Positions 1 through 64,000 of a stretch of DNA of 64,000 nucleotides are shown here, piece after piece. Each line of letters opens with the position of its first letter. Positions within the stretch are counted from its first letter, which is position 1. The stretch lies in the NCBI RefSeq assembly GCF_037892425.1, contig NZ_JBBKTT010000001.1:930001-994000 (forward strand). Direction: 5' to 3'. The notes under the pieces are model-generated. The model worked only from the letters and a program-made list of their open reading frames with translations. It was not told the DNA's origin and did no database searches. Position numbers and translations under genes: made by a program. The DNA comes from Lacibacter sp. H375 (GTDB lineage: Bacteria; Bacteroidota; Bacteroidia; Chitinophagales; Chitinophagaceae).

Positions 1-59
1 TTATCTGGAAACACAAACCGTTTTAAACCCCGGTTATTATTGATATGAATTGTTTTCAT
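1..59 (-). CDS. partial CDS, N-terminus of unknown protein
   Basis: An open frame begins with ATG at 59 and runs off the left edge with 19 readable codons and no stop. The visible N-terminus starts MKTIHINNN and is not recognised. Support comes mainly from the DNA just upstream: a well-formed Bacteroidota promoter at 77-108 reading towards this ATG, bracketed by two palindromes. A gene under such an operator pair is often an autoregulated transcription factor, but the visible residues cannot show that. Confidence 0.45.
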   Translation of the reverse strand, partial: MKTIHINNNRGLKRFVFPD

Positions 60-80
60 TTTGCTTAATTTATAAGCAAA
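60..80. promoter_or_regulatory. palindromic operator 1
   Basis: Arms TTTGCTTA (60-67) and TAAGCAAA (73-80) are perfect inverted repeats around a 5-nt AT spacer. The site overlaps the -7 box and predicted transcription start of the leftward promoter, a typical repressor position. It shares its arm sequence and spacing with the site at 110-130, which argues for one dimeric regulator binding both. Confidence 0.6.
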
Positions 81-108
81 TTTAATACGGCTTACTGAGA
101 TGACCAAA
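77..108 (-). promoter_or_regulatory. Bacteroidota-type promoter for the left-edge gene
   Basis: Read leftwards, TTTG (108-105), a 20-nt spacer and TAAATTTG (84-77) match the Bacteroidota consensus TTTG-N19..21-TAnnTTTG at every fixed position. Transcription would start near 72, about 13 nt before the ATG at 59. Confidence 0.6.
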
Positions 109-109
109 T

Positions 110-130
110 TTTGCTTCATTTTGAAGCAAA
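110..130. promoter_or_regulatory. palindromic operator 2
   Basis: Arms TTTGCTTC (110-117) and GAAGCAAA (123-130) with a 5-nt spacer repeat the design of the site at 60-80; the two centres are 50 bp apart. It lies directly upstream of the leftward -33 element and between the two divergent genes, so it could also affect the rightward DUF1963 gene. Confidence 0.6.
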
Positions 131-198
131 TTAATTTTAGGTCCCTTTCAACTGTCTGAATAATTATTTCCTTTAATTTGTTCTAAAACCGGAATGTT

Positions 199-1080
199 AT
201 GGGCTTATTTGATTCATTGTTTGGCCGAAATAATAAAAAACAGGAAATACCAGATGATAAGCATCTCCTGGAAAAAGTAGAAGTTGCCCCGGGAATTGTA
301 CTTCCAAAACTCTTTGCCGACCACTGGCCTGCAATAGAAAAAACAGCCATTCCGTTTGTTTCGATTAAGGCACTTCCAAAAGACGACCTTGCTCTGGAAG
401 AAAGCAAATTTGGTCATTATCCCTGCATGCCATTAAATTTTGAGTACCCGAAAGATAATCAAGGCAGATTCATGTATCCACTTGCGCAAATCAATTGCAG
501 TGATATCCCTCATTTGGAAGGTTATCCTCAATCGGGCTACTTACAATTTTATATTTCCGGTTTCGATGATGTCTATGGTTTGGATTTCGACAATCAACAA
601 AATCAAACTAATTTTCGTGTTCTATACTTTCCAGAGAATGAGGTTGAACAGTTTAAAGTTGATTTCTCTTTTCTTGATGAGGTAATGCAAAGTGATATGC
701 TGCCTGTATTTAAGCCACATGGCCTTGCATTTTCGAAAAGCGTTGAATATGTAGGTTTACAAGATGTGCATTACGACAAAGTCCCAACAAACCTGCACAA
801 TTTTGCACTCCCTTACCCTGAGCTAGAAGATGATTTAATGGATATGGCTTATGATACATTTACTAATAATGGTCATAAGATCGGTGGTTATGCATACTTC
901 ACACAAGAGGACCCAAGAAAATACAAAAATGAATTTAAGGATTACATTCTCTTATTTCAACTGGATTCAGATGATCATATTATGTGGGGAGATGTTGGTG
1001 TAGCTAATTTCTTTATTCATCCGGATGATTTGGCAAAAAGAGATTTCAGCAAAGTGATGTACAACTGGGATTGCAGTTAA
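199..1080 (+). CDS. DUF1963 (YwqG-like) protein
   Basis: A 293-aa cytoplasmic protein without signal peptide or membrane helix. The central part has the DUF1963/YwqG pattern: a 'MPLNFEYP' entry, 'PLAQINCSDIPHLEGYPQSG' followed by 'LQFYIS', and a C-terminal 'LLFQLDSDDH..MWGDVGVANFFI' block. The family's molecular function is unknown. The charged N-terminal stretch (residues 1-60) resembles other members. Its stop overlaps the stop of the convergent HD gene by 4 nt, so there is no intergenic terminator. It is divergent from the left-edge gene and may share the operator region. Confidence 0.75.
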   Translation: MGLFDSLFGRNNKKQEIPDDKHLLEKVEVAPGIVLPKLFADHWPAIEKTAIPFVSIKALPKDDLALEESKFGHYPCMPLNFEYPKDNQGRFMYPLAQINCSDIPHLEGYPQSGYLQFYISGFDDVYGLDFDNQQNQTNFRVLYFPENEVEQFKVDFSFLDEVMQSDMLPVFKPHGLAFSKSVEYVGLQDVHYDKVPTNLHNFALPYPELEDDLMDMAYDTFTNNGHKIGGYAYFTQEDPRKYKNEFKDYILLFQLDSDDHIMWGDVGVANFFIHPDDLAKRDFSKVMYNWDCS

Positions 1081-1691
1081 AGAGATTCGATTTCTCTTTC
1101 CATATTTTTCTTAGCCGATTCCTCATACCTTTTATGAAAGTGTTCGGTTTTAAAAATCCGCTGCATGGAAAGGAAATGCTGCAAAGCTTTCTTTCGTCCA
1201 GGCTTGTATAACAGATCAGGATAGATCGCATACTCCTTCCGAACATTGTAGCAATAGGTATGGTATGTTTCCCAATCTTTCCCAAGAATACTCAAATCAG
1301 CATCGGTAAAAAGATTCACATCTGCGTCATCAGATAATTGGTGAGACTTTGTTGCAAGTATCAACTTATTTACCTGATCAATTAACGCAGCCTGGCAATT
1401 GAGTTGTTGTAAATGCGTATTTGCTAACAATGCACTTTGTTCTTCATTATCTTTTCGATGTGCTTTGTAAACAACGTCGTGATAAAAGATTGCTAATACA
1501 ATTGCATCCCAATTATTCACGATAGTTTTCAACTCTATTAACTCTGCAAGAAGATTTTCTAAATGCTTGAGGTTATGGTAATGTCTTTTCTTACCCGAAT
1601 AATTCTTTTCAATTTCCAACCACAACTTTTGTTGCAAATCGATGTCGTTGTTATATTGACTGATTACTGAAAGAAAAAGCTCTTTTAGCAT
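1077..1691 (-). CDS. HD-domain metal-dependent hydrolase
   Basis: A 204-aa soluble protein. An early HYHN (37-40) and 'FYHDVVY' (69-75, HD at 71-72) give the metal-ligand pattern of the small bacterial HD-superfamily predicted phosphohydrolases; a further Asp follows near 128-131. The substrate cannot be inferred. It starts 10 nt after the stop of the NUDIX regulator and is probably co-transcribed with it, which hints at a nucleotide-type substrate, but that is context only. Confidence 0.75.
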   Translation of the reverse strand: MLKELFLSVISQYNNDIDLQQKLWLEIEKNYSGKKRHYHNLKHLENLLAELIELKTIVNNWDAIVLAIFYHDVVYKAHRKDNEEQSALLANTHLQQLNCQAALIDQVNKLILATKSHQLSDDADVNLFTDADLSILGKDWETYHTYCYNVRKEYAIYPDLLYKPGRKKALQHFLSMQRIFKTEHFHKRYEESAKKNMEREIESL

Positions 1692-1701
1692 AGTGTGCTG
1701 A

Positions 1702-2394
1702 TTAGATTTCGAAGTGAAAGCCTTCCTTCAACAATTCTTTGTACCGCTTTTGATTAAACTGGTACATTTTACTGGGGCGGCCTTTGCCTTCCGACTTTGA
1801 TAACTCGCCTGTTTCTTCCAGAAAATCAAAGGAGAGTATTTTCTTACTGAAGTTTCGTCGGTTAATTTCCTTATCCAATAAAGCTGTATAGAGTTTCTCC
1901 AGATCGGAGAAGGGGAATTTTTTATCCAGTAGTTCAAAGCCAACCGGCTGATAACGAACTTTTGCACGCAAGCGCTCAATGGCCACCTGCAAAATTTGTT
2001 TATGATCAAATGCCAGTGTCGGCAGTTTTTTAATGCTGAACCATTTTGCATTTTCAGCATCCGTACTCGCTTTCAATTCCTGGTATTGCGATGCTTTCAC
2101 CAATCCAAAATAGGCAACTGCAATAATGCGTTGACGGGGATCACGTTTGGGTTCACCAAACGTATATAACTGCTCAAGGTAGTTGACCGTAATACCTGTT
2201 TCTTCTGCCAGCTCTCGCTTTACTGCTTCTTCCAGGCTCTCATCCTCCAATACAAAACCGCCGGGGATAGCCCAGCTGTTTTTGTACGGCTCATATTTAC
2301 GCTGAATCAGCAACACAGAAACACCATCTTGTTTTGAATAACCAAAAACAATGGCATCAACAGCTACTTTTATGACAGATGATTTATTTTGCAT
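1702..2394 (-). CDS. NUDIX hydrolase / NrtR-like transcriptional regulator
   Basis: A 230-aa protein with an N-terminal NUDIX domain. The box GGFVLEDE...REL..EETGI spans about 45-68 with all consensus residues. The C-terminal half (about 150-230) has the 'NRRNFSKKIL..' and 'GKGRPSKMYQFN' pattern of the winged helix of NrtR-type regulators, which sense ADP-ribose-like ligands and control NAD metabolism in many bacteria. Some relatives regulate sugar use. It is divergent from a methyltransferase with a nucleotidyltransferase-like N-terminus, only 19 bp between ATGs, and heads an operon with the HD hydrolase. Confidence 0.8.
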   Translation of the reverse strand: MQNKSSVIKVAVDAIVFGYSKQDGVSVLLIQRKYEPYKNSWAIPGGFVLEDESLEEAVKRELAEETGITVNYLEQLYTFGEPKRDPRQRIIAVAYFGLVKASQYQELKASTDAENAKWFSIKKLPTLAFDHKQILQVAIERLRAKVRYQPVGFELLDKKFPFSDLEKLYTALLDKEINRRNFSKKILSFDFLEETGELSKSEGKGRPSKMYQFNQKRYKELLKEGFHFEI

Positions 2395-2404
2395 ACAATC
2401 AAAG

Positions 2405-2412
2405 CAAAATTA
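2405..2412 (-). promoter_or_regulatory. -7 box for the NUDIX regulator
   Basis: TAATTTTG read leftwards fits TAnnTTTG and ends 10 nt before the ATG at 2394. It covers nearly the whole 19-bp gap to the divergent gene. No good -33 element is visible 19-21 nt upstream. If used, the transcript has a leader of only a few nucleotides. Confidence 0.4.
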
Positions 2413-2413
2413 C

Positions 2414-4003
2414 ATGTATTTAGTGATACCCGGGAGACACCAATTAATCACACAGTTTCAATTCGAGTATCTATCGTCATTGATTAAAGGTGGTCTTTAC
2501 CATGTAAAAGATGTTGAGGGAAGAGAATTGCAAATAAATGAACCGGTTGAAGCGATCATCTTTCCGGTTACATCTGCTAATCACTCTAACACAAGACGAA
2601 ACCCACTTCCATTTTATTTGCGGGCAATTTCGATTGAAGCAATGGCTGCTGAGTTAAATGTACCCGTTTACATTTATGGTATTGACGATGTTGGATCCCT
2701 TTCCAATTTTGCCAGCTACACACTTAAGCGTATCAAACATGAAAGTGATGGCAAGTTTGATTGCACAGCACAAAACAGTTTGATCATTTGTTCAACTCCT
2801 GTTCTTCAATTATATCAATCGCTTGGTTTCAACATTCTACCTGCTGAGCTGGCAGATGTCAAGAACTGGAAATATCATTCACTGATGCCTTGGGATATTG
2901 TAGAACAAATTGCTGCATCCTCCATCTGGACCGAAGATGAATCGATTAAAGCAGCCATGCATCATTCTTCGTACAGTGTTTGGAAAAAGTATGGCGTTGG
3001 TGAAAAAGTAAAACTTCTGTTTACTGACCACATGATCGGCAGCGATGGGGATTTAACTGAGACCAGGGATTACAATGTATACGTTCGGCAGATGGATGAT
3101 ATTGCTGAATTAAAATATCATGACACTTCTTCCTATGTTCAACCAGGACGTATTGGTGATATTGGTTGTGCGGTTGGCAGCTGGATTAAGCTTGCTTGCA
3201 AAGATGAGCGGTTAAGAGAAAGTGATTTCTATGGTATTGAAGTCAGCCGGCATTTATATCAGATTTGTCAGCAGCGAAAAGAAAACGGAGAGTTTCAAAA
3301 TCCATTTGTGTTCTTCTCCCAGAAGAATGCGGTTTCAGGATTAGTGTATGAGCAAGGTTCAATGAATACAATTCATACTTCTTCACTTACACATGAAATT
3401 GAATCGTATGGAAGTCGGGAGGATTTATTGAAGTTTATCAAAAATAGATATGAAGAACTTGCGCCAGGTGGAGTATGGATTAACAGAGATGTTGTTGGAC
3501 CAAAAAACAAAGAGCAGGAAATTTATTTGTGGTTGAATGATGGGGATGGCAATAATGCAGATCCATTTATGCAGTTCGGTGATCGAAATGAGTTATCACA
3601 TTTTTTACAATCACTTTCTACTTATGCAAGATTCCTTCGCTTTGCAAAAGACTTCAGGAAAAAGGAAGGCTATATTGTAAAGTTTGAAGAGGTAACTATT
3701 GAAAACAAGCTTTATATCAAAACATCTTTACGTAATGCTTCTGAATTTCTAAGCCGGAAAGATTACACTGATAACTGGGAAAGTGAAATGCACGAAACGT
3801 TTTGCTTCTGGGATTTTGAAGAATGGAAGAATCATTTAACCGAAGCTGGCTTTCGAATACATCCTTCCTCCTCATCTTATACGAATGGCTGGATTGTAAA
3901 GAATCGTTGGGAAGGAAAGGCAGCAATTTATATTATGCATGACGATGAATTGCAACAAATTGTTTACCCAGAGACAACGATGTTGTTGATTGGTGTGAAG
4001 TAG
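2414..4003 (+). CDS. class I SAM methyltransferase with nucleotidyltransferase-like N-terminal domain
   Basis: The 529-aa protein starts at MYLVIPGRHQ. The longer frame from 2351 would run into the divergent NUDIX gene. Residues 1-140 resemble the NMN adenylyltransferase/cytidylyltransferase fold: 'IPGRHQLITQFQFEYL' sits where 'GRFQPFHxGH' is expected and 'TSANHSNTRRNPLPFYLRAI' matches 'SAQESHTxxNPFTxGER', but the second HxGH histidine is missing. The middle has a clear class I methyltransferase site: 'DIGCAVGSW' (motif I), 'YGIEVS', then 'LAPGGVWINRDVVGP'. A C-terminal block of about 150 aa is unassigned. Divergence from a NrtR-like regulator suggests a link to NAD or nucleotide metabolism (inference). 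The substrate is unknown. Confidence 0.65.
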   Translation: MYLVIPGRHQLITQFQFEYLSSLIKGGLYHVKDVEGRELQINEPVEAIIFPVTSANHSNTRRNPLPFYLRAISIEAMAAELNVPVYIYGIDDVGSLSNFASYTLKRIKHESDGKFDCTAQNSLIICSTPVLQLYQSLGFNILPAELADVKNWKYHSLMPWDIVEQIAASSIWTEDESIKAAMHHSSYSVWKKYGVGEKVKLLFTDHMIGSDGDLTETRDYNVYVRQMDDIAELKYHDTSSYVQPGRIGDIGCAVGSWIKLACKDERLRESDFYGIEVSRHLYQICQQRKENGEFQNPFVFFSQKNAVSGLVYEQGSMNTIHTSSLTHEIESYGSREDLLKFIKNRYEELAPGGVWINRDVVGPKNKEQEIYLWLNDGDGNNADPFMQFGDRNELSHFLQSLSTYARFLRFAKDFRKKEGYIVKFEEVTIENKLYIKTSLRNASEFLSRKDYTDNWESEMHETFCFWDFEEWKNHLTEAGFRIHPSSSSYTNGWIVKNRWEGKAAIYIMHDDELQQIVYPETTMLLIGVK

Positions 4004-4042
4004 GGCAATGCAAACACCAGTTAGCTTCATTTACTTATGCAT

Positions 4043-4070
4043 AAGAAAGCCTCAACTTTCGTTGAGGCTC
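4043..4070 (-). terminator. rho-independent terminator after tRNA-Phe
   Basis: Perfect 8-bp stem GCCTCAAC/GTTGAGGC (4049-4056 and 4061-4068) with a TTTC loop on the plus strand. Read leftwards it is followed by TTTCTTAT. It starts immediately after the tRNA 3' end. Confidence 0.75.
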
Positions 4071-4071
4071 G

Positions 4072-4144
4072 TGGTGTGGGCCGGGATCGAACCGGCGACA
4101 CAAGGATTTTCAGTCCTTTGCTCTACCGACTGAGCTACCGCACC
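4072..4144 (-). tRNA. tRNA-Phe (GAA)
   Basis: A 73-nt cloverleaf on the minus strand, 3' CCA not encoded. The D arm is GCTC..GAGC, the anticodon loop is CTGAAAA with anticodon GAA, and the T arm is GCCGG-TTCGATC-CCGGC. The acceptor stem reads GGTGCGG against CCACACC, leaving one C-A mismatch at pair 5:68 among six good pairs. A promoter lies about 65 nt upstream and a hairpin terminator directly downstream, so it is a single-gene unit. Confidence 0.95.
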
Positions 4145-4208
4145 ATTCCTGAAACACATCTACTCCGGTAAGTGGAAGCCTATCCTTCGTTTTTGTGCTT
4201 CGGGGCTG

Positions 4209-4240
4209 CAAATATAGAAGAATGAGCTTTAATATCGAAA
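4209..4240 (-). promoter_or_regulatory. promoter of tRNA-Phe
   Basis: Read leftwards: TTTC (4240-4237), 20 nt, TATATTTG (4216-4209). The -7 box fits TAnnTTTG exactly and the -33 element fits 3 of 4 positions. The predicted start near 4204 gives a 5' leader of about 60 nt to be trimmed by RNase P. Confidence 0.6.
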
Positions 4241-4307
4241 TCTTTGCCCTTTTATTTCAAATTCAGTTGTTTCTCACTGATTGCAGGGAGGCATTTGCTT
4301 TGCCCGC

Positions 4308-6641
4308 TTACATTCCATATTCACTCAAAAACTTAATGCGCATGATCTTCAGCTGTTCCCAGTTATAACCACCATCTTCCAGTTCCTGCTGCGCAATTTT
4401 CAAATCACTGGTGCTGCAGGTCTTGAAATAATCAATGATCTCTTCCTGTTCGTATTCATCGAGCCATTCATCAATGGCATAATCCAAGCGGAGTTTGGTG
4501 CCGCTTGCAGCAATGGTCTCCATTTCTTCCAGCATTTCATCCATGCGCCAGCCTTTGTTCTTGGCAATGGTTTCAAGCGGAATACGTTTGTCAACATTTT
4601 GTATAAGATATACTTTGTTGCCGCTCTTATTCACCACGCTCTTCATCACAAACTCATCAGGCTTTTCTATTTCATTTTCCTCTACATACTTCGCAATCAT
4701 TTCCACAAAAGGTTTGCCATAACGGATCGATTTGCCTTTACTCACACCCTGGCATTTTTCCAGCTCTTCCAACGTGGTAGGATAAAGCGTGGCCATATCA
4801 AGCAATGAATTTTCGAGGAAGATCACAAACGGTGGCAATCCTTTTTTCTTTGCTTCTTTCTGCCGCAGTTCTTTCAGCATTTCAAACAACTTATCGTCTG
4901 ATGCCAGACCACCACCAGCTGCATCTGCTCCTTCGTCATCATCAGCAGTAGCTTCTTCGTATAAATTATTGAGAACAATTTTGAAACTCTTCGGCTTTTT
5001 CAAAAATGCTTCACCTGCTTTGGTGAACTTGAGCAAACCATATTCTTCAATATCTTTCTGCACCAACCCATGCAGTAATAACTGGCGGATGAGTGAATTC
5101 CAGAAGTGCTGATCCTTTTCTTTACCGCTTCCGAATTCAGCGATCTGATCGTGACGATACATCTGGCTCTGTGGTGTTAACCTGCCCATGATCACCGGTA
5201 TTACATACTCTGTTGCAAAACGTTCGCCCAATGCTTTGATCGCTTTGAGTGCAATCACTGCTTCGTCTTTTGCTTCGATCTTTTCTTTCGGATGCAAACA
5301 GTTATCACAGTTGCCGCAATTCTCCTGCTGGTATTCTTCACCAAAATAATGCAGCAATATCTTACGGCGGCAAACAGAGCTTTCTGCAAACGCAACTGTT
5401 TCCTGGATCATTTGTGCAGTTACTTCACGTTCACTTAATGGTTTATCACGCATTAAATGTTCGAGCTTGCTCACATCTTTATGCGAATAGTAAAGAATAC
5501 ATTTCCCTTCCATCCCATCTCTTCCGGCACGTCCTGTTTCCTGGTAATAATTTTCAATACTCTTGGGGATGTTGAAGTGAATCACAAAACGGATATCAGG
5601 TTTATCGATCCCCATACCAAAGGCGATGGTTGCAACAATTACCTGCACATCTTCATTCAGGAACTGATCCTGTCTGTCGGCTCTTACCTTTCCATCAAAA
5701 CCGGCATGGTAAGCAACAGCTTTGATGCCATTCGCCATCAGCATATCGGCCAGCTCTTCCGTTGTTTTACGGTTGAGGGTGTAGATGATGCCGCTCTTGC
5801 CTTTGTTTTGTGAAATAAACTTCACAATACTTTTTACCGTTTGATCTTTTTTGATCTTGGGTTGAATTTCGTAGTAGAGGTTTCCACGGTTGAACGAGGA
5901 AATATAAATATCAGGATTGCGTAAGCCAAGGTTCTTTACAATATCGCTCTGCACTTTTGGCGTTGCAGTAGCTGTTAGTGCAATGATGGGAATATCGGGG
6001 TTGATCTGGTCCATCATTTCTTTCAACCTGCGGTATTCAGGACGGAAATCATGACCCCATTCACTGATACAGTGTGCTTCATCCACAGCAAAGAAGGAGA
6101 TCTTCAGATCACTGAAGAATTCCATGTTTTCCTGCTTGGTGAGTGTTTCAGGTGCCACATAAAGCATTTTGGTTTTGCCTGCCAGCAAATCATCATGCAC
6201 TTCTTTTATTTCCTTCTTGGTTAATGTTGAATTAAGAAAATGCGCCACATCATCTTTGCTGCTGTAGCTACGTACCAGATCAACCTGGTTTTTCATGAGG
6301 GCAATGAGCGGACTTACAATGATTGCCACCCCTTCGCTCACCAATGCCGGCAACTGGTAACACAAACTTTTACCACCGCCTGTGGGCATAATCACAAATG
6401 TATCTTTCCCACTCAGCAGGTTGGTGATCACTGCTTCCTGTGTGCCTTTAAATGCATCAAATCCAAAATGTTCGTTGAGAGCTGCATACAGATCAATACC
6501 TGCTACAGTTGCGCCGGACTTTTTACCGTTGGATTTGGCAACCGTCCCGTTTGTTTTTGGGGCAGCTTTTTTTGCCGTTTCTTTTACGATAGTTGTTGTT
6601 TTGGCCGCTTTTGGCGTAGTTTTTTTCTTAACTGTTGTCAT
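4308..6641 (-). CDS. recQ: ATP-dependent DNA helicase RecQ
   Basis: A 777-aa helicase from the ATG at 6641; six more codons back to a GTG are possible. After a Lys/Ala/Thr-rich tail of about 45 residues come motif I TGGGKS (about 87-92), DEAH (about 187-190) with the RecQ aromatic loop 'CISEWGHDFRPEY', motif VI 'QETGRAGRDG', the zinc module (Cys at about 424, 442, 445, 448), the RQC winged helix, an HRDC domain near 620-690 and a short helical C-terminus. It unwinds DNA 3'-5' during recombination and fork repair. It is single-gene, divergent from kdsD. The basic low-complexity N-terminus is the only departure from the family. Confidence 0.96.
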   Translation of the reverse strand: MTTVKKKTTPKAAKTTTIVKETAKKAAPKTNGTVAKSNGKKSGATVAGIDLYAALNEHFGFDAFKGTQEAVITNLLSGKDTFVIMPTGGGKSLCYQLPALVSEGVAIIVSPLIALMKNQVDLVRSYSSKDDVAHFLNSTLTKKEIKEVHDDLLAGKTKMLYVAPETLTKQENMEFFSDLKISFFAVDEAHCISEWGHDFRPEYRRLKEMMDQINPDIPIIALTATATPKVQSDIVKNLGLRNPDIYISSFNRGNLYYEIQPKIKKDQTVKSIVKFISQNKGKSGIIYTLNRKTTEELADMLMANGIKAVAYHAGFDGKVRADRQDQFLNEDVQVIVATIAFGMGIDKPDIRFVIHFNIPKSIENYYQETGRAGRDGMEGKCILYYSHKDVSKLEHLMRDKPLSEREVTAQMIQETVAFAESSVCRRKILLHYFGEEYQQENCGNCDNCLHPKEKIEAKDEAVIALKAIKALGERFATEYVIPVIMGRLTPQSQMYRHDQIAEFGSGKEKDQHFWNSLIRQLLLHGLVQKDIEEYGLLKFTKAGEAFLKKPKSFKIVLNNLYEEATADDDEGADAAGGGLASDDKLFEMLKELRQKEAKKKGLPPFVIFLENSLLDMATLYPTTLEELEKCQGVSKGKSIRYGKPFVEMIAKYVEENEIEKPDEFVMKSVVNKSGNKVYLIQNVDKRIPLETIAKNKGWRMDEMLEEMETIAASGTKLRLDYAIDEWLDEYEQEEIIDYFKTCSTSDLKIAQQELEDGGYNWEQLKIMRIKFLSEYGM

Positions 6642-6879
6642 CACTTGTTTTTCCTTCACTCTTTGGTTTTACAAACTGGACTTTCTACCGGCAGTTGACT
6701 GTTTCAGCACAGAGGTGCTGTTTTGTAAGGGGCACGAAGTTACTGAAAACGGGGGAGCTTATCCCCGTCTATTAGCCAAAAAGCTGCTAAAAAAGCCTTA
6801 TTTTAAGATAATTGATTTTTCCTGAACGCCGGCCACAAGATTTACACAATTGGCTCTTTTCTGTTCTCTTGAATTACAG

Positions 6880-6887
6880 TAGGTTTG
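6880..6887 (+). promoter_or_regulatory. -7 box for kdsD
   Basis: TAGGTTTG fits TAnnTTTG and a partial -33 element TTTT lies 20 nt upstream (about 6856-6859). It ends 8 nt before the ATG at 6896, predicting a leader of only about 3-5 nt. Confidence 0.45.
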
Positions 6888-6895
6888 CCCCGCCA

Positions 6896-7870
6896 ATGGA
6901 TAAATTACAGCATACAAACCCGCTTGATGTCGCCCGACGAACGATTGCCCTGGAGGCGGGGGCCATTGAAGGGTTGTCTTCTCAGCTTACCGACGATTTC
7001 AGCAAGATCTGCCAAACCATCCTGGAGGCGAAGGGTCGTTTGATCGTAAGTGGCATTGGGAAAAGCGCAGTGATTGCCCAGAAAATTGTTGCAACACTTA
7101 ATTCAACAGGCACGCCTGCAGTATTTCTCCATGCTGCTGATGCTATTCATGGTGATCTCGGTATGATCCTGAATCATGATGTGGTCATGATCATCAGCAA
7201 GAGCGGTGAAAGTCCGGAGATAAAAGTGTTGACGCAACTGGTGAAAAACTTTGGTAACCCGGTGGTAGGCATGGTGGGCAATCTTGATTCCTATTTAGCC
7301 AAACAAAGTGACTTGTTACTCGATACAACGGTTAGCCAAGAAGCTTGCCCCAACAATCTTGCTCCAACCAGCAGCACCACTGCGCAGATGGTGATGGGTG
7401 ATGCCCTGGCTGTTGCGTTGATGGAATTACGTGGTTTTAAAACAGAGGATTTTGCGAAGTTTCATCCGGGAGGTGCGTTGGGCAAAAAACTTTACTTACG
7501 TGTAGCTGATCTCTATATTCACAATGAACAACCAAAAGTATTGGCTGATGCATTGCTGAAAGAAGTGATCGTGGAGATTTCAAAGAAACGATTAGGCGCC
7601 ACTGCTGTTGTAAATGCTGCTGATGAATTATTGGGTGTGATCACTGATGGTGATTTGCGCAGAATGCTGGAAAAGAATAACCGTTTAGATGAAGTGTCGG
7701 CAACACAGATCATGACCGTACATCCAAAATCAATAGAAGCAGAAGCATTGGCGATTGATGCTATGGAACTGATGCGGAAAAATAATATCAGTCAATTATT
7801 GGTTGTTAACAACAAACAATACCTTGGCATTATACATTTGCACGATTTAATTAAAGAAGGATTGATATAA
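6896..7870 (+). CDS. kdsD: KpsF/GutQ-type D-arabinose-5-phosphate isomerase
   Basis: The 324-aa protein starts at MDKLQHTN, the usual family length; a longer frame would begin upstream of the promoter box. The SIS domain (about 40-190) has 'GIGKSAVIAQKI', 'DVVMIISKSGESPE' and 'APTSSTTAQMVMGDALAVAL'. Two CBS domains follow (about 205-324), with 'GVITDGDLRR' and 'QLLVVNN..LGIIHLHDL'. The enzyme converts ribulose-5-phosphate to arabinose-5-phosphate, the first step to KDO for lipopolysaccharide. manC follows in the same direction, so the pair supplies envelope sugars. Confidence 0.93.
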   Translation: MDKLQHTNPLDVARRTIALEAGAIEGLSSQLTDDFSKICQTILEAKGRLIVSGIGKSAVIAQKIVATLNSTGTPAVFLHAADAIHGDLGMILNHDVVMIISKSGESPEIKVLTQLVKNFGNPVVGMVGNLDSYLAKQSDLLLDTTVSQEACPNNLAPTSSTTAQMVMGDALAVALMELRGFKTEDFAKFHPGGALGKKLYLRVADLYIHNEQPKVLADALLKEVIVEISKKRLGATAVVNAADELLGVITDGDLRRMLEKNNRLDEVSATQIMTVHPKSIEAEALAIDAMELMRKNNISQLLVVNNKQYLGIIHLHDLIKEGLI

Positions 7871-7945
7871 AAGGTGAATGGTCAATGGTGAATGGTGAAT
7901 GAAACTCACTCCTCACCGCTTACTACTCGCCACTCACTAATTACT
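7871..7945. repeat. intergenic repeat with tandem 7-mer (AATGGTG)
   Basis: The kdsD-manC gap begins with GGTGAATGGTCAATGGTGAA, a run of near-identical 7-nt words, then switches to a run of CACTC/CTCACC/ACTCGCC words that is loosely complementary to it. The design resembles the other word-like intergenic elements of this window (9030-9120, 20765-20855, 23782-23854). It has no coding potential. Confidence 0.5.
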
Positions 7946-9028
7946 ATGAACAAGAATCATTACGTTGCCATCATGGCCGGTGGAATCGGCAGCCGTTTCT
8001 GGCCCATGAGCCGCACCGCATTTCCAAAACAGTTTTTAGATATTCTCCATACAGGAAGAACGTTGATACAATCGACATACGATCGGTACCTCCAGTTCAT
8101 CCCCAATGAAAATATTTACGTGGTTACCTCCACTGAGTATGCTGATATTGTAAAAAAGCAATTGCCGGATCTCCCGGCTGAAAATATTTTGTGTGAGCCT
8201 TCAAGAAAGAACACTGCACCCTGCGTGGCCTATATTGCCCACAAACTTCAACTCATCAACAAAGAAGGTTTGCTGATTTGTGCACCTGCCGATCACTTAA
8301 TTCTTGATGCGCCTGCATTTACCAAAGTGTGTACTGATGCATTTGAATTCGTAGACAGTATTAATGCACTGGTGACGCTTGGTATTAAGCCCACTTATGC
8401 TAATACCGGCTATGGTTATATTCAACACGAACCGATGCCCGTGGCTGATCATGTGTACAAAGTGAAGACGTTTACAGAAAAGCCTAATCTTGAACTGGCA
8501 AAAACCTTTCTTGCCAGTGGCGACTTTCTATGGAATGCCGGCATTTTTGTGTGGAAGGTGAAGAATATCATCAAAGCATTTGAAAAATTTCTTCCTGAGA
8601 TGAACGAAGTGTTTGTTGCTGAGAAAGAACATTTCAATACAGCCGGTGAACAGGAAGCGATCGACCGCATCTACCCGCAATGCACCAATATCTCCATTGA
8701 TTATGGTATTATGGAGAAAGCCGATAACGTGTATGTGGTTCCATCATCATTTGGCTGGAGCGATCTCGGCACCTGGAACAGCGCTTATGAAAATATGGAG
8801 AAAGATTATTTTGGCAATGCTGTGGCCGGTAAACATGTGATGATCATTGATGCAACCAAGAACGTGGTACATGCACCTGATAAAAAATTAATTCTGTTGC
8901 AGGGGCTCGATGATTTTATTGTGGTTGATACACACGATGTGTTACTCATCTGCAAAAAAGAAAAAGAGCAGGAGATCAAAGAATACGTGGCAGAGGTGAA
9001 AAGAAATAAGGGAGAGAAGTTTCTCTAG
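7946..9028 (+). CDS. manC: mannose-1-phosphate guanylyltransferase
   Basis: A 360-aa cytoplasmic nucleotidyltransferase starting at MNKNHYVAIM; the longer frame reads through the upstream repeat. It has the pyrophosphorylase signature 'MAGGIGSRFWPMSR..FPKQFLD' (residues about 10-33), 'EPSRKNTAPC', 'ADHLI', 'FTEKP' and 'FLWNAGIFVW'. It makes GDP-mannose from GTP and mannose-1-phosphate. The length fits the single-domain form without the phosphomannose isomerase domain. It lies downstream of kdsD, and its stop abuts a large palindrome shared with the convergent 83-aa gene. Confidence 0.93.
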   Translation: MNKNHYVAIMAGGIGSRFWPMSRTAFPKQFLDILHTGRTLIQSTYDRYLQFIPNENIYVVTSTEYADIVKKQLPDLPAENILCEPSRKNTAPCVAYIAHKLQLINKEGLLICAPADHLILDAPAFTKVCTDAFEFVDSINALVTLGIKPTYANTGYGYIQHEPMPVADHVYKVKTFTEKPNLELAKTFLASGDFLWNAGIFVWKVKNIIKAFEKFLPEMNEVFVAEKEHFNTAGEQEAIDRIYPQCTNISIDYGIMEKADNVYVVPSSFGWSDLGTWNSAYENMEKDYFGNAVAGKHVMIIDATKNVVHAPDKKLILLQGLDDFIVVDTHDVLLICKKEKEQEIKEYVAEVKRNKGEKFL

Positions 9029-9029
9029 A

Positions 9030-9120
9030 AAAGAATATAGAAGATAGAATTCAGGAGATAGAAAAAGGGAGATAATTCATTATCTCCCTTTTATTATTAT
9101 TCTATCTTCTATATTATTAT
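9030..9120. repeat. stop-to-stop nested palindrome (bidirectional terminator-like)
   Basis: The outer arms AATATAGAAGATAGAAT (9034-9050) and its exact complement (9099-9115) form 17 perfect pairs. An inner 13-bp stem (9064-9076 with 9079-9091) encloses a 2-nt turn. A-rich and T-rich flanks make it terminator-like in both directions. It fills the space between the stop codons of manC and the convergent 83-aa gene. Confidence 0.8.
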
Positions 9121-9124
9121 TTCC

Positions 9125-9376
9125 TCAATTCTTGTTACTGATAAATTCAAATGCTTTAAAATCTTTTCGCATGACTGCTTTCTTTACCCTGCCGGACTGT
9201 GTGTAAACTTTGTAGCGGTTGAGATCGATCAGTTCATGTGCTTTGCAGAAATTCTCCAGCTCCTCTACATGATACAATACTTCGTGCAGCCATTCCACTT
9301 CGTGATCAATAGCCTCTTTGCTCCGGTGTTCATTGTTGAGCAACACAAGTAAATCCCGCCGCTTATTCCTGTTCAT
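9125..9376 (-). CDS. hypothetical protein, 83 aa
   Basis: A small, charged, soluble protein with no signal peptide or membrane segment. It has helical periodicity (EHRSKEAIDHEVEWLHEVLY, then 'EELENFCKAHEL') followed by a basic stretch 'GRVKKAVMRKDFKAFEF'. Not recognised. It starts at an ATG and ends at the large palindrome shared with manC. The coherent helical pattern and the gap it fills support a real gene. Confidence 0.6.
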   Translation of the reverse strand: MNRNKRRDLLVLLNNEHRSKEAIDHEVEWLHEVLYHVEELENFCKAHELIDLNRYKVYTQSGRVKKAVMRKDFKAFEFISNKN

Positions 9377-9494
9377 CTGCTTCTTTTTTATAAGAAATAT
9401 TGCCAGATGTTATTCGCCACAAAAAAATTATCGTCGCATGTTGACACTAATTGCTTGATAATTTTTTGGCTCATTTCATAACAGATAGCAATTT

Positions 9495-9623
9495 TTAATA
9501 ACCCACCATCCCTTTTTTGTTGGGACAACCACAGCTGTTTTTCTTTGATGCACTGCAGCCGCTTCCCAACAAAGTAATAATAACTAATAACAAAAGAAAA
9601 CCAAACTTAGTTGAACGCTGCAT
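9495..9623 (-). CDS. very small lipoprotein, 42 aa
   Basis: From the ATG at 9623 the product starts MQRSTKFGF, has a hydrophobic segment and a lipobox ending LLGSGC (Cys about 22). A mature tail of about 20 residues follows, with a second Cys pair (CGC) and the ending PNKKGMVGY. It would be an outer-membrane or periplasmic lipopeptide of unknown role. The longer frame to 9713 would add a non-signal-like N-terminus. It is divergent from the glycosyltransferase at 9721. Confidence 0.6.
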   Translation of the reverse strand: MQRSTKFGFLLLLVIITLLGSGCSASKKNSCGCPNKKGMVGY

Positions 9624-9720
9624 CTGCAAACTCACAAAATTTTTCCGGATCATTGGATATTTGTTTAAATCGTGATTTCTAAAATAACTACTTTCCCTCA
9701 CAATTATTGTCATTTCTGCG

Positions 9721-10818
9721 ATGAACGGCCAAAAAAACAGACGGATACTGCTGGCACCCCTCGATTGGGGGCTGGGTCATGCTACCCGGTGCATTCCCAT
9801 TGTCCGTTCCTTACAGGAAAATGGCCACGAGGTTGTACTTGCTGCTGATGGAGCGGTAGCCGCTTTATTCAATAGTGAATTCCCCGGGATCGAGATCAAG
9901 GCACTGAAAGGTTACGGCATCAGGTATAGTAAAAATGCATCGCTGTTTGGGAGTATGCTACAACAAATGCCGGGCATACTGAAAAGCATCCGTTATGAAC
10001 AGCAATGGTTGAGTGAACTGTTACAGAGAGAAGAGTTTCATCTGATCATCAGCGATAACCGACCGGGGTTTTATAGCAAGAAGGTTCCCTCTGTTTATAT
10101 CACCCATCAACTTCTTATCAATTCAGGAAAAGGAAAATGGCTGAACAGGTTGTTGCAACAACTGCATAGCCGTTACATGAAAAACTTTCGTGCCGTGTGG
10201 GTGCCTGATCTTGAAGGCAAAGAAAATCTTGCGGGAGAGTTAGCACATCCTTCAACTCCACTTGTACAACCGGTTTACCTTGGTTTGCTTTCACGTATGA
10301 ACCCAGTGATAACTGAAGTAAAATATGATGTGATGATCATGTTATCAGGCCCGGAACCACAACGAACAATACTGGAGGAAAAATTGATTGGCCAGCTTTC
10401 AACTTATACGAAAACTGTTTTGCTTGTCCGGGGATTGCCTGAGCAACACAGCAGTACACTTCAAGTACCCTCACACATCACCGTACACAATCATTTACCG
10501 GCTATTTTTTTGCAGGAAGCTCTGTGTTCATCGAAACTGATCATTTGCAGAAGCGGTTACACTACGTTGATGGATCTGATTCGATTGAAGAAAAAAGCGG
10601 TACTCATTCCAACACCCGGTCAGCCGGAACAGGAATATCTTGCGGAGTATATGCAACAGCAGCAATTGTTTCCTTTTATAATACAGGAAAAATTTCATCT
10701 TACAACAGCATTGACTGTTAGTGATTCTTTTTTATACAATCAACCATTTAGTGAAGCAGATTTTCAACAACACAATGCCATCATTACAACACTTGTACAG
10801 AAGTTCACCAACAGATGA
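9721..10818 (+). CDS. glycosyltransferase, MurG/GT28-like fold
   Basis: A 365-aa protein. The N-terminus 'ILLAPLDWGLGHATRCIPIV' is the GT-B pattern of nucleotide-sugar glycosyltransferases (compare MurG 'GGTGGHxxP'). The C-terminal donor half has 'HLPAIFLQEALCSSKLIICR' followed by SGYTTLMDL, then 'KAVLIPTPGQPEQEYLAEYM', close to the MurG/GT28 donor site. No signal peptide, so probably cytoplasmic or membrane-associated. The acceptor is unknown. The closely following EamA transporter may be co-transcribed. Confidence 0.8.
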   Translation: MNGQKNRRILLAPLDWGLGHATRCIPIVRSLQENGHEVVLAADGAVAALFNSEFPGIEIKALKGYGIRYSKNASLFGSMLQQMPGILKSIRYEQQWLSELLQREEFHLIISDNRPGFYSKKVPSVYITHQLLINSGKGKWLNRLLQQLHSRYMKNFRAVWVPDLEGKENLAGELAHPSTPLVQPVYLGLLSRMNPVITEVKYDVMIMLSGPEPQRTILEEKLIGQLSTYTKTVLLVRGLPEQHSSTLQVPSHITVHNHLPAIFLQEALCSSKLIICRSGYTTLMDLIRLKKKAVLIPTPGQPEQEYLAEYMQQQQLFPFIIQEKFHLTTALTVSDSFLYNQPFSEADFQQHNAIITTLVQKFTNR

Positions 10819-10858
10819 GGCGTTTCCAATAACTTTACAGCTTTATTTTTAAATCCAT

Positions 10859-11755
10859 TTGTCAACAACCCAAACCAATAAGGCGCATTTAGCCATACTT
10901 GCTACCAATTTAATATTTGGTATTAACTTTAGCGTGGTAAAATATATTTCGCCCTCGCTTATTAAACCCTTCGGGCTTAATTTTATTCGTGTTAGTGTTG
11001 CCGTTTTATTGTTCTGGTTTCTGTTCCTGCTCAAGCCTTCCAACGGCGGTATTTACAAAAAAGACATTCCCCGTTTTTTACTTTGTGCATTAACCGGGGT
11101 AGCAATCAATCAGCTGCTATTCATTAAAGGATTAACATTAACTACACCCATTCACGGCGCACTACTCATTCTGGTTACACCTGTTTTTATTTTACTGCTG
11201 GGTTTTTTGTTGCGTACAGAAAAAATTACGGTGCTCAGACTAACCGGCCTTGCATCGGGCATCTGCGGTGCAGTTTTATTGATCCTGTCAAGAGAAAATT
11301 CAGTAATAGGAAGTAACATGGTGCTGGGTGATGTTTTGGTTGTGATCAACGCCATCTCATATGCCTTTTATTATGTACTGGTAAAACCATTGATGAAGAA
11401 ATACACACCCATACACATCATACGCTGGGTATTTTCGCTGGGTTTTATAATGGTGTTACCTTTCTGTTGGCACGAGTTTATTACCATTGACTGGAGTTTA
11501 TTCGATACATCACATTTTGCGGCATTGGCCTTTGTTGTATTAGGTGCTACATTTTTTGCTTATTACTTCACAGTATACGGATTGCAGCATTTAAGTGCCG
11601 CATCAGTTGGTGCCTACATTTATCTTCAACCACTGTTCTCGGCAATTGTATCAGCTATTTTCTTTCATGAAACAGTTTCAGGTTACAAATTAATTGCAGC
11701 TGCATTGATTTTTACAGGCGTGTATCTTGTAAACAGAAAAAAGACAGTTTCGTAA
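10859..11755 (+). CDS. EamA/DMT-family transporter (TTG start)
   Basis: A 298-aa membrane protein with about ten hydrophobic helices arranged as two EamA repeats (about 1-145 and 150-295), the drug/metabolite transporter architecture. The start is TTG at 10859: an in-frame stop lies only three codons upstream and there is no early ATG. The substrate is unknown. The second repeat shows 'GATFFAYYFTVYGLQHLSAA' followed by 'YLQPLFSAIVSAIFFHE', a typical ending. It sits 40 nt after the glycosyltransferase and converges on the LOG gene with only 17 nt between stops. Confidence 0.85.
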   Translation: MSTTQTNKAHLAILATNLIFGINFSVVKYISPSLIKPFGLNFIRVSVAVLLFWFLFLLKPSNGGIYKKDIPRFLLCALTGVAINQLLFIKGLTLTTPIHGALLILVTPVFILLLGFLLRTEKITVLRLTGLASGICGAVLLILSRENSVIGSNMVLGDVLVVINAISYAFYYVLVKPLMKKYTPIHIIRWVFSLGFIMVLPFCWHEFITIDWSLFDTSHFAALAFVVLGATFFAYYFTVYGLQHLSAASVGAYIYLQPLFSAIVSAIFFHETVSGYKLIAAALIFTGVYLVNRKKTVS

Positions 11756-11772
11756 AATGCCTTAAGGACTGA

Positions 11773-12531
11773 TTATTTCCCAAGCCAATTCTTTCGTTCA
11801 AACAACCAGCTAAAGGGTCTTTGCGTTTCATGTTTTAATTCGAAACGTTTTATACTTTTCTCTTTCAGCACTTCCATTGCTTCTTCTACTGAATCTGTTA
11901 CAATGAACAGCTGATCATCGTTGGGTGAAATGGTGCCACGTTCTTTCATGTGTTGCACATGTTCCATCATTTCTTTATGAAACGCTTTGCCCATTACGAT
12001 CACCGGAAAGTCTTTGATCTTTTTTGTTTGAATCAGCGTAATAGATTCAAACAGTTCATCCAAAGTTCCAAAACCACCGGGCATACAAATAAAGGCGTAA
12101 GAGTATTTAATGAGTAATGTTTTGCGTACAAAAAAGTAGCGGATGTTTACCCAAGTATCGAGGTAAGGGTTTGGATCCTGTTCAAACGGAAGCACAATAT
12201 TACAACCAACACTTCGTCCACCTACTTGCTTTGCTCCACGGTTGGCAGCTTCCATTAAACCAGGGCCGCCACCTGTCATAACTGTAAACCCCATCTTTGC
12301 TACTTCAGCTCCTACTTTCTGCGTAAGCTCATAGTATTCGTGTCCTTCGTTGTAACGAGCCGAGCCAAAAATGGTGACACAAGGACCAACAAACGCAAGG
12401 CTTCTGTAACCTTTTATAAACTCCAGTAACACCTTCCATGCAAACTTGAATTCACGCCAACGACTCTGCGGACCTTCTAAAAATTTTATTTCACTCAGTT
12501 GTGTTTTTATTGCTTCCTTTTCATTTTTCAT
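11773..12531 (-). CDS. LOG family protein (TIGR00730-like)
   Basis: A 252-aa Rossmann-fold protein with 'TVMTGGGPGLMEAANRGAKQ' and 'PGGFGTLDELFE', the two signatures of the LONELY GUY/'lysine decarboxylase' family. Characterised members release bases from nucleoside 5'-monophosphates (cytokinin riboside 5'-monophosphate phosphoribohydrolase). The N-terminal 60 residues are an extension typical of the longer bacterial form. It is the last gene of a tight leftward operon after the GHL10 gene (9-nt gap). Confidence 0.88.
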   Translation of the reverse strand: MKNEKEAIKTQLSEIKFLEGPQSRWREFKFAWKVLLEFIKGYRSLAFVGPCVTIFGSARYNEGHEYYELTQKVGAEVAKMGFTVMTGGGPGLMEAANRGAKQVGGRSVGCNIVLPFEQDPNPYLDTWVNIRYFFVRKTLLIKYSYAFICMPGGFGTLDELFESITLIQTKKIKDFPVIVMGKAFHKEMMEHVQHMKERGTISPNDDQLFIVTDSVEEAMEVLKEKSIKRFELKHETQRPFSWLFERKNWLGK

Positions 12532-12540
12532 AAATTCTGA

Positions 12541-13743
12541 TTATTTCTTTTTAGGTAACCAATTCATTTCAGGAACAAGTGCAGGTTCTTTAAAATAATG
12601 CAACCGCAAACTATCGTTCCATCCATTGGGGTTTTTATTAAATGTTTTGCTGCTGAAAAATATCATACCCTGCATATTGGGTGTGTTGCGGAGTAATTCG
12701 ATCTGCCGTGGAATAAGTGTACTGTCTTTCCATGCATCACTGCTGCCTGCACGATAAATTCCCAGGCCAATATAACAATGTTTACCGTATGTGTTTTTGC
12801 TCCACCAATCGATCAACACTTCGTAAGGAGCTGCTTTATGACCAAACTCCCAATAAAGTTGTGGTGCCACATAATCGATCCAGCCTTTTCGTAACCACAA
12901 GAGAATATCTGCATACAGATCATCGTAATTTGTTTGTCCTGCTTTTGTATTGCTGCCTCTTGGATCTCTATCGCTGTTACGCCATACACCAAAAGGACTG
13001 ATACCAAACTTCACCCAGGGTTTTGTTTTTTTGATCATACGACTCAAACCAACAATTACTGAATCAACATTACTTCTTCGCCAATCATCTATTGCAAGCC
13101 CGTTTTTATATTGATGATAAGAGATTGAATCAGGAAATTCTTTACCTGCAATGCGGTAAGGATAAAAATAATCATCGAAATGAATGGCATCCACGTCGTA
13201 CCGTTCCGTCATATCACGGATCACTTCTACTACAAATGCCTGTGCTTCTTTATTCCCGGGATCGAAATATTTTTTTCCACCATAATCTAAAAACCATTGT
13301 GGATGCAAACGTGTAATATGTGATGGGGCGATCGAGGCTTTTCCAATATTGAAATCAGCACGATAAGGATTGCACCATGCATGAAATTCCATTCCCCGTT
13401 TGTGCGTTTCCGTAATCATAAAAGCCAACGGATCGTAATAAGGAGATGGAGGTTTGCCCTGTACACCACTTAACCATTCGCTCCAGGGTTCGTAAGGTGA
13501 AGGATAGAATGCGTCTGTCGCCGGGCGAATCTGCATGATCACAGCATTCATGCCATTGTTTTTATGCAGGTCCAGTATGCGGATGAATTCGGCTTTTTGT
13601 GAATCGACCGCCAGCCCTTTTTTCGATGGCCAGTCAATATTATCAACTGTTGCGATCCATACTGCCCTGAACTCCTGTTTGGGTTGGGCCGCAACAAGCG
13701 ATTGTAAAAAAATAAGAATGAAAAGAAAATAACCACGTGCCAT
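12541..13743 (-). CDS. GHL10 (DUF187) family glycoside hydrolase, exported
   Basis: A 400-aa protein with an N-terminal signal peptide (cleavage after about VAA-Q19). 'EFRAVWIATVDNIDWPSKKG' opens a TIM-barrel domain of the GHL10 type (YngK-like), with 'FHAWCNPYR', 'DAIHFDDYFYPY', 'KFGISPFGVWR' and 'DYVAPQLYWEFG'. Characterised relatives act on peptidoglycan-derived or similar glycans; the substrate here is not known. It acts in the periplasm or outside. It lies 8 nt after the MarR gene and 9 nt before the LOG gene. Confidence 0.88.
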   Translation of the reverse strand: MARGYFLFILIFLQSLVAAQPKQEFRAVWIATVDNIDWPSKKGLAVDSQKAEFIRILDLHKNNGMNAVIMQIRPATDAFYPSPYEPWSEWLSGVQGKPPSPYYDPLAFMITETHKRGMEFHAWCNPYRADFNIGKASIAPSHITRLHPQWFLDYGGKKYFDPGNKEAQAFVVEVIRDMTERYDVDAIHFDDYFYPYRIAGKEFPDSISYHQYKNGLAIDDWRRSNVDSVIVGLSRMIKKTKPWVKFGISPFGVWRNSDRDPRGSNTKAGQTNYDDLYADILLWLRKGWIDYVAPQLYWEFGHKAAPYEVLIDWWSKNTYGKHCYIGLGIYRAGSSDAWKDSTLIPRQIELLRNTPNMQGMIFFSSKTFNKNPNGWNDSLRLHYFKEPALVPEMNWLPKKK

Positions 13744-13751
13744 ATCCGAAA

Positions 13752-14207
13752 TTAATCAGAACCACGCACTTTATCGAGCAAAGAGTTGAGTTGTCTGGCA
13801 TCTTCTTCTGAAAGATTATTCATCACTCCATCAATGAACGACTGTGTACTGTCCAGTTTATTCAGGAGTTTTTTGCCTTTTGAAGTAATTGTTACATCAA
13901 CAAGGCGTTTGTCTTTTTTGCTGATGGTTTTCTTTGCAAGATTTTTCAACAGCAACCGATCAACAATACGACTGGTATCACTCATTTTATCGAGCATACG
14001 TTCACGTATCTGTAATGTTGAGAGTGGTTTATCGCTGCCACGTAAAATACGGAGTATGTTGAATTGCTGAAGCGTAAGATCTTCTTCATCCAAAAACTGC
14101 TTCAGTTTTTCTGTAACCCAGTTATGTGTAAATATGAGATTGACAACTGTTTTATGATGTTCATTTCTGAACTTCCTTATTTGTTTAATGTCTGTTTCTA
14201 AACTCAT
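13752..14207 (-). CDS. MarR-family transcriptional regulator
   Basis: The 151-aa protein starts at the ATG at 14207 (MSLETDIKQ); the longer frame starts with TTG at 14243 inside the likely promoter. The winged-helix core 'LTLQQFNILRILRGSDKPLS' is followed by the recognition helix 'MLDKMSDTSRIVDRLLLKNL' and the wing 'KDKRLVDVTITSKG'. The flanking helices form the MarR dimer interface. It heads an operon with an exported glycosidase and a LOG protein and probably controls that operon and itself. The ligand is unknown. Confidence 0.88.
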   Translation of the reverse strand: MSLETDIKQIRKFRNEHHKTVVNLIFTHNWVTEKLKQFLDEEDLTLQQFNILRILRGSDKPLSTLQIRERMLDKMSDTSRIVDRLLLKNLAKKTISKKDKRLVDVTITSKGKKLLNKLDSTQSFIDGVMNNLSEEDARQLNSLLDKVRGSD

Positions 14208-14396
14208 AAGCTGGTAGTTTTTTAATGAAAGGTTTGCATTCAAACGAATTTAATTTCCGGCAATTGTTGCTTCAGCAGAAGAAGTGTTTATTTAACAACT
14301 CTCTTAATAACATACCGGCGATTAAATAGTTTCCAAAGGTATTGTTGCGTAATCGCTGTTCAATGCTGTTTAATTCGGAGGGACGGATAAAGGCTC

Positions 14397-14975
14397 TTAA
14401 TTGCCTGCAAATTTCGAAGCGCCAACCAGCAGAATACCGGTAATAGAATCAATGCGGCCATTCTTTAGCTGCTCATCACTTTCAAAACCTTTACCAAAGA
14501 TGGTTTTTGTTTTTTGCCTGATCTCAACATCTTTTGTGGTATAGAGTTTATGCAAATTCTGTTCCCAGTAAAGTTCGTCGGTTTTAAGTGTATCGCCATC
14601 AATTCGTATTACCACCACACTATCCGTCAGCACAATACGGCTCTGCTGTTCGTAGTAGGATGCTTTTTTTGCATCGAGATAACTCTCGATCTGCATGCTG
14701 TCGTTATAAAAATCAACATGCAATGAACTGGGGAACTCAACCCTTGGAACACTATCGAAGTAACGAAGCATAAGCGGAGCCGTGAGTTTTGCTTTCATTC
14801 TACCGCCCTGGCTGAGGTAGCTGGTTACATTTTTCACCTCATCAACCGAAAGACGGGTGCGCTGCATGTCACGGATCTTTTCAAGATCGTTCTCGCATGC
14901 CATGAAAAAAAAGCAGCCCATAATTAGTGCTGCTGCTTTCTTTATTGAAAAAATATGGTTGAGAATATTAATCAT
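14397..14975 (-). CDS. lptC: LPS export lipoprotein-type LptC
   Basis: A 192-aa protein starting at the ATG at 14975, whose first bases overlap the stop of the preceding barrel gene by 8 nt. The N-terminal hydrophobic segment ends in a lipobox-like GCFFFMAC, so it appears lipid-anchored. The rest matches the LptC beta-jellyroll of Bacteroidota: 'KAKLTAPLMLRYFD', 'DAKKASYYEQQSRIVLTDSV', 'LYWEQNLHKLYT', 'GKGFESDE'. LptC links the inner-membrane LptBFG to the periplasmic bridge. It is the last gene of the run 19714-14397. Confidence 0.82.
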   Translation of the reverse strand: MINILNHIFSIKKAAALIMGCFFFMACENDLEKIRDMQRTRLSVDEVKNVTSYLSQGGRMKAKLTAPLMLRYFDSVPRVEFPSSLHVDFYNDSMQIESYLDAKKASYYEQQSRIVLTDSVVVIRIDGDTLKTDELYWEQNLHKLYTTKDVEIRQKTKTIFGKGFESDEQLKNGRIDSITGILLVGASKFAGN

Positions 14976-16323
14976 ATTTCCGTTTAATGAACCAGATATC
15001 ACTCAACGAGAAACCAACCGTAAACCTGAAATAATTTTCACGCAATAACATGGTGCGGTTACCACGCTGGCCAAATTCAAAAGCTGTATTTACTACATTA
15101 CTCTTGTTGATCTCCTGGTATGTAAAACGTTTGATCGGCAATCCTACACCAAATGTAATACCATATGTGTTCATGTTGCCATCAACAGTATATGGTTCTA
15201 ATCCGTAGTTAAATCCTGCACGGTACATTACCTGGCTCCAGTAAGATTTTGCACGTCCGGTAATATCAGGTATGAATTGTCCACCAACTTTTATCTGCCA
15301 TCCGTCCTGCAACATATCTTTAGCTCCGTTGTAACGGTAATCGCCCCATTTTGAGATCACATAATCTGCACCTAAGCGCAAACTGCTTTTACCATCATGC
15401 TCATACATCAACCCAAAACCATAGGTTGAAGGAAAGAGAATATTTCCTTTGATATCTGTTACTTCTGAAACTGAATCAAGCTGCTGATCGTTTCCTGATG
15501 ACTGATCGATAAGGAACGTTTCAAACAGTTCATCACGTGTTGAACGCATGCTGCTTTGCAATGTTGAGTACGCACCCAGGTGCAACACACTTGATTTACG
15601 GCTAACTGTATCAACTTTTAATTTGATCATATACTGCACGCCAACTTCTGCAAACGCAGCACCAAATTTATTGCGGATCTTTTTCTGACCACTACGGTAG
15701 CGGCCAACAGCGGTATCGTTGTAAATATTTACTCTTGTTGTATAATCGGCAGTACCAAAACGGTAGCCTCCGTTTACGCCAATGCTGAAATTCTTAATGC
15801 CGATAGCTGTACCTAAAAATGCCTGGTAGCTGCCACCTGTTCCTTCGTAAAGAGTAATCGTACTGTCGCCTGAAGGAAGACGGCCACCCGATTGAATATT
15901 GTAACTCACCTTTGTAACCGGGCGCAGACCAAATGCCATTCCCCAATTTACTTTTGACTTTACGGGTTTGATCTGGAAACCTGCTGCCAGGTAAGGAATC
16001 ACCGCATTGTTGGAAGTATAGGTGTCGCCCCTGTTATTACTCAGCTTACGGCTGTTGATGTCGATCCCGACATCAAGGATGGAACGCTGTAAGCCAAAAC
16101 GGCTGTACGAAGCAGGGTTTACGAAATTGATTGTTTGAAAGTCGCTATATGCAGCCCCTAAATGGCCCATGCCCCTTGTGGCAACATTGCCTGTAGGAAC
16201 AATATCGCCTAAACCGTAACGGCTCCAGGGCGAATTATCCTGTGAAATAGCGGGAAAAATAACTGTTAACGATAGCACGAACACCAACGAAACACGCTTA
16301 CCGATTGAACTCACTGATTGCAT
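14968..16323 (-). CDS. outer-membrane beta-barrel protein, unknown function
   Basis: A 451-aa protein with a signal peptide (cleavage near AIS-Q28). The mature start 'DNSPWSRYGLGDIVPTGN' followed by a Gly-rich 'RGMGHLGAAYSDF' and alternating hydrophobic strands indicate a FadL/PorV-like barrel common in Bacteroidota. The cargo is unknown. Its start overlaps the end of coaX by 26 nt and its stop overlaps lptC, so the three are translationally coupled. The neighbourhood suggests an envelope role. Confidence 0.78.
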   Translation of the reverse strand: MQSVSSIGKRVSLVFVLSLTVIFPAISQDNSPWSRYGLGDIVPTGNVATRGMGHLGAAYSDFQTINFVNPASYSRFGLQRSILDVGIDINSRKLSNNRGDTYTSNNAVIPYLAAGFQIKPVKSKVNWGMAFGLRPVTKVSYNIQSGGRLPSGDSTITLYEGTGGSYQAFLGTAIGIKNFSIGVNGGYRFGTADYTTRVNIYNDTAVGRYRSGQKKIRNKFGAAFAEVGVQYMIKLKVDTVSRKSSVLHLGAYSTLQSSMRSTRDELFETFLIDQSSGNDQQLDSVSEVTDIKGNILFPSTYGFGLMYEHDGKSSLRLGADYVISKWGDYRYNGAKDMLQDGWQIKVGGQFIPDITGRAKSYWSQVMYRAGFNYGLEPYTVDGNMNTYGITFGVGLPIKRFTYQEINKSNVVNTAFEFGQRGNRTMLLRENYFRFTVGFSLSDIWFIKRKYD

Positions 16324-17023
16324 ACAGACCTTTAAATATTAGTTGAGGGTCTGCAAATATCTGGTTTTTGAGCAGAGGAGCAAAATGAAGCGTATCACCC
16401 CCGGTTAATTGCACGTTAAAGTTCCCGTACTTTTCAGCATATGCATCAATGATTCCATCGATCTCTTTGGCCATCCCCCAAGCAACTCCGCTGAGCAAAT
16501 TTGTCTTGGTATCATACCCAATTAAAGGGAAGTGCCACTCCATATTTACCAATGGCAGCTTGGCCGTAAACCCATGCATGGCTTTGAAACGCATTTCAAG
16601 CCCGGGTGAAATACTGCCACCCAAAAACTGGTTCTGATTATTGATGAAATTATAGGTGATGCAGGTGCCTAAACCAATGGCTAAATTATTTTTTTGGGGG
16701 AAGAGATAAACGGCGGCTGCACAAAGTGCCAACCGATCGGCACCAATAGTTTCAGGTTTACCAACCGGGGTGCTGAAAGGCAGTTTTGTGAGATGTGATA
16801 ATTTATGAAAGTTGGTATGGCTGCTCAGCACGTCTTCTACCACGGGTTGATGATTCACCACCGACGACAGAATGGTAAACTGCGGCTTATATTTCTGAAC
16901 GATCTCTTCAATGGTTGAGCGGTGATCATCCGGCAGAATAACAATTTCTTTCAGCTGATCCTGTTCAAACACCGCTGCTTTTAAACGTGTGTTGCCGAAA
17001 TCGAAACAAATGGTAGTGGGCAT
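16298..17023 (-). CDS. coaX: type III pantothenate kinase
   Basis: A 241-aa ASKHA-fold kinase with the CoaX motifs 'CFDFGNTRLKAAVF' (phosphate 1, residues 5-18), 'VGKPETIGADRLALCAAA' (adenine/pantothenate region) and 'LAIGLGTCITYNFINN' followed by 'GGSISPGLEMR'. It phosphorylates pantothenate in CoA synthesis and, unlike type I/II enzymes, is usually insensitive to CoA feedback. It follows the Lon-N-like gene by 9 nt and overlaps the downstream barrel gene. Confidence 0.95.
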   Translation of the reverse strand: MPTTICFDFGNTRLKAAVFEQDQLKEIVILPDDHRSTIEEIVQKYKPQFTILSSVVNHQPVVEDVLSSHTNFHKLSHLTKLPFSTPVGKPETIGADRLALCAAAVYLFPQKNNLAIGLGTCITYNFINNQNQFLGGSISPGLEMRFKAMHGFTAKLPLVNMEWHFPLIGYDTKTNLLSGVAWGMAKEIDGIIDAYAEKYGNFNVQLTGGDTLHFAPLLKNQIFADPQLIFKGLYAISEFNR

Positions 17024-17032
17024 GTGTGCAAG

Positions 17033-17674
17033 TTATAGATCAAAGTCAAACGATTCGAGGTTCCTGAAATGTCCGTTAAGTTTTACTTTGTCTTTCAGGT
17101 TTTCCATTTCTGATAACATAGGAATTACTTTACCTAAATGACGTTTCAGATACTCCTGTCTTTGCGCTTCCTGGAAAAGGCCAAGTAATTCATATTCTTC
17201 TTCAATATTCAAACCCATGTGATGTGCTACATCAAAGGCTTTTAATTCTTCTTCGGGTTTTTTAAAGTCTTTGCTTACTTCCAGCAGGCGATGCAGTTCT
17301 TTAATTCCTTTTACTACTTTCTGCATCAACTCACGTTTGCCATCATCTTCATCTTCAGGATAAGTAACAATAGCGCCGCTGTATAATTTTTCCGGTATTT
17401 CTTTAATGAGTTCCAATAAACGAAACACTTTTACGCCACGTGTGGTAATATCCATCTTACCATCTTCATACACTTTCTTTATGGCTGTTACTTCCACTAA
17501 TGTGCCAAGGTCTTTTAATTCTTTATTTACAACTGCAGGAATGCCAAAAGGTTTCTTCTGTTCAAAACATTCGGCTATAAGTTGCTTGTAACGTGGTTCA
17601 AATATGTGGAGGTTCAGATTTTCGCCAGGGAAAACAATAATGCTTAAAGGGAAGATGGGAATAAAATTCGTCAT
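17033..17674 (-). CDS. LON peptidase substrate-binding (Lon-N) domain protein
   Basis: A 213-aa stand-alone Lon N-domain: it opens 'FIPIFPLSIIVFPGENLNLH' and continues 'IFEPRYKQLI', the usual start of this fold, with 'GTLVEVTAIKKVYEDGKMDI' and 'RGVKVFRL' following. There is no AAA+ or protease domain. The C-terminal half (about 105-213) is helical and charged. The role of such proteins is not settled; substrate selection or adaptor roles have been suggested. It sits 9 nt upstream of coaX. Confidence 0.87.
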   Translation of the reverse strand: MTNFIPIFPLSIIVFPGENLNLHIFEPRYKQLIAECFEQKKPFGIPAVVNKELKDLGTLVEVTAIKKVYEDGKMDITTRGVKVFRLLELIKEIPEKLYSGAIVTYPEDEDDGKRELMQKVVKGIKELHRLLEVSKDFKKPEEELKAFDVAHHMGLNIEEEYELLGLFQEAQRQEYLKRHLGKVIPMLSEMENLKDKVKLNGHFRNLESFDFDL

Positions 17675-17715
17675 GCAGTGGTTGGTTCTGTATACAAATT
17701 AACGAAGAAACCACT

Positions 17716-18477
17716 TTATTGTTTAGCGGCTTTTTGAAGATTATACAAGGTTTGATATTTCAGACGGGTGTAACGCCTTGTCATAGCAGCGATCTGCAAA
17801 CCTTCCTTGCCATCGAGAAAACCTAATTTGAGAATATAGCTGTTGAAAAAAGAATATAATGGTGAAAGATAACGTTTGTACCACGCTCCTCTTTTCCCTG
17901 CTTTGAAATATTGTTCCCCGCTTTTAATACCGTAGGCTTTCATTTTTTGTTCATACTGCTCAGTTGACTGAACAGTTTTATGGAGAATGTAGCCATTCAG
18001 TTTTTTCACTACACAACCATCTTCATAAACCAGTTTTTCGTGTACGTAGTCTTCGTTCCATAATGCCTGGTTGCGGTTGAATAATCGAAATGGTTCATCT
18101 CTGCGCCAATCGCCGTAACGGATCAATTTGTCTTTAAAAAAATTCTTACGGCGTATCGTGTATACAAATTTCTCATTTGAAAGATCGAGGTGGAGTAAGG
18201 TTTGTAAAAGTTCTTCATCTACAATTTCATCAGCATCTATTTGCAATATCCAATCGTACACTGCCTGCTCATTGGCTATATTTTTTGTAAGGCCGTGCCC
18301 TCTCCATTTTTCTTCGATCACTGATGCACCATTTTTTACAGCAACAGGAATTGTAGCATCGTTACTGCCAGTATCACAAACAACAATGTCATCGGTAAGT
18401 GATTTTACACTTTGCAATGTGGGTGCAAGCAGGTGGGCGGCATTCTTTGTTATAATTACGACAGATATAGGTTGCAT
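17716..18477 (-). CDS. glycosyltransferase family 2 (WaaE/KdtX-like)
   Basis: The 253-aa protein starts at MQPISVVIITKN; the longer frame overlaps the preceding gene. The GT-A fold shows 'VVIITKNAAHLLAPTLQSV', 'DIVVCDTGSNDATI' and the metal site 'DWILQIDADEIVDEELL'. 'RLFNRNQALWNEDYVHEKLV' and a basic, helix-rich C-terminus match the LPS-core WaaE-like branch. It probably adds a sugar at the inner face of the cytoplasmic membrane. It follows directly after the O-antigen-ligase-like gene. Confidence 0.87.
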   Translation of the reverse strand: MQPISVVIITKNAAHLLAPTLQSVKSLTDDIVVCDTGSNDATIPVAVKNGASVIEEKWRGHGLTKNIANEQAVYDWILQIDADEIVDEELLQTLLHLDLSNEKFVYTIRRKNFFKDKLIRYGDWRRDEPFRLFNRNQALWNEDYVHEKLVYEDGCVVKKLNGYILHKTVQSTEQYEQKMKAYGIKSGEQYFKAGKRGAWYKRYLSPLYSFFNSYILKLGFLDGKEGLQIAAMTRRYTRLKYQTLYNLQKAAKQ

Positions 18478-18478
18478 A

Positions 18479-19714
18479 CTACTGTTTGACCGGGCGAATA
18501 GATAAATTCCAATACAATATAAAAAAACAAAACAAAAACACACCGAATTGATCGTTGATTGTTGACTCGTAGAAAAACACGAGATCCATAAACAATACAA
18601 AAGCAAGTGCCTGTTTGTTTTGCTGCCAATGTTTACTAAAAAAAGGCAATAACACAACCACTGTAAATAAAAGAACGGCTGCAATACCTGCACCGCTTCC
18701 ATTCAGCATCCATTGGTTAAGCGGAAGAAATTGTTGTGATGACGGAATTTCAGGCGCATTAGCTGCATACCATTTTCCTGCTTCGTCTTTTATATCTCCA
18801 TAACCCACACCAGCTAACCAATTATTTTGAAAAACATGCCATCCACTACGAATAGAAGCTAACCTGTTTACATCACTGAAATTTCCTGCAAATTGTTTCT
18901 CTTGCCAATTGTTTTGCTCATATATCACATACTGTAACCTGATACGAAAAGTTGGTATACTGTAATAGGCTGCAACAGGTAAACACAACACAGCTACAAG
19001 AGCTGCAGTTGCCAATTGTTTACTTCCTGTATGGTACAATTGCCAAATAAATAAAGGCAGCACAACAATATACAAACCCATCAGGCCCGTTTTGGCGCCA
19101 AGTAAATGCAGATAAATTATAAACCATGCGGCGGCAATGCGACAAGCCCATTTAATTACATTAGGTGAGCTAATTTTCCATTCTTCCAGTTTCAACCATA
19201 GCAGTAATGCAATTACAATGGCCATGCTGAAACGGATATGATCATTTTCTGCAGGTGTAGGAAGTGTTTTCGATATGCGATACAATGCCTGGTAGATTTC
19301 CTGATCGCTTAAATAATGAGTGGCACTCCACACAGAGCCTATAAATAATAAACAGATCCATACTAAAGCAAATAAGAGAAAATGTTTTCGTTCAAACCCT
19401 TTTTGTATTGTCATTGCAAAGGGTAAAAGAAATAATGGAATCAAATCCTGCATCATTTCCAGCCAGACAGATTGATTGCTGCTCCACAAGCCTGAAATAA
19501 ATGGAAGCAAAAAAAGACAGCTAATGCCGGAAAGTAAATTATCTTTTTTAAAAACTTTCACACGTTCTTTAAAATCGCCCTGCAGAAATCCATTTGCAAT
19601 AACGGTGATCATCCCAATGCTGAGCATTGCACGACTAACAAGGAAACCAACCATCATTAAGAGTATACCCGTACAAAAAAGATAAAAATGTATCGTGGAT
19701 CTGTTTGTTGACAT
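18479..19714 (-). CDS. O-antigen ligase/polymerase-like membrane protein
   Basis: A 411-aa polytopic membrane protein from the ATG at 19714 (MSTNRSTIHF). About ten hydrophobic helices are interrupted by a large loop containing 'RLASIRSGWHVFQNNWLAGV' followed by GYGD, the Wzy_C/O-antigen-ligase pattern; 'ENDHIRFSMAIVIALLLWLK' and 'LLGAKTGLMGLYIVVLP' also fit. It likely joins or polymerises a surface glycan in the periplasm. The GT2 gene starts right after its stop, so the two are probably one glycan unit. Confidence 0.75.
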   Translation of the reverse strand: MSTNRSTIHFYLFCTGILLMMVGFLVSRAMLSIGMITVIANGFLQGDFKERVKVFKKDNLLSGISCLFLLPFISGLWSSNQSVWLEMMQDLIPLFLLPFAMTIQKGFERKHFLLFALVWICLLFIGSVWSATHYLSDQEIYQALYRISKTLPTPAENDHIRFSMAIVIALLLWLKLEEWKISSPNVIKWACRIAAAWFIIYLHLLGAKTGLMGLYIVVLPLFIWQLYHTGSKQLATAALVAVLCLPVAAYYSIPTFRIRLQYVIYEQNNWQEKQFAGNFSDVNRLASIRSGWHVFQNNWLAGVGYGDIKDEAGKWYAANAPEIPSSQQFLPLNQWMLNGSGAGIAAVLLFTVVVLLPFFSKHWQQNKQALAFVLFMDLVFFYESTINDQFGVFLFCFFILYWNLSIRPVKQ

Positions 19715-19855
19715 GTTGGAACTGCAAATAAACAAACTTTCAATGTTATACCAACTCCGTTTGATGTACGTGCTGATGTTGCAGATAACTGTGATGAAAC
19801 CTGTCCCGATCTTCCCTATCAACGGCTGTAATGCGCTTTGAATAATTATTTCAGT

Positions 19856-19863
19856 TAGGTTTG
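19856..19863 (+). promoter_or_regulatory. -7 box for meaB
   Basis: TAGGTTTG fits TAnnTTTG and ends 4 nt before the ATG at 19868; a TTTG lies 15 nt upstream, closer than the usual 19-21. If real, meaB would be transcribed almost from its start codon. Confidence 0.4.
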
Positions 19864-19867
19864 TGTC

Positions 19868-20770
19868 ATGTGGGCTGCTTTACTGCAAGAAGTTAAACAA
19901 GGCAATGCCAAAAGCCTGGCACGTTGCATTTCGTTGATTGAAAACGAAGTGGAAGGCTATGAAAATTTCTTACAAACCTTACCTGCATCTGCCACTCCTG
20001 TTATTGGATTAACCGGACCACCCGGTGCCGGTAAAAGTACCTTGACGGATAGTTTGATCGGTTTGCTGGTGAATGAAGGAAAAAAAGTTGCGGTGCTTTG
20101 TATTGATCCATCCTCGCCATTTAATCTTGGTGCGTTGTTGGGCGATCGTATACGCATGAGTAATTGGTACAATCATCCCAACGTATTTATCCGTTCATTA
20201 GCTACACGTGGATCGTTAGGTGGATTGCATCCAAAAATTTTAGAGATCACCGATACCTGTAAAGCAGCCGGGTTTGATTATGTAATTGTAGAAACAGTTG
20301 GTGTGGGACAGAGTGAAATTGAAATTGCAGGCCTGGCGGATGTTACAGTTGTTGTTTTAGTTCCCGAAGCTGGTGATGAAGTACAAACGATGAAAGCAGG
20401 GTTGATGGAGATCGCTGATATTTTTGCCGTGAACAAAGCTGATCGTCCGGAAGCTGATTTGTTTGTTCGTAATCTTCGTTTGATGTTAGCTCCTGCATTT
20501 GCAACACATACACAGGAAATACCGGTGGTAAAAACAATTGCCACCGAACAAAACGGTGCAGGTGAATTGCTGCAAAACATTCAAACATTATTACAACAGC
20601 AGCATGTAAACGAAAGAAGAAGCTGGTTACTGGCGGAGAAAGCCTATTATCTTATTCAACAACAACGCATGAAAGATGTGTTGAAGAAAGAAATGAAACT
20701 GCAGATTGAAGAAGAACTGAAAAAGGGTGATTTTAATTTGTACCGGTTTATAGTAAAATACATGAGCTAA
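19868..20770 (+). CDS. meaB: methylmalonyl-CoA mutase-associated GTPase MeaB
   Basis: A 300-aa G3E-family P-loop GTPase: Walker A 'GLTGPPGAGKSTLTDSLIG' (about 49-67), 'LCIDPSSPFNLGALLGDRIR', 'RGSLGGLHPKI', Walker B-like 'YVIVETVGVGQSEIEI' and 'NKADRPEAD' (guanine specificity). It protects and reloads the adenosylcobalamin-dependent methylmalonyl-CoA mutase. The mutase genes are not in the window. Its TAA lies in one arm of the palindrome that fills the gap to the convergent metalloprotease. Confidence 0.95.
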   Translation: MWAALLQEVKQGNAKSLARCISLIENEVEGYENFLQTLPASATPVIGLTGPPGAGKSTLTDSLIGLLVNEGKKVAVLCIDPSSPFNLGALLGDRIRMSNWYNHPNVFIRSLATRGSLGGLHPKILEITDTCKAAGFDYVIVETVGVGQSEIEIAGLADVTVVVLVPEAGDEVQTMKAGLMEIADIFAVNKADRPEADLFVRNLRLMLAPAFATHTQEIPVVKTIATEQNGAGELLQNIQTLLQQQHVNERRSWLLAEKAYYLIQQQRMKDVLKKEMKLQIEEELKKGDFNLYRFIVKYMS

Positions 20771-20855
20771 GAAATAGAAGGAGTGAAAAGAGATAAAAAA
20801 GAGGAGACCGTTTCGATCTCCTCTTTTTCTTTTTCTACTCTTTCATCTCTTAGCT
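20765..20855. repeat. stop-to-stop palindrome between meaB and the metalloprotease
   Basis: Outer arms AGCTAAGA (20765-20772) and TCTTAGCT (20848-20855); inner perfect 12-bp stem AAAAAGAGGAGA (20796-20807) with its complement at 20817-20828, followed by T runs. Both flanking stop codons lie in or touch the outer arms, so the palindrome equals the whole convergent gap. It is terminator-like in both directions. Confidence 0.78.
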
Positions 20856-23260
20856 TAGTCCTCACAACCAATCGGTGCACCCGGCGGCGCTTCTTTATGC
20901 AAGGTTGGTTTCGCATCTTTCGGATTCTTCATACGCTCCAATGCCAATTGCAAATGACCGGCGGTATTGCCAGTTGCGGTTTTTAATTGCAATTCAATTT
21001 GTTTTTTCAGATCGCTTAATGCTTTTTGTACAGCAGCACGAACAAGAAATGAATTATTCTCATCAACAGATGATGCAAGTAAATACGTTAATAATACCTG
21101 TTCCGTTTGTTGCTGAATCAATCCTTCCATACCGCTCCTTCGTGGTGCTTTCCATGTTTTATCGATTAATGTTTGAATCATTTCAGAAACACCCAAGCCA
21201 CCATTTACTTCCTGCTGCACCATTCGGCTCAACCGTTCGCTGTTGAATAAAAAAGAGAAGGGAAGATCGGCACCTGTTTCAGCAGGTGATAACTGATCAA
21301 ATGATAAACCAGTGCGTTTGCGGAACAATTCTCTTGAACTGCCGTAACCCGATGGTCGTGGTGGTATCAATGCTGCAATACGATCGGGTACCATCAAAAC
21401 TTTCGGATCAATACAATCAACAATTGCATTCAGTGCTTTGCGTTGTTCTTCCTTCGGCAACATTTTGGTGATGAGTTGTCCATCGCCACGTAATGCATAG
21501 TTATAATACATACCGCCAACAAGTTTTGTGGCTGCTTCTATTTGATAACGATGATAAAAATAAACCGGCACCAACGCATCTTCCAGCATCGCCATTGGCA
21601 TACCGGGCACAATATTTTTCTCTCCAAATTGTTGCAAGGCTTTGCTGCGCACTTTCATTACTTCTTTTAGTTCGTCTGCAGCATTTACACCATTGTCCCA
21701 CAAATGTGCCTGCGGATGTAAACCACCCGGTGCACGTGCATCCCGATCGCTGATGAATTGCAATCCTTTTTTATTTGCATCGATGATAATATTATTCAAT
21801 GCCGTTTTCTCATTTGTTCCTGCAGGAAAATCCTGATAGCCCCAAGTAACAGCTACTTTATCCCAATCACCAATTTTATCATCATACACATTGGAAAAAT
21901 CCATTTCACCAGTTGCATTTACACGAATAGTTGGGTGCGGATAATCCATCACACTTGCACGGTTGCTTACACTGGCTGCATAGTTGTGCATTAATCCAAT
22001 AGTATGTCCAATTTCATGGGCCGATAATTGACGTAGCCTGGCCAATGCAGCCTGCAACATTTTATCATTTGCGGGAATGCCTGTTTCGTAAGGCGATAAC
22101 AATCCGGAGAAGATGAGATAGTCCTGTCGCACTCGAAGAGAACCAAGCGATACCTGTCCTTTGATGATCTCACCGGTGCGTGGATCAACAACAGAAGCAC
22201 CATAACTCCAGCCACGTGTTGAACGATGCACCCAGTTGATCATATTGTAACGGATATCCATGGGGTCTGCACTATCAGGCAGAATTCTTACATCAAATGC
22301 ATTCACATAACCTGCAGCTTCAAACGCCTGGTTCCACCATTTGCCGCCATCGAGTAAAGCAGAACGGATGGGCTCCGGTGTTCCATTATCTAAATAATAA
22401 ATGATCGGCTTCACTGCTTCGCTCTTTGCAGCAGCCGGATCTTTTTTCTTTAAGCGATGACGGATGATGTATTGTTTTTCGATGGGATCACTAACGGGTG
22501 ATGCATAGTCGTAAAATGAAACCGGAATAAAACTGCTACGGGGATCAAACACTCTCGGCTTATAATTATTATCGGGTAACTGCACCAATGAATGATGAAT
22601 ACGAAGTGTGATTGCTTCTGTTGAAGGAGTAACTGATTGTACAAAATTGCCTACTTCACCATCACTGTTGGTATAAGTAACGGTTACTTCCAATTCAGAA
22701 TTAAGTGGAAAATTTTTGGTGCGTGCAAGGTACATGGCGCTACGGGTTTTATCCAGTACATAATTTCCCTGTCGCATCCGTCGGATAGTATTGCTTACTT
22801 TCATTGCATCACGCATCAAAAAATCAGTTGCATCAACAAGGAATTTACCATTGCTTTCTGCTTCGGTGGTAAAACCCCAGACTGTTGTTTGAGCAAATGC
22901 CTGCTCTACTGCACGCCTTTCTGCAGCATCATTTGATAGCGCACGGTAACTGTAATTGGGTTGAATGAGTAAGATCTTGCGCCCAACTTTATTGAATTTC
23001 ACCACACGGTCTTCGCCCAACAAACCACGATCCAGACCAATATCATTTGATCCCAAACCTGCGGGAAGCGAAACAACATATAAAAATTCTGTATCTAACT
23101 TATCTATTTCAAGCCAAACTTTTCCTGTATTCTCATCCCAGTAGAAAGTGAAGTAACCTTCATATTTTTTCAGGCCGTTTGTCTTTTCTTCAATAGAGGG
23201 AAGTTTCTGTGCCGTTGTAAAAAGAGGTAACAGCAACACTAGTAAAATTAATTTTTTCAT
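20855..23260 (-). CDS. zinc-dependent metalloprotease (DUF4953/5117/5118 type), exported
   Basis: An 801-aa protein starting at the ATG at 23260 (MKKLILLVLLLPLF), a signal peptide cleaved near TTA-Q. The mature N-terminus 'KTNGLKKYEGYFTFYWDENT' is the DUF5118 start, followed by the DUF5117 region and a metzincin site HEIGHTIGLMHN (residues 415-426, HExxHxxGxxH). Such large secreted proteases are common in Bacteroidota; substrates are unknown. A perfect 14-bp inverted repeat lies 44 bp upstream. It converges on meaB. Confidence 0.9.
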   Translation of the reverse strand: MKKLILLVLLLPLFTTAQKLPSIEEKTNGLKKYEGYFTFYWDENTGKVWLEIDKLDTEFLYVVSLPAGLGSNDIGLDRGLLGEDRVVKFNKVGRKILLIQPNYSYRALSNDAAERRAVEQAFAQTTVWGFTTEAESNGKFLVDATDFLMRDAMKVSNTIRRMRQGNYVLDKTRSAMYLARTKNFPLNSELEVTVTYTNSDGEVGNFVQSVTPSTEAITLRIHHSLVQLPDNNYKPRVFDPRSSFIPVSFYDYASPVSDPIEKQYIIRHRLKKKDPAAAKSEAVKPIIYYLDNGTPEPIRSALLDGGKWWNQAFEAAGYVNAFDVRILPDSADPMDIRYNMINWVHRSTRGWSYGASVVDPRTGEIIKGQVSLGSLRVRQDYLIFSGLLSPYETGIPANDKMLQAALARLRQLSAHEIGHTIGLMHNYAASVSNRASVMDYPHPTIRVNATGEMDFSNVYDDKIGDWDKVAVTWGYQDFPAGTNEKTALNNIIIDANKKGLQFISDRDARAPGGLHPQAHLWDNGVNAADELKEVMKVRSKALQQFGEKNIVPGMPMAMLEDALVPVYFYHRYQIEAATKLVGGMYYNYALRGDGQLITKMLPKEEQRKALNAIVDCIDPKVLMVPDRIAALIPPRPSGYGSSRELFRKRTGLSFDQLSPAETGADLPFSFLFNSERLSRMVQQEVNGGLGVSEMIQTLIDKTWKAPRRSGMEGLIQQQTEQVLLTYLLASSVDENNSFLVRAAVQKALSDLKKQIELQLKTATGNTAGHLQLALERMKNPKDAKPTLHKEAPPGAPIGCED

Positions 23261-23303
23261 GTGCACCTTTATTATTTTATTTTGGCCACATAGTATTCGC
23301 TTT

Positions 23304-23345
23304 AACAAATATTCATTGCCCTTAGGATAAAAATGAATATTTGTT
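23304..23345. promoter_or_regulatory. 14-bp perfect inverted repeat upstream of the metalloprotease
   Basis: AACAAATATTCATT (23304-23317) and its exact complement (23332-23345) flank a 14-nt spacer. It lies 44 bp before the metalloprotease ATG where the promoter is expected; the arm itself contains AATATTTG, close to a -7 box. No T run follows, so an operator is more likely than a terminator. Confidence 0.5.
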
Positions 23346-23433
23346 GAAGCTCATTTCATATGCAGTTGATTGTTGCATACAAGTTACGGGATGCCGTTGA
23401 TTGGCAAAAAGTAATTTGATTAATGGTTACTAC

Positions 23434-23460
23434 ATTCCGGACGCCCTCGTCAGGCGGAAT
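23434..23460. repeat. GC-rich small hairpin
   Basis: ATTCCG (23434-23439) pairs with CGGAAT (23455-23460), with an inner GACG/CGTC pair. It stands out as GC-rich in AT-rich intergenic DNA between the 78-aa membrane gene and the metalloprotease. It lacks a T run and may be a repeat element or weak terminator. Confidence 0.35.
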
Positions 23461-23492
23461 TAGAATTACCGATGATTAGAATAAAGGGAAAA

Positions 23493-23729
23493 TTAAGCTT
23501 GTGCTTCCTCGTCTTTCTTCTGTAACCTCCACCAGCGCCAGCCTATGAAACCAATGATGAGTAAAGGGGTGCTCATGAGATAAATAATGGCACCATTCAA
23601 GGCCTTCGCTGGTTTTTCACCAAGCTGTGAAGCAGTTTTTGTACAGATCGAACATTGTGCTTCAGCATCAATGCCTGCAATCAGCAATGCAATGGCTAAA
23701 AAAACGATCATCAATCCCCACTTTTTCAT
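23493..23729 (-). CDS. small membrane protein with CSIC motif, 78 aa
   Basis: From the ATG at 23729 the product has a signal-like N-terminal helix (about 1-20) ending near AEAQ, then QCSICTKTASQLGEKPAKAL (Cys pair CSIC), a second hydrophobic helix (about 45-65, 'IIYLMSTPLLIIGFIGW') and a basic/acidic tail. The layout suggests one mature membrane helix with a short periplasmic CxxC segment, perhaps redox-active or metal-binding. I know no function. The longer frame to 23804 lacks any signal-like start. Confidence 0.7.
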   Translation of the reverse strand: MKKWGLMIVFLAIALLIAGIDAEAQCSICTKTASQLGEKPAKALNGAIIYLMSTPLLIIGFIGWRWWRLQKKDEEAQA

Positions 23730-23781
23730 GTTCTTAGTTTGAACTGCAAAGTTAAGGGAAGAACAAGTAAGAAGAATTGAC

Positions 23782-23854
23782 AATAAGCAATTGGCAACAG
23801 ACAAATAAAACGGGAAGCGCTAATTTACCTATTGCCCATTAGCGATTGCTTATT
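23782..23854. repeat. nested inverted repeat after the ECF sigma gene
   Basis: AATAAGCAAT (23782-23791) pairs exactly with ATTGCTTATT (23845-23854), and CGCTAAT (23818-23824) pairs exactly with ATTAGCG (23838-23844); the two right arms are contiguous. The outer right arm contains the stop codon of the sigma gene. It lies between two genes of the same direction. Confidence 0.6.
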
Positions 23855-25142
23855 CCCTCTCCGTCTTGCTCAGCTTCCCCTGCAATAGCTTTTTCTCGAT
23901 GGCAGATTGGGTTAGTTCTATGGCTTCTTCAAAATACTCCCGGGCTTTATCATATTCTTTGAGCCGCCAATACAGTTCGCCGAGTGTCGCAGGTAGCAGA
24001 TAATAGTTTTTCAATGTTTCCAATCCATGAATAGCTTCTATGGCTTTAATTCCTTCGGTTGCGCCTTTTAGTTCACTTACAACAATAGCCCGATTAAGCG
24101 CAATTACAGGTGATGGATACAATTGATACAACAGATTATAACAATTCAGGATATTGTGCCAGTTGGTGTGATCGTAATCCCTTGCCTGTGCATGTTCGTA
24201 AGCAATACCTGCTTCAATATGATATTTACTGATGGTTTCTCCAGCAGCCGATTCCTCCAGGTGATACACGCCTGTTTCTATTAAAGCCCTGTTCCATTTT
24301 CTACGGTCCTGTTGCTTCAACAGTAAAACATTTCCTTCCTCATCCATACGTGCTGCATTTCGGGAAGAAGTAAAACACATTAATGCCATCAACGCATGTG
24401 CATTCGCATGCTGTACAGACGGGCTTCTGCAAACAAGTTCACACAAACGCATAGCCTCATTCATAAGATCATTGCGAATGAGATCTTCATGATTGGTGGA
24501 ATTATATCCTTCGTTGAACAACAGGTAAATCGCCATCAATACATTTTCCACCCTGTTATTCAGTTCTGATGATGGAGGCAATTCAAACTCGATCTTGTTT
24601 TCACGGAACGTTTGTTTAGCACGATAAAGTCTCTTTTCAATAGTATCGTAATTGCTTACAAAAGCTTTTGCAATTTCTGTTACACTAAACCCACAAAGGA
24701 TACGTAAAATCAAGGCCACCTGCGCTTCTGTTGGTAAAGAAGGATGACAACAGACAAACATCATCCGCAATCTGTCGTCATCAATTGTTTTATCATTCAC
24801 CAACTCATTAACTGTTGGAGCCAATGTATATTCTGATTGTAAAAGATGAGAAACTGATTTTGCATATGCTTCGCCTTGTTTCTGTTTACGGATCACATCC
24901 ACAGCTTTGTTTCGTGCAGCTGTAAACAACCAGGCAGAAGGATTGGCCGGCAGTCCATTGATCTTCCAGTTATCCAAGGCTTTCAACAATGTGTCCTGCA
25001 CCACATCTTCAGCCAGTTGCAGGTTGTGCACGCCAAACACTTTGGTGAGAGCAGCTACCAACTTTCCCCATTCATGACGAAAAAGATGATCAACTGTTTG
25101 CTCTATTGTAGATGACTGTTGCAAAAAAATGCTTTTCTGCAA
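23850..25142 (-). CDS. ECF sigma factor, ECF42 type with long C-terminal extension
   Basis: A 430-aa protein: sigma2 (about 18-85, 'AEDVVQDTLLKALDNW', 'PSAWLFTAARNKAVDVIRKQ'), sigma4 (about 125-185, 'EAQVALILRILCGFSVTEIA', 'YDTIEKRLYRAKQ'), then about 240 residues of helical, TPR-like DUF6596 sequence. This architecture with an adjacent DGPF (YCII) gene defines ECF42, which lacks a classic anti-sigma factor; the C-terminus is needed for activity. The start is uncertain: the frame begins with TTG at 25142 and has no early ATG. The 85-nt gap to the DGPF gene holds a strong hairpin. Confidence 0.88.
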   Translation of the reverse strand: MQKSIFLQQSSTIEQTVDHLFRHEWGKLVAALTKVFGVHNLQLAEDVVQDTLLKALDNWKINGLPANPSAWLFTAARNKAVDVIRKQKQGEAYAKSVSHLLQSEYTLAPTVNELVNDKTIDDDRLRMMFVCCHPSLPTEAQVALILRILCGFSVTEIAKAFVSNYDTIEKRLYRAKQTFRENKIEFELPPSSELNNRVENVLMAIYLLFNEGYNSTNHEDLIRNDLMNEAMRLCELVCRSPSVQHANAHALMALMCFTSSRNAARMDEEGNVLLLKQQDRRKWNRALIETGVYHLEESAAGETISKYHIEAGIAYEHAQARDYDHTNWHNILNCYNLLYQLYPSPVIALNRAIVVSELKGATEGIKAIEAIHGLETLKNYYLLPATLGELYWRLKEYDKAREYFEEAIELTQSAIEKKLLQGKLSKTERE

Positions 25143-25192
25143 GTTATAAAAAGCAGATTGGCAAATGATCCTTTTTAGCAGGCTTTTATGAA

Positions 25193-25218
25193 CAATGCCC
25201 TGCGGTAGCAGGGCATTG
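25193..25218. terminator. intercistronic hairpin between DGPF and sigma genes
   Basis: CAATGCCCTGC (25193-25203) and GCAGGGCATTG (25208-25218) form 11 perfect pairs around a GGTA loop, just after the DGPF stop. No clean T run follows, so it may be a partial terminator or mRNA-stabilising hairpin that sets different levels for the two genes. Confidence 0.55.
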
Positions 25219-25226
25219 CAGACACT

Positions 25227-25574
25227 TTATGCAGGTACTTCCATTTTCATAACCTGTCTTACATGAATGGTTCCTCCCGATTCATAATCAGGATAATCTT
25301 CACATAGTGCAACGGCCTCATCATAATCCCCGGCATTCACGATAAAGTAACCGCCTACAATTTCTTTCCCTTCCGTAAAAGGGCCATCAACTACATTTTT
25401 ACTATTGCCTTTGATCACTTTACCGCCGGGTAATAAAGGTTCGCCTGATACATACTTACCCGCAGCTGCCAGTTTATTAACCCAGGCCAGCCATTTACCC
25501 ATATTATCCTGCATTGCTTCGGGAGATGCGTCGGGAGATACTCCACCTTGAAAGATCAACATAAACTTTTCCAT
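25227..25574 (-). CDS. YCII-related (DGPF) protein
   Basis: A 115-aa dimeric ferredoxin-like-fold protein with 'MEKFMLIFQGG' at the start, the namesake 'VDGPFTEGKEIVGGYFIV' (about 62-79) and an acidic 'EDYPDYESGGTIHVRQV' ending. DGPF proteins are the usual genomic partners of ECF42 sigma factors and likely targets of them; their biochemical role is not established. It lies directly upstream of the sigma gene on the same strand. Confidence 0.9.
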   Translation of the reverse strand: MEKFMLIFQGGVSPDASPEAMQDNMGKWLAWVNKLAAAGKYVSGEPLLPGGKVIKGNSKNVVDGPFTEGKEIVGGYFIVNAGDYDEAVALCEDYPDYESGGTIHVRQVMKMEVPA

Positions 25575-25661
25575 AAAGATTGTTTTAAGAGATGAGTGAA
25601 TAATGATTTATATATTGACGAACAACCGAACATAATCCGGACATGTCCTTGAAATTTATTT

Positions 25662-26414
25662 TTAACTCCCCATCCACTCTTTAAATGCTGCTGCACTTTC
25701 CTGGCTTACGATCACTTCTTCGGGAGCGGCGGGTTGCAGTTCAAGCTCCAGTTTGCTTTTGGGATACGATTTGATTTTCTGGATGGCCGATACATTCACT
25801 AAATACTTCCTGTTTACACGATAGAAAACGGAAGGATCAGTTTCCTTTTCCAAGTCAGCAAGTGATTGGTCAAGTATGAACTTCTGGCTGCGGTTATCAA
25901 CCATACACACCAGTTTATGTGTGGCATAGAAATAAGCAATGTCTTCTGTTTTGATGCTGATGTAATCGCTGCCACGCTTCACCAAAAAACGCTTCCTGAA
26001 TTCTGATGTTTGTTTTTGTTGCGATTGTAACAACTGCTGTAAATTTTGAGCAAAGTATTTTTTCAGTGATTCATATTTATTCAATGCCTGTTGCAGTTTT
26101 TCATCGCTCACAGGTTTTAACAAATAGTCGATGCCATTATGTTCAAAAGCTTCCTGCCAGTATTCATCATAAGCCGTACAGAAAATAATGGGGCAGCTGA
26201 TCTTTACCTTATCTAACAATTGAAACGAAAGCCCATCAGATAATTCAATATCCATGAACAACAGATCGGGCATGGGATGAGTTGAAAACCATTCTGCAGC
26301 CGCTGAGTTACTGCCAAGCACCGCTTCTATTGCAAAATCCTGGTTTGCTTTCAGCAAAGCTTTCTTAAGTTTTTCTGCGGCTGGTTTTTCATCTTCAATA
26401 ATTACAATGCGCAT
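25662..26414 (-). CDS. LytTR-family response regulator
   Basis: The 250-aa protein starts at MRIVIIEDE; the longer frame enters the gap to the kinase. The receiver domain (1-120) has acidic residues at 7-9, phospho-acceptor Asp55 in 'LLFMDIELSDG' and the Lys of 'DYLLKPV'. The LytTR DNA-binding domain (about 145-250) shows 'FLVKRGSDYISIKTEDIAYF', 'FYRVNRKYLVNVSAI' and 'LELELQPA..EVIVSQE'. It is the partner of the kinase ending 17 nt upstream. Target genes are unknown. Confidence 0.94.
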   Translation of the reverse strand: MRIVIIEDEKPAAEKLKKALLKANQDFAIEAVLGSNSAAAEWFSTHPMPDLLFMDIELSDGLSFQLLDKVKISCPIIFCTAYDEYWQEAFEHNGIDYLLKPVSDEKLQQALNKYESLKKYFAQNLQQLLQSQQKQTSEFRKRFLVKRGSDYISIKTEDIAYFYATHKLVCMVDNRSQKFILDQSLADLEKETDPSVFYRVNRKYLVNVSAIQKIKSYPKSKLELELQPAAPEEVIVSQESAAAFKEWMGS

Positions 26415-26431
26415 ATAAGTGATATTTACAA

Positions 26432-27502
26432 TCAATCGATTTTCAGAATGGGTAAGCAAACTCTGAAAGTTTCTTCTTCTTCTTCAACACGAATGGATTT
26501 ACCTGTACTGAGCCGGTACCGTTCTTCGAGGTTTTGCAAACCAATACGTGATGATGGTTTACGCAGCTTTTTTTCTTTTAGCCTGTTCCGCATTTGTAAT
26601 TCATGCCCCACAAATCGAAGCTGTATCTGCATGGGTGATGTTTCCGAAAATTCATTATGCTTTACCGCATTCTCTAACAAGACCTGTAACGAAATAGGCG
26701 GAATTAAATACTGATCCCATAATGCTTCATCAACATCCACTTCCAGTTGCAACGCATCTTCAAACCTGATCTTTAACAATGAAAAATAATCCTGCATAAA
26801 CAACATCTCATCACGTAGCAATACAAGATCCTTTGCTTTGTTCTGCAAAATATAGCGGTACACATCGGCCATATGATCGTTAAAGAGCTTGGCCTTCTCC
26901 GGTTTCTCTTCAATTAAATGCGACAATGTATTGAGCGAATTAAAAATAAAATGCGGATCGATCTGGTTCTTCAAAGCCTCCAGTTCAGCTTCTGCTTTTG
27001 CACGTTCCAATTGTTCCTGCTGCAGTTTATCATTTGCCACATCCCGCACCAAAAAAACCGTTTCATACAAATTCACCAAAAAGAAAACAGCAATTAAAAT
27101 GATGATGGATGATAGCCGCACCACATGCCAATCAACCACTCCGTTCATGAATATCTTGTACCAGCCCACCAGCATCAACACACTTACTGGTACTACATAA
27201 AACGGAATAGTGATGATAAAAGCTAAAATTTTCTTCAACGGTTTATTCAACCAATCGAAATACGAACGCAGTGTAAATTGTAAAAACCGGACTCCTTCAT
27301 AGATTACTAACGCAATTAATATGGTGTAGAGATAGCTGAGTTTAATTTGCCAGTTGCTGAATTGTGCATGCGGCACCATCTGCGTAATTAAGGGAATGGC
27401 AATGCCAAACAAAGGCACCAGCACCACACGGATACCGATGTCGTTGATCTTGTCTTTCGGACCAAACAGTTTCGTCGCTATGTTTTGTGCGTTAGTCGGC
27501 AT
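26432..27502 (-). CDS. LytS/YehU-type sensor histidine kinase
   Basis: A 356-aa membrane kinase with four hydrophobic helices (about 25-150), then a coiled-coil 'DKLQQEQLERAKAEAELEAL' and the His_kinase motif 'NQIDPHFIFNSLNTLSHLIE' with phospho-acceptor His. The ATPase part has 'PPISLQVLLENAVKHN' (N box) and 'GIGLxN'-like 'RIGLQNLEERY'. It has no extracellular sensor domain, so signals are probably sensed in or near the membrane. It forms an operon with the LytTR regulator. Confidence 0.94.
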   Translation of the reverse strand: MPTNAQNIATKLFGPKDKINDIGIRVVLVPLFGIAIPLITQMVPHAQFSNWQIKLSYLYTILIALVIYEGVRFLQFTLRSYFDWLNKPLKKILAFIITIPFYVVPVSVLMLVGWYKIFMNGVVDWHVVRLSSIIILIAVFFLVNLYETVFLVRDVANDKLQQEQLERAKAEAELEALKNQIDPHFIFNSLNTLSHLIEEKPEKAKLFNDHMADVYRYILQNKAKDLVLLRDEMLFMQDYFSLLKIRFEDALQLEVDVDEALWDQYLIPPISLQVLLENAVKHNEFSETSPMQIQLRFVGHELQMRNRLKEKKLRKPSSRIGLQNLEERYRLSTGKSIRVEEEEETFRVCLPILKID

Positions 27503-27595
27503 CAGTTCCGGTTTCGTTCGTTTGCTGCTTGTGCATGTAAAGTTTGTAAAATAGATTCGAATACAAACAAATTTTTCAACCCAAAAACCAACTGT

Positions 27596-28030
27596 ATGGA
27601 CATGAATTCAATTAACTGGCTTGCTGTATTGGCGGCTGGCATTTCCGCTTTTGTATTGGGCGGCGTTTGGTATTCTCCTTTGTTATTTGGTAAAGCATGG
27701 ATGAGTGAAAATAAACTCACTGAGGAAGATGTAAAGAAAGGCAACGCTGCAAAAATTTATGGTTGGGCCTTTGTGCTTTCACTCATCATGGCAGCTAACC
27801 TGGCGATGTTCCTTGCTGATACACCGGCTGAATGTACCGGCAACTGTGCGCAAAAAACAGATGTTACCTGGGGGACCATTGCAGGTTTTCTTGCTGGTAT
27901 CTGGGGTTTTGCTGCTATTGCCATTGCTGCTTTGTTTGAACAAAAAACTGCACGCTACATTTTTATTAATGGGGGTTACGCATTATTTGCACTTACACTA
28001 ATGGGCGCAATCATTGGTGTATGGCGATAA
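27596..28030 (+). CDS. DUF1761 membrane protein
   Basis: A 144-aa protein with four predicted helices, starting at MDMNSINWLAVL. 'GISAFVLGGVWYSPLLFGKA' followed by W is the DUF1761 signature, continued by 'KIYGWAFVLSLIMAANLAMF' and a C-terminal 'GGYALFALTLMGAIIG'. The function of the family is unknown. The start chosen excludes 37 codons that overlap the divergent kinase gene. It is the first gene of a rightward series of small genes running to 31445. Confidence 0.88.
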   Translation: MDMNSINWLAVLAAGISAFVLGGVWYSPLLFGKAWMSENKLTEEDVKKGNAAKIYGWAFVLSLIMAANLAMFLADTPAECTGNCAQKTDVTWGTIAGFLAGIWGFAAIAIAALFEQKTARYIFINGGYALFALTLMGAIIGVWR

Positions 28031-28074
28031 AATCATGACATTAACCATTACCTTGTTATCAAAACCTTATCGTC

Positions 28075-28590
28075 ATGAAGTATTTGCTTTTTCTTTTCGC
28101 CTCCACAATAACCATACAGCTAGTTGCACAAAAACCTTGCAGTGCTCCTGCTTATCGTCAATTCGATTTTTGGATCGGTGAATGGGATGTGTATGGAAAA
28201 ACAGGTGCTAAAGCCGGCGACAGCAAGATCAGTTTGATACTCGACAGTTGTATTATTCTTGAAGAATGGACGAGTACAGGTTCAAACCAAGGGTTACGGT
28301 TTGCAGGCAAAAGTTTTAATACCTGGAACAGGAATACAAAGCAATGGCAACAAACCTGGGTTGATAATACAGGCGGCAGTACCGAATATCTCGAAGGGAA
28401 ATATGATGATCAGAAAATTATCTTTCAAACAAAGCCATTTCCTTTTTCAAAAGACACGATAGCTGTAAGAAAGTTAACCTTCTTCAATCTGTCGAAAGAT
28501 AAAGTGCGCCAGTTTGCAGAAATTACAAAAGACAATGGCGCTACCTGGCAAACAGAATATGATCTTGAATACCGTCGCAGAAAAGGATGA
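28075..28590 (+). CDS. exported DUF1579-like protein
   Basis: A 171-aa protein with a signal peptide (cleavage near VAQ). The mature part starts 'YRQFDFWIGEWDVYG', continues 'ILEEWTSTGSNQGLRFAGKS' and 'KQWQQTWVDNTGGSTEYLEG', and ends in a strand-rich region; this is the lipocalin-like pattern of DUF1579 and related secreted proteins. The function is unknown. It follows DUF1761 by 44 nt and resembles in kind the lipoprotein at 41632. Confidence 0.75.
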   Translation: MKYLLFLFASTITIQLVAQKPCSAPAYRQFDFWIGEWDVYGKTGAKAGDSKISLILDSCIILEEWTSTGSNQGLRFAGKSFNTWNRNTKQWQQTWVDNTGGSTEYLEGKYDDQKIIFQTKPFPFSKDTIAVRKLTFFNLSKDKVRQFAEITKDNGATWQTEYDLEYRRRKG

Positions 28591-28641
28591 ATGGGGTAAA
28601 TTTCTATTATCTATTTCCGAACTTTAAGAAAAACCTTTATC

Positions 28642-29157
28642 ATGAACCGTAAATCATTTTTGCAGAACGTAGCTGTTGGCAGCGGCATCATTGCTATCCC
28701 TTCAATGATACTTGCACAGGACACAAAGCCTGTGCAACAAACAAAACCTGATCCGTTGCCTGCTGATAAAGTAAAAGACTTTGTAAGTGCCGGACATAAC
28801 AATCTTGATAAAGTAAAACAGTTGTTAACTGAATTCCCGACACTCATCTATGCCACTTGGGATTTGGGTGGTGGCGATTTTGAAACAGGATTGGAAGGTG
28901 CCGGGCATGTTGGCAATAAAGAAATTGCGAATTACCTGATTGAAAAAGGAGCACGTACCAATTTATTTGTGTTGACGATGTTGGGTAAAACGCAAATCGT
29001 AAAAGCTTATATCGAAACCTGGCCGTCGTACCTGTATGCAAGAGGTCCACACGGTCTTACTTTGTTGCATCATGCAAACCGTGGAGGTGAGGACGCAAAA
29101 GAATTGGTGGAGTACCTGCAAAGTAAAGGATTGAAAGAAACTAAATCTCCATTATAA
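28642..29157 (+). CDS. exported ankyrin-repeat protein
   Basis: A 171-aa protein. The N-terminus 'MNRKSFLQNVAVGSGIIAIP' is a signal sequence of Tat-like character with RK rather than RR. About three ankyrin repeats follow ('FVSAGHNNLDKVKQLLTEFP', 'AGHVGNKEIANYLIEKGART', 'HGLTLLHHANRGGEDAKELV'). It is probably a periplasmic binding scaffold. It is co-directional with the VOC gene 17 nt downstream. Confidence 0.82.
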   Translation: MNRKSFLQNVAVGSGIIAIPSMILAQDTKPVQQTKPDPLPADKVKDFVSAGHNNLDKVKQLLTEFPTLIYATWDLGGGDFETGLEGAGHVGNKEIANYLIEKGARTNLFVLTMLGKTQIVKAYIETWPSYLYARGPHGLTLLHHANRGGEDAKELVEYLQSKGLKETKSPL

Positions 29158-29174
29158 ACCTTAAAACTTACAAC

Positions 29175-29570
29175 ATGGATAATGCAATCAGCTGGTTTGA
29201 AATTCCGGCAACCGATATAGACAGAGCACAAAAATTTTATGAGGCCGTTTTTGATTTTCAAATGCAGGCATTAGATTTCCAGCAAACTAAAATGCGGATG
29301 TTTCCCATTGACGATCCTATGAAAGGTATTGGCGGTACACTTGTTGATAGTGGCGGTTTTCATAAACCTTCTGCTACCGATGGTCCACTCATCTATCTCA
29401 ATGGCAATCCCGATGTACAGATATTTCTAGATCGTGTAGAAGCAGCAGGCGGTAAAATACTTGTTCCGAAAACTGTGATCTCTGATGAATATGGCGATAT
29501 GGCTGTGTTCTTAGATACAGAAGGCAACCGCATTGCATTACATAACATTCCTGAAAAGTACAGACAATAA
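29175..29570 (+). CDS. VOC (glyoxalase/bleomycin-resistance) family protein
   Basis: A 131-aa vicinal-oxygen-chelate protein: 'ISWFEIPATDIDRAQKFYEA' at the start and 'FLDTEGNRIALHNIPEK' at the end, two beta-alpha-beta-beta-beta modules. The metal-ligand Glu/His set is not obviously complete, so binding rather than catalysis is possible. It is cytoplasmic. It sits in a close run of small genes. Confidence 0.88.
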   Translation: MDNAISWFEIPATDIDRAQKFYEAVFDFQMQALDFQQTKMRMFPIDDPMKGIGGTLVDSGGFHKPSATDGPLIYLNGNPDVQIFLDRVEAAGGKILVPKTVISDEYGDMAVFLDTEGNRIALHNIPEKYRQ

Positions 29571-29579
29571 GCAATTGAA

Positions 29580-30065
29580 ATGAAAAAGAACAGCATTGCG
29601 TTCTTGCTGCTATTTTCTGTTTGCAGTTTTGTAACAGAGCTGCCATCATTCAACGGATCAGTAAAATCATTTCACTGGCTCAAAGGTTCATGGCAAATGC
29701 AAACGAGGCGTGGAATCATTACTGAAAAATGGGCCGTTGCTAACGACAGCACACTTGCAGGAGAAAGCATCATGACACGTTCTGATGGAACAGAAATTAT
29801 GTTGGAAAAAATTCAACTGGCATTTCGTAGCGGCAATTATTATTATATCCCGACTGTAAAGAATCAGAACGGAGAGCAGCCGGTAGAATTTAAAATCACT
29901 TCGCATAGTGAAACAGGTTTTGTGGCTGAAAATGCACAGCATGATTTTCCAAAACGTATCAGTTATACGTTGGTCAATAAAGATTCTATTCATGCAGTGA
30001 TCGATGATGGCGCTGCAACTCCTGTAAAAAAATCAAACTTTTATTATTCACGTAAAAAAGATTGA
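29580..30065 (+). CDS. exported DUF6265-like protein
   Basis: A 161-aa protein with an N-terminal hydrophobic signal segment. The mature part has 'FHWLKGSWQMQTRRGIITEK' followed by W, 'IQLAFRSGNYYYIPTV' and 'ENAQHDFPKRISYTLVNKD', a lipocalin-like strand pattern seen in DUF6265. The function is unknown. It starts 9 nt after the VOC gene, and the SRPBCC gene begins 2 nt after its stop. Confidence 0.75.
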   Translation: MKKNSIAFLLLFSVCSFVTELPSFNGSVKSFHWLKGSWQMQTRRGIITEKWAVANDSTLAGESIMTRSDGTEIMLEKIQLAFRSGNYYYIPTVKNQNGEQPVEFKITSHSETGFVAENAQHDFPKRISYTLVNKDSIHAVIDDGAATPVKKSNFYYSRKKD

Positions 30066-30067
30066 TC

Positions 30068-30571
30068 ATGTCTTCCTTCGATTGGAGCAGGTTTACTGTT
30101 CGCATCAACATTAAAAGCAATTCAATTGAACAACTCTATCGTGCATGGGCCACAAGAGGCGGTATTGAATACTGGTTTTTAAGAATGAGTGAATACAGTC
30201 AACCAAATGGTTCATTACGAGGTGACGATGAACCTGTGCACAAAGGCGATACTTATCGATGGCGCTGGTTTGGTTATAGTGACGAAGTAACTGAAACGGG
30301 CGAAATACTTGATTGTAATGGCATCGATTTTTTCAAATTCCGTTTTGGCGATGCTGGCAACTGCAGTGTTCGCATTTATCCCGAGCAAGATGAACTCATA
30401 GTTGAATTGTTACAGGATAATATACCAACCGATGAAAAAGCAAAAGAAATGTGGCATATCGGTTGTAAAACCGGCTGGACTTTTTATCTCGCCAATATGA
30501 AATCGATGTTTGAAGGTGGTATTGATCTGCGTAACAAGAATGAGGCTTTGCAAAACGTCATCAGCGCATAA
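30068..30571 (+). CDS. SRPBCC/AHSA1-family protein
   Basis: A 167-aa protein from the ATG at 30068; the longer frame begins with TTG. It starts 'FTVRINIKSNSIEQLYRAWA', typical of the activator-of-Hsp90-like SRPBCC branch, and ends 'HIGCKTGWTFYLANMKSMFE', the usual C-terminal helix that closes the hydrophobic pocket. It may bind or transform a small hydrophobic ligand. It is cytoplasmic and in a tight run between the DUF6265 and TfoX genes. Confidence 0.87.
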   Translation: MSSFDWSRFTVRINIKSNSIEQLYRAWATRGGIEYWFLRMSEYSQPNGSLRGDDEPVHKGDTYRWRWFGYSDEVTETGEILDCNGIDFFKFRFGDAGNCSVRIYPEQDELIVELLQDNIPTDEKAKEMWHIGCKTGWTFYLANMKSMFEGGIDLRNKNEALQNVISA

Positions 30572-30580
30572 AAAATCAGC

Positions 30581-30949
30581 ATGGCATTCAACGAAAAACT
30601 AGCCGACCGCACAAGAGAATTGATAGCCCTCACACAAAAAAATGTGGAAGAGAAGAAAATGTTTGGGGGGCTTTGTTTCATGGTGAACGATAAAATGTGC
30701 ATTGGTGTAGAAAAAGAACGGTTGATGGTGAGGATCGATCCTGCACGTTATGATGAAGCAATGGAAAAAGAAGGTTGCGCACCCATGGATTTCACCGGAA
30801 AAGTAATGAAGGGTTTTGTATTTGTAGATGCTGACGCTGTTACTACAAAAAAGAAACTCGAGTATTGGGTAACACTTGCACTTGAATATAATAAGATCGC
30901 CAAAGTATCAAAGAAGAAAAATGAAGTATCAACAGCAGGAAGCATGTAA
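30581..30949 (+). CDS. TfoX N-terminal-domain protein
   Basis: A 122-aa protein with the TfoX_N pattern 'KKMFGGLCFMVNDKMCIGVE' and 'GCAPMDFTGKVMKGFVFVDA'. It lacks the C-terminal domain of the Haemophilus Sxy/TfoX competence activator, and such short proteins are widespread outside competent species. Its last 29 nt overlap the start of the DinB gene, implying coupled translation. Confidence 0.87.
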   Translation: MAFNEKLADRTRELIALTQKNVEEKKMFGGLCFMVNDKMCIGVEKERLMVRIDPARYDEAMEKEGCAPMDFTGKVMKGFVFVDADAVTTKKKLEYWVTLALEYNKIAKVSKKKNEVSTAGSM

Positions 30950-31445
30950 CATACTTGAACGTACACCACTTGTTTTAAGATCATTGCTTACAGGTTTATC
31001 AAATGATCTCATCCTGACTAACGAAGGACCGGATACGTTTTCACCTTTCGATGTAGTGGGTCATTTAATTCATGGTGAAAAAACAGATTGGGTAGTACGT
31101 GCAAAGATCATTTTGGAACATGGGATAAATAAACAGTTCGATCCATACGACCGGTTTGCTCAGTATGAAGAGAGCAAAGGAAAAAGTTTAGAGCAATTGC
31201 TGAATGAATTTGAAGAGATCAGGAAAGAAAATGTTGCATGGCTGCAATCAATTCAATTAACTGAAGATGATCTGGAACGAAAAGGAAAACACCCGGTGTT
31301 GGGAGAAGTTACCTTACGGAATCTTTTGTCAACCTGGGTAGTGCATGATCTTACGCATATTGCGCAGATCACAAGAGTAATGTCGAAACAGTATATAGAA
31401 GAAATGGGACCATGGCCGCAATTCTTCAGGATACTGCAGTTCTAA
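30921..31445 (+). CDS. DinB-like four-helix metalloprotein
   Basis: The 174-aa protein starts at MKYQQQEACN inside the end of the TfoX gene. It is the DinB/YfiT fold with three metal-ligand His: 'DVVGHLIHGEKTDW', and 'WVVHDLTHIAQI' near the C-terminus. Relatives act as thiol-dependent transferases, but many are uncharacterised. It is cytoplasmic and the last gene of the 27596-31445 run. Confidence 0.88.
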   Translation: MKYQQQEACNILERTPLVLRSLLTGLSNDLILTNEGPDTFSPFDVVGHLIHGEKTDWVVRAKIILEHGINKQFDPYDRFAQYEESKGKSLEQLLNEFEEIRKENVAWLQSIQLTEDDLERKGKHPVLGEVTLRNLLSTWVVHDLTHIAQITRVMSKQYIEEMGPWPQFFRILQF

Positions 31446-31464
31446 TGCAATTCAGAAAAGTTCT

Positions 31465-31854
31465 TTATAATTCGGTACGAAAACGAAGTGCCAGTTCAAG
31501 ACCGCTGTCAGCTGGAGTAATTGCAACGCTGCCACCGAGTACGGCAGCCATTGGCATAAGCTGTTCCATTTTATGGAATATGTCTGCACTGTAACAACGG
31601 CCATTTTCATTTACCTGTAGAAAAACCTGTTGCTGTTGTTCGTAAGCTGAAATCCGGATGCAGTCGCTTTCGGTTTGGGCAACTGCTGTTTGTAGTAAGT
31701 TACTTAGTACTGATGCAAGCAAATCACGGTCGGCTGATACTTGCAGATCAGGAGCAATATCGTTTACAAAAAAACTGTTGCGACTAACTGCAGAAGGTAA
31801 AATTGATTGGGCAACATGGCCAACAAGTTGTTTAAGGGCAAATTGATTTTTCAT
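31465..31854 (-). CDS. stand-alone, degenerate GHKL ATPase domain protein
   Basis: From the ATG at 31854 the product is 129 aa and matches only the ATP-binding half of a histidine kinase. 'VSADRDLLASVLSNLLQTAV' is the N box with Asn52 kept, but the second Asn is Thr56. The G1 box is reduced to 'VNENGRC' and a G2 box is missing, although 'AAVLGGSVAI' keeps the last strand. There is no HisKA or sensor domain. It is probably non-catalytic, perhaps binding another kinase. Its upstream side is the 1.2 kb repeat-rich region. Confidence 0.6.
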   Translation of the reverse strand: MKNQFALKQLVGHVAQSILPSAVSRNSFFVNDIAPDLQVSADRDLLASVLSNLLQTAVAQTESDCIRISAYEQQQQVFLQVNENGRCYSADIFHKMEQLMPMAAVLGGSVAITPADSGLELALRFRTEL

Positions 31855-33074
31855 ATAAAAGATTTGAGGAAGCAAGGATGGTTTACTTACAAAAACAAAG
31901 GGTACAATTCAATTGTTCTCACAGGAGTAAAATAGTTTTCAAAAGAGTTGGATTAAAAACGGGGCCCTCTATAACTATCAACATGAACATTCAATAATGG
32001 GTTGTGGGTACGGATCAAACATCGGTTTTATACAATTGGATTTTGGATAAGCTTTCATAAGGTTTGGTTTCAGAGATAAAGTTTTCAAGGGTATGGATCA
32101 AACAGTGGTTTTACATACAAATTGGATTTCGAATAATGCTTCCAGGGTTCAGTTGTTCAAGTGGATACGGATTGTTGATTTATGCTTTGGATATTGTTTC
32201 AATGTCATTGACAATACAAAGTAACAACCAAAGTAAGCCGGATAAAATAGTACTTGAGCTCATTAAGCCGTACTTGTTTTATTGTGTTGTTGTAGTTGAA
32301 ATTCGGCAGCAGGTAAAGCTAATTCGGCAACAAAGGTTGGATTTGCGCAACCTGCCAATGAAAACCCAATAATAACATAACCACAATTAAAAAGGATACT
32401 TTTTAAAGTTGATGCTGGGTTAATATGAAGATTCTAATGGATGAAAGAAAAGGCTGAAGCTGATAGAGAAAGATGAAAAAAAAAAGCTGATCGTGGAAAC
32501 GACTGGCCGATTTTCGAAACTTAGGTTTCGGGTAAGTTAATCATCATGCAATTTTTCGAAAACCTGGTTTACACAAGTACGGATCAAAACTGGTTTTCTT
32601 ATAGATATTGGTATAAGTAGTTTGGGTAAACGACCTTTTAAGAACCATTGTGGTTTCAATGGGTTTTGGGTAAACGGTACAGGTTAAATTCGGTTTTTGG
32701 TTTGGATACAGGACATCAGTAAGGGTAAACGACCTTTAAAAGAGCTCTTGTGGTTTTAGTGGGTTTTGGGTAAACGGTACGGTTAAAAGCAGGCTTTTCA
32801 ATCAGGAATAATTACATGTGGGTTTTGGGTAAACAGTTTTTCGTCGGGATCAATTCGTTATATATTGTCAGTTAGCTGCGTTTTGGGTTGTCCGTATCAT
32901 CATCGTTGCGGGTACAAAGTAACAACCTCGGCGAGCCTCCTACAATAGAACCTTTACTCATTAGCTTGTACTTGTTTCTAGTAGTTTTCGTGTAGTCGAA
33001 ATTCTATAGGCATGAACCGACAGTAGCAGTAAAATCTTAATTTGTAATCATATTTTAATAAAACAACCCTGACT
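31855..33074. repeat. 1.2 kb non-coding repeat-rich region
   Basis: No convincing gene lies here. The 20-mer GGGTTTTGGGTAAACGGTAC occurs at 32661-32680 and 32761-32780, exactly 100 bp apart, and its first 15 nt recur at 32820-32834. GGGTAAACGACCTTT precedes each full copy (32624, 32723), so a unit of about 100 bp is tandem. A second family, 'GGATCAAA..TGGTTTT', occurs near 32011, 32095 and 32581. A diverged 90-bp segment is present at 32215-32304 and 32913-33004, sharing TACAAAGTAACAACC at one end and GAAATTC at the other. It separates divergent genes. Confidence 0.7.
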
Positions 33075-33530
33075 ATGCAATCAGCAGCAACAGACCCCAA
33101 CGACTATATTGCAGAAATGCCGGAGGAGCGGCAGGCAGCATTTAAGAAACTAAGAGCCGTCATCAAAAAGAATTTGCCCAAAGGTTTTAAAGAAGGGATG
33201 GGCTACGGCATGCTTGGGTATGCCGTGCCTCACTCAAAATACCCGGCCGGTTATCATTGCAACCCCAAAGATCCGTTACCTTTTATGGGCATTGCTTCGC
33301 AAAAGAACTTTATTGCGGTGTACCATATGGGTATTTACGCAAGCCCTGAGTTGCTGAAATGGTTTACGGCAGCACATGCAAAAGCATCTCCAAAAAAATT
33401 GGATATGGGCAAAAGCTGTATCCGTTACAAAAAGCCGGAGGATATCCCTTTCGAACTCATCGGAGAGCTTGCAGCTAAAATGTCGGCCGATGAATGGATC
33501 GCTCTTTATGAAAAAAATTTAAAACGATAA
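33075..33530 (+). CDS. DUF1801 protein
   Basis: A 151-aa soluble protein with the DUF1801 (YdhG-like) core: 'DYIAEMPEERQAAFKKLRAV', 'EGMGYGMLGYAVPH', 'NFIAVYHMGIYA' and 'KSCIRYKKPEDIPFELI'. The fold resembles frataxin-like proteins; a few relatives bind iron-sulphur clusters or act in stress responses, otherwise the function is unknown. It is the first gene after the repeat region, followed by the exported YCII gene after 3 nt. Confidence 0.88.
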   Translation: MQSAATDPNDYIAEMPEERQAAFKKLRAVIKKNLPKGFKEGMGYGMLGYAVPHSKYPAGYHCNPKDPLPFMGIASQKNFIAVYHMGIYASPELLKWFTAAHAKASPKKLDMGKSCIRYKKPEDIPFELIGELAAKMSADEWIALYEKNLKR

Positions 33531-33533
33531 GTA

Positions 33534-33914
33534 ATGAAGCAACTGCTTACAATTATCTGCCTTCTGTTCGCCTTGCAGCTATCTGCACAAGACAAGACAA
33601 AAGCACCGCAATGGCTGGGCATTCTTACGCTGGCCGACAAATATAAAGAAGCAAAAAACTGGACCAAAACAGATGAAGCCATCACTGGTGAACATTTCCA
33701 ACGGTTGGTAAAGCTGAAGAACGAAGGTGTTGTTTTGCTTGCCGGAAGAACACAGTTGGATTTAGCTGATCCCGGCATGATGGGCCTGGTGATCTTTTAT
33801 GCAAAGGATGAAAAGGATGCCATGCAGTTTATGCAGGAAGATCCTGCGGTGAAAAACAAGATCATGCTGGCGAAAGTAGTGCCATATGCAGTTGCCGTAA
33901 ACAAATGCGAATAG
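33534..33914 (+). CDS. exported YCII-like protein
   Basis: A 126-aa protein with a clear signal peptide (cleavage near LSA-Q19), then a YCII-type ferredoxin-like domain: 'GILTLADKYKEAKNWT', 'HFQRLVKLKNEGVVLLAG' and 'LVIFYAKDEKDAMQFMQEDP'. YCII proteins are usually cytoplasmic; export is unusual. It is translationally close to the VOC gene. Confidence 0.82.
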   Translation: MKQLLTIICLLFALQLSAQDKTKAPQWLGILTLADKYKEAKNWTKTDEAITGEHFQRLVKLKNEGVVLLAGRTQLDLADPGMMGLVIFYAKDEKDAMQFMQEDPAVKNKIMLAKVVPYAVAVNKCE

Positions 33915-33919
33915 ACGGT

Positions 33920-34300
33920 ATGAATCTTAACAAACTCAGCCCCCTGCTTTATACCAGTCAACTGAAAGATACTGTTGACTGGTATGTTCATGTGCTTGGT
34001 TTTACCTGCACCGATTTTGTTCCCGTTCACGGATTTGCAAGAGTACAGTTGCATGCGGTAGATATTATGCTTGCATTACCGAACGCACACATTCCTTTTG
34101 AACAACCACAGTTTACCGGTTCTTTTTATATCAATACAAATAGCGTTGACTACTGGTGGGAAAAATTAAAAGATACATGTAAGGTTTGCTATCCTATTGA
34201 AAATTTTGATTATGGAATGCGTGAGTTTGCGGTGTATGATATCAACGGTTATCTCTTGCAATTTGGTCAACCTGTTTTTAATTCAAACACAAACACATGA
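33920..34300 (+). CDS. VOC family protein
   Basis: A 126-aa protein starting at MNLNKLSPLL, 5 nt after the preceding stop; an ATG at 33905 inside the previous gene is an alternative. 'YTSQLKDTVDWYVHVLGFTC' opens the first module and 'EFAVYDINGYLLQFGQPV' closes the second, with the usual Glu/Gln metal position near the end. It is a second, only distantly similar VOC protein beside the one at 29175. Its stop overlaps the ankyrin start by 4 nt. Confidence 0.86.
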   Translation: MNLNKLSPLLYTSQLKDTVDWYVHVLGFTCTDFVPVHGFARVQLHAVDIMLALPNAHIPFEQPQFTGSFYINTNSVDYWWEKLKDTCKVCYPIENFDYGMREFAVYDINGYLLQFGQPVFNSNTNT

Positions 34301-35043
34301 ACAACCCTGCGGATGATATTATCGAACTGATCGAACTGCATGCAGCAGATGGCATTCACAACTGTTTCAGATTAGGCGTTGATGTCAACAGCCTGCATAA
34401 CAACCAACCTCTCATTTATGAACTGCTGAGTGAGTACACCCGCTCTCCCCGTTTCAAAGATTGTGTAAAAGCATTTGTTGATGCTGGTTTGCGGTTCGAC
34501 GACAGAGCTTTACTTGCGGTGTTGTTGAATGATGCAACAATGCTGGAAGATGAACTAAAAATAGATCCATCGATTCCTTCAAAACGAATTTCATTCCGTG
34601 CAGCTTACACTCCGCTTGAAGATGTTACGCTGTTACATGTATGCGCAGAATTTAATCATGTGGCCTGTGCTGAAGTGTTGGTAAAACATGGAGCCGATGT
34701 AAATGCAGCAGCAGGTGTGGATGAATATGGCTTTGGGGCGCAAACACCCATCTTTCACACGGTGAATCAGAACAATCATCAATCAAAAGAGATGATGCAT
34801 TTTCTGTTAGAGCATGGGGCAAGGCTGGATATAACGGTGAAAGGAATTATTTGGGGAAAAGGTTATCCGTGGGAAACATTGATGCCCTCAGTCAACACAA
34901 TCAGTTATGCAATGATGGGGTTATTGCCGCAGGTGCACCGGAATGAAAAAACCATTCATGAAGTGGTGTCGCTTTTGTTGAAGCATCAGTACAATATAGA
35001 TTATACGTCTGGTAATGTTCCAAACAAATATCTTAATTCCTGA
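34297..35043 (+). CDS. ankyrin-repeat protein
   Basis: A 248-aa cytoplasmic protein (no signal) with degenerate repeats at the N-terminus and clear ones at about 100-185: 'DVTLLHVCAEFNHVACAEVL' followed by VKHGADVN, then 'TPIFHTVNQNNHQSKEMMHF' followed by LLEHGARLD. It starts with ATGA overlapping the VOC stop, so they are coupled. A protein-binding role is likely; the partner is unknown. Confidence 0.85.
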   Translation: MNNPADDIIELIELHAADGIHNCFRLGVDVNSLHNNQPLIYELLSEYTRSPRFKDCVKAFVDAGLRFDDRALLAVLLNDATMLEDELKIDPSIPSKRISFRAAYTPLEDVTLLHVCAEFNHVACAEVLVKHGADVNAAAGVDEYGFGAQTPIFHTVNQNNHQSKEMMHFLLEHGARLDITVKGIIWGKGYPWETLMPSVNTISYAMMGLLPQVHRNEKTIHEVVSLLLKHQYNIDYTSGNVPNKYLNS

Positions 35044-35155
35044 TAGTAAAAAAAGAATGATCACTTCTTGTTCAACCACCGCTTGTCATAAATGCCTTTT
35101 CTGTTTGCAGATACAGTTTTAACTTCTAACAATTCTTCACACAAAAATTTGTGTT

Positions 35156-36034
35156 ATGAACCGACTTATCATCATCCTCATCGCATCATTGTTTCTTTCA
35201 ACAGAAACAAAAGCAAAAGAACCACCAATGCTGATTACAGCAGAGTGGCTCAACGATAATATCAACAATCCTGAATTTGTTTTGCTGCAAGTGAATTTTC
35301 TCCGGTTCGATTATGAAAAAGAACATATCAAAGGGGCCCGTTTGTTATGGCCCGATTGGCTGGCAGCAAATTCGCCTGATGGAAATTTCAATCCACCCGA
35401 TCCAAAAGAAGCAACAAAGGTATTACAACAGCTTGGCGTCAATAAAAATTCAAGAGTCATTCTTTATCATACCAAAGGAGATGTAACTGTCACTGCACGC
35501 ATGTTTGTTACATTGGAATACCTCGGCTTAACAGGAAGAGTACATTATCTGAATGGCGGCTTAGAAGCATGGAAGAAAGCAGGCTATCCGGTAACAAGTG
35601 AATTGCCTGTAGTGAAGAAAGGTGATTTTGTTGCAAGCGTCAACACTGTTTTGGTTGATAAAGATTATGTGTTAAGATCACTGCAATCACCATTGGCAGT
35701 TGTGGTTGATGCACGAATGAAACGTTTTTATGATGGCGACCCGACAGGTAATCCAAGAGACGGACATATCACCGGCGCTAAAAATATTCCTTATCCTGAT
35801 CTGCTTGATTCAAGTTTTCAATTCAAACATATCGATCAACTAACCGGTTATTTTCAACCCGTAGTGCCCGATAAGAAAACAGAAATTGTGACCTATTGTT
35901 TCATTGGACAAACAGCAAGTGTTGTTTACATGGCTGGCAGGTTCTTAGGTTATAATGTGAAAGTTTATGACGGTTCTATGCAGGAATGGAGTCGCAAAGA
36001 ATATTTGCCGATGGAAAAAACAAAGAAGGATTAA
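35156..36034 (+). CDS. exported two-domain sulfurtransferase (rhodanese)
   Basis: A 292-aa protein with a signal peptide (cleavage near TKA) and two rhodanese domains (about 22-140, inactive; 165-285, active). The C-terminal domain carries 'VVVDARMKRFYDGDP', 'GHITGAKNIPYPDLLDS' and the catalytic loop 'TYCFIGQTAS' with its Cys. The overall layout is that of thiosulfate/3-mercaptopyruvate sulfurtransferases. It would transfer sulfane sulphur in the periplasm. The exported DinB gene follows 34 nt downstream. Confidence 0.9.
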   Translation: MNRLIIILIASLFLSTETKAKEPPMLITAEWLNDNINNPEFVLLQVNFLRFDYEKEHIKGARLLWPDWLAANSPDGNFNPPDPKEATKVLQQLGVNKNSRVILYHTKGDVTVTARMFVTLEYLGLTGRVHYLNGGLEAWKKAGYPVTSELPVVKKGDFVASVNTVLVDKDYVLRSLQSPLAVVVDARMKRFYDGDPTGNPRDGHITGAKNIPYPDLLDSSFQFKHIDQLTGYFQPVVPDKKTEIVTYCFIGQTASVVYMAGRFLGYNVKVYDGSMQEWSRKEYLPMEKTKKD

Positions 36035-36068
36035 CAATTTACAATACACTAAAACTAAATTGAACAAA

Positions 36069-36602
36069 ATGAGAAAACAATTACTGATGCTTGTTGTAAT
36101 TCTGCTTGCAGCTTTTACCACTAAAGCACAACTGGCCGATTCCATCAAAGCGTATTACATTAAAGATTGGGAACGTGCAAAAGCATATACCAAAGAATAC
36201 CTGGATGCAATGCCGAAAGACAAATACAGTTTCAGGGCGCAAGACAGCATCCGCACATTTGCACAACAAATGCTGCATCTGTCTCAAGGCATTGTTGGTT
36301 TTATTGCAAACGGCACCGGTGCCCAACGTATTTCATTCGGACAAAACCTGGAACAACGTGCAACAGCACAATCAGCTGACTCAGTAATACATTTTGTAAC
36401 GACGAGTTATGATTATGCCATTGAAAGCATCCGTAATATGGATGTAAGTAAGTTAACCGAAACAGCCGGCAGAGGTAATTTTATGTTTTCACGATTGGTT
36501 TGGTTAAATAAAGCATTTGAACATCAAACACACCATCGCGGACAAACCACTATCTATATCCGTTTGGTGGGTATTAAACCACCGAATGAAAAATTATTCT
36601 AA
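36069..36602 (+). CDS. exported DinB-like protein
   Basis: The 177-aa protein starts at MRKQLLMLVV with a signal peptide (cleavage near TKA-Q); the longer frame lies inside the rhodanese gene. The mature part is a four-helix DinB domain, with 'MLHLSQGIVGFIANGTGAQR' and the C-terminal metal-ligand region 'EHQTHHRGQTTIYIRLVGIK'. Export is uncommon for DinB proteins. It is followed by a strong terminator at 36626-36657. Confidence 0.85.
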   Translation: MRKQLLMLVVILLAAFTTKAQLADSIKAYYIKDWERAKAYTKEYLDAMPKDKYSFRAQDSIRTFAQQMLHLSQGIVGFIANGTGAQRISFGQNLEQRATAQSADSVIHFVTTSYDYAIESIRNMDVSKLTETAGRGNFMFSRLVWLNKAFEHQTHHRGQTTIYIRLVGIKPPNEKLF

Positions 36603-36625
36603 CGGCTAAGTTGATTTATCAAAGG

Positions 36626-36657
36626 AAAAGTTGATCATACACATGGTCAACTTTTTT
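36626..36657 (+). terminator. rho-independent terminator
   Basis: An 11-bp stem AAAAGTTGATC (36626-36636) pairs with GGTCAACTTTT (36645-36655) including one G-U pair, then T residues. It ends the transcript of the sulfurtransferase/DinB genes. Confidence 0.7.
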
Positions 36658-36692
36658 GTTACCTTTCTTATCCATTTTCAAAACCAACTGTT

Positions 36693-39600
36693 ATGCGTAA
36701 ACGTAAACTTCTCAGCAGTCTGTTACTGCTCACCATCTGCATTGCTGTAACCGCACAAAAGAAAGCAACAACTCCGGCAAAGGAAGAACCAAAAGATGTA
36801 TTCAACAGCGGATTGCTGAGTGGTCTGCAGTTCAGAAGTGTTGGGCCTGCCATTACATCGGGTCGTATTGCTGATATTGCTGTGAACCCAAAAAACCACA
36901 GTGAGTATTATGTTGCAGCAGCTGCAGGTGGTGTTTGGAAAACAACAAATGCAGGCGTTACCTACACGCCTATTTTTGATGGCGAAGGTTCATTTGCCAT
37001 CGGCTGTTTGGCGATTGACCCAACCAATACAAATGTTGTATGGGTAGGCAGTGGTGAAAATAATAATCAACGTGTGGTGGGTTATGGCGATGGTTTGTAC
37101 AAATCAGAAGATGGTGGAAAGAGCTTCAAGAACGTTGGTTTAAAAAATTCAGAACATATCGGTCGTATTGCGATCGATCCAACAAATGGTGATATTGTTT
37201 ATGTAGCAGCTTACGGCCCGGTTTGGAACAGCGGTGGCGAACGTGGTATTTACAAAACAACTGATGGCGGTAAAACATGGAAACAGGTGTTGAATGTAAG
37301 TGAGCATACAGGCTTTAATGAAGTGATGGTTGATCCACGTCATCCAAACATTGTTTATGCTGCAGCGCATCAACGTCAGCGGAAAGTGTTTACCTATATT
37401 GGTGGCGGTCCTGAATCTGCATTGTACAAAAGTGTTGATGGCGGCGCAACCTGGAACAAGATGATGAATGGATTACCCGGCGGTGAACTTGGAAGAATCG
37501 GTTTGAATTATTCACCTGTTAATCCTGATGTATTGTATTGTGTTGTGGAAGCTACAGAAGGAAAAGGTGGCGTGTTTAAAAGTACTGATCGTGGTGCAAG
37601 CTGGGAAAAACAAAGCAGCTATTCAACTTCGGGCAACTATTATCAGAAAATATATTGCGATCCCAAAGACATCAACAAAGTATTTGTCATCAACGTTTAC
37701 TTCGGAGTAAGTAAAGACGGCGGAAAGAATTTTTCAATCCTCGGTGAAAAGAATAAACACATTGACAACCATGTGATCTGGATCAATCCAAAAAACACAG
37801 AACATTATTTGGTTGGTTGCGATGGTGGTGTGTATGAAAGTTTTGATAGTGGTGAGAACTGGAATTTTAAAGCCAATCTTCCGGTAACACAGTTTTACAA
37901 AGTAGCAACTGATAATGCATTTCCGTTTTATCATATTCACGGTGGCACACAGGATAACTTTAGTTTGGGTGGACCATCACGCACTTTAAGTGCTAATGGT
38001 ATTTTTAATTCTGATTGGTATTTTACAAGTCTTGGTGATGGCTACGAATCACAGATCGATCAAAGCAATCCTGATATTGTTTACTCACAAGCGCAGTATG
38101 GTGCATTAACACGGTACGATAAAAAGAGTGGTGAATATTTGTTTATTCAGCCACAGGAACCGGAAGGTGAAGCTTATCGCTGGAATTGGGATGCACCGCT
38201 CGTAATTTCAAAATATGATAACAAACGTCTTTATCATGGAGCTAATAAAGTTTTCAGAACAGATGACCGTGGCAGTACATGGAAAGTGATCAGTCCTGAT
38301 TTAACAAGACAGATCGATCGTAACAAATTGTCGGTGATGGGTAAAGTGTGGAGCATGGATGCCGTTGCAAAAAATGGTTCAACAGATATTTATGGCAATA
38401 TCACTACCATTGCCGAATCAAAATTTGATGAGAATACGATCTATGTTGGTACTGATGATGGTTTGATACAGGTTACAACTGATGGCGGCAACAACTGGAT
38501 GAAGGTTGATAATATTGCCGGTGTGCCTGAACGTACGTATGTGAATCACATCATCACTTCGCAGCACGATAAGAATGTGGCGTATGTCACCTTCAATCAT
38601 CATCGTTATGGCGATTTTCATCCGTATGTTTATAAAACAAGTGATGGCGGTAAAACATGGAAAGCCATTACCAATAATTTACCGGAGAGAGGAACATCTT
38701 ATACCATTGCTGAAGATCATGTAAACAAAGACTTACTGTTTGTAGGTACTGAGTTTGGTTTGTTTGTAAGTATTGATGGTGGCGCCAAATGGGTGCAGAT
38801 GAAAGCAGGTTTACCAACCATTGCGGTGAAGGATCTGGAAATTCAAAAGAGAGAGAACGATCTCATTCTTGCAACTTTCGGTCGTGGGTTTTATGTGCTG
38901 GATGATTATACACCGTTACGCCATTTGAAAAAAGAAGACCTCGATAAACAGGCAGTGATCTTTCCTGTAAAAGATGCGTGGATGTTTATCCAATCGCAAC
39001 CATTGGGTGTAAGAGGCAAAGGTTTCCAGGGCGAAAGTTTCTTTACCACACCTAATCCTAAAGTTGGTGCAGTGTTTACGTATTATCTGAAAGATGATAT
39101 TAAAACGATCAAAGAAAAACGCAGAGCAGCTGAAGCAGAAAAGATAAAGAAAGGTGAAGCTCCAACATATCCATCGCCTGATTCACTTCGTTTGGAAGAT
39201 GAACAGCCTGCGCCGCATTTGTTATTTACTGTTACCGATGAAGCAGGTAATGTTGTCCGTAGATTAAAAGCGCCAGCGAAAAAAGGATTGAAACGTATTG
39301 TATGGGATTTCCGTACTTCTCCGTTTGGCCCGATCGACTTTACACCGTTTGATGAATCATTTGCATTCAGTTCGCCTGACCAAGGATATTTTGCTTTGCC
39401 CGGTACCTATAAAGTTTCACTCAGCAAATTTGAAGATGGTGTGTATACCGAGTTAGCGTCGGCACAAACATTCAAGGCAATGACCTTGAACACAGCTACA
39501 CTTCCTGCAACTGATAAAAAAGCATTGGATGATTTCAGTAAAAAAATTGCTGAGCTGAGTCGTGTTGTTGCTGCAACTGATCAATACCGTGGTGAGTTGG

Positions 39601-39986
39601 TGAATAAAGTGCGATACCTGAAACAAGCAATCATTGAAACACCTAAGCAATCACTCGACCTCTCAAAAGCATTACAGGATGTTGAAAAGCGATTGAATGC
39701 TGTGAACCGCCAACTGAATGGCGATGCATCAGTAGCCAGAAGAGAGTTTGAAACAACACCATCTATCAACGGACGTATTGGTTATGTTATTGGCTCGTTG
39801 TGGAATACAACTGCTGCACCAACACAAACGCAACTCAACTCTTATCAAATTGCTGCGAAGCAATTCACACCTGTTTACAATGAGATCAAAGCAATTGCAA
39901 CAGAAGTAAAACGATTGGAAGATATTTTAGAAAAGAATGGTGCGCCTTATACACCGGGAAGAATGCCTGAGTGGAAAGGGTTGTGA
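36693..39986 (+). CDS. exported Asp-box (BNR/sortilin-like) beta-propeller protein
   Basis: A 1097-aa protein with signal peptide (cleavage near VTA-Q). Residues about 45-740 form one or two propellers with about ten Asp boxes of type 'YKTTDGGKTWK' (for example YKSEDGGKSF, YKSVDGGATW, FKSTDRGASW, FRTDDRGSTW, VTTDGGNNW). The C-terminal 350 residues have Ig-like 'LLFTVTDEAGNVVRRLKAP' and helical parts. Such proteins are often named 'glycosyl hydrolase' in Bacteroidota, but no catalytic site is evident. Related proteins include YCF48/sortilin-like binding propellers. Its TGA is the first part of a 26-bp inverted repeat. Confidence 0.88.
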   Translation: MRKRKLLSSLLLLTICIAVTAQKKATTPAKEEPKDVFNSGLLSGLQFRSVGPAITSGRIADIAVNPKNHSEYYVAAAAGGVWKTTNAGVTYTPIFDGEGSFAIGCLAIDPTNTNVVWVGSGENNNQRVVGYGDGLYKSEDGGKSFKNVGLKNSEHIGRIAIDPTNGDIVYVAAYGPVWNSGGERGIYKTTDGGKTWKQVLNVSEHTGFNEVMVDPRHPNIVYAAAHQRQRKVFTYIGGGPESALYKSVDGGATWNKMMNGLPGGELGRIGLNYSPVNPDVLYCVVEATEGKGGVFKSTDRGASWEKQSSYSTSGNYYQKIYCDPKDINKVFVINVYFGVSKDGGKNFSILGEKNKHIDNHVIWINPKNTEHYLVGCDGGVYESFDSGENWNFKANLPVTQFYKVATDNAFPFYHIHGGTQDNFSLGGPSRTLSANGIFNSDWYFTSLGDGYESQIDQSNPDIVYSQAQYGALTRYDKKSGEYLFIQPQEPEGEAYRWNWDAPLVISKYDNKRLYHGANKVFRTDDRGSTWKVISPDLTRQIDRNKLSVMGKVWSMDAVAKNGSTDIYGNITTIAESKFDENTIYVGTDDGLIQVTTDGGNNWMKVDNIAGVPERTYVNHIITSQHDKNVAYVTFNHHRYGDFHPYVYKTSDGGKTWKAITNNLPERGTSYTIAEDHVNKDLLFVGTEFGLFVSIDGGAKWVQMKAGLPTIAVKDLEIQKRENDLILATFGRGFYVLDDYTPLRHLKKEDLDKQAVIFPVKDAWMFIQSQPLGVRGKGFQGESFFTTPNPKVGAVFTYYLKDDIKTIKEKRRAAEAEKIKKGEAPTYPSPDSLRLEDEQPAPHLLFTVTDEAGNVVRRLKAPAKKGLKRIVWDFRTSPFGPIDFTPFDESFAFSSPDQGYFALPGTYKVSLSKFEDGVYTELASAQTFKAMTLNTATLPATDKKALDDFSKKIAELSRVVAATDQYRGELVNKVRYLKQAIIETPKQSLDLSKALQDVEKRLNAVNRQLNGDASVARREFETTPSINGRIGYVIGSLWNTTAAPTQTQLNSYQIAAKQFTPVYNEIKAIATEVKRLEDILEKNGAPYTPGRMPEWKGL

Positions 39987-40009
39987 TAGATTCGCAGATG
40001 ACACAGATT
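39984..40009. repeat. left arm of split palindrome
   Basis: The 26-nt sequence starting TGATAGATTCGCAGATGACA recurs inverted at 40510-40535 with 24 of 26 matches. It begins with the stop codon of the Asp-box gene and is followed by similar words (TTTACAGATAAGCACAGATT). With the right arm it brackets a 500-bp segment. Confidence 0.75.
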
Positions 40010-40043
40010 TTACAGATAAGCACAGATTAATACACATTACAGA

Positions 40044-40067
40044 GCCTCCATTCAAAGGAGGTTTTTG
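40044..40067 (+). terminator. rho-independent terminator
   Basis: CCTCC (40045-40049) pairs with GGAGG (40057-40061), extended by a G-U pair, followed by TTTTTG. It lies inside the split palindrome and ends transcription from the Asp-box gene before the 120-aa ORF. Confidence 0.6.
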
Positions 40068-40107
40068 TAATTAAAAACAGTACGGCATTATCTTCATCAA
40101 TTTTATT

Positions 40108-40470
40108 ATGATGCAAAGTGGTAGAAAGAATATCAAAAACTTTTCCCTCATTGGGAAATGGAAGAATGTCACAAAGTCAAATGACAAATCATCGTTTGAG
40201 TTATTTTTTTATGACAATAAAAAAGTTGTTATTAGACTAACACCCGGCAATGAATTTCTGTACAATTATTCCATTGAAAACAAGGTTGATTATTCTATCC
40301 TTCGTTTTGAAAATGAAGTAACCGGCGAAATTGGATTGTTGGTCATTCTATTTAAAATGGAAGATACAAACACCTTAAAAGTACAAGTAATAGATAAAAA
40401 CGATATTCCTGAATGGGACAATAACGCCTCGGAAATAAATATTGGGTTCTTAAAAAGAAGAAAAGATTAA
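40108..40470 (+). CDS. hypothetical 120-aa protein inside split palindrome
   Basis: A soluble 120-aa protein without signal peptide. 'FSLIGKWKNVTKS', 'SSFELFFYDNKKVVIRLTPG' and 'NTLKVQVIDKNDIPEW' give a strand-rich, lipocalin-like pattern ('GKW' start) but no named family is recognised. It looks more AT-rich than its neighbours. It is enclosed by the two arms of a 26-bp inverted repeat, as if it had entered an intergenic palindrome. Confidence 0.65.
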   Translation: MMQSGRKNIKNFSLIGKWKNVTKSNDKSSFELFFYDNKKVVIRLTPGNEFLYNYSIENKVDYSILRFENEVTGEIGLLVILFKMEDTNTLKVQVIDKNDIPEWDNNASEINIGFLKRRKD

Positions 40471-40509
40471 ACTCCTGTTTCTTAAAATAAAATCATTGCC
40501 AATCTTTTC

Positions 40510-40535
40510 AATCCGTGTCATCTGTGAATCTATCA
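40510..40535. repeat. right arm of split palindrome
   Basis: Inverted copy (24/26) of the arm at 39984-40009. It ends 1 nt before the stop codon of the convergent bestrophin-like gene, so the two arms together mark the stop-to-stop borders of the convergent gap. Confidence 0.75.
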
Positions 40536-40536
40536 T

Positions 40537-41553
40537 CTACATCAATATCCCTTTCACCGGTTCAATACGTGCAGGTAATTCTTTTTCGCCCAGCATTTCA
40601 CGAAGTTCAATTTCAATATTTCGGCAAATAGCTGTCATTGGAATATCATTGATCCCATTATCGAATGGATTTTCACTTGCATCACCTATCTGCTCCATCA
40701 CAGCAAACACCCAAGCGATCAACATAGTGAAAGGAATAACCATCCAGTTAATGTCGGCATTCAGTTTTGCCAGTTCACCAATCAGTGAAAAAGGAAGCAG
40801 TGTAATGAAGATGAATACAAACACTGTACTGAAACTTGCATACTGTCGGGGGAAAGGGAAACTTTTGATACGCTCCGATGCGCCTTGTTGATTGTAAAAT
40901 TCAAAAACCAGTTTTCCCATATCGCTGTGTTCAAACTCATCGAGCCATCCTTTATTTTTAAGGTGGATCAATTCTTCGTTCTGGCGTTTCATTAATGCAG
41001 ATGCAACATTTGGTTTACGTTCCAATTCTTTTATTTCAGTTGCATTTAAAAACTTTGTCATCACTTCGGCGGCCTGGTCTTCAAATTTCTCATCACCAAA
41101 TACATCCCGTACAACCTGCAGCTTGGGAGAAGACACATACCATGATTCATGAAAAACTGGTTTACGACGCAATTGCAAACGAAGCATATTCAACCAGGCA
41201 ATATGCCTGTACATTAATTCTTTTTTCACAGCAGTTGCTTCTTCGGGTGAATCAGCTCTTGAAGCAACTACGTCTGCTACCATTGCACCCCACATGCGGC
41301 TTGCATTGGTAATACTTCCCCAAATCCTTCTTGCCTCCCACAAACGATCATAGGCAGAGTTATTTTTAAAGCCAACATAAAATGCAACAGCAGTACCAAT
41401 GGTTGCTACAGGTAAAAACGGAATGGCAATTGATTTAATGCCTAAAAAATCATGCGCAACAAATACAAGTCCACTGATCACAAAACACACTGCCTGTAAG
41501 CGCCAGGCAAATTGAATGATCATTTTTGGATTGATGATCCGGTTGGTGAGCAT
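40537..41553 (-). CDS. bestrophin-family (UPF0187) channel-like protein
   Basis: A 338-aa membrane protein from the ATG at 41553 (MLTNRIINPK). The longer frame to 41616 runs back into the upstream gene's terminator hairpin, so it is unlikely. Helices at about 10-60 and 235-290, 'FYVGFKNNSAYDRLWEARRI' followed by WG, and 'LLPFSLIGELA' match prokaryotic bestrophins, which are pentameric channels conducting cations in the Klebsiella homologue. It probably acts in the inner membrane. Confidence 0.88.
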   Translation of the reverse strand: MLTNRIINPKMIIQFAWRLQAVCFVISGLVFVAHDFLGIKSIAIPFLPVATIGTAVAFYVGFKNNSAYDRLWEARRIWGSITNASRMWGAMVADVVASRADSPEEATAVKKELMYRHIAWLNMLRLQLRRKPVFHESWYVSSPKLQVVRDVFGDEKFEDQAAEVMTKFLNATEIKELERKPNVASALMKRQNEELIHLKNKGWLDEFEHSDMGKLVFEFYNQQGASERIKSFPFPRQYASFSTVFVFIFITLLPFSLIGELAKLNADINWMVIPFTMLIAWVFAVMEQIGDASENPFDNGINDIPMTAICRNIEIELREMLGEKELPARIEPVKGILM

Positions 41554-41582
41554 AAGCGATTGTTTGAATAATAAATCTACAT

Positions 41583-41610
41583 AAAAAAGCCCCTTGTAAA
41601 ACAAGAGGCT
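41583..41610 (-). terminator. rho-independent terminator after DUF1579 lipoprotein
   Basis: Stem AGCCCCTTGT (41588-41597) with ACAAGAGGCT (41601-41610), one mismatch and a 3-nt loop; read leftwards it is followed by a run of T. It lies just after the stop at 41632. Confidence 0.75.
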
Positions 41611-41631
41611 GTACATAAGGCTAATGGTTGA

Positions 41632-42285
41632 CTATTTTTTTACACGCTTAAATTTTGCTTCCATAAATTTTACTTCTTTACCATCAGGTCCGTCACCATA
41701 CATTGTCAATACATAATTATCATCATCAATAAACTTTTGTTCCTGCCGAACCTTTGAATCCTTACCCGTTGTCGGATCAGTTTGTGTGCCGTTCAGGTTC
41801 ATGGTTTTTGTTGCGGCATCGTATTGGCCTGTCATGATCATAAGACCTGAGCCAAGATTATCGATCCACGAAAGAGCAAATTGTTTCTTGGCATTGTCAT
41901 AGGCCATTATACTTTTCCCGGTGAAAGGCATGCCCATCATGGTGCCAGAAAGATTTCCTTCCTGGTACAATCCATTCATCACCATCTTTACTACTTCTGT
42001 TGCTTTTGATGTTGATGGTTCAGCTCCGGGCATAAACGAGGTTACTTCAGCATCCCATGTTCCTGCATGACTCGCCATCCATTTGTGCATTTCACCCGGC
42101 GTCATGAAATTTTCCCAGGCTTTCGCCATTGCAGCAGAATCCATTGGTGGAGCGGGAGGCTCCGTACTTGTTGCTGTTTTGTCTGTTGCTGTTGTGTCTG
42201 TTTTAGTTGTTTCTGTTTTGGTTTCGTTGTTGCATGAAGTAAAAACGAAACCGGCAAGAGAGAGAATAAGAGCAATTCGTTTCAT
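41632..42285 (-). CDS. DUF1579 lipoprotein
   Basis: The 217-aa protein starts at MKRIALILSL with lipobox 'AGFVFTSC' (Cys about 18), then a Thr-rich linker of about 30 residues ('ETTKTDTTATDKTATS'). The DUF1579 domain follows: 'WMASHAGTWDAEVTSFMPG', 'MNGLYQEGNLSGTMMGMPFT' followed by GKS, 'FALSWIDNLGSGLMIMTG'. It is probably anchored to the outer membrane. Function unknown. The longer frame to 42336 has no signal-like start. Confidence 0.88.
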   Translation of the reverse strand: MKRIALILSLAGFVFTSCNNETKTETTKTDTTATDKTATSTEPPAPPMDSAAMAKAWENFMTPGEMHKWMASHAGTWDAEVTSFMPGAEPSTSKATEVVKMVMNGLYQEGNLSGTMMGMPFTGKSIMAYDNAKKQFALSWIDNLGSGLMIMTGQYDAATKTMNLNGTQTDPTTGKDSKVRQEQKFIDDDNYVLTMYGDGPDGKEVKFMEAKFKRVKK

Positions 42286-42375
42286 GTATTTAGTTTTAAG
42301 GAAGAAGAAGTTACTGTATTCTTTCTCCTTTCGCAATAGTAAACCAGATGAAACAGGAAATTAAAAGGACGAAGA

Positions 42376-43290
42376 TCAACTCATGCCTGCAAATAAACGT
42401 TCTGCATCTGCTTTGTGAAAGAGTTGAGTACCTGCATTCATGGTAGCAGCGCTGCCACAAGCAACACCAAAAGCTACCACTTCTTTGAGCGAACGGTTTT
42501 GTTGTAACATATAGGTCATGCCTGCCACCATACTATCACCTGCACCAACTGTACTTTTCTTTTCAACTTTTGGTGCTGCAGCAAAATGTTTTTCATCGCT
42601 GCTTACCAGCCATGCGCCATCGGGGCCCATACTTACAGCGATCAATTCTGCATAACCATCATGAATAGCTTGCTGTGCTGCATTTGGCACTTCATCTTTC
42701 GCCAGTGTTTCCACATTCAGCATTTTACACAACTCACTAATATTTGGTTTTATGAGGTAAGCACCCTTGCCCTGCAATGCCTGTAAAGCCGGTCCGCTTG
42801 TATCAACAATGCAACGAGCGCCAACAGTTTTTGCATTCTTAACGATCAATCCATAAAAATAATCGGGCAAACCAGGAGGTAAGCTGCCGCTTGCAATAAC
42901 ATAAGAAGGAGAAAAACTACGGATATGGTCAACCAATGTAATGATCGTTTCTTCCTGTACAGCCCGACCGGGAAAGGTAAAACGGAATTGATTGTTGGTA
43001 GATGATTCAAGTACGATCCAGTTTTCTCTTGTTTCGACCTTTGAATCTACTGCATGAAATTCGATCTCTTCTTCTTTTAATAAGGAGCATAACATGGCAC
43101 CGTTATGGCCGCCTGACGGAAATAATGCAACTGATGCTGTTTCTAATTTCTTTAATGCCTTACTTACATTAATTCCTCCACCACCCGGTTCATTCACCAC
43201 TTCTGTGCAGCGGAGTTTGCTTTCAGGTTTCAATGTTTCAGCTACGGAACTTTTATCAATGCAAGGGTTGAGGGTTACAGTGAGGATCAT
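42376..43290 (-). CDS. 1-phosphofructokinase-family sugar kinase (PfkB)
   Basis: A 304-aa ribokinase-fold kinase: 'TVTLNPCIDKSS' at the start, 'EPGGGGINVSKALKKL' (substrate site) and 'KKSTVGAGDSMVAGMTYML' (catalytic GAGD). This is the LacC/FruK/PfkB branch, so the substrate is likely fructose-6-P, fructose-1-P or tagatose-6-P; sequence alone does not decide. It starts 12 nt after the DsbA-like gene and is probably co-transcribed. Confidence 0.92.
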   Translation of the reverse strand: MILTVTLNPCIDKSSVAETLKPESKLRCTEVVNEPGGGGINVSKALKKLETASVALFPSGGHNGAMLCSLLKEEEIEFHAVDSKVETRENWIVLESSTNNQFRFTFPGRAVQEETIITLVDHIRSFSPSYVIASGSLPPGLPDYFYGLIVKNAKTVGARCIVDTSGPALQALQGKGAYLIKPNISELCKMLNVETLAKDEVPNAAQQAIHDGYAELIAVSMGPDGAWLVSSDEKHFAAAPKVEKKSTVGAGDSMVAGMTYMLQQNRSLKEVVAFGVACGSAATMNAGTQLFHKADAERLFAGMS

Positions 43291-43302
43291 GTGGCACTTT
43301 AA

Positions 43303-43965
43303 TTAATTATATGAGTGATTTTCAATTTCGGTTAAAACAAGATCAATGCGTTTGGCAAGTGTATCATAATCAGTATAACCTCTCGCAAGCAGATGGAATT
43401 TGGTTTCTGTGAGCTGTATCAATACCTGAGGAAAGCCGGTTACCTGCAATTGCTTACACAATTGAAATTCGTAATAAGCTTTCTCCTTGTATTCTTCTGA
43501 TTTCAGTTTTGTATAAAAATCATCTGCGTCAATATTATATTTTTCGAGGAGATGACGGTAAGCTTCTTTATCCGTCAGATCTCTTCCCTCATAGTGCAGA
43601 CTGTATTGCAGATCAGAAGCGAATTGTGCCTGTTGTTCAGAAAATAGTTCTTTGAAAATGGATAATGCAATGGCAGGTTTTTCAGATGAAGGAAACCAAT
43701 CACTTTCTTCAGGATTTTTGATATGCCAGAGATAATCTTCGCCAAACTTTATTCCGGTATGGTCCTCTACTGTTTTGTAAGCTTCTCTAATATAGCCAGC
43801 CGTTACACGAATGTGTACAGGTTGATCAGGCAAGATCATTCCACCGCTCAACACTTCGCAATGAAGTTTCTGCTTATATGCTTCGCTGATTTTTTTGATA
43901 ACAGGACTGAAACCGTAACACCAGCCGCAATACGCATCGTAACAATAAATCAAGATCGGTTGCAT
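43303..43965 (-). CDS. DsbA/FrnE-like thioredoxin-fold protein
   Basis: A 220-aa cytoplasmic protein with the active-site CxxC in 'YCYDAYCGWCYGFSPVI' (CGWC at about 13-16) and a long helical insert, ending with the cis-Pro loop 'LQVTGFPQVLIQL'. It has no signal peptide, unlike true DsbA, and fits the COG3531 'protein-disulfide isomerase' group. It may act in thiol redox or isomerase chemistry inside the cell. The PfkB gene lies 12 nt downstream. Confidence 0.88.
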   Translation of the reverse strand: MQPILIYCYDAYCGWCYGFSPVIKKISEAYKQKLHCEVLSGGMILPDQPVHIRVTAGYIREAYKTVEDHTGIKFGEDYLWHIKNPEESDWFPSSEKPAIALSIFKELFSEQQAQFASDLQYSLHYEGRDLTDKEAYRHLLEKYNIDADDFYTKLKSEEYKEKAYYEFQLCKQLQVTGFPQVLIQLTETKFHLLARGYTDYDTLAKRIDLVLTEIENHSYN

Positions 43966-44002
43966 GGCTCAAAGGTAAAATGTTCTGCAATATGAAATTT
44001 CA

Positions 44003-45262
44003 TCACCACAAAATCAGCCCTTGTTTTACCCGCAGGGAAATGTTATAGGCGTGCTCAAAATTTTCCAAAGGATTTTTTGACAGGATGAGAAAACTTGCTT
44101 CATAACCTTCCTGCAGTTTTGCAAATTTTCTGTTGGGGAAAATAGCAGCAGGCGTAACCTCGCACCACATCTTCAACAATTCGAGATTGCTGTAAATATT
44201 CAGATTGCGCAAATACTCGATTTCGGTTTGAGCTGTAAGATTGTAACTGTCGCAACCAACGGTTACGGGCACTTGATATTTCTTCAGCAACAACAGGTTT
44301 GCTTTTTGTACATTCATCTGCGCTTCACGTTGCTGATTACTCATTGGCTTTATTTCTGTTTGCAACAATGAATAAGTAGGATCAACATGCACACCTTTTC
44401 GTTTCATAGTCCGTGCAAGTTGTGATGTGAGTTTATAATAAATTTCGGTGTACCCATCTCTCCATCTAACCTGATAACCCGGCAAATGATTGATCTCATC
44501 TGCACCAGCTGCCAGTGCAACTTTCAAATCGCTTGGCGTTTCTGCATGTGCACTTACTCTTAAGCCTGCTGCATGTGCTTTTTTAGTAATCAACTTAGCC
44601 AGCTTTGGATCGATCCCTTTTTTGCCATTGAAAAGAGTATCATTTTTCCGCTGTTCATATTCTTCTGAAAAGATGAGATAGAATTTGATGAAGCCGGGTT
44701 TTTGTGAAAGAATGAACGGCCACTTCTTTTCCAGTTCTTCTTTTGAGTTGATGAGATAATATGCTTCGCCTTCAAAACTTTTGGAAGTCCAGCCGGGTAA
44801 TGCTTTTTTATAAGTTGTACCCAACATATAATTATACAACGTTGTTGGATGCCCACCATTTGCAGTAAGTCCACCATTGGCATAAATCACATCCACACTT
44901 CGTGGATGATTGATCTTGCTTTTGATCTTATTCGTTGCAAACGGAATACTGTTTGGATTTTTAATGTAGAAGATACCATCGGCGAGGTAACGTTCAATGA
45001 ACACATCAATATCCTGATCGGTTTCAGGTGAATGATTATGTGCTTCGCCAAAAGGAGGAATGATAAATTGTTGTTTGAGATCAACAACTGTATCAACAGC
45101 TGACGGTGCATTCTTTGTAAGAAGCCCGTTCACACTATAAAAATCAGTAACGATAAACTCTTTTCCATTGAACCATTGCCCGTTGATAAAGTGAATAGAT
45201 TTTACCTGCGCCACAAGGGCGATTTTAATAGAGATACAAACAATCAATAAGAAAAAACGCAT
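44003..45262 (-). CDS. exported amidohydrolase-family protein
   Basis: A 419-aa protein from the ATG at 45262; the frame extends one codon to a GTG. A signal peptide ends near VAQ-V. 'IPPFGEAHNHSPETD' supplies the first HxH metal pair; 'KAHAAGLRVSAHAETPSDLK' followed by 'VALAAGADEINHLPG' gives further ligands; 'VTVGCDSYN' gives the Asp. The C-terminus 'GYEASFLILSKNPLENFEHA' is the usual composite-domain ending. The substrate is unknown (peptidase- or imidazolonepropionase-like). It sits 10 nt after polA. Confidence 0.87.
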   Translation of the reverse strand: MRFFLLIVCISIKIALVAQVKSIHFINGQWFNGKEFIVTDFYSVNGLLTKNAPSAVDTVVDLKQQFIIPPFGEAHNHSPETDQDIDVFIERYLADGIFYIKNPNSIPFATNKIKSKINHPRSVDVIYANGGLTANGGHPTTLYNYMLGTTYKKALPGWTSKSFEGEAYYLINSKEELEKKWPFILSQKPGFIKFYLIFSEEYEQRKNDTLFNGKKGIDPKLAKLITKKAHAAGLRVSAHAETPSDLKVALAAGADEINHLPGYQVRWRDGYTEIYYKLTSQLARTMKRKGVHVDPTYSLLQTEIKPMSNQQREAQMNVQKANLLLLKKYQVPVTVGCDSYNLTAQTEIEYLRNLNIYSNLELLKMWCEVTPAAIFPNRKFAKLQEGYEASFLILSKNPLENFEHAYNISLRVKQGLILW

Positions 45263-45274
45263 CACCGTTTTTGT

Positions 45275-48196
45275 TTAATGTGCTTCTAACCAGTTATCAC
45301 CTGTTCCAGCTTCTGCAATTACCGGCACACCATGTGTAAGTGGCATGGCCGTTTGCATACAATCAATGATCAATGCTTTGATGTCCTCTGCTTCTTCTTT
45401 CAACACATCAAAGACCAATTCATCATGCACCTGCAGGATCATTTTACTTTTGAATGTACTCTTTTTTAATGCATCATGTGTTTTGATCATCGCCAATTTG
45501 ATCATATCAGCAGCTGTTCCCTGTATAGGCGAGTTGATGGCATTTCGTTCGGCATAGCCACGCACTGTAAAGTTGCTGGAATTGATATCACGCAACCAAC
45601 GTTTGCGGCCCATCAAGGTTTCTACATAACCATTTTCACGTGCAAAGTTCACGGTATCGTCCATGTACTTTTGAATACCTGCAAATTCCCGTTTGTAATT
45701 ATCAATAATCTCTTTTGCTTCGGTTCTGCTGATACCTAAATTATCTGCCAAGCCAAATGCACCTTGCCCATATATAATACCAAAGTTTACACTCTTTGCT
45801 TTATAACGCATCTCTTTGGTCACATCTTTCTCGTCGATCTTATACACTTTGGCTGCTGTGGCAGTATGAATGTCTTTTCCTTGTATAAATGCTTCGCACA
45901 TTGCAGGATCGCCACTGATAGCAGCAACAATACGTAATTCAATTTGTGAATAGTCGGCACTCACCAATACATGGTTGGCATCTCTTGGTACAAATGCTTT
46001 ACGTATTTCTCTTCCTCGTTCTGTGCGCACTGGGATATTCTGCAGGTTCGGATTGTTACTTGCCAAGCGACCGGTTACTGCGACTGCCTGTCCATACGTT
46101 GTATGTACACGACCTGTTTTTCGATTGATCAGTTGTGGTAATGCATCGACATAAGTTGATCTCAATTTCGTTAACTCACGGAAAGCAAGGATATCTTCTA
46201 CAATCGGACTTGTATGCGCCAGTTTCAGCAACACATCTTCACCTGTTGCATACTGGCCTGTTTTTGTTTTCTTCGCTTTGGGATCAAGCTTTAAATGATC
46301 GAACAACACTTCACCTAATTGTTTCGGCGAAGCAAGATTGAATTTCAAACCAGCTGAACTGTATACTCTCTGTTCAGCTTCTTTTGCTTCTTTATCGAGT
46401 TGTTTCGAATACTCATTTAAAAAATCAACGTCAACACGTATTCCTTCAAACTCCATATCAGTGAGCACTTTCACCAATGGATTTTCCACTTCATAGAACA
46501 CACGTTCTACTTCTTTTTCTTTCAACAATGGAAACAACGAATGTTTTAATTGTAATGTGATGTCGGCATCCTCTGCTGCATAATCAGTGATCTTCTCTAA
46601 TTCTACATCACGCATTGTTCCTTGCTGTTTGGAAGTTGAGTTCTTTGGAACTTTTTTTCCAATCAGTTCCTCAATATGCACCGGCTCGTAACCAAGAAAC
46701 TGTGCACTCAACTCATCCATGCTTCGTTTGCCATCGGGCTCTACTACATAATGCGCCAGCATGGTATCAAACAAGGGTCCTTTCAACTCAACATCATACC
46801 ACTTCAACACCAACAGATCGTATTTGATGTTCTGACCGATCCATGTTTTACTCTCATCATCAAACAACGGCTTGAAGATGGACAACACTTTTTTTGTTTC
46901 AGTTTGATCAACAGGACATGGAACATACCATGCTTTGTGGGGTTGATAAGAAAAACTCATTCCCACAATTTCACAATCATTCGCATCGATGCCTGTTGTT
47001 TCTGTGTCAAAACAAATTTCTTTTTGCGTTGCTAATTCAGCAACGAGTTCTTTCATTGCTGCTTCTGTTGTTACGGCAATATATTCATGCTCTGTGTTAT
47101 GGATATTTTTTGAAGCGCCAAGATCCAACACAGCAGCACCCTCTTCCTGTTCTGCAGTTCCTTCGGCTTCTGTTGCATCAGTTGAAGCAAAGATTTCTGT
47201 TTGAGCAGATTTTGATGGTGCTTTCTTTTCCTTCCGCACTTCACCCATTGTTGTATCGATCACGTTACCGAAAAGATCTTTCTGCACACCAACAGGTGCC
47301 GTACTAAATGCGTTGAAGTCGTCACCTAAAATCCGTTTACCAATTGTTTTAAATTCCAGTTCAGCAAACACTGCCGCTAATTCTTCTTTGTTCCATTCTT
47401 TCAAACGAAAATCTTCTTCATGAAATTCAACAGGTACATTGGTAATAATGGTGGCAAGTTTTTTACTCATGACGGCAAGATCTTTTCCTGCGGCAACTTT
47501 CTCGCCCATCTTTCCTTTAATGTTAGCAGCATTGGCCAACACATTTTCTAATGTTTCGTACTCTGCCAACAGTTTGGCTGCGGTTTTTTCGCCCACGCCT
47601 GGTATACCGGGAATGTTATCAACCGAATCACCCATCATACCAAGTATATCAATTACCTGGCTTACATTTTTAATTCCCCATTTGGCACAAACTTCTTCTG
47701 GCCCCAGAATCTCAACATCACCACCTTGGTATGCAGGTTTATAAATTTTTACTTTGTCGGTTACAAGTTGACCATAATCTTTATCTGGTGTAACCATAAA
47801 TACTTCGTAACCGGCAGCTTCACCCAGTTTACTTAATGTGCCAATCACATCATCAGCTTCATAACCATCGCTTTCAATTACAGGAATATTAAATCCTTTA
47901 ATGATGCGCTTAATATCGGGAATAGCCAGCAACAGATCTTCAGGAGCTTCCTGGCGATTGGCTTTGTATTCTGCAAAATCGGTATGACGTTCAGTTGGCG
48001 CAGCCGTATCAAAACAAACCGCCATATGTGAAGGCTTTTGCTTTGTAATAAGTTCGATCAATGCATTGGTAAAACCAAACTGTGCATTGGTATTTTTTCC
48101 TTTGGATGTATTACGTGGACTGCGAATAAGTGCATAGTATGCACGGAAGATGAGTGCAAACGCATCGAGCAGAAAAACTTTTTTATCATTGGCCAT
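45275..48196 (-). CDS. polA: DNA polymerase I
   Basis: A 973-aa three-domain enzyme. The 5' nuclease occupies 1-290 ('FLLDAFALIFRAYY', 'YEADDVIGTLS', 'GDSVDNIPGIPGVGEKTA'). An acidic Ala/Glu-rich linker (about 315-365) is longer than in E. coli. The 3'-5' exonuclease has an intact DTET at 397-400. The polymerase shows motif A 'VSADYSQIELRIVAAISGD', the O helix 'YKAKSVNFGIIYGQGAFGLA' and motif C 'QVHDELVFDV'. It repairs DNA and removes Okazaki primers. It retains proofreading residues. Confidence 0.97.
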   Translation of the reverse strand: MANDKKVFLLDAFALIFRAYYALIRSPRNTSKGKNTNAQFGFTNALIELITKQKPSHMAVCFDTAAPTERHTDFAEYKANRQEAPEDLLLAIPDIKRIIKGFNIPVIESDGYEADDVIGTLSKLGEAAGYEVFMVTPDKDYGQLVTDKVKIYKPAYQGGDVEILGPEEVCAKWGIKNVSQVIDILGMMGDSVDNIPGIPGVGEKTAAKLLAEYETLENVLANAANIKGKMGEKVAAGKDLAVMSKKLATIITNVPVEFHEEDFRLKEWNKEELAAVFAELEFKTIGKRILGDDFNAFSTAPVGVQKDLFGNVIDTTMGEVRKEKKAPSKSAQTEIFASTDATEAEGTAEQEEGAAVLDLGASKNIHNTEHEYIAVTTEAAMKELVAELATQKEICFDTETTGIDANDCEIVGMSFSYQPHKAWYVPCPVDQTETKKVLSIFKPLFDDESKTWIGQNIKYDLLVLKWYDVELKGPLFDTMLAHYVVEPDGKRSMDELSAQFLGYEPVHIEELIGKKVPKNSTSKQQGTMRDVELEKITDYAAEDADITLQLKHSLFPLLKEKEVERVFYEVENPLVKVLTDMEFEGIRVDVDFLNEYSKQLDKEAKEAEQRVYSSAGLKFNLASPKQLGEVLFDHLKLDPKAKKTKTGQYATGEDVLLKLAHTSPIVEDILAFRELTKLRSTYVDALPQLINRKTGRVHTTYGQAVAVTGRLASNNPNLQNIPVRTERGREIRKAFVPRDANHVLVSADYSQIELRIVAAISGDPAMCEAFIQGKDIHTATAAKVYKIDEKDVTKEMRYKAKSVNFGIIYGQGAFGLADNLGISRTEAKEIIDNYKREFAGIQKYMDDTVNFARENGYVETLMGRKRWLRDINSSNFTVRGYAERNAINSPIQGTAADMIKLAMIKTHDALKKSTFKSKMILQVHDELVFDVLKEEAEDIKALIIDCMQTAMPLTHGVPVIAEAGTGDNWLEAH

Positions 48197-48291
48197 GCCG
48201 CTAAGTTAGCATCCTTGCCAAAGAGAAAAAGAGAAATTTTTATAAACGAGAAAAGCCCCGTTTTATAACGTGGTTTTTTTGTAAGCAAAAT

Positions 48292-48320
48292 AAAAACAGG
48301 AGGTGGTGGAAACCACCTCC
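48292..48320 (-). terminator. rho-independent terminator
   Basis: Perfect 9-bp stem GGAGGTGGT/ACCACCTCC (48299-48307, 48312-48320) with a GGAA loop; read leftwards a run of T follows. It ends transcription of the 65-aa gene before polA. Confidence 0.75.
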
Positions 48321-48436
48321 GCAAAACTTACATTATGAGAAAATTCAACACCGGCAGCAAATAAAAATATAGGGTACGGATCGCCGGTTCGTTGACTGCT
48401 TAACGAAATAGTTGATGCACAATATGTATTGTGAAA

Positions 48437-48634
48437 TTATTTGCCGCTATTTTCAGCGAGCTCATTCTCTAAAGGCTTTGCTTCCTTAGATTGTTTTTGA
48501 GCTGTTTGCTGTTTTGCAACTTCAGATTTGCCTGCAACGACACGTGCCAAGAAAGAATCTTCCTTGTAAAATACGTTCAAATAAATAGCGAAGAGGAAAA
48601 ATACGAATGAGAAGAAACGCAATGGCTTTTTCAT
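48437..48634 (-). CDS. small single-helix membrane protein, 65 aa
   Basis: From the ATG at 48634: 'MKKPLRFFSFVFFLFAIYLN' is a membrane anchor or uncleaved signal, followed by a Lys/Glu/Gln-rich tail ('KQQTAQKQSKEAKPLENELA'). Not recognised. It has its own terminator and starts about 160 nt after the parA stop. The clean signal-like start supports reality. Confidence 0.55.
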   Translation of the reverse strand: MKKPLRFFSFVFFLFAIYLNVFYKEDSFLARVVAGKSEVAKQQTAQKQSKEAKPLENELAENSGK

Positions 48635-48795
48635 GACATTTGGATTTAGTTTTTTCAAAAGAATTGGACAGTTCAAATGTAGAAACAGATTCTGACTTAT
48701 GCAACAGTTGGAAATCTATTTTCGAAAATTCAGTGTTAGTACTTAAAGCCGATTTGGTAAATTTACGGTCGGCTGAAATCCGCTACTGTATTGAG

Positions 48796-49536
48796 TTACA
48801 GCACTCCTTCCTTGATCTCTTCCCACAAATCCCGATAGCATTGGGCAGCGTAACTGCTGCGTGCAAATTCTTCTAACGGAGCTTTGTGTACACCCATTTT
48901 TTCTACATCACTTAAATAAGGAATATAGTTTTCGAAGAAACGTTTGTCTTTGTATAATTCTTCCATCACTTCGTTGTGCATGTTGCGACGCAGATCGGTC
49001 ATGGTGAAGAAGCAGGTCATTTTTTTCTGATCGATATTCTTCTCTTTAAAATAATCTTTCACCATGTGATAGGTGCGAACAGAAAGTGTTGTTGGTATGA
49101 TGGGCATCAACACAATATCTGATGCATTAAAAATATTTTCTGCTAATGAACTTAAACCGGGAGGACAATCAATAAAGATGAAATCATATTCACTCTTCAA
49201 TTGCTTTAAGATAGTTGCCAAACGTTTTTTTGATGCCTGCATTTCATCGATCATTACATCATGTGCTTTTGCAGTTATATCGGCAGGAATAATATCGAGG
49301 TTTTCATATTCAGTTGCCATGATGCTGTCAGCCAGTTCTGCATCTTTTCCAACCACGTCTTTCATCACCACTTTTTGTTTCGGTTTTACTTTGTAGTAAA
49401 ACGAAGTGGCACCCTGCGGATCAATATCCCACAGCAAGGTTTTGTAACCGTCTTTGGCTGCGAGGTAAGCAAAGTTTACACAACTGGCAGTTTTGCCAAC
49501 ACCCCCTTTGAGGTTGAATAAAGCAAATGTGAACAT
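48796..49536 (-). CDS. orphan ParA-family ATPase
   Basis: A 246-aa deviant-Walker ATPase: 'FNLKGGVGKTASCVNF' (residues 7-22, with signature Lys10), 'LWDIDPQGATSFYY' and 'FIFIDCPPGLSSLAENIFNA'. The full MinD/ParA core is present, but there is no ParB gene or parS-like site next to it. It is therefore more likely to position another cargo than to segregate the chromosome. It stands alone between uvrB and a small membrane protein on the same strand. Confidence 0.88.
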   Translation of the reverse strand: MFTFALFNLKGGVGKTASCVNFAYLAAKDGYKTLLWDIDPQGATSFYYKVKPKQKVVMKDVVGKDAELADSIMATEYENLDIIPADITAKAHDVMIDEMQASKKRLATILKQLKSEYDFIFIDCPPGLSSLAENIFNASDIVLMPIIPTTLSVRTYHMVKDYFKEKNIDQKKMTCFFTMTDLRRNMHNEVMEELYKDKRFFENYIPYLSDVEKMGVHKAPLEEFARSSYAAQCYRDLWEEIKEGVL

Positions 49537-49624
49537 GGCATTTTTTTTGAAAGAGCTTCAAGTTAAGAAAAGACGGGGAGATTTTCATAAACCTTAACCG
49601 TAGACGCCGTTTGCGGCCTCAATG

Positions 49625-51661
49625 CTATTTCTTCATCGCCTCAAGTTCCTTTTGCAGCCTGAACATTTCATCCCGTAAACGTGCTGCTTCCATAAAATCA
49701 AGATCACGGGCTGCTTTTTCCATTGTTTTCTTCGTCCGGGCAATCGCTTTTTCCATTTGCGGAATGGTTTGATACACTTCCTGGTCTTCAGCCGCTTCTA
49801 CCAACTCGCCGTCTGGTGCAAGTGCATATGATTTTGCAGGATCGTATCCTTTGATATCAAGCACTGCTGTTTGCCCCATTACCTGTTCAATGCTTTTCTT
49901 GATGGTGCGTGGTGTAATACCGTGTTCAATATTGTATTGGATCTGCTTTTCTCTTCTTCTGCTGGTTTCTTCAATGGTGCGGCGCATACTTTCTGTCATC
50001 TTATCAGCATAGAAGATAACGAGGCCATCTACATTACGTGCAGCACGACCGGCGGTTTGCGTTAAACTTTTTTCATTACGTAGAAAGCCTTCCTTATCTG
50101 CATCAAGAATGGCAACCAGTGATACTTCTGGTAAATCAAGTCCTTCACGCAAAAGGTTTACACCAACTAACACATCAATAACACCCAATCGCAGATCACG
50201 CAAAATTTCAATACGTTCTAACGTGTCAACTTCACTATGGATATATTTTGATTTGATGTTGATCCGCTTCAGGTATTTGTCCATCTCTTCAGCCATGCGC
50301 TTGGTTAAAGTTGTAACCAATACACGATCGCCTTTTTTCACACGTTTATCAATTTCATCCAGCAGATCGTCGATCTGGTTTACACTTGGGCGGATTTCAA
50401 TGGGCGGATCCAGCAAACCTGTTGGACGAACAACCTGTTCCACCACCACACCACCGGTTTTCTCCAATTCATAATCATCCGGTGTTGCACTCACAAACAC
50501 AACCTGGTTAAGCAAACTTTCAAACTCATGAAAATTCTGCGGACGGTTATCCATTGCACTCGGCAAACGGAAACCATAATCAACCAATACCAATTTTCTG
50601 CTTCTGTCGCCACCATACATACCACTCACCTGCGGAATGGTTTGATGACTTTCATCGATCACCATTAAATAATCCTTCGGGAAATAATCCAATAAACAGA
50701 ACGGTCTTGTACCCGGTGTGCGCCTGTCAAAAAACCGTGAATAGTTTTCAATGCCATTGCAATAACCCAGTTCACGGATCATTTCCAGATCATAATCGGT
50801 CCGTTCTTTCAATCGTTGCGCTTCAATGTATTTGCCTTCACGTTTGAAGTACTCTACCTGTGCAGCCGCCTCGTCCTGTATCTCATAAATGATCTGCTGC
50901 ATCTGATCTTTTGGTGCAATGTATAAGTTGGCGGGGAAGATGGCAGCGTTGTCCACTTTACCAATACGTTTGCCGGATTTGGTATCGATGGTTTCGATCT
51001 CTTCAATTTCATCACCAAAAAAACTGATGCGGTAACCAAAATCAACATAAGGAAGATTAATATCAACCGTATCACCTTTTACACGAAATGTTCCTCTTGT
51101 AAAATCACCTTGTGTACGGTTGTATAAACTATTTACCAATGAATGTAAAAAGCCTTGTCTTGAAAGTGTTTGTTTCTTTTGAATACGGATGATGCCATTT
51201 TCAAAATCAACCGGGTTACCCATACCATAAATGCAACTCACACTCGCCACCACAATAATATCTCTACGTCCGCTTAACAATTCACTGGTAGCTTGCAAAC
51301 GCAGTTTGTCAAGCTCTTCGTTAATGCTGAGATCTTTTTCAATGTAGGTGCCGCTCACCGGCATGTATGCCTCGGGTTGATAGTAATCGTAATAGCTCAC
51401 GAAATAACCTACTGCATTATCAGGAAAGAATTGTTTGAACTCTCCATACAATTGCGCCACCAATGTTTTGTTATGCGTAAGCACAAGTGTTGGCCTTTGC
51501 ACGTTTTGAATAACGTTGGCCATGGTGAATGTTTTACCACTGCCGGTTACGCCAAGCAGTGTTTGGAATTTCTCTCCGTTTAAAATTCCTTCGGTAAGCT
51601 GTTGAATCGCCTGCGGCTGATCGCCTGAAGGAGAATAAGGTGAATGAAGTTGAAAAGGCAT
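49625..51661 (-). CDS. uvrB: excinuclease ABC subunit B
   Basis: A 678-aa protein from the ATG at 51661; a TTG lies two codons upstream within the promoter box. Walker A 'LLGVTGSGKTFTMANVI', the beta-hairpin region 'FVSYYDYYQPEAYMPVSGTY', 'LMVIDESHQTIPQVSGMYGG', helicase motifs V/VI 'VSLVAILDADKEGFLRNEKS' and 'QTAGRAARN', and a C-terminal UVR motif for UvrC binding ('LDFMEAARLRDEMFRLQKEL'). It verifies lesions in nucleotide excision repair. uvrA and uvrC are not in the window. Confidence 0.97.
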   Translation of the reverse strand: MPFQLHSPYSPSGDQPQAIQQLTEGILNGEKFQTLLGVTGSGKTFTMANVIQNVQRPTLVLTHNKTLVAQLYGEFKQFFPDNAVGYFVSYYDYYQPEAYMPVSGTYIEKDLSINEELDKLRLQATSELLSGRRDIIVVASVSCIYGMGNPVDFENGIIRIQKKQTLSRQGFLHSLVNSLYNRTQGDFTRGTFRVKGDTVDINLPYVDFGYRISFFGDEIEEIETIDTKSGKRIGKVDNAAIFPANLYIAPKDQMQQIIYEIQDEAAAQVEYFKREGKYIEAQRLKERTDYDLEMIRELGYCNGIENYSRFFDRRTPGTRPFCLLDYFPKDYLMVIDESHQTIPQVSGMYGGDRSRKLVLVDYGFRLPSAMDNRPQNFHEFESLLNQVVFVSATPDDYELEKTGGVVVEQVVRPTGLLDPPIEIRPSVNQIDDLLDEIDKRVKKGDRVLVTTLTKRMAEEMDKYLKRINIKSKYIHSEVDTLERIEILRDLRLGVIDVLVGVNLLREGLDLPEVSLVAILDADKEGFLRNEKSLTQTAGRAARNVDGLVIFYADKMTESMRRTIEETSRRREKQIQYNIEHGITPRTIKKSIEQVMGQTAVLDIKGYDPAKSYALAPDGELVEAAEDQEVYQTIPQMEKAIARTKKTMEKAARDLDFMEAARLRDEMFRLQKELEAMKK

Positions 51662-51664
51662 CTG

Positions 51665-51672
51665 CAAATTTA
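51665..51672 (-). promoter_or_regulatory. -7 box for uvrB
   Basis: TAAATTTG read leftwards fits TAnnTTTG and ends 3 nt before the ATG at 51661. No good -33 element is found 19-21 nt upstream. Predicted transcripts would start at or next to the start codon. Confidence 0.4.
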
Positions 51673-51724
51673 GTGACTGTTAGGTTCATTTGTTGGTTGA
51701 CATCATGTTTGCAAATCACTCAAA

Positions 51725-51748
51725 TAAAAAACCGGCTTTCGCCGGTTC
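51725..51748 (-). terminator. rho-independent terminator after the Spy-like gene
   Basis: Stem AACCGGC/GCCGGTT (51730-51736, 51741-51747) with a TTTC loop; read leftwards it is followed by TTTTTA. It lies just after the stop at 51753. Confidence 0.8.
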
Positions 51749-51752
51749 ACAA

Positions 51753-52148
51753 TTAATTGTTATTTCCTCCGCCTTGTCCACCGGGGCCGCCGCCACCGTT
51801 ACGTCTCTTTTGCATTTCTTCCTGCATTTCTTTTTGCTTTGCTTTCAACTTCTCTTTTTGCTCTGCGTTCAGTAATGCGTCGATCTGCTCACTGTATTTT
51901 TTGCGGATTTCCATCATTTGCTCACGCTGTTGCTCACGGCTCAGCGAACTGTTGTTACGCACTGCTTCAGCTTCTGTACGTTGCTTTTCCTGAATGGCTT
52001 TTACTTTTTCCTGCTGGTCTTTGGTCAGGTTCAGATCCTTGTACATATCTACACGGGGGCCTCTGCCTCTTGAAGTATCGGCTGGCGGCTGCGCCTGTGC
52101 CATTGCACCCACACAGATGAAAAGGAATAAAAATTGGAGTACTTTCAT
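51753..52148 (-). CDS. Spy/CpxP-like periplasmic helical protein
   Basis: A 131-aa protein with signal peptide (cleavage near AQA-Q). The mature part has 'YKDLNLTKDQQEKVKAIQEK' and a long charged helix ('REQQREQMMEIRKKYSEQID', 'LNAEQKEKLKAKQKEMQEEM'), the LTxxQ-type layout of Spy/CpxP proteins, with a Gly/Asn-rich tail. Relatives are periplasmic chaperones or stress sensors. It has its own terminator. Confidence 0.8.
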   Translation of the reverse strand: MKVLQFLFLFICVGAMAQAQPPADTSRGRGPRVDMYKDLNLTKDQQEKVKAIQEKQRTEAEAVRNNSSLSREQQREQMMEIRKKYSEQIDALLNAEQKEKLKAKQKEMQEEMQKRRNGGGGPGGQGGGNNN

Positions 52149-52226
52149 TGTAATAAAATTTAGTTTGAACAGGATTAGACGGCAGGTCTCAAAAAAGTTT
52201 ACGCCGTTTGTAAAAAAAAAATCTGA

Positions 52227-52811
52227 ATGAATTATCTAGCTCATGCTTACCTATCGTTTCACCAGCCCGAGTTACTCGTGGGTAATATGATCAGCGATTA
52301 TGTGAAAGGCAAGAAGAAATTTGACTATTCGCCGGGTATACAACAAGGCATCGAACTGCATCGTATCATCGATTCGTTTACTGATGATCATGCAGCAACA
52401 AAAGAAGCAAAAGAAATTTTCAGACCGCATTACCGACTATATGCAGGTGCTTTTGTAGATGTGGTATATGACCATTATCTCGCTACTGATCCATTGATCT
52501 TTAATCATGATTCGCTTGAACAGTTTGCAACTGATACCTACACGATGCTTGAACCTTATACTGCTGTTTTCCCGGAACGGTTTGCAAGCATGTTCCCTTT
52601 TATGAAAACACAGAACTGGCTTTATAACTATAGTAATAAATGGGGAATTGAAAACAGCTTACACGGGGTAGTGCGGCGTGCAACTTATTTAACTGAAAGT
52701 GCAACGGCCTTCGCTTTGTTTGAAGAACATGATGCAACGCTGAGGCAATGTTACCAGGCCTTCTTTCCTGAAATGATAGCGGTGGTAAAGAACTGGATAA
52801 CGGAAAGATAA
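52227..52811 (+). CDS. ACP phosphodiesterase (AcpH)-like protein
   Basis: A 194-aa all-helical protein with 'MNYLAHAYLSFHQPELLVGN', 'MISDYVKGK', 'GIQQGIELHRIIDSFTDDHA' and 'FVDVVYDHYLA', the HD-like AcpH family (COG3124). E. coli AcpH removes the phosphopantetheine arm of acyl carrier protein; many relatives are unverified. It is divergent from the Spy-like gene and converges on the CoA-transferase with a palindrome between. Confidence 0.87.
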   Translation: MNYLAHAYLSFHQPELLVGNMISDYVKGKKKFDYSPGIQQGIELHRIIDSFTDDHAATKEAKEIFRPHYRLYAGAFVDVVYDHYLATDPLIFNHDSLEQFATDTYTMLEPYTAVFPERFASMFPFMKTQNWLYNYSNKWGIENSLHGVVRRATYLTESATAFALFEEHDATLRQCYQAFFPEMIAVVKNWITER

Positions 52812-52813
52812 AT

Positions 52814-52876
52814 AGGTATGGCATACTTATAACAGAATGCATAATTAGTTGCAACCCCCGGCAGTTTGCCATACCT
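52814..52876. repeat. stop-to-stop inverted repeat
   Basis: AGGTATGGCA (52814-52823) and its exact complement TGCCATACCT (52867-52876) flank a 43-nt middle. The left arm starts 2 nt after the AcpH-like stop; the right arm ends 11 nt before the CoA-transferase stop. No T run, so it is not a classic terminator. Confidence 0.6.
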
Positions 52877-52887
52877 GATCAACAACC

Positions 52888-54198
52888 TTAATGAATATAA
52901 GAATCGTAAACTAGAAATTGTTTAAAGCGTTCTATACATGCCCTCTCCAGCATTTCTCTGTCATCGGGGTGTGCGATATCGATCAATGCTTTTGCACGCT
53001 GACGTAAGTTCTTTCCATACAAATGCGCAACACCATATTCTGTTACTACATAATGAATATGTCCTCGTGTGGTTACCACACCTGCACCTTGTTTTAAGAA
53101 AGGCACAATGCGGTTAATGCCTTTTGCTGTGCGTGATGTAAGTGCAATAATGGGTTTGCCACCTTCGCTCAAAGCAGCACCACGCATAAAATCCATTTGT
53201 CCGCCAATACCACTGTATTGTGTTGTGCCAATACTATCAGCACAAACCTGGCCTGTAATATCAACTTCAATTGCACTGTTGATGGCCACCACTTTTGGAT
53301 TACGACGGATCACATGCGGATCATTCACATAATCAATATCAAGAAATACAAATGCAGGATTATCATCAACATAATTATACAACTTACGTGTGCCCAATGC
53401 AAAACCGGTTACTGTTTTATTCGGGTGAATTTTTTTATGAACGTTGTTGATGATATCTCTTTCAACAAGATCAATGATACCATCGCTGAACATTTCGGTA
53501 TGGACTCCGAGATTTTTGTGATTGTGCAAGGATTTAAATACCGCATCCGGAATGGTACCAATACCCATTTGCAGCGTGCTGCCATCTTCAATCATTTCGG
53601 CAATGTACCTGCCGATCTGCATTTCATCTTCCCGCACCTTCATACCATAATCCACTTCAGGTAGCTGTTCTTCGCAATACACCATTGATGTAAACCGATC
53701 AGTATGGATCAGGCTATCGCCATGCGTACGGGGGACATTTGGGTTTACCTGCGCAATAATATATTTGGCTGTGTTCACAGCACTTCTTGCAATATCAACA
53801 CTCACGCCAAGAGAGCAATAGCCATGTTTATCGGGCGGCGAAACATGCACCAATGCTACATCAACCGGCAAGTGGCCTTTATTAAAAAGGTCGGGAATAT
53901 CGCTGAGAAACACAGGAATAAAATCGGCCCGGCCTTCATTCACCGCTTTCCGTACACTGTTACTCACAAACATGCAGTTGATGTTGAAGATGCCTTCGTA
54001 TTGTGGCTGGTCAACCGTTATATCTCCTTGTACGGTAATGAATACGAGCTCTACCTGCTCCAGCCTGTGGGAATGTTTAGCCAGCTCACGTAATAAATAA
54101 AGAGGAGTTTGGGCACTGCCATGAACAAACACCCGGTGTCCGCTCTTAATCACGGCAAGGGCCTGCTCCACTGACTGGTAGTGTATATGCTTGTACAT
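52888..54198 (-). CDS. acetyl-CoA hydrolase/transferase-family CoA-transferase
   Basis: A 436-aa protein from the ATG at 54198 (MYKHIHYQSV); the longer frame to 54285 enters the promoter region. 'LQMGIGTIPDAVFKSL' and 'LGVHTEMFSDGIIDL', with the catalytic Glu in HTEMFSDG, are family I CoA-transferase motifs; the C-terminus has 'YSGIGGQMDFMRGAALSEGG' and 'VTEYGVAHLYGKNLRQRA'. It could be 4-hydroxybutyrate, succinyl- or acetate CoA-transferase; sequence does not decide. It is cytoplasmic. Confidence 0.92.
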   Translation of the reverse strand: MYKHIHYQSVEQALAVIKSGHRVFVHGSAQTPLYLLRELAKHSHRLEQVELVFITVQGDITVDQPQYEGIFNINCMFVSNSVRKAVNEGRADFIPVFLSDIPDLFNKGHLPVDVALVHVSPPDKHGYCSLGVSVDIARSAVNTAKYIIAQVNPNVPRTHGDSLIHTDRFTSMVYCEEQLPEVDYGMKVREDEMQIGRYIAEMIEDGSTLQMGIGTIPDAVFKSLHNHKNLGVHTEMFSDGIIDLVERDIINNVHKKIHPNKTVTGFALGTRKLYNYVDDNPAFVFLDIDYVNDPHVIRRNPKVVAINSAIEVDITGQVCADSIGTTQYSGIGGQMDFMRGAALSEGGKPIIALTSRTAKGINRIVPFLKQGAGVVTTRGHIHYVVTEYGVAHLYGKNLRQRAKALIDIAHPDDREMLERACIERFKQFLVYDSYIH

Positions 54199-54294
54199 GA
54201 TCGAAATATTAGAATACAAAAATAAAATGCAAGAAAGCCTTTGAAACTGCCAACAAACAGGATAAATGGTGATTACCGACAGCAATCTTTGGGC

Positions 54295-54302
54295 TAAATT
54301 TG
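54295..54302 (+). promoter_or_regulatory. -7 box for the DUF2911 gene
   Basis: TAAATTTG fits TAnnTTTG. The predicted start near 54307 gives a leader of about 77 nt to the ATG at 54384 and excludes the longer reading frame starting at 54300. The -33 region is weak. Confidence 0.45.
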
Positions 54303-54383
54303 CGTTCTCAAAACAACCTCGGGGAGAAAAAAGCAGTCATAATAACTGTTACCAATAAAATAAGATCCAAAAAAAGAGAACGT

Positions 54384-54956
54384 ATGAAATTGTTATCGAT
54401 GATTTTTTTATTTGTTGCATTTGAGTTAACCGCAACAGCACAGAACGGAAGCAAATTACCGCCATTGGATAAATCACCAATGGATATGTCGTATTACCCT
54501 GTGAACTATCCTGTTCTTAGAATTCAGCCAAATAAAGTAACCGAACCATTGATTGCCCGTGTTATTTACAGTCGCCCTTCAAAGAGTGGCCGTAAAGTAT
54601 TTGGCGAATTGGTGGAAGATGGAAAGATCTGGCGATTGGGCGCCAACGAAGCAACAGAGATCGAGTTTTACCGTGATGTAAAAATCGGAGGCAAAACAGT
54701 AAAGAAAGGTCGTTATACCATGTATGCGCTAGAGAGTGCTGCAAAATGGACAGTGATCATTAATAAAGATACCGATGTGTGGGGCGCATTTAAATATGAT
54801 GCAAGTAAAGATGTAGTTCGTGTTGATTGCCCTGTTACAAAAACAGCAGATGTGACCGAATCATTTACGATGGTATTTGAAAAGGTTAACGATAAAAGCA
54901 TCAACCTGATTATGGATTGGGATGAAGTGATGGTGAAGATGCCGATTAGCTGGTGA
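54384..54956 (+). CDS. exported DUF2911 protein
   Basis: A 190-aa protein starting at MKLLSMIFLF with a signal peptide (cleavage near ATA-Q). The DUF2911 core is 'RVIYSRPSKSGRKVFGELVE', 'WRLGANEATEIEFYRDVKIG', 'KGRYTMYAL' and 'WGAFKYDASKDVVRVD'. The family is restricted mainly to Bacteroidota and relatives; function unknown. It has a terminator at 55027-55056 and is divergent from the CoA-transferase. Confidence 0.92.
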   Translation: MKLLSMIFLFVAFELTATAQNGSKLPPLDKSPMDMSYYPVNYPVLRIQPNKVTEPLIARVIYSRPSKSGRKVFGELVEDGKIWRLGANEATEIEFYRDVKIGGKTVKKGRYTMYALESAAKWTVIINKDTDVWGAFKYDASKDVVRVDCPVTKTADVTESFTMVFEKVNDKSINLIMDWDEVMVKMPISW

Positions 54957-54996
54957 TTGGAAGTACGATGTTAGATGTACGATGTACGTGGTGAAC
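54957..54996. repeat. intergenic tandem-word repeat (ACGATGT)
   Basis: Directly after the DUF2911 stop the words GTACGATGTTAGATGTACGA and TGTACG repeat a degenerate 7-10 nt unit. It has the same style as the other word-like intergenic elements but no clear inverted partner. Confidence 0.4.
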
Positions 54997-55026
54997 TAAA
55001 CTATCGGGAATTTAATTAATAGTAAG

Positions 55027-55056
55027 GCTCTGCATTTCTGCAGAGCTTTTCTTTTT
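55027..55056 (+). terminator. rho-independent terminator
   Basis: Perfect 8-bp stem GCTCTGCA/TGCAGAGC (55027-55034, 55039-55046), TTTC loop, then TTTTCTTTTT. It ends the DUF2911 transcript ahead of asnB. Confidence 0.85.
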
Positions 55057-55090
55057 GGTTTATCTGCATTGAAAGTTCGATTTTTACAGC

Positions 55091-57007
55091 ATGTGTGGTA
55101 TTGCAGGAATTATTTCAATGAACCCCAATAATGTTTCAACAGAACGTTTGAAACAAATGACTGACGCCATTGCTCATCGTGGACCGGATGGTGAAGGTTT
55201 TTGGTTGAATGAAAACAAAACAGTTGGCTTTGGTCACCGGCGTTTGGCCATCATTGATCTGAGTGAAACCGGTAAACAACCGATGCATTTCCCCTTCCCG
55301 ACAGGTGAAGCACGCCCCGACAATCCGGTTGAACGGGGACCAAGAGAAAGGGCACGATACAGTATTACCTATAATGGGGAGATCTACAATTATCTTGAAC
55401 TGAAAGAAGAATTGAAGCAAAAGGGTTACACCTTTTTTACTCATTCCGATACAGAAGTTATTCTTGCTGCTTATGATTTTTGGAAAGAAGAATGTCTGCA
55501 ACAATTTGATGGTATGTTTGCTTTCGCCATTTGGGATGAACAGGAACAAACCCTTTTTACTGCACGTGACCGCTTTGGAGAAAAACCATTCTACTATTTT
55601 TTTGATGGCGAACAGTTTTTATTCGCCAGTGAAATGAAAGCATTGTGGGCTGCAGGTGTAGAGAAGAACATCAACCACAGTATGTTGCTCAACTATATTG
55701 GGTTAGGATGGGTAAAGAATCCTGCTGATCTGTCGCAAACATTTTATGAACAGGTCCGTAGTTTACCACAATCACATTACCTGAAGTTAGATTTGCGTAG
55801 CGGCAAGAATGAAATTGTACAGTACTGGGATCTTGATAAAGAAACTACATCAACAATAACAGAAGCTGAAGCCATTGAACAGTTTCAGCAACTGTTCAAT
55901 GTATCTGTTACAAGAAGATTGAGGAGTGATGTGGAAGTTGGTACATCGCTGAGTGGCGGATTAGATAGTTCAAGCATTGCAGCAATTATTAAATCCCAAA
56001 TCACAAATTCCAAAACCCCAATTCCCAATTCCCAAATCCAGGCCTTCACCGCTTCCTTTCCGGGTTTTGAAAAAGACGAAACGGCTTTTGCTAAACAAGT
56101 TGCTGAGAAGTTTCAACTGCAACATCATCTTGTTTCACCAACAGCAGAAACATTATTGAATGATATTGAAAAATTAATTCATCAGCAGGAAGAACCTTTT
56201 CAATCGAGTAGTATTTATGCGCAATACAAAGTTTATGAACTGGCGAAGCAACAAGGCGTCAAAGTAATTCTTGATGGGCAGGGTGCCGATGAAACCTTAG
56301 CCGGTTATCATAAATACATTCATTGGTTTTTGCAGGAGAAAGCTCGTGATTCATCAACCGTTAGCCATGAGTTAAAGGCGTTCGCACAAAACAACATTTC
56401 AGTTGACTGGAGTTGGAAAAATAAACTGGCTGCAAAGTTTCCCGAAATGGCAGCTGTTCAACTGGAAAACAAAGTCAACAAAGAATTATTGAACAATAAA
56501 TTCATCAACAACAATTATCGCAAGACACATTTTAATAAGAAAAGCATTTTCAAGCCAACAGTGAGCAAGCTTAATGATCTGCTGTATTACAATACCATGC
56601 GGTTGGGTTTAGAAGAATTGCTGCGTTATGCTGATCGCAACTGTATGGCACACGGTGTGGAAGTTCGTTTGCCGTTTTTATCGCATGAATTGGTGCAGTT
56701 TATTTTCTCTTTGCCTTCGCATTACAAACTACAGAACGGGTTTACGAAATATATTTTGCGTGAAAGTATGAAGCAAGTGCTGCCTTCATCCATTGTTTAC
56801 AGAACAGACAAGATTGGTTATGAACCACCGCAGCAGCAATGGATGCAGTCGGAAGGCTTTAAAGAATTATTGCAAAACGGCCGGCAAAAACTGGTGAATG
56901 AGAATATTCTGAAAAAAGAAATTCTGACACAACCTGTAAATGCACAATCAGCACATGCTGTTAAGAATGATGATTGGCGTTATTTCTGTGCGGCGCATCT
57001 GTTGTAA
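55091..57007 (+). CDS. asnB: asparagine synthase (glutamine-hydrolysing) with two extra segments
   Basis: A 638-aa class II amidotransferase. The N-terminal glutaminase has nucleophile Cys2 ('MCGIAGII') and 'GHRRLAIIDLSETGKQPMH', 'YNGEIYN'; the synthetase domain has 'SLSGGLDSSSIAAI' (about 287-299), 'DGQGADETLAGY' and 'VEVRLPFLSHELV'. It makes asparagine or amidates a glycan precursor. Two segments are unusual: residues about 67-89, rich in Pro/Arg/Glu, between 'QPMH' and 'YSITYNGEIYN', and residues about 301-317 ('KSQITNSKTPIPNSQIQ'). Their DNA looks like inserted repeats. All catalytic motifs are intact. Confidence 0.92.
   Translation: MCGIAGIISMNPNNVSTERLKQMTDAIAHRGPDGEGFWLNENKTVGFGHRRLAIIDLSETGKQPMHFPFPTGEARPDNPVERGPRERARYSITYNGEIYNYLELKEELKQKGYTFFTHSDTEVILAAYDFWKEECLQQFDGMFAFAIWDEQEQTLFTARDRFGEKPFYYFFDGEQFLFASEMKALWAAGVEKNINHSMLLNYIGLGWVKNPADLSQTFYEQVRSLPQSHYLKLDLRSGKNEIVQYWDLDKETTSTITEAEAIEQFQQLFNVSVTRRLRSDVEVGTSLSGGLDSSSIAAIIKSQITNSKTPIPNSQIQAFTASFPGFEKDETAFAKQVAEKFQLQHHLVSPTAETLLNDIEKLIHQQEEPFQSSSIYAQYKVYELAKQQGVKVILDGQGADETLAGYHKYIHWFLQEKARDSSTVSHELKAFAQNNISVDWSWKNKLAAKFPEMAAVQLENKVNKELLNNKFINNNYRKTHFNKKSIFKPTVSKLNDLLYYNTMRLGLEELLRYADRNCMAHGVEVRLPFLSHELVQFIFSLPSHYKLQNGFTKYILRESMKQVLPSSIVYRTDKIGYEPPQQQWMQSEGFKELLQNGRQKLVNENILKKEILTQPVNAQSAHAVKNDDWRYFCAAHLL
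55289..55357. repeat. in-frame palindromic insert in asnB (insert 1)
   Basis: This stretch has no counterpart in the usual AsnB pattern at this position. Its DNA is GC-rich against the surroundings and partly palindromic: CCCTT near the start with AAGGG near the end, and CCCCG with CGGGG inside. It keeps the frame. Confidence 0.5.
55985..56042. repeat. low-complexity repeat insert in asnB (insert 2)
   Basis: A run of AAATCCCAAATCACAAATTC-type words followed by CCAATTCCCAATTCCCAAAT, a tandem 7-8 nt pattern quite unlike normal codon texture. It encodes a Ser/Asn/Thr/Pro-rich loop between the PPi-loop helix and the 'AFTASFPGF' strand. It looks like intergenic repeat DNA read in frame. Confidence 0.55.
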
Positions 57008-57052
57008 ATCCTCATCTTTGCAATTCTCGTTTGACGAGCTAAAACTATAGAT

Positions 57053-58192
57053 ATGAAACTAGATACTAAAATGATCCATGCCGGTTCGCATCCCGATCCT
57101 TCAACCGGCGCTATTATGACACCCATTTATCAAACCAGTACCTATGTGCAGGAAGCTCCGGGCGTAAACAAAGGATATGAATATGCAAGAAGCCAGAACC
57201 CAACACGCTTTGCATTGGAAGAAGCAGTAGCCGTAATTGAAAACGGAAAGTTCGGTTTGGTGTTTGGAAGTGGTGTGGCTGCAACAGATGCCGTGATCAA
57301 ATTGCTTGCGCCGGGCGATGAAGTGATTGCGGCGAGTGATATGTACGGTGGTACGTATCGTTTGTTCATGAAAGTATTTGAAAAATTCGGGTTGAAGTTT
57401 ATTTATGTTGACACCACCAATCCTGAAAATGTAAAAGCAGCGATCACTGCCAATACAAAACTCATTTGGCTGGAAACACCCACAAATCCGTTGATGAATA
57501 TTACCGACATCAAAGCTGTTTCCGTGATTGCAAAAGAAGCGGGTGCATTGCTTTGTGTTGATAACACCTTTGCTTCGCCTTATTTGCAAAACCCGTTAGA
57601 TCTCGGTGCGGATATTGTAATGCATTCCGCTACAAAATATCTCGGTGGTCATAGTGATGTCATACAAGGTTGTTTGGTCATGAATGATAAAGACCTTCGT
57701 GAAAAATTATACTTCATTCAGAAAAGTTCCGGCGCTGTTCCCGGACCAATGGATTGTTTCCTGGTGTTGCGTGGCATAAAAACTTTGGCTGTGCGAATGA
57801 GAGCGCATTGTGCAAACGGTGCAAAAATTGCACATTGGTTAAAAGTCAATCCAAAAGTGGCGAAAGTTTATTGGCCTGGTTTTACAGATCATCCCGGACA
57901 TGCAATTGCAAAAGCACAAATGCGTGATTTTGGTGGCATGATCAGTTTTGAATTGAAAGATGACAGTATTGAAGAAGCAAGACGTGTATTGTCATCCACC
58001 CATTTATTTGCATTGGCTGAAAGTTTAGGTGGTGTTGAAAGTCTCATCAATCACCCAGCAAGCATGACGCATGCTTCTATCCCAAGAGAAAAAAGAATTA
58101 AAGATGGCTTGCATGATTCGCTGATCCGTTTGAGTGTGGGTATTGAAGATGCTGATGATCTCATTGAAGATCTGGCGAAAGCAATTGGATAA
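57053..58192 (+). CDS. cystathionine gamma-synthase/lyase-family PLP enzyme
   Basis: A 379-aa fold-type I PLP enzyme with 'YEYARSQNPTRFALEEAVAV', 'GDEVIAASDMYGGTYRLF', 'WLETPTNPLMNITDI', the PLP-Lys region 'MHSATKYLGGHSDVIQG' and 'SLGGVESLINHPASMTHA'. It handles trans-sulfuration; synthase, gamma-lyase and methionine gamma-lyase cannot be told apart safely. The TIGR02757 gene overlaps its stop by 1 nt. No SAM riboswitch fits in the 45-nt upstream gap. Confidence 0.93.
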   Translation: MKLDTKMIHAGSHPDPSTGAIMTPIYQTSTYVQEAPGVNKGYEYARSQNPTRFALEEAVAVIENGKFGLVFGSGVAATDAVIKLLAPGDEVIAASDMYGGTYRLFMKVFEKFGLKFIYVDTTNPENVKAAITANTKLIWLETPTNPLMNITDIKAVSVIAKEAGALLCVDNTFASPYLQNPLDLGADIVMHSATKYLGGHSDVIQGCLVMNDKDLREKLYFIQKSSGAVPGPMDCFLVLRGIKTLAVRMRAHCANGAKIAHWLKVNPKVAKVYWPGFTDHPGHAIAKAQMRDFGGMISFELKDDSIEEARRVLSSTHLFALAESLGGVESLINHPASMTHASIPREKRIKDGLHDSLIRLSVGIEDADDLIEDLAKAIG

Positions 58193-58956
58193 TGAAGCAG
58201 CAAGAATTAAAAAAGTTTCTCAATGCGAAGGTTGATTTCTACAATCAACCTTCGTTCATTAAAGATGATCCCATCTGCATTCCCCATCTGTTTAGCAAAC
58301 AACAGGATATTGAGATCGCCGGTTTTTTTGCAGCCATCTTCGCATGGGGCAACCGCACCACCATCATCAACAAAGCAAGAGAACTTATGCAGCTGATGAA
58401 TATGCAGCCATATAACTTTTGTCTGAACCATTCTTCCGGTGCATTAAAAAAATTAAGCGCCTTCAAGCACCGCACATTTACCGCTGATGATCTTTATTAC
58501 TTCATTGAATTCTTTCAGCAGCACTACAGTAACCATGATTCATTAGAAACAGCCTTCTTTCCAACAAAAGGAATGACGGTAGAAGAAGGGTTGAATCATT
58601 TCAAAAACTATTTCTTTTCATTCGAGCATTTGAAACGAACAGAGAAGCACGTTTCAGCACCGATGCAAAAATCAACCTGCAAGCGTTTGAATATGTATTT
58701 GCGCTGGATGGTGAGGGACGACAGCAGGGGTGTTGATTTCGGAATCTGGAAGAATATCAAACCATCTGATCTTGTTTGTCCACTGGATGTGCATGTATCA
58801 AGAGTAGCACGACAATATGATCTGCTTTCCCGCAAGCAAGATGATTGGGAAGCGGCGCTAGAACTCACAGCCAATCTGCGTATCTTAGACAAGAACGATC
58901 CCGTGAAATATGACTTTGCATTATTTGGTACTGGTGTAATGGAATATAAACTTTAG
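58192..58956 (+). CDS. TIGR02757 (DUF2400) protein
   Basis: A 254-aa protein with helical layout: 'QDIEIAGFFAAIFAWGNRTT', 'KRLNMYLRWMVRDDSRGVDF' followed by GIWK, and 'LVCPLDVHVSRVARQYDLLS'. This last helix-hairpin-like pattern with PLDVHV is the hallmark of TIGR02757, related to the HhH/endonuclease III-like fold, so nucleic-acid binding is suspected. It is coupled to the upstream PLP gene through TAATG overlap. Confidence 0.88.
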   Translation: MKQQELKKFLNAKVDFYNQPSFIKDDPICIPHLFSKQQDIEIAGFFAAIFAWGNRTTIINKARELMQLMNMQPYNFCLNHSSGALKKLSAFKHRTFTADDLYYFIEFFQQHYSNHDSLETAFFPTKGMTVEEGLNHFKNYFFSFEHLKRTEKHVSAPMQKSTCKRLNMYLRWMVRDDSRGVDFGIWKNIKPSDLVCPLDVHVSRVARQYDLLSRKQDDWEAALELTANLRILDKNDPVKYDFALFGTGVMEYKL

Positions 58957-58968
58957 AAAATAATTCAA

Positions 58969-59178
58969 ATGAACCCAGTTAAGCTCATCCAGTTTTTTAT
59001 CCTGCTTATTGTCAACTTCGTTATAGTTACTTTGATCAACTATGCCTTTTTGGTATGGGTGGCCAACCAGGCAGATACCACCATCAGCTCGGTATTAGTA
59101 AAAAGTGCGATTGTAGCAGTTGTACTAACGGTGCTTTTTACTTTCTACAATAAAAAGAAGGAAAAGTCAGATGAGTGA
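58969..59178 (+). CDS. small two-helix membrane protein, 69 aa
   Basis: Two hydrophobic helices (about 7-30 and 42-60) with a short loop and a charged cytoplasmic tail 'YNKKKEKSDE'. Not recognised as a named family. Its end overlaps the next small gene by 8 nt, so the two are probably made together. It is the third of a rightward series starting at 57053. Confidence 0.7.
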   Translation: MNPVKLIQFFILLIVNFVIVTLINYAFLVWVANQADTTISSVLVKSAIVAVVLTVLFTFYNKKKEKSDE

Positions 59179-59500
59179 TCTTAATAAAGATATCATCCCT
59201 TTGCTTAACAAAGAACTGTCGCTTGAATTTTCCGAGAAGTTGGCGATGGATGAACTGGAACAACAGCTTACTGATCATGTCAATATACTCATCAATACAG
59301 ATTTTGAAAAACTTGTCTACTACCTCTACCGCATTGATGTAAACGAAACAAAAATGAAACAACTGTTGCAGCAACAGGGTGGTGAAAATGCGGCTCAATT
59401 GATCGCAAGGCTTATCATCGACAGACAACTGCAGAAGATCAGATCAAGAGCAGAGCATCGATCAACCAAGATTGATGACGACGGGGAAGAACGATGGTGA
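59171..59500 (+). CDS. hypothetical soluble protein, 109 aa
   Basis: A helical acidic protein: 'KLAMDELEQQLTDHVNILIN' followed by 'TDFEKLVYYLYRIDVNETKM' and a basic/acidic C-terminus ('IDRQLQKIRSRAEHRS'). The pattern 'LVYYLYRIDVNE.KM' is seen in small Bacteroidota proteins of unknown role. It overlaps the membrane-protein gene by 8 nt, suggesting a membrane/soluble pair. Confidence 0.72.
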   Translation: MSDLNKDIIPLLNKELSLEFSEKLAMDELEQQLTDHVNILINTDFEKLVYYLYRIDVNETKMKQLLQQQGGENAAQLIARLIIDRQLQKIRSRAEHRSTKIDDDGEERW

Positions 59501-59520
59501 AATCACTGTTCAATCGTTTG

Positions 59521-59545
59521 TCCTGTTAACGTTTGGTAAACAGGA
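59521..59545. promoter_or_regulatory. inverted repeat before the alpha/beta hydrolase
   Basis: TCCTGTT (59521-59527) and AACAGGA (59539-59545) flank an 11-nt centre in the 80-nt gap upstream of the hydrolase gene. No T run follows. An operator or short hairpin is possible. Confidence 0.35.
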
Positions 59546-59580
59546 ATCCAGTAATTTTAAAAATCATCTAAATAAGACTC

Positions 59581-60594
59581 ATGAAATTTCTGAAACGATT
59601 GCTGAAATGGGTTCTCATTATTCTTTTTGTTCTTACAGTTATTTATTTTGTTGGCCCCAACCCATCAACCCCGGTTTATACAACTACATTACCTGCTGTT
59701 CCAACTGAAGCTGCTGCGTTGGAAAACTATATTACACAAAACGAATCACAACACAAGATCAAGGCGGAAAATGAAGCCCGTATTGTTTGGTATAACGATT
59801 CCACCAAACAAAAAACGGAATACGCAATTGTATACCTGCATGGTTTTTCTGCTTCGCAGGAAGAAGGCGACCCCGTGCATACCGCCATTGCCAAGAAGTT
59901 TGGCTGCAATTTGTATTTAGCACGTTTAGCTGAGCATGGTATTGATACAAGTGACGCTATGCTTAATCTAACCTCGGAAAAATATTGGGAAAGTGTAAAG
60001 CAGGCTTATGCCATCGGCAAACAACTCGGCAGTAAAGTTATCGTCATGGGTACATCAACAGGTGGAAGCAATGCATTACAATTGGCTGCTAATTTCCCTG
60101 AAATAGCATCACTCATTTTATTGTCGCCTAATATTGCTATCAATGACCCCAATGCCTGGCTTACCAATAATCCATGGGGTTTGCAAATGGCAAGACTGGT
60201 AAAGAAATCTGATTATCATGTCACCAAAGATCAACGGGATATTTACAAAGCTCATTGGTATTCAAAATATCGTTTAGAAGCTATTGTGAATCTGCAGGAG
60301 TATCTGGAAACAGCAATGGTTCCCGAAACATTTAAGAAAGTGAAACAGCCAACACTCATGCTGTATTATTACAAAGATGATGTGCACCAGGATAGTGTTG
60401 TGAAAGTAAGTGCCATGCTGAAAATGTTTGATGAACTTGGCACAGTTGCTGAACAAAAAAGAAAAGTAGCCATGCCCAACACCGGCGATCATGTGATTGG
60501 CGGTTATATTAAATCAAACGACTACCAGGGAGTGGAAATAGAAATAACAAAGTTCATGATGGATGTTTTAAAAATGCCGCTTAAAACTAATTGA
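59581..60594 (+). CDS. membrane-anchored alpha/beta hydrolase
   Basis: A 337-aa protein with an N-terminal anchor helix (about 8-26). The hydrolase core has 'AIVYLHGFSASQEEGDPVHT' (oxyanion HG), nucleophile Ser in 'VIVMGTSTGGSNALQLAANF', and the late His in 'MPNTGDHVIGGYI'. It is likely an esterase or lipase acting outside the inner membrane; the substrate is unknown. It is co-directional with the oxidoreductase 19 nt downstream. Confidence 0.9.
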   Translation: MKFLKRLLKWVLIILFVLTVIYFVGPNPSTPVYTTTLPAVPTEAAALENYITQNESQHKIKAENEARIVWYNDSTKQKTEYAIVYLHGFSASQEEGDPVHTAIAKKFGCNLYLARLAEHGIDTSDAMLNLTSEKYWESVKQAYAIGKQLGSKVIVMGTSTGGSNALQLAANFPEIASLILLSPNIAINDPNAWLTNNPWGLQMARLVKKSDYHVTKDQRDIYKAHWYSKYRLEAIVNLQEYLETAMVPETFKKVKQPTLMLYYYKDDVHQDSVVKVSAMLKMFDELGTVAEQKRKVAMPNTGDHVIGGYIKSNDYQGVEIEITKFMMDVLKMPLKTN

Positions 60595-60613
60595 TCATTT
60601 TAAACCAGAATAT

Positions 60614-61984
60614 ATGTCTTCATTATCACGCAGAGATGCGTTAAAAGCTTTAGGAATTTCGATTGGTGGATCTGTTTTGCCGCTTTCATCATGGGCAACC
60701 AATGATAAAGGTGAACGAATTTATCTTCCTGAATTCAGTAACAGCTTTGTACCGGATAAACCGATCACTGTCATTACCTGTGGTGCAGGTGCAAGAGGAA
60801 ATGTTTATGGCAACTATGCTGTTCAATATCCTGCACAACTAGACATTGTAGGTGTTGCTGAACCAATTGCTATTCGTAATGATCGATATGCAAAGAAGCA
60901 CGCAATAAAAGATGAGAACCGTTTTAAAACATGGGAAGATGTATTCAAGCGTCCCAAGTTTGCAGATGCTATTCTTATAACCACACCTGATAATCTGCAT
61001 TACGGGCCATGCATGAAAGCATTAGAAATGGGTTATCATGTGTTGCTGGAAAAACCAATTTCTCCAAGCGAAAAAGAATGCCGTGATATTTTAGCCATGA
61101 CAAAAAAAACAGGAAAGATCGTTGCAGTTTGTCATGTACTTCGTTATGCTCCTTACTTTGAAGAATTGCGTAAGATCATGCAAAGTGGTGTATTGGGTAA
61201 AGTGGTAAGCGTACAACATATTGAACCAATTGAACACATACACATGAGTCATTCTTATGTGCGTGGTAACTGGCATAACAGTAAAGAAACAACGCCAATC
61301 ATTCTTGCAAAGAGTTGTCATGATCTGGATATATTACGTTGGATGATTGGTAAACAAAGCAAGAGCATTCATGCACAAGGCGATGTAAGCTGGTTTAAAA
61401 AAGCAAATGCCCCAGAAGGAAGTACGGCCCGTTGCACCGATGGTTGTAAAGTGGAAGCAAGCTGTCCCTATTCAGCTTTGAAACAATATTATCGGGAACG
61501 GAAACGGACTTATGTATTTGATATGCCGGAAGAAAAAGAGAAACATGCCGATCATATCATGGAGAAATTAAAAACAACCAACTATGGCCGTTGTGTGTAC
61601 CGGATGGAGAATGATCAACCCGATCATTATACCACCAATATATTATTTGAAGATGGTGTTACCTGCAGTTTCAGCATGGAAGCATTTACTTCCTACGAAG
61701 GAAGAAGAACGAGAGTAATGGGTAGTCTGGGAGATATTGTGGGTGATATGACAACGATGGTGCATACCGATTTCCTCACTGGTAAAAAAACAGAATGGAA
61801 AAATGCAACTGATATGCATGGCGGTGGCGACTGGCGTCTTGTTGCAAACTGGATCGAAGCGATATCGAAAAACGATCCATCCTTACTTACATCAACAATT
61901 GATGCATCAATTGAAAGTCATTTAATGGGTTTTGCTGCTGAGCAAAGCAGGAAGGGAAATAAGGTGGTAGAGATAAAACTGTAA
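60614..61984 (+). CDS. Gfo/Idh/MocA-family oxidoreductase with Tat-like signal
   Basis: A 456-aa protein. The N-terminus 'MSSLSRRDALKALGISIGGS' has the twin Arg of a Tat signal. The NAD(P) domain follows ('ITVITCGAGARGNVYGNYAV'), with 'HVLLEKPISPSEKEC' carrying the catalytic EKP, and 'CHVLRYAPYFEEL'. A Cys-bearing insert (about 275-290, 'RCTDGCKVEASCPY') is shared by a Bacteroidota subgroup. It probably acts on a sugar or inositol derivative in the periplasm with a tightly bound cofactor. Confidence 0.9.
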   Translation: MSSLSRRDALKALGISIGGSVLPLSSWATNDKGERIYLPEFSNSFVPDKPITVITCGAGARGNVYGNYAVQYPAQLDIVGVAEPIAIRNDRYAKKHAIKDENRFKTWEDVFKRPKFADAILITTPDNLHYGPCMKALEMGYHVLLEKPISPSEKECRDILAMTKKTGKIVAVCHVLRYAPYFEELRKIMQSGVLGKVVSVQHIEPIEHIHMSHSYVRGNWHNSKETTPIILAKSCHDLDILRWMIGKQSKSIHAQGDVSWFKKANAPEGSTARCTDGCKVEASCPYSALKQYYRERKRTYVFDMPEEKEKHADHIMEKLKTTNYGRCVYRMENDQPDHYTTNILFEDGVTCSFSMEAFTSYEGRRTRVMGSLGDIVGDMTTMVHTDFLTGKKTEWKNATDMHGGGDWRLVANWIEAISKNDPSLLTSTIDASIESHLMGFAAEQSRKGNKVVEIKL

Positions 61985-62015
61985 TCCGTTAACATATTTG
62001 AACTCTAAACAAGTT

Positions 62016-62044
62016 GGGCCCCGATAGAAATCGTGGGCCCTTTT
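62016..62044 (+). terminator. rho-independent terminator
   Basis: GGGCCCCGAT (62016-62025) pairs with ATCGTGGGCCC (62030-62040) with one bulged T around an AGAA loop, then TTTT. It ends the 57053-61984 series. Confidence 0.75.
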
Positions 62045-62297
62045 GCTTACCTCTGAAACCACAAAAAAATAGATCTTTTATGTTCAGAAAGAGTTACAAC
62101 AATTTGAGTTGCTATTATAAAAGACAGTATAATAAATTAATTGTAGGGAGGAACTAATTGTTCATCAGCGGGATATTATGGAATACCAGGAGCTTTGTAA
62201 GGGAAATTGGAATTGGGTTGGACGGGGACCAGATGTGACGAGATAAATATAGACCAGTCTTTTGGAATATGCAAGAAAAACAAACCCTTCTTTCAGT
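62045..62297. other. intergenic region with no recognisable feature
   Basis: About 250 AT-rich nucleotides between the terminator of the oxidoreductase gene and the stop of the JmjC-like gene. I see no gene-like frame, clear hairpin or stop-to-stop palindrome here, unlike the other convergent gaps of similar size. Confidence 0.5.
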
Positions 62298-63173
62298 CTA
62301 AATCAATTCTTTTTCAGCGGCTTCAAATGCTTTTCGTTTTTTGAACGAATACCACCATTGCGGAGCTGTTTTCTTCAACAAAGTATCTATACCACGCATC
62401 CCAAACAGGTTCCATACACCATGCAACTTTGGCGCTATGCCTTCCTGCATTGCACGCAGGCTCATCGCAAACCCACTATCAAGATATTCCATATGATGAA
62501 AGTAACCGGCAGGCATAAACAGGGTATCGCCATGCTCAAGTATTACTTCATAACCAGTTGCCTGCCTAATAGCCGGGAACTGTTCGTAGTCGGGTTTTCC
62601 GTTTTTGAGATGATAATTGCTGAAATCGGCCAGGCTCAAAACTTCAAAAGGTTTGCGGTACAATTTGTATTGTTCTTCATATGGGAAGAGCAGCACCCGC
62701 TTACGACCCACAAACTGTGTATGCAGGATATGCGACAAATCAATATCAAAATGCATATGAGTGATGGAGGTTGCCCCACCCACAAATAACATCGGGTATT
62801 TTTTTACAAAGCCCTTCATATATTCTTCGGGCCAGGTAAAATCCTGTGTCAACTCCGGTGAATGATCGAAAATATTAAAGAGGAAAATGCGCCAGCCTGC
62901 CGGGCCTTCGGAGATCATATCAACATATTCGCCAAAGGTCTTATAATCATCAGCCGTGTTGATGGGCGTGTATGCATCACTTTTAATATTATTATAAATG
63001 CCTACTTTATGATGCCCTGCAATTTGCTTCAGAAAATTCCAGTTCCACTTGTTATAAGCTGGCCATGTTTTTGCGAGTGATTTAATGATCACAGGCTTAC
63101 CTGGCAGATAATAGTCACGACGAAACTGCTCTGGGCTGATGGTATCAAATGTATCAACGGGTTTCAGTTGCAT
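62298..63173 (-). CDS. JmjC/cupin-8-like Fe(II) oxygenase
   Basis: A 291-aa protein from the ATG at 63173; a TTG lies two codons upstream. 'RRDYYLPGKPVIIKSLAKTW' followed by PAYNKW opens the cupin_8 domain. 'THMHFDIDLSHILHTQFVGR' supplies the HxD iron pair and 'DTLFMPAGYFHHMEYLD' the distal His, with 'GRKRVLLFPYEE' between. This is the FIH/JmjC pattern of 2-oxoglutarate-dependent hydroxylases. The target (protein or small molecule) is unknown. It is divergent from the YrdC-type gene. Confidence 0.88.
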   Translation of the reverse strand: MQLKPVDTFDTISPEQFRRDYYLPGKPVIIKSLAKTWPAYNKWNWNFLKQIAGHHKVGIYNNIKSDAYTPINTADDYKTFGEYVDMISEGPAGWRIFLFNIFDHSPELTQDFTWPEEYMKGFVKKYPMLFVGGATSITHMHFDIDLSHILHTQFVGRKRVLLFPYEEQYKLYRKPFEVLSLADFSNYHLKNGKPDYEQFPAIRQATGYEVILEHGDTLFMPAGYFHHMEYLDSGFAMSLRAMQEGIAPKLHGVWNLFGMRGIDTLLKKTAPQWWYSFKKRKAFEAAEKELI

Positions 63174-63200
63174 AAACAATCAGGGCTAATAATGCACAAT

Positions 63201-63208
63201 CAAATATA
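63201..63208 (-). promoter_or_regulatory. -7 box for the JmjC-like gene
   Basis: TATATTTG read leftwards fits TAnnTTTG; the predicted start near 63196 gives a leader of about 20 nt before the ATG at 63173. The -33 region is weak. Confidence 0.45.
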
Positions 63209-63276
63209 AACGAACAATTGCAGATAAATGGTCAGCCGAATGATAAAATTGGTTCAATTCAATAGTACTTTTAATT

Positions 63277-63885
63277 ATGTTATTGCACGTTCATCCGGAA
63301 AACCCTCAGCCCCGGCAGATCAAAACCATTGTTGAGTGTCTGCAAAGCGGGGGCATCATTATCTATCCAACCGATACGATTTATGGTTTGGGTTGTGATA
63401 TTTTTCAGCATAAAGCTATCGAACGCATTTGCCGCATCAAAAATGTTGACCCGCAAAAAGCGCAACTTTCATTTATCTGCCACGGACTGAGCGATCTCAG
63501 CAATTACACCAAACAGATCAGCACGCCTGTTTATCGTATGCTGAAGCAGTATCTGCCAGGTCCTTATACGTTCATTTTACCCGCCAGTCGTGAAGTGCCG
63601 AAAATCCTGAAAAGTAAAAAAGATACCATTGGTTTGCGTGTGCCTGATAATAAAATTGCATGTGCCATAATCCGTGAGTTAGGCCATCCAATATTAAGTG
63701 CGTCATTGCCCGGGGAGATGGTGGAAGAATACACCGATCCTGAATACATGCATGATAACTTTAAGAAATTGGTTGACTTGGTTGTTGACGGTGGAATTGG
63801 TGGTATGGTTCCTTCAACCATTGTGGACTGCACGGATGATGAACCGGTGGTGTTGAGAGAAGGATTGGGCGACTGGGTAGGTTAA
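63277..63885 (+). CDS. YrdC/YciO-type L-threonylcarbamoyladenylate synthase
   Basis: A 202-aa protein of the short form with 'GGIIIYPTDTIYGLGCDIFQ', 'RICRIKNVDPQKAQLSFICH', 'LPGPYTFILPA' and 'GLRVPDNKIACAII'; the KxR-SxN-type ATP/threonine site is recognisable. It makes threonylcarbamoyl-AMP for tRNA t6A37. 'QLSFIC' in place of the common 'PLxxxC' leans to the YciO side, so this may be a paralogue rather than the main enzyme. It is followed by a repeat-like gap at 63886-63966. Confidence 0.87.
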   Translation: MLLHVHPENPQPRQIKTIVECLQSGGIIIYPTDTIYGLGCDIFQHKAIERICRIKNVDPQKAQLSFICHGLSDLSNYTKQISTPVYRMLKQYLPGPYTFILPASREVPKILKSKKDTIGLRVPDNKIACAIIRELGHPILSASLPGEMVEEYTDPEYMHDNFKKLVDLVVDGGIGGMVPSTIVDCTDDEPVVLREGLGDWVG

Positions 63886-63966
63886 GCTAAGAGATTGAAA
63901 GAGGGGAATAAGCAAAAAAGGAATGCACAACATTTTTCTCTTTTACCTAATTCGTCTTCCTTATTC
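63886..63966. repeat. imperfect inverted repeat after the YrdC-type gene
   Basis: GAATAAG (63906-63912) pairs with CTTATTC (63960-63966) and looser AAAGAG/CTCTTT words lie inside. It has the purine-rich then pyrimidine-rich style of the palindrome at 20765-20855. Its right arm contains a minus-strand stop codon of a possible convergent gene. Confidence 0.4.
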
Positions 63967-64000
63967 TTTACTCAGGATCAAAACAACTCCTGAATTTTCA
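63961..64000 (-). CDS. possible C-terminus of a convergent gene
   Basis: Read leftwards from the right edge one frame gives ENSGVVLILSKE followed by TAA at 63963-63961. The text looks like a protein C-terminus and its stop lies in the inverted repeat, as for other convergent pairs here. Twelve codons are too few to name it. Confidence 0.3.
   Translation of the reverse strand, partial: ENSGVVLILSKE

Follow-up and report, generated by a model that had tools for sequence, protein, structure and literature searches.

The window, a stretch of 64,000 nucleotides from Lacibacter sp. H375 (genome G000 in our comparisons), contains at 31855-33074 an intergenic tract between divergent genes, flanked by a small GHKL-like open reading frame (ORF) and a DUF1801 ORF and overlapped by a plus-strand ORF of 102 aa (32064-32372). 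The layered repeats that a preliminary description had reported for this tract are present in the sequence. A 59-nt pair, which includes the GGGTTTTGGGTAAACGGTAC pair, lies at 32640 and 32740 with a spacing of exactly 100 bp and 80% identity, and a partial third copy of this 100-bp repeat is found at 32818-32837. Three units of the form GGATCAAA..GGTTTT occur near 32006, 32089, and 32575, and two segments of about 90 bp, 73% identical over 92 bp, stand in direct orientation. Tandem Repeats Finder reports no array in the tract, even at a score of 30, and the repeat copies must therefore be far diverged. A DNA search of the tract's own genome found no further copy at E<0.1, and hence none of the dispersed copies expected of a mobile element. 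No long terminal inverted repeats surround the tract; the four inverted pairs detected measure 12-19 nt each, and three of them (I1, I2, and I4) bracket the tract with arms that fall inside the flanking GHKL-like and DUF1801 ORFs. Neither the tract nor the short-RNA loci described below match any Rfam family at the gathering threshold, and the 16 weak matches seen at E<=5 all score far below the respective gathering scores. The surrounding region (23850-36600) is a dense block of small genes whose order around the tract is largely kept in the congeners compared; Pfam models place AHSA1, TfoX_N, DinB_2, DUF1801, YCII, glyoxalase, ankyrin, and rhodanese domains in it, and it also holds an ORF that appears sigma-factor-like by eye.

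Both 90-bp segments contain, on the minus strand, a TGTAG-N8-CTACA-like palindrome and a rigid promoter-like motif, CTATT-N18-TTGTTWCTTTGT, which in the two copies here reads CTATT-N18-TTGTTACTTTGT. The duplication is therefore best explained as a promoter region that heads two units. Judged from these features, the tract probably consists of one minus-strand transcription unit duplicated in tandem, each copy with a 90-bp repeat at its head and then a G-poor leader of 361 to 403 nt. The leader of unit 1 continues into the small GHKL-like ORF at 31854. The features of the two units are as follows.

32991-33008, minus strand: activator-like palindrome of unit 2, TGTAG-N8-CTACA type with one mismatch, beginning 60 nt upstream of the promoter motif
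32914-32948, minus strand: promoter-like motif of unit 2, within the second 90-bp copy; exact pattern match (G000:C1:962914-962948, minus)
32511-32913, minus strand: leader of unit 2, containing the 100-bp repeats; a terminator-like hairpin is reached before any ORF
32474-32520, minus strand: terminator-like hairpin and U-run closing unit 2 (-8.9 kcal/mol, z -2.51)
32291-32308, minus strand: activator-like palindrome of unit 1, TGTAG-N8-CTACA type with two mismatches, beginning 58 nt upstream of the promoter motif
32216-32250, minus strand: promoter-like motif of unit 1, within the first 90-bp copy; exact pattern match (G000:C1:962216-962250, minus)
31855-32215, minus strand: leader of unit 1, 361 nt, G-poor, with tandem sites antisense to short RNAs
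31465-31854, minus strand: small GHKL-like ORF of 129 aa, in the same minus-strand unit as the leader of unit 1

The promoter pattern CTATT-N18-TTGTTWCTTTGT has 24 matches, spread over 22 of the 394 family genomes and over 12 genera, and the reversed pattern has a single match. Seven of the 24 loci belong to the genus of the window, with two units in G000 and in G003 and one each in G001, G002, and G011. Upstream of the promoter motif the palindrome is perfect in 5 of the 24 loci, has at most one mismatch in 16, and at most two in 20, where mononucleotide shuffles lead one to expect 0.01, 0.08, and 1.18 (maximum 5), respectively; its best match begins either 36 or 58-60 nt from the promoter motif in 21 of the 24. 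Such fixed spacings suggest that the promoter heading these units is activated by a regulator that binds the palindrome. Hairpins comparable to that of unit 2 were recognized by eye at the unit ends of G002, G001, and G006. The leaders themselves fold no better than their shuffles (z 0.42 for G001, z 0.47 for unit 1). A third unit with palindrome and promoter lies elsewhere in the genome of the window (L363; G000:C1:2048909, minus), and consists of a predicted RNA of about 230 nt that lacks an early ORF and bears an RNA-A site at -22.4 kcal/mol and, on folding, a terminator-like hairpin. A unit in G011 (L364) is related to it and has more sites.

What fills the minus-strand leaders is a succession of stretches antisense to the 5' arms of three predicted short RNAs, here designated RNA-A, RNA-B, and RNA-C. 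The RNA-A locus, about 60 nt long and intergenic, has promoter-like sequence followed by a conserved 5' arm, a GC hairpin, and a T-run (U-run in the RNA), and in both RNA-A and RNA-B the conserved arm is preceded by promoter-like sequence and followed by a terminator-like hairpin. RNA-A and RNA-B are thus candidate sRNAs, presumably expressed. In the predicted centroid structure of RNA-A the 5' arm is unpaired, and the hairpin alone pairs in the alignment. This alignment, A1, comprises 37 loci; the invariance of its arm is by construction, since the loci were picked by arm pattern, while the hairpin, which was not selected for, has double changes in three of its nine pairs. A covariance model made from A1 (R1), run on 59 genomes, finds copies scoring at least 74 bits in 25 of 36 genomes of the window's family and in none of 23 from other families, many of these copies being members of A1, the source alignment of the model.

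R1 also detects paralogs, which in G000 are RNA-B (GTTTTTCATAGGATATTGGATTTTAAA..), present three times, and RNA-C, so that this genome has one RNA-A, three RNA-B, and one RNA-C copy, a family built, to judge from the folds of RNA-A, as a single-stranded 5' arm and then a terminator hairpin. Among 15 paralogs retrieved from other genomes, ten, representing ten further genera, are identical to RNA-B over the first 23 nt of its arm, and the other five are not. RNA-C, with the arm GGTTTCAGAGGTAAGC and a strong hairpin, is located in the window.

62005-62061, minus strand: RNA-C, a weak paralog of the short-RNA family (25.7 bits with R1), whose arm also occurs in G003, G002, and G001

RNA-A is widespread in the family. 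Its exact 30-mer was found in at least 118 stretches in named genomes, Flavihumibacter petaseus and Niastella soli included; among the matches listed, 78 of 80 titles bear Bacteroidota names, mostly of Chitinophagaceae, and the remaining titles name a Williamsia MAG and an uncultured bacterium. From a sample of the phylum, 12 of 296 genomes match RNA-A at 1e-5; ten of these are of the window's own family, and the two from outside it (L354 and L355) have different arms. A search with the G001 array as query returned some match in 197 of the 394 family genomes, and among the matches listed this was mostly one match of about 30 nt, which is the RNA-A locus. We had considered a repeat of the array type distributed across the family, and rejected it on the ground that the 30-nt match represents RNA-A and not the array.

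In the duplex scan, RNA-A and RNA-B sites roughly alternate along the leaders, most clearly in G001, and a strong RNA-C site is present in the window and in G003. The 100-bp and GGATCAAA repeats of the tract are themselves such predicted antisense sites. Because the RNA-A and RNA-B arms resemble each other, many sites score for both RNAs. The predicted sites in the two units of the window, with their duplex energies in kcal/mol, are these.

31933-31964, minus strand: RNA-A site, -33.6, also pairing RNA-B at -25.1; a covariance-model match lies on the opposite strand at 31934-31978
32005-32026, minus strand: RNA-A site, first GGATCAAA unit, -27.0
32064-32092, minus strand: RNA-C site, -27.9
32079-32106, minus strand: RNA-A site, second GGATCAAA unit, -28.6
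32107-32147, minus strand: RNA-B site, -19.4
32150-32174, minus strand: RNA-A site, -20.9
32566-32594, minus strand: RNA-A site, third GGATCAAA unit, -26.1
32662-32694, minus strand: RNA-A site, one copy of the 100-bp repeat, -18.7
32692-32726, minus strand: RNA-B site, between the two 100-bp copies, -19.1
32762-32794, minus strand: RNA-A site, other copy of the 100-bp repeat, -22.0

With sites defined as duplexes at or below -18 kcal/mol, unit 1 (scanned at 31852-32215) has six for RNA-A, three for RNA-B, and one for RNA-C, against shuffled means of 0.35, 0.18, and 0.22; the leader of unit 2 has three, one, and none, against 0.63, 0.15, and 0.27. Seven RNA-A sites reach -24 kcal/mol on the two strands of the 64-kb window, and the tract accounts for four of them, each on the minus strand. 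A lone RNA-A site elsewhere in the window, at about 48366-48405 on the minus strand (-27.2 kcal/mol), is situated about 170 nt upstream of a minus-strand ORF of 973 aa that looks like DNA polymerase I by eye, and is possibly a chance match or an mRNA target.

The same measure was applied to ten leaders totaling 4.07 kb, two each from G000 and G003, one each from G011, G006, G010, G002, and G001, and one from G409, which belongs to another genus; expectations were drawn from 60 dinucleotide shuffles, and the leaders from the genus are orthologues and hence dependent samples. There are 38 RNA-A sites against 4.2 in the shuffles (maximum 10), 23 RNA-B sites against 2.2 (maximum 7), and 7 RNA-C sites against 1.8 (maximum 5). 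The control queries gave 7 against 4.6 (maximum 7) for the RNA-A hairpin, 1 against 5.3 for reversed RNA-A, and 2 against 2.3 for reversed RNA-B, and the opposite strand of the leaders has one RNA-A and one RNA-B site. The leader sites copy the 5' arm of the short RNAs and not the hairpin. At -18 kcal/mol, background DNA also gives clusters of RNA-A sites, for which reason comparisons with background applied tighter cuts of -22 to -26. Twenty-two RNA-A sites in the ten leaders reach -26 kcal/mol, where 871 kb of other family DNA has six, excluding the perfect antisense of RNA-A itself, and nowhere in those 871 kb do three RNA-A sites at or below -22 cluster within 400 nt. At the loose cut, the background scan picked out clusters of sites in L187 and L178.

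The tract itself is conserved in part of the genus. With the window sequence as query it was found at E<=1e-3 in 6 of 14 genus genomes, its own included: over nearly the whole length and at 86% identity in G003, and in parts in G011, G006, G010, and G002. Local comparison detected it also in G001, so that the array is seen at this locus in 7 of the 14. In these congeners the tract adjoins the DUF1801 gene, just upstream of it. A DUF1801 match exists in 13 of the 14 genomes, all except G007, and no array motifs were seen upstream of the gene in G004, G005, G008, G009, and G012; G013 stands outside the array comparison. The most regular array is that of G001, a run of units on the plus strand starting with TTTTCAATGGGTACGGATCAAAA or similar. 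Between G000 and G003, identity is 91.5% over 11 sites, 85.7% over the promoter motifs, and 85.2% over the rest of the tract. The preliminary description had named a tract lacking conservation and decaying at random among relatives as the outcome that would count against its readings; what we found is a tract wholly or partly conserved in congeners, with its sites conserved above the rest. Pairing under selection should leave a wobble asymmetry, and one is seen at RNA-A sites, where compatible transitions number 40 in 540 positions and incompatible ones 13 in 395; no such asymmetry is seen for RNA-B (25 in 597 compatible, 12 in 286 incompatible). G003 was left out of these counts because it is too close to G000. 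The array of G409 has no match to the promoter pattern, and among 58 other genomes of its genus only two matches of 27 to 30 nt were found, by which we rejected it as a genus-wide feature.

The promoter pattern holds nothing of the short RNAs, and loci found by this pattern outside the genus therefore provide a test of whether the leaders are built to pair with them. The test is a semi-independent one, applied to the first 220 nt of each of 17 promoter-motif loci, four of which were first detected by their resemblance to the G001 promoter. Seventeen RNA-A sites were found against 3.0 expected (maximum 7) and 15 RNA-B sites against 1.9 (maximum 7), with controls of 14 against 13.2 for the hairpin, 7 against 6.9 for RNA-A reversed, and 4 against 2.6 for RNA-B reversed. 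RNA-C is not enriched in these loci outside the genus (1 against 2.0), and their opposite strand has one RNA-A site and no RNA-B site. The 17 loci are not all independent of one another, as four come from g113 and three from g51; with one locus per genus (11 loci), the counts are 9 against 1.8 (maximum 6) for RNA-A and 9 against 1.4 (maximum 5) for RNA-B. RNA-A sites reaching -24 kcal/mol occur in 5 of the 17, of which four are from g113. L314 has no site at or below -18, and L319, L321, and L328 have a single weak site each.

A second pattern, made of the palindrome and CTATT-N18-TTG, gave 18 matches in the 394 genomes against two for its reversal. It contributed 13 new loci, two from the window's own genus and three from g113, with 9 RNA-A sites against 1.6 (maximum 4) and 8 RNA-B sites against 1.3 (maximum 6); reversed RNA-A gave 2 against 4.0 and reversed RNA-B 3 against 1.6 (maximum 4). 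In L360, L365, L367, and L368 the rest of the promoter motif is absent and the loci look like chance matches to the pattern, and L360 and L368 supply 4 of the 17 sites of this set. L362, the leader of a GHKL-like ORF, has none. The exact promoter motif occurs in only 22 of the 394 family genomes, and RNA-A is commoner than that. By eye, and for the last type by eye from translations, the loci fall into the following types.

L312, L327, L331, L332, L363, L364, and L371: the clearest cases of a site-bearing short RNA that reaches a terminator ahead of any ORF (L363 alone was folded)
L311, L313, L329, and L330: no early ORF
L373: a longer run of RNA-B-like sites
L315-L318, L356-L358, and L362: leader of a small GHKL-like ORF
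L311, L319-L321, and L328: leader or start of a response-regulator or CheB-like gene

That the promoter motif stands at the head of, or before, response-regulator and CheB-like genes may be a sign of a single regulon that includes both the activator and its signalling genes.

The preliminary description had called the neighbouring GHKL gene degenerate. It is not obviously so, its protein being 94% identical in G003. The HATPase_c match of the ORF (E-value 0.0075) falls short of the cut-off of that model, and an AlphaFold model predicted from the single sequence has a pLDDT of 50 and was set aside. Compared with ORFs of L356-L358 and L362 (g113 and g82), which share the same palindrome, the small ORF of the window shows 35-41% identity, with BLASTP E-values of 1.6e-24 to 3.8e-31. 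The GHKL-like ORFs of G001 (L036) and G002 (L035) are shorter, at 94 and 92 aa, and are without much of the C-terminal part present in G000 and G003. No match to the GHKL-like protein was found in G011, G006, and G010, which retain the array.

Complementarity of the leaders to the putative pairing region of the short RNAs, themselves candidate sRNAs, exceeds chance, and that pairing region is predicted to be single-stranded, as would be expected of the target of a sponge. We read the tract as a regulated sRNA sponge with multiple sites, fused in part to a putative signalling mRNA, and put the probability of this reading as a whole, the two minus-strand units included, at roughly 0.7. A regulator that binds TGTAG-N8-CTACA would switch on the promoter CTATT-N18-TTGTTWCTTTGT; to judge from the palindrome and the linked genes, this activator is probably a response regulator. 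The RNA made would be a long G-poor leader, folding no better than its shuffles, in which roughly alternating sites would trap RNA-A and RNA-B, and within this genus also RNA-C, by way of their presumed seeds, the 5' arms. By titrating the short RNAs in the cell, the leader would relieve their targets. Having several sites per RNA, each sponge molecule could take up several sRNAs and cover the paralogs together. In unit 1 the sponge would be the 5' leader of the small GHKL-like gene, and the transcript would also yield the protein, presumably one of signalling function; in unit 2 and several relatives, the sponge RNA appears to terminate without an ORF. The small-RNA locus proposed in the preliminary description thus had the right direction, but most of the partner RNAs lie elsewhere in the genome; its regulatory array was likewise well aimed, but the sites look like sites of RNA-RNA pairing on the minus strand and not like protein sites.

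An unlikely alternative is that the array serves only as a cis-regulatory 5' leader, to which the short RNAs bind at several places and so regulate the GHKL-like mRNA at the level of translation or stability, without meaningful titration. The small GHKL-like ORF does follow the sites in G000, G003, G001, G002, and g113, and it is conserved in G003. However, three congeners keep the array without a match to the protein, several loci in other genera (L327, L331, L332, and L371) look by eye like site-bearing short RNAs that end in a terminator with no ORF, and the sites stretch some 300 nt or farther ahead of the start codon, where one or two close to it would suffice for such control. We regard it as very unlikely that the short-RNA genes and the tract share a DNA-binding or structural element and that the RNA complementarity is incidental. 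An intergenic position between divergent genes and short motifs recurring with a rough period would suit such an element, whereas the orientation of the sites, fixed relative to the promoter motif (38 RNA-A and 23 RNA-B sites against 1 and 1 on the opposite strand of the ten leaders; for the loci of other genera, 17 and 15 against 1 and 0), and the position of the RNA-A and RNA-B arms between promoter-like sequence and terminator-like hairpin speak against it.

Still less probable, in our estimate, is a tract without function, left by a mobile element or by a decayed run of duplicated short-RNA genes. Its copies are diverged, the locus is patchy among congeners, and there are two units in G000 and G003 against one promoter match each in G001, G002, and G011. 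Yet the sites are more conserved than the rest, the promoter motif and palindrome are kept, the RNA-A hairpin is not repeated along with the arm, long terminal inverted repeats are missing, and the same architecture is found elsewhere, in other genera. The preliminary description had suggested specifically that the tract is what remains of a mobile element bounded by the 90-bp repeats. This finds no support: the repeats are direct and each carries a palindrome and promoter-like motif heading a unit, the pairing sites are conserved above their surroundings, and the unit reappears in further genera, where the same promoter motif again heads it. For its further suggestion of a recombination site, nothing was found in support. 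Covariance-model matches on the plus strand of arrays had also been considered as decayed sRNA genes; we rejected this explanation, as the hairpins are absent and the promoter motifs and terminator-like hairpins belong to the minus strand.

Sponge RNAs directed at sRNA families are already known in bacteria. QrrX of Vibrio cholerae pairs with the conserved region of four sibling sRNAs (PMC9732341), and resembles the units proposed here, in which the arrangement is presumed, in that it is transcribed on its own, is controlled by a dedicated transcription factor, and is directed against an sRNA family. It differs in coming from another phylum and in having been found by Hfq binding, and the available text describes neither a tandem array nor an ORF on the same RNA. 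CrfA of Caulobacter, a regulated sponge of the four siblings SisA-D (PMC12559287), is again from another phylum and was found through Hfq, with no tandem array described in the text available. Other known sponges derive from operon spacers, 3' ends, tRNA spacers, and 5' UTRs, and the chbBC spacer against ChiX, SroC, 3'ETS-leuZ, ChiZ, and IspZ are part of or derived from other transcripts, including 5' UTRs (PMC8383071). For sponges of the chbBC spacer and SroC type, the portions of that article available to us describe no tandem site arrays and no sponge of a Bacteroidota sRNA family. CsrB, with about 18 GGA-motif sites, titrates a protein (PMC8383071); like it, the leaders would be single RNAs with many repeated sites that titrate a global regulator, the sites here being antisense to RNAs. 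In build, RNA-A, RNA-B, and RNA-C resemble FopS of Bacteroides, a multicopy sRNA family with a single-stranded 5' seed and a Rho-independent terminator (PMC11697453); the word "sponge" is absent from the main text of that paper, as far as its available text goes. Bacteroides is described, in the text available, as having no obvious Hfq or ProQ homologue (PMC7366714). The titles and portions of text covered on sRNA sponges and on small RNAs of Bacteroidota and Chitinophagaceae, within a coverage that mostly excludes subscription papers and preprints, report no such array or RNAs, and we found in them no precedent for a tandem array alternating sites for paralogous RNAs. The sponges described in those portions pair with one or two sRNAs or with a single family of siblings, and for none of them is a tandem array mentioned.

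Whether the loci form a dedicated sponge regulon of the bacterial family, in which one activator governs several RNAs that each carry one to many tandem sites directed at the whole set of paralogous sRNAs and in some cases also encode a GHKL-like protein or a response regulator, seems to us about evenly balanced. If they do, one signal would at once lift a layer of sRNA repression and make a signalling protein, and the genome of the window would have three such units, the two described here and the stand-alone unit at G000:C1:2048909.

A sponge of RoxS is reportedly known in Bacillus subtilis, which belongs to a phylum other than that of the tract. Outside bacteria, multi-site sponges of microRNAs are known, and a natural array with alternating sites for paralogous sRNAs would represent their bacterial counterpart. 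The finding exposes a small-RNA family, widespread in Chitinophagaceae-like genomes, whose presumed seeds are very conserved. The signature of promoter and palindrome allows candidate sponge units to be listed by pattern search, and a role for sRNA titration in these bacteria becomes directly testable.
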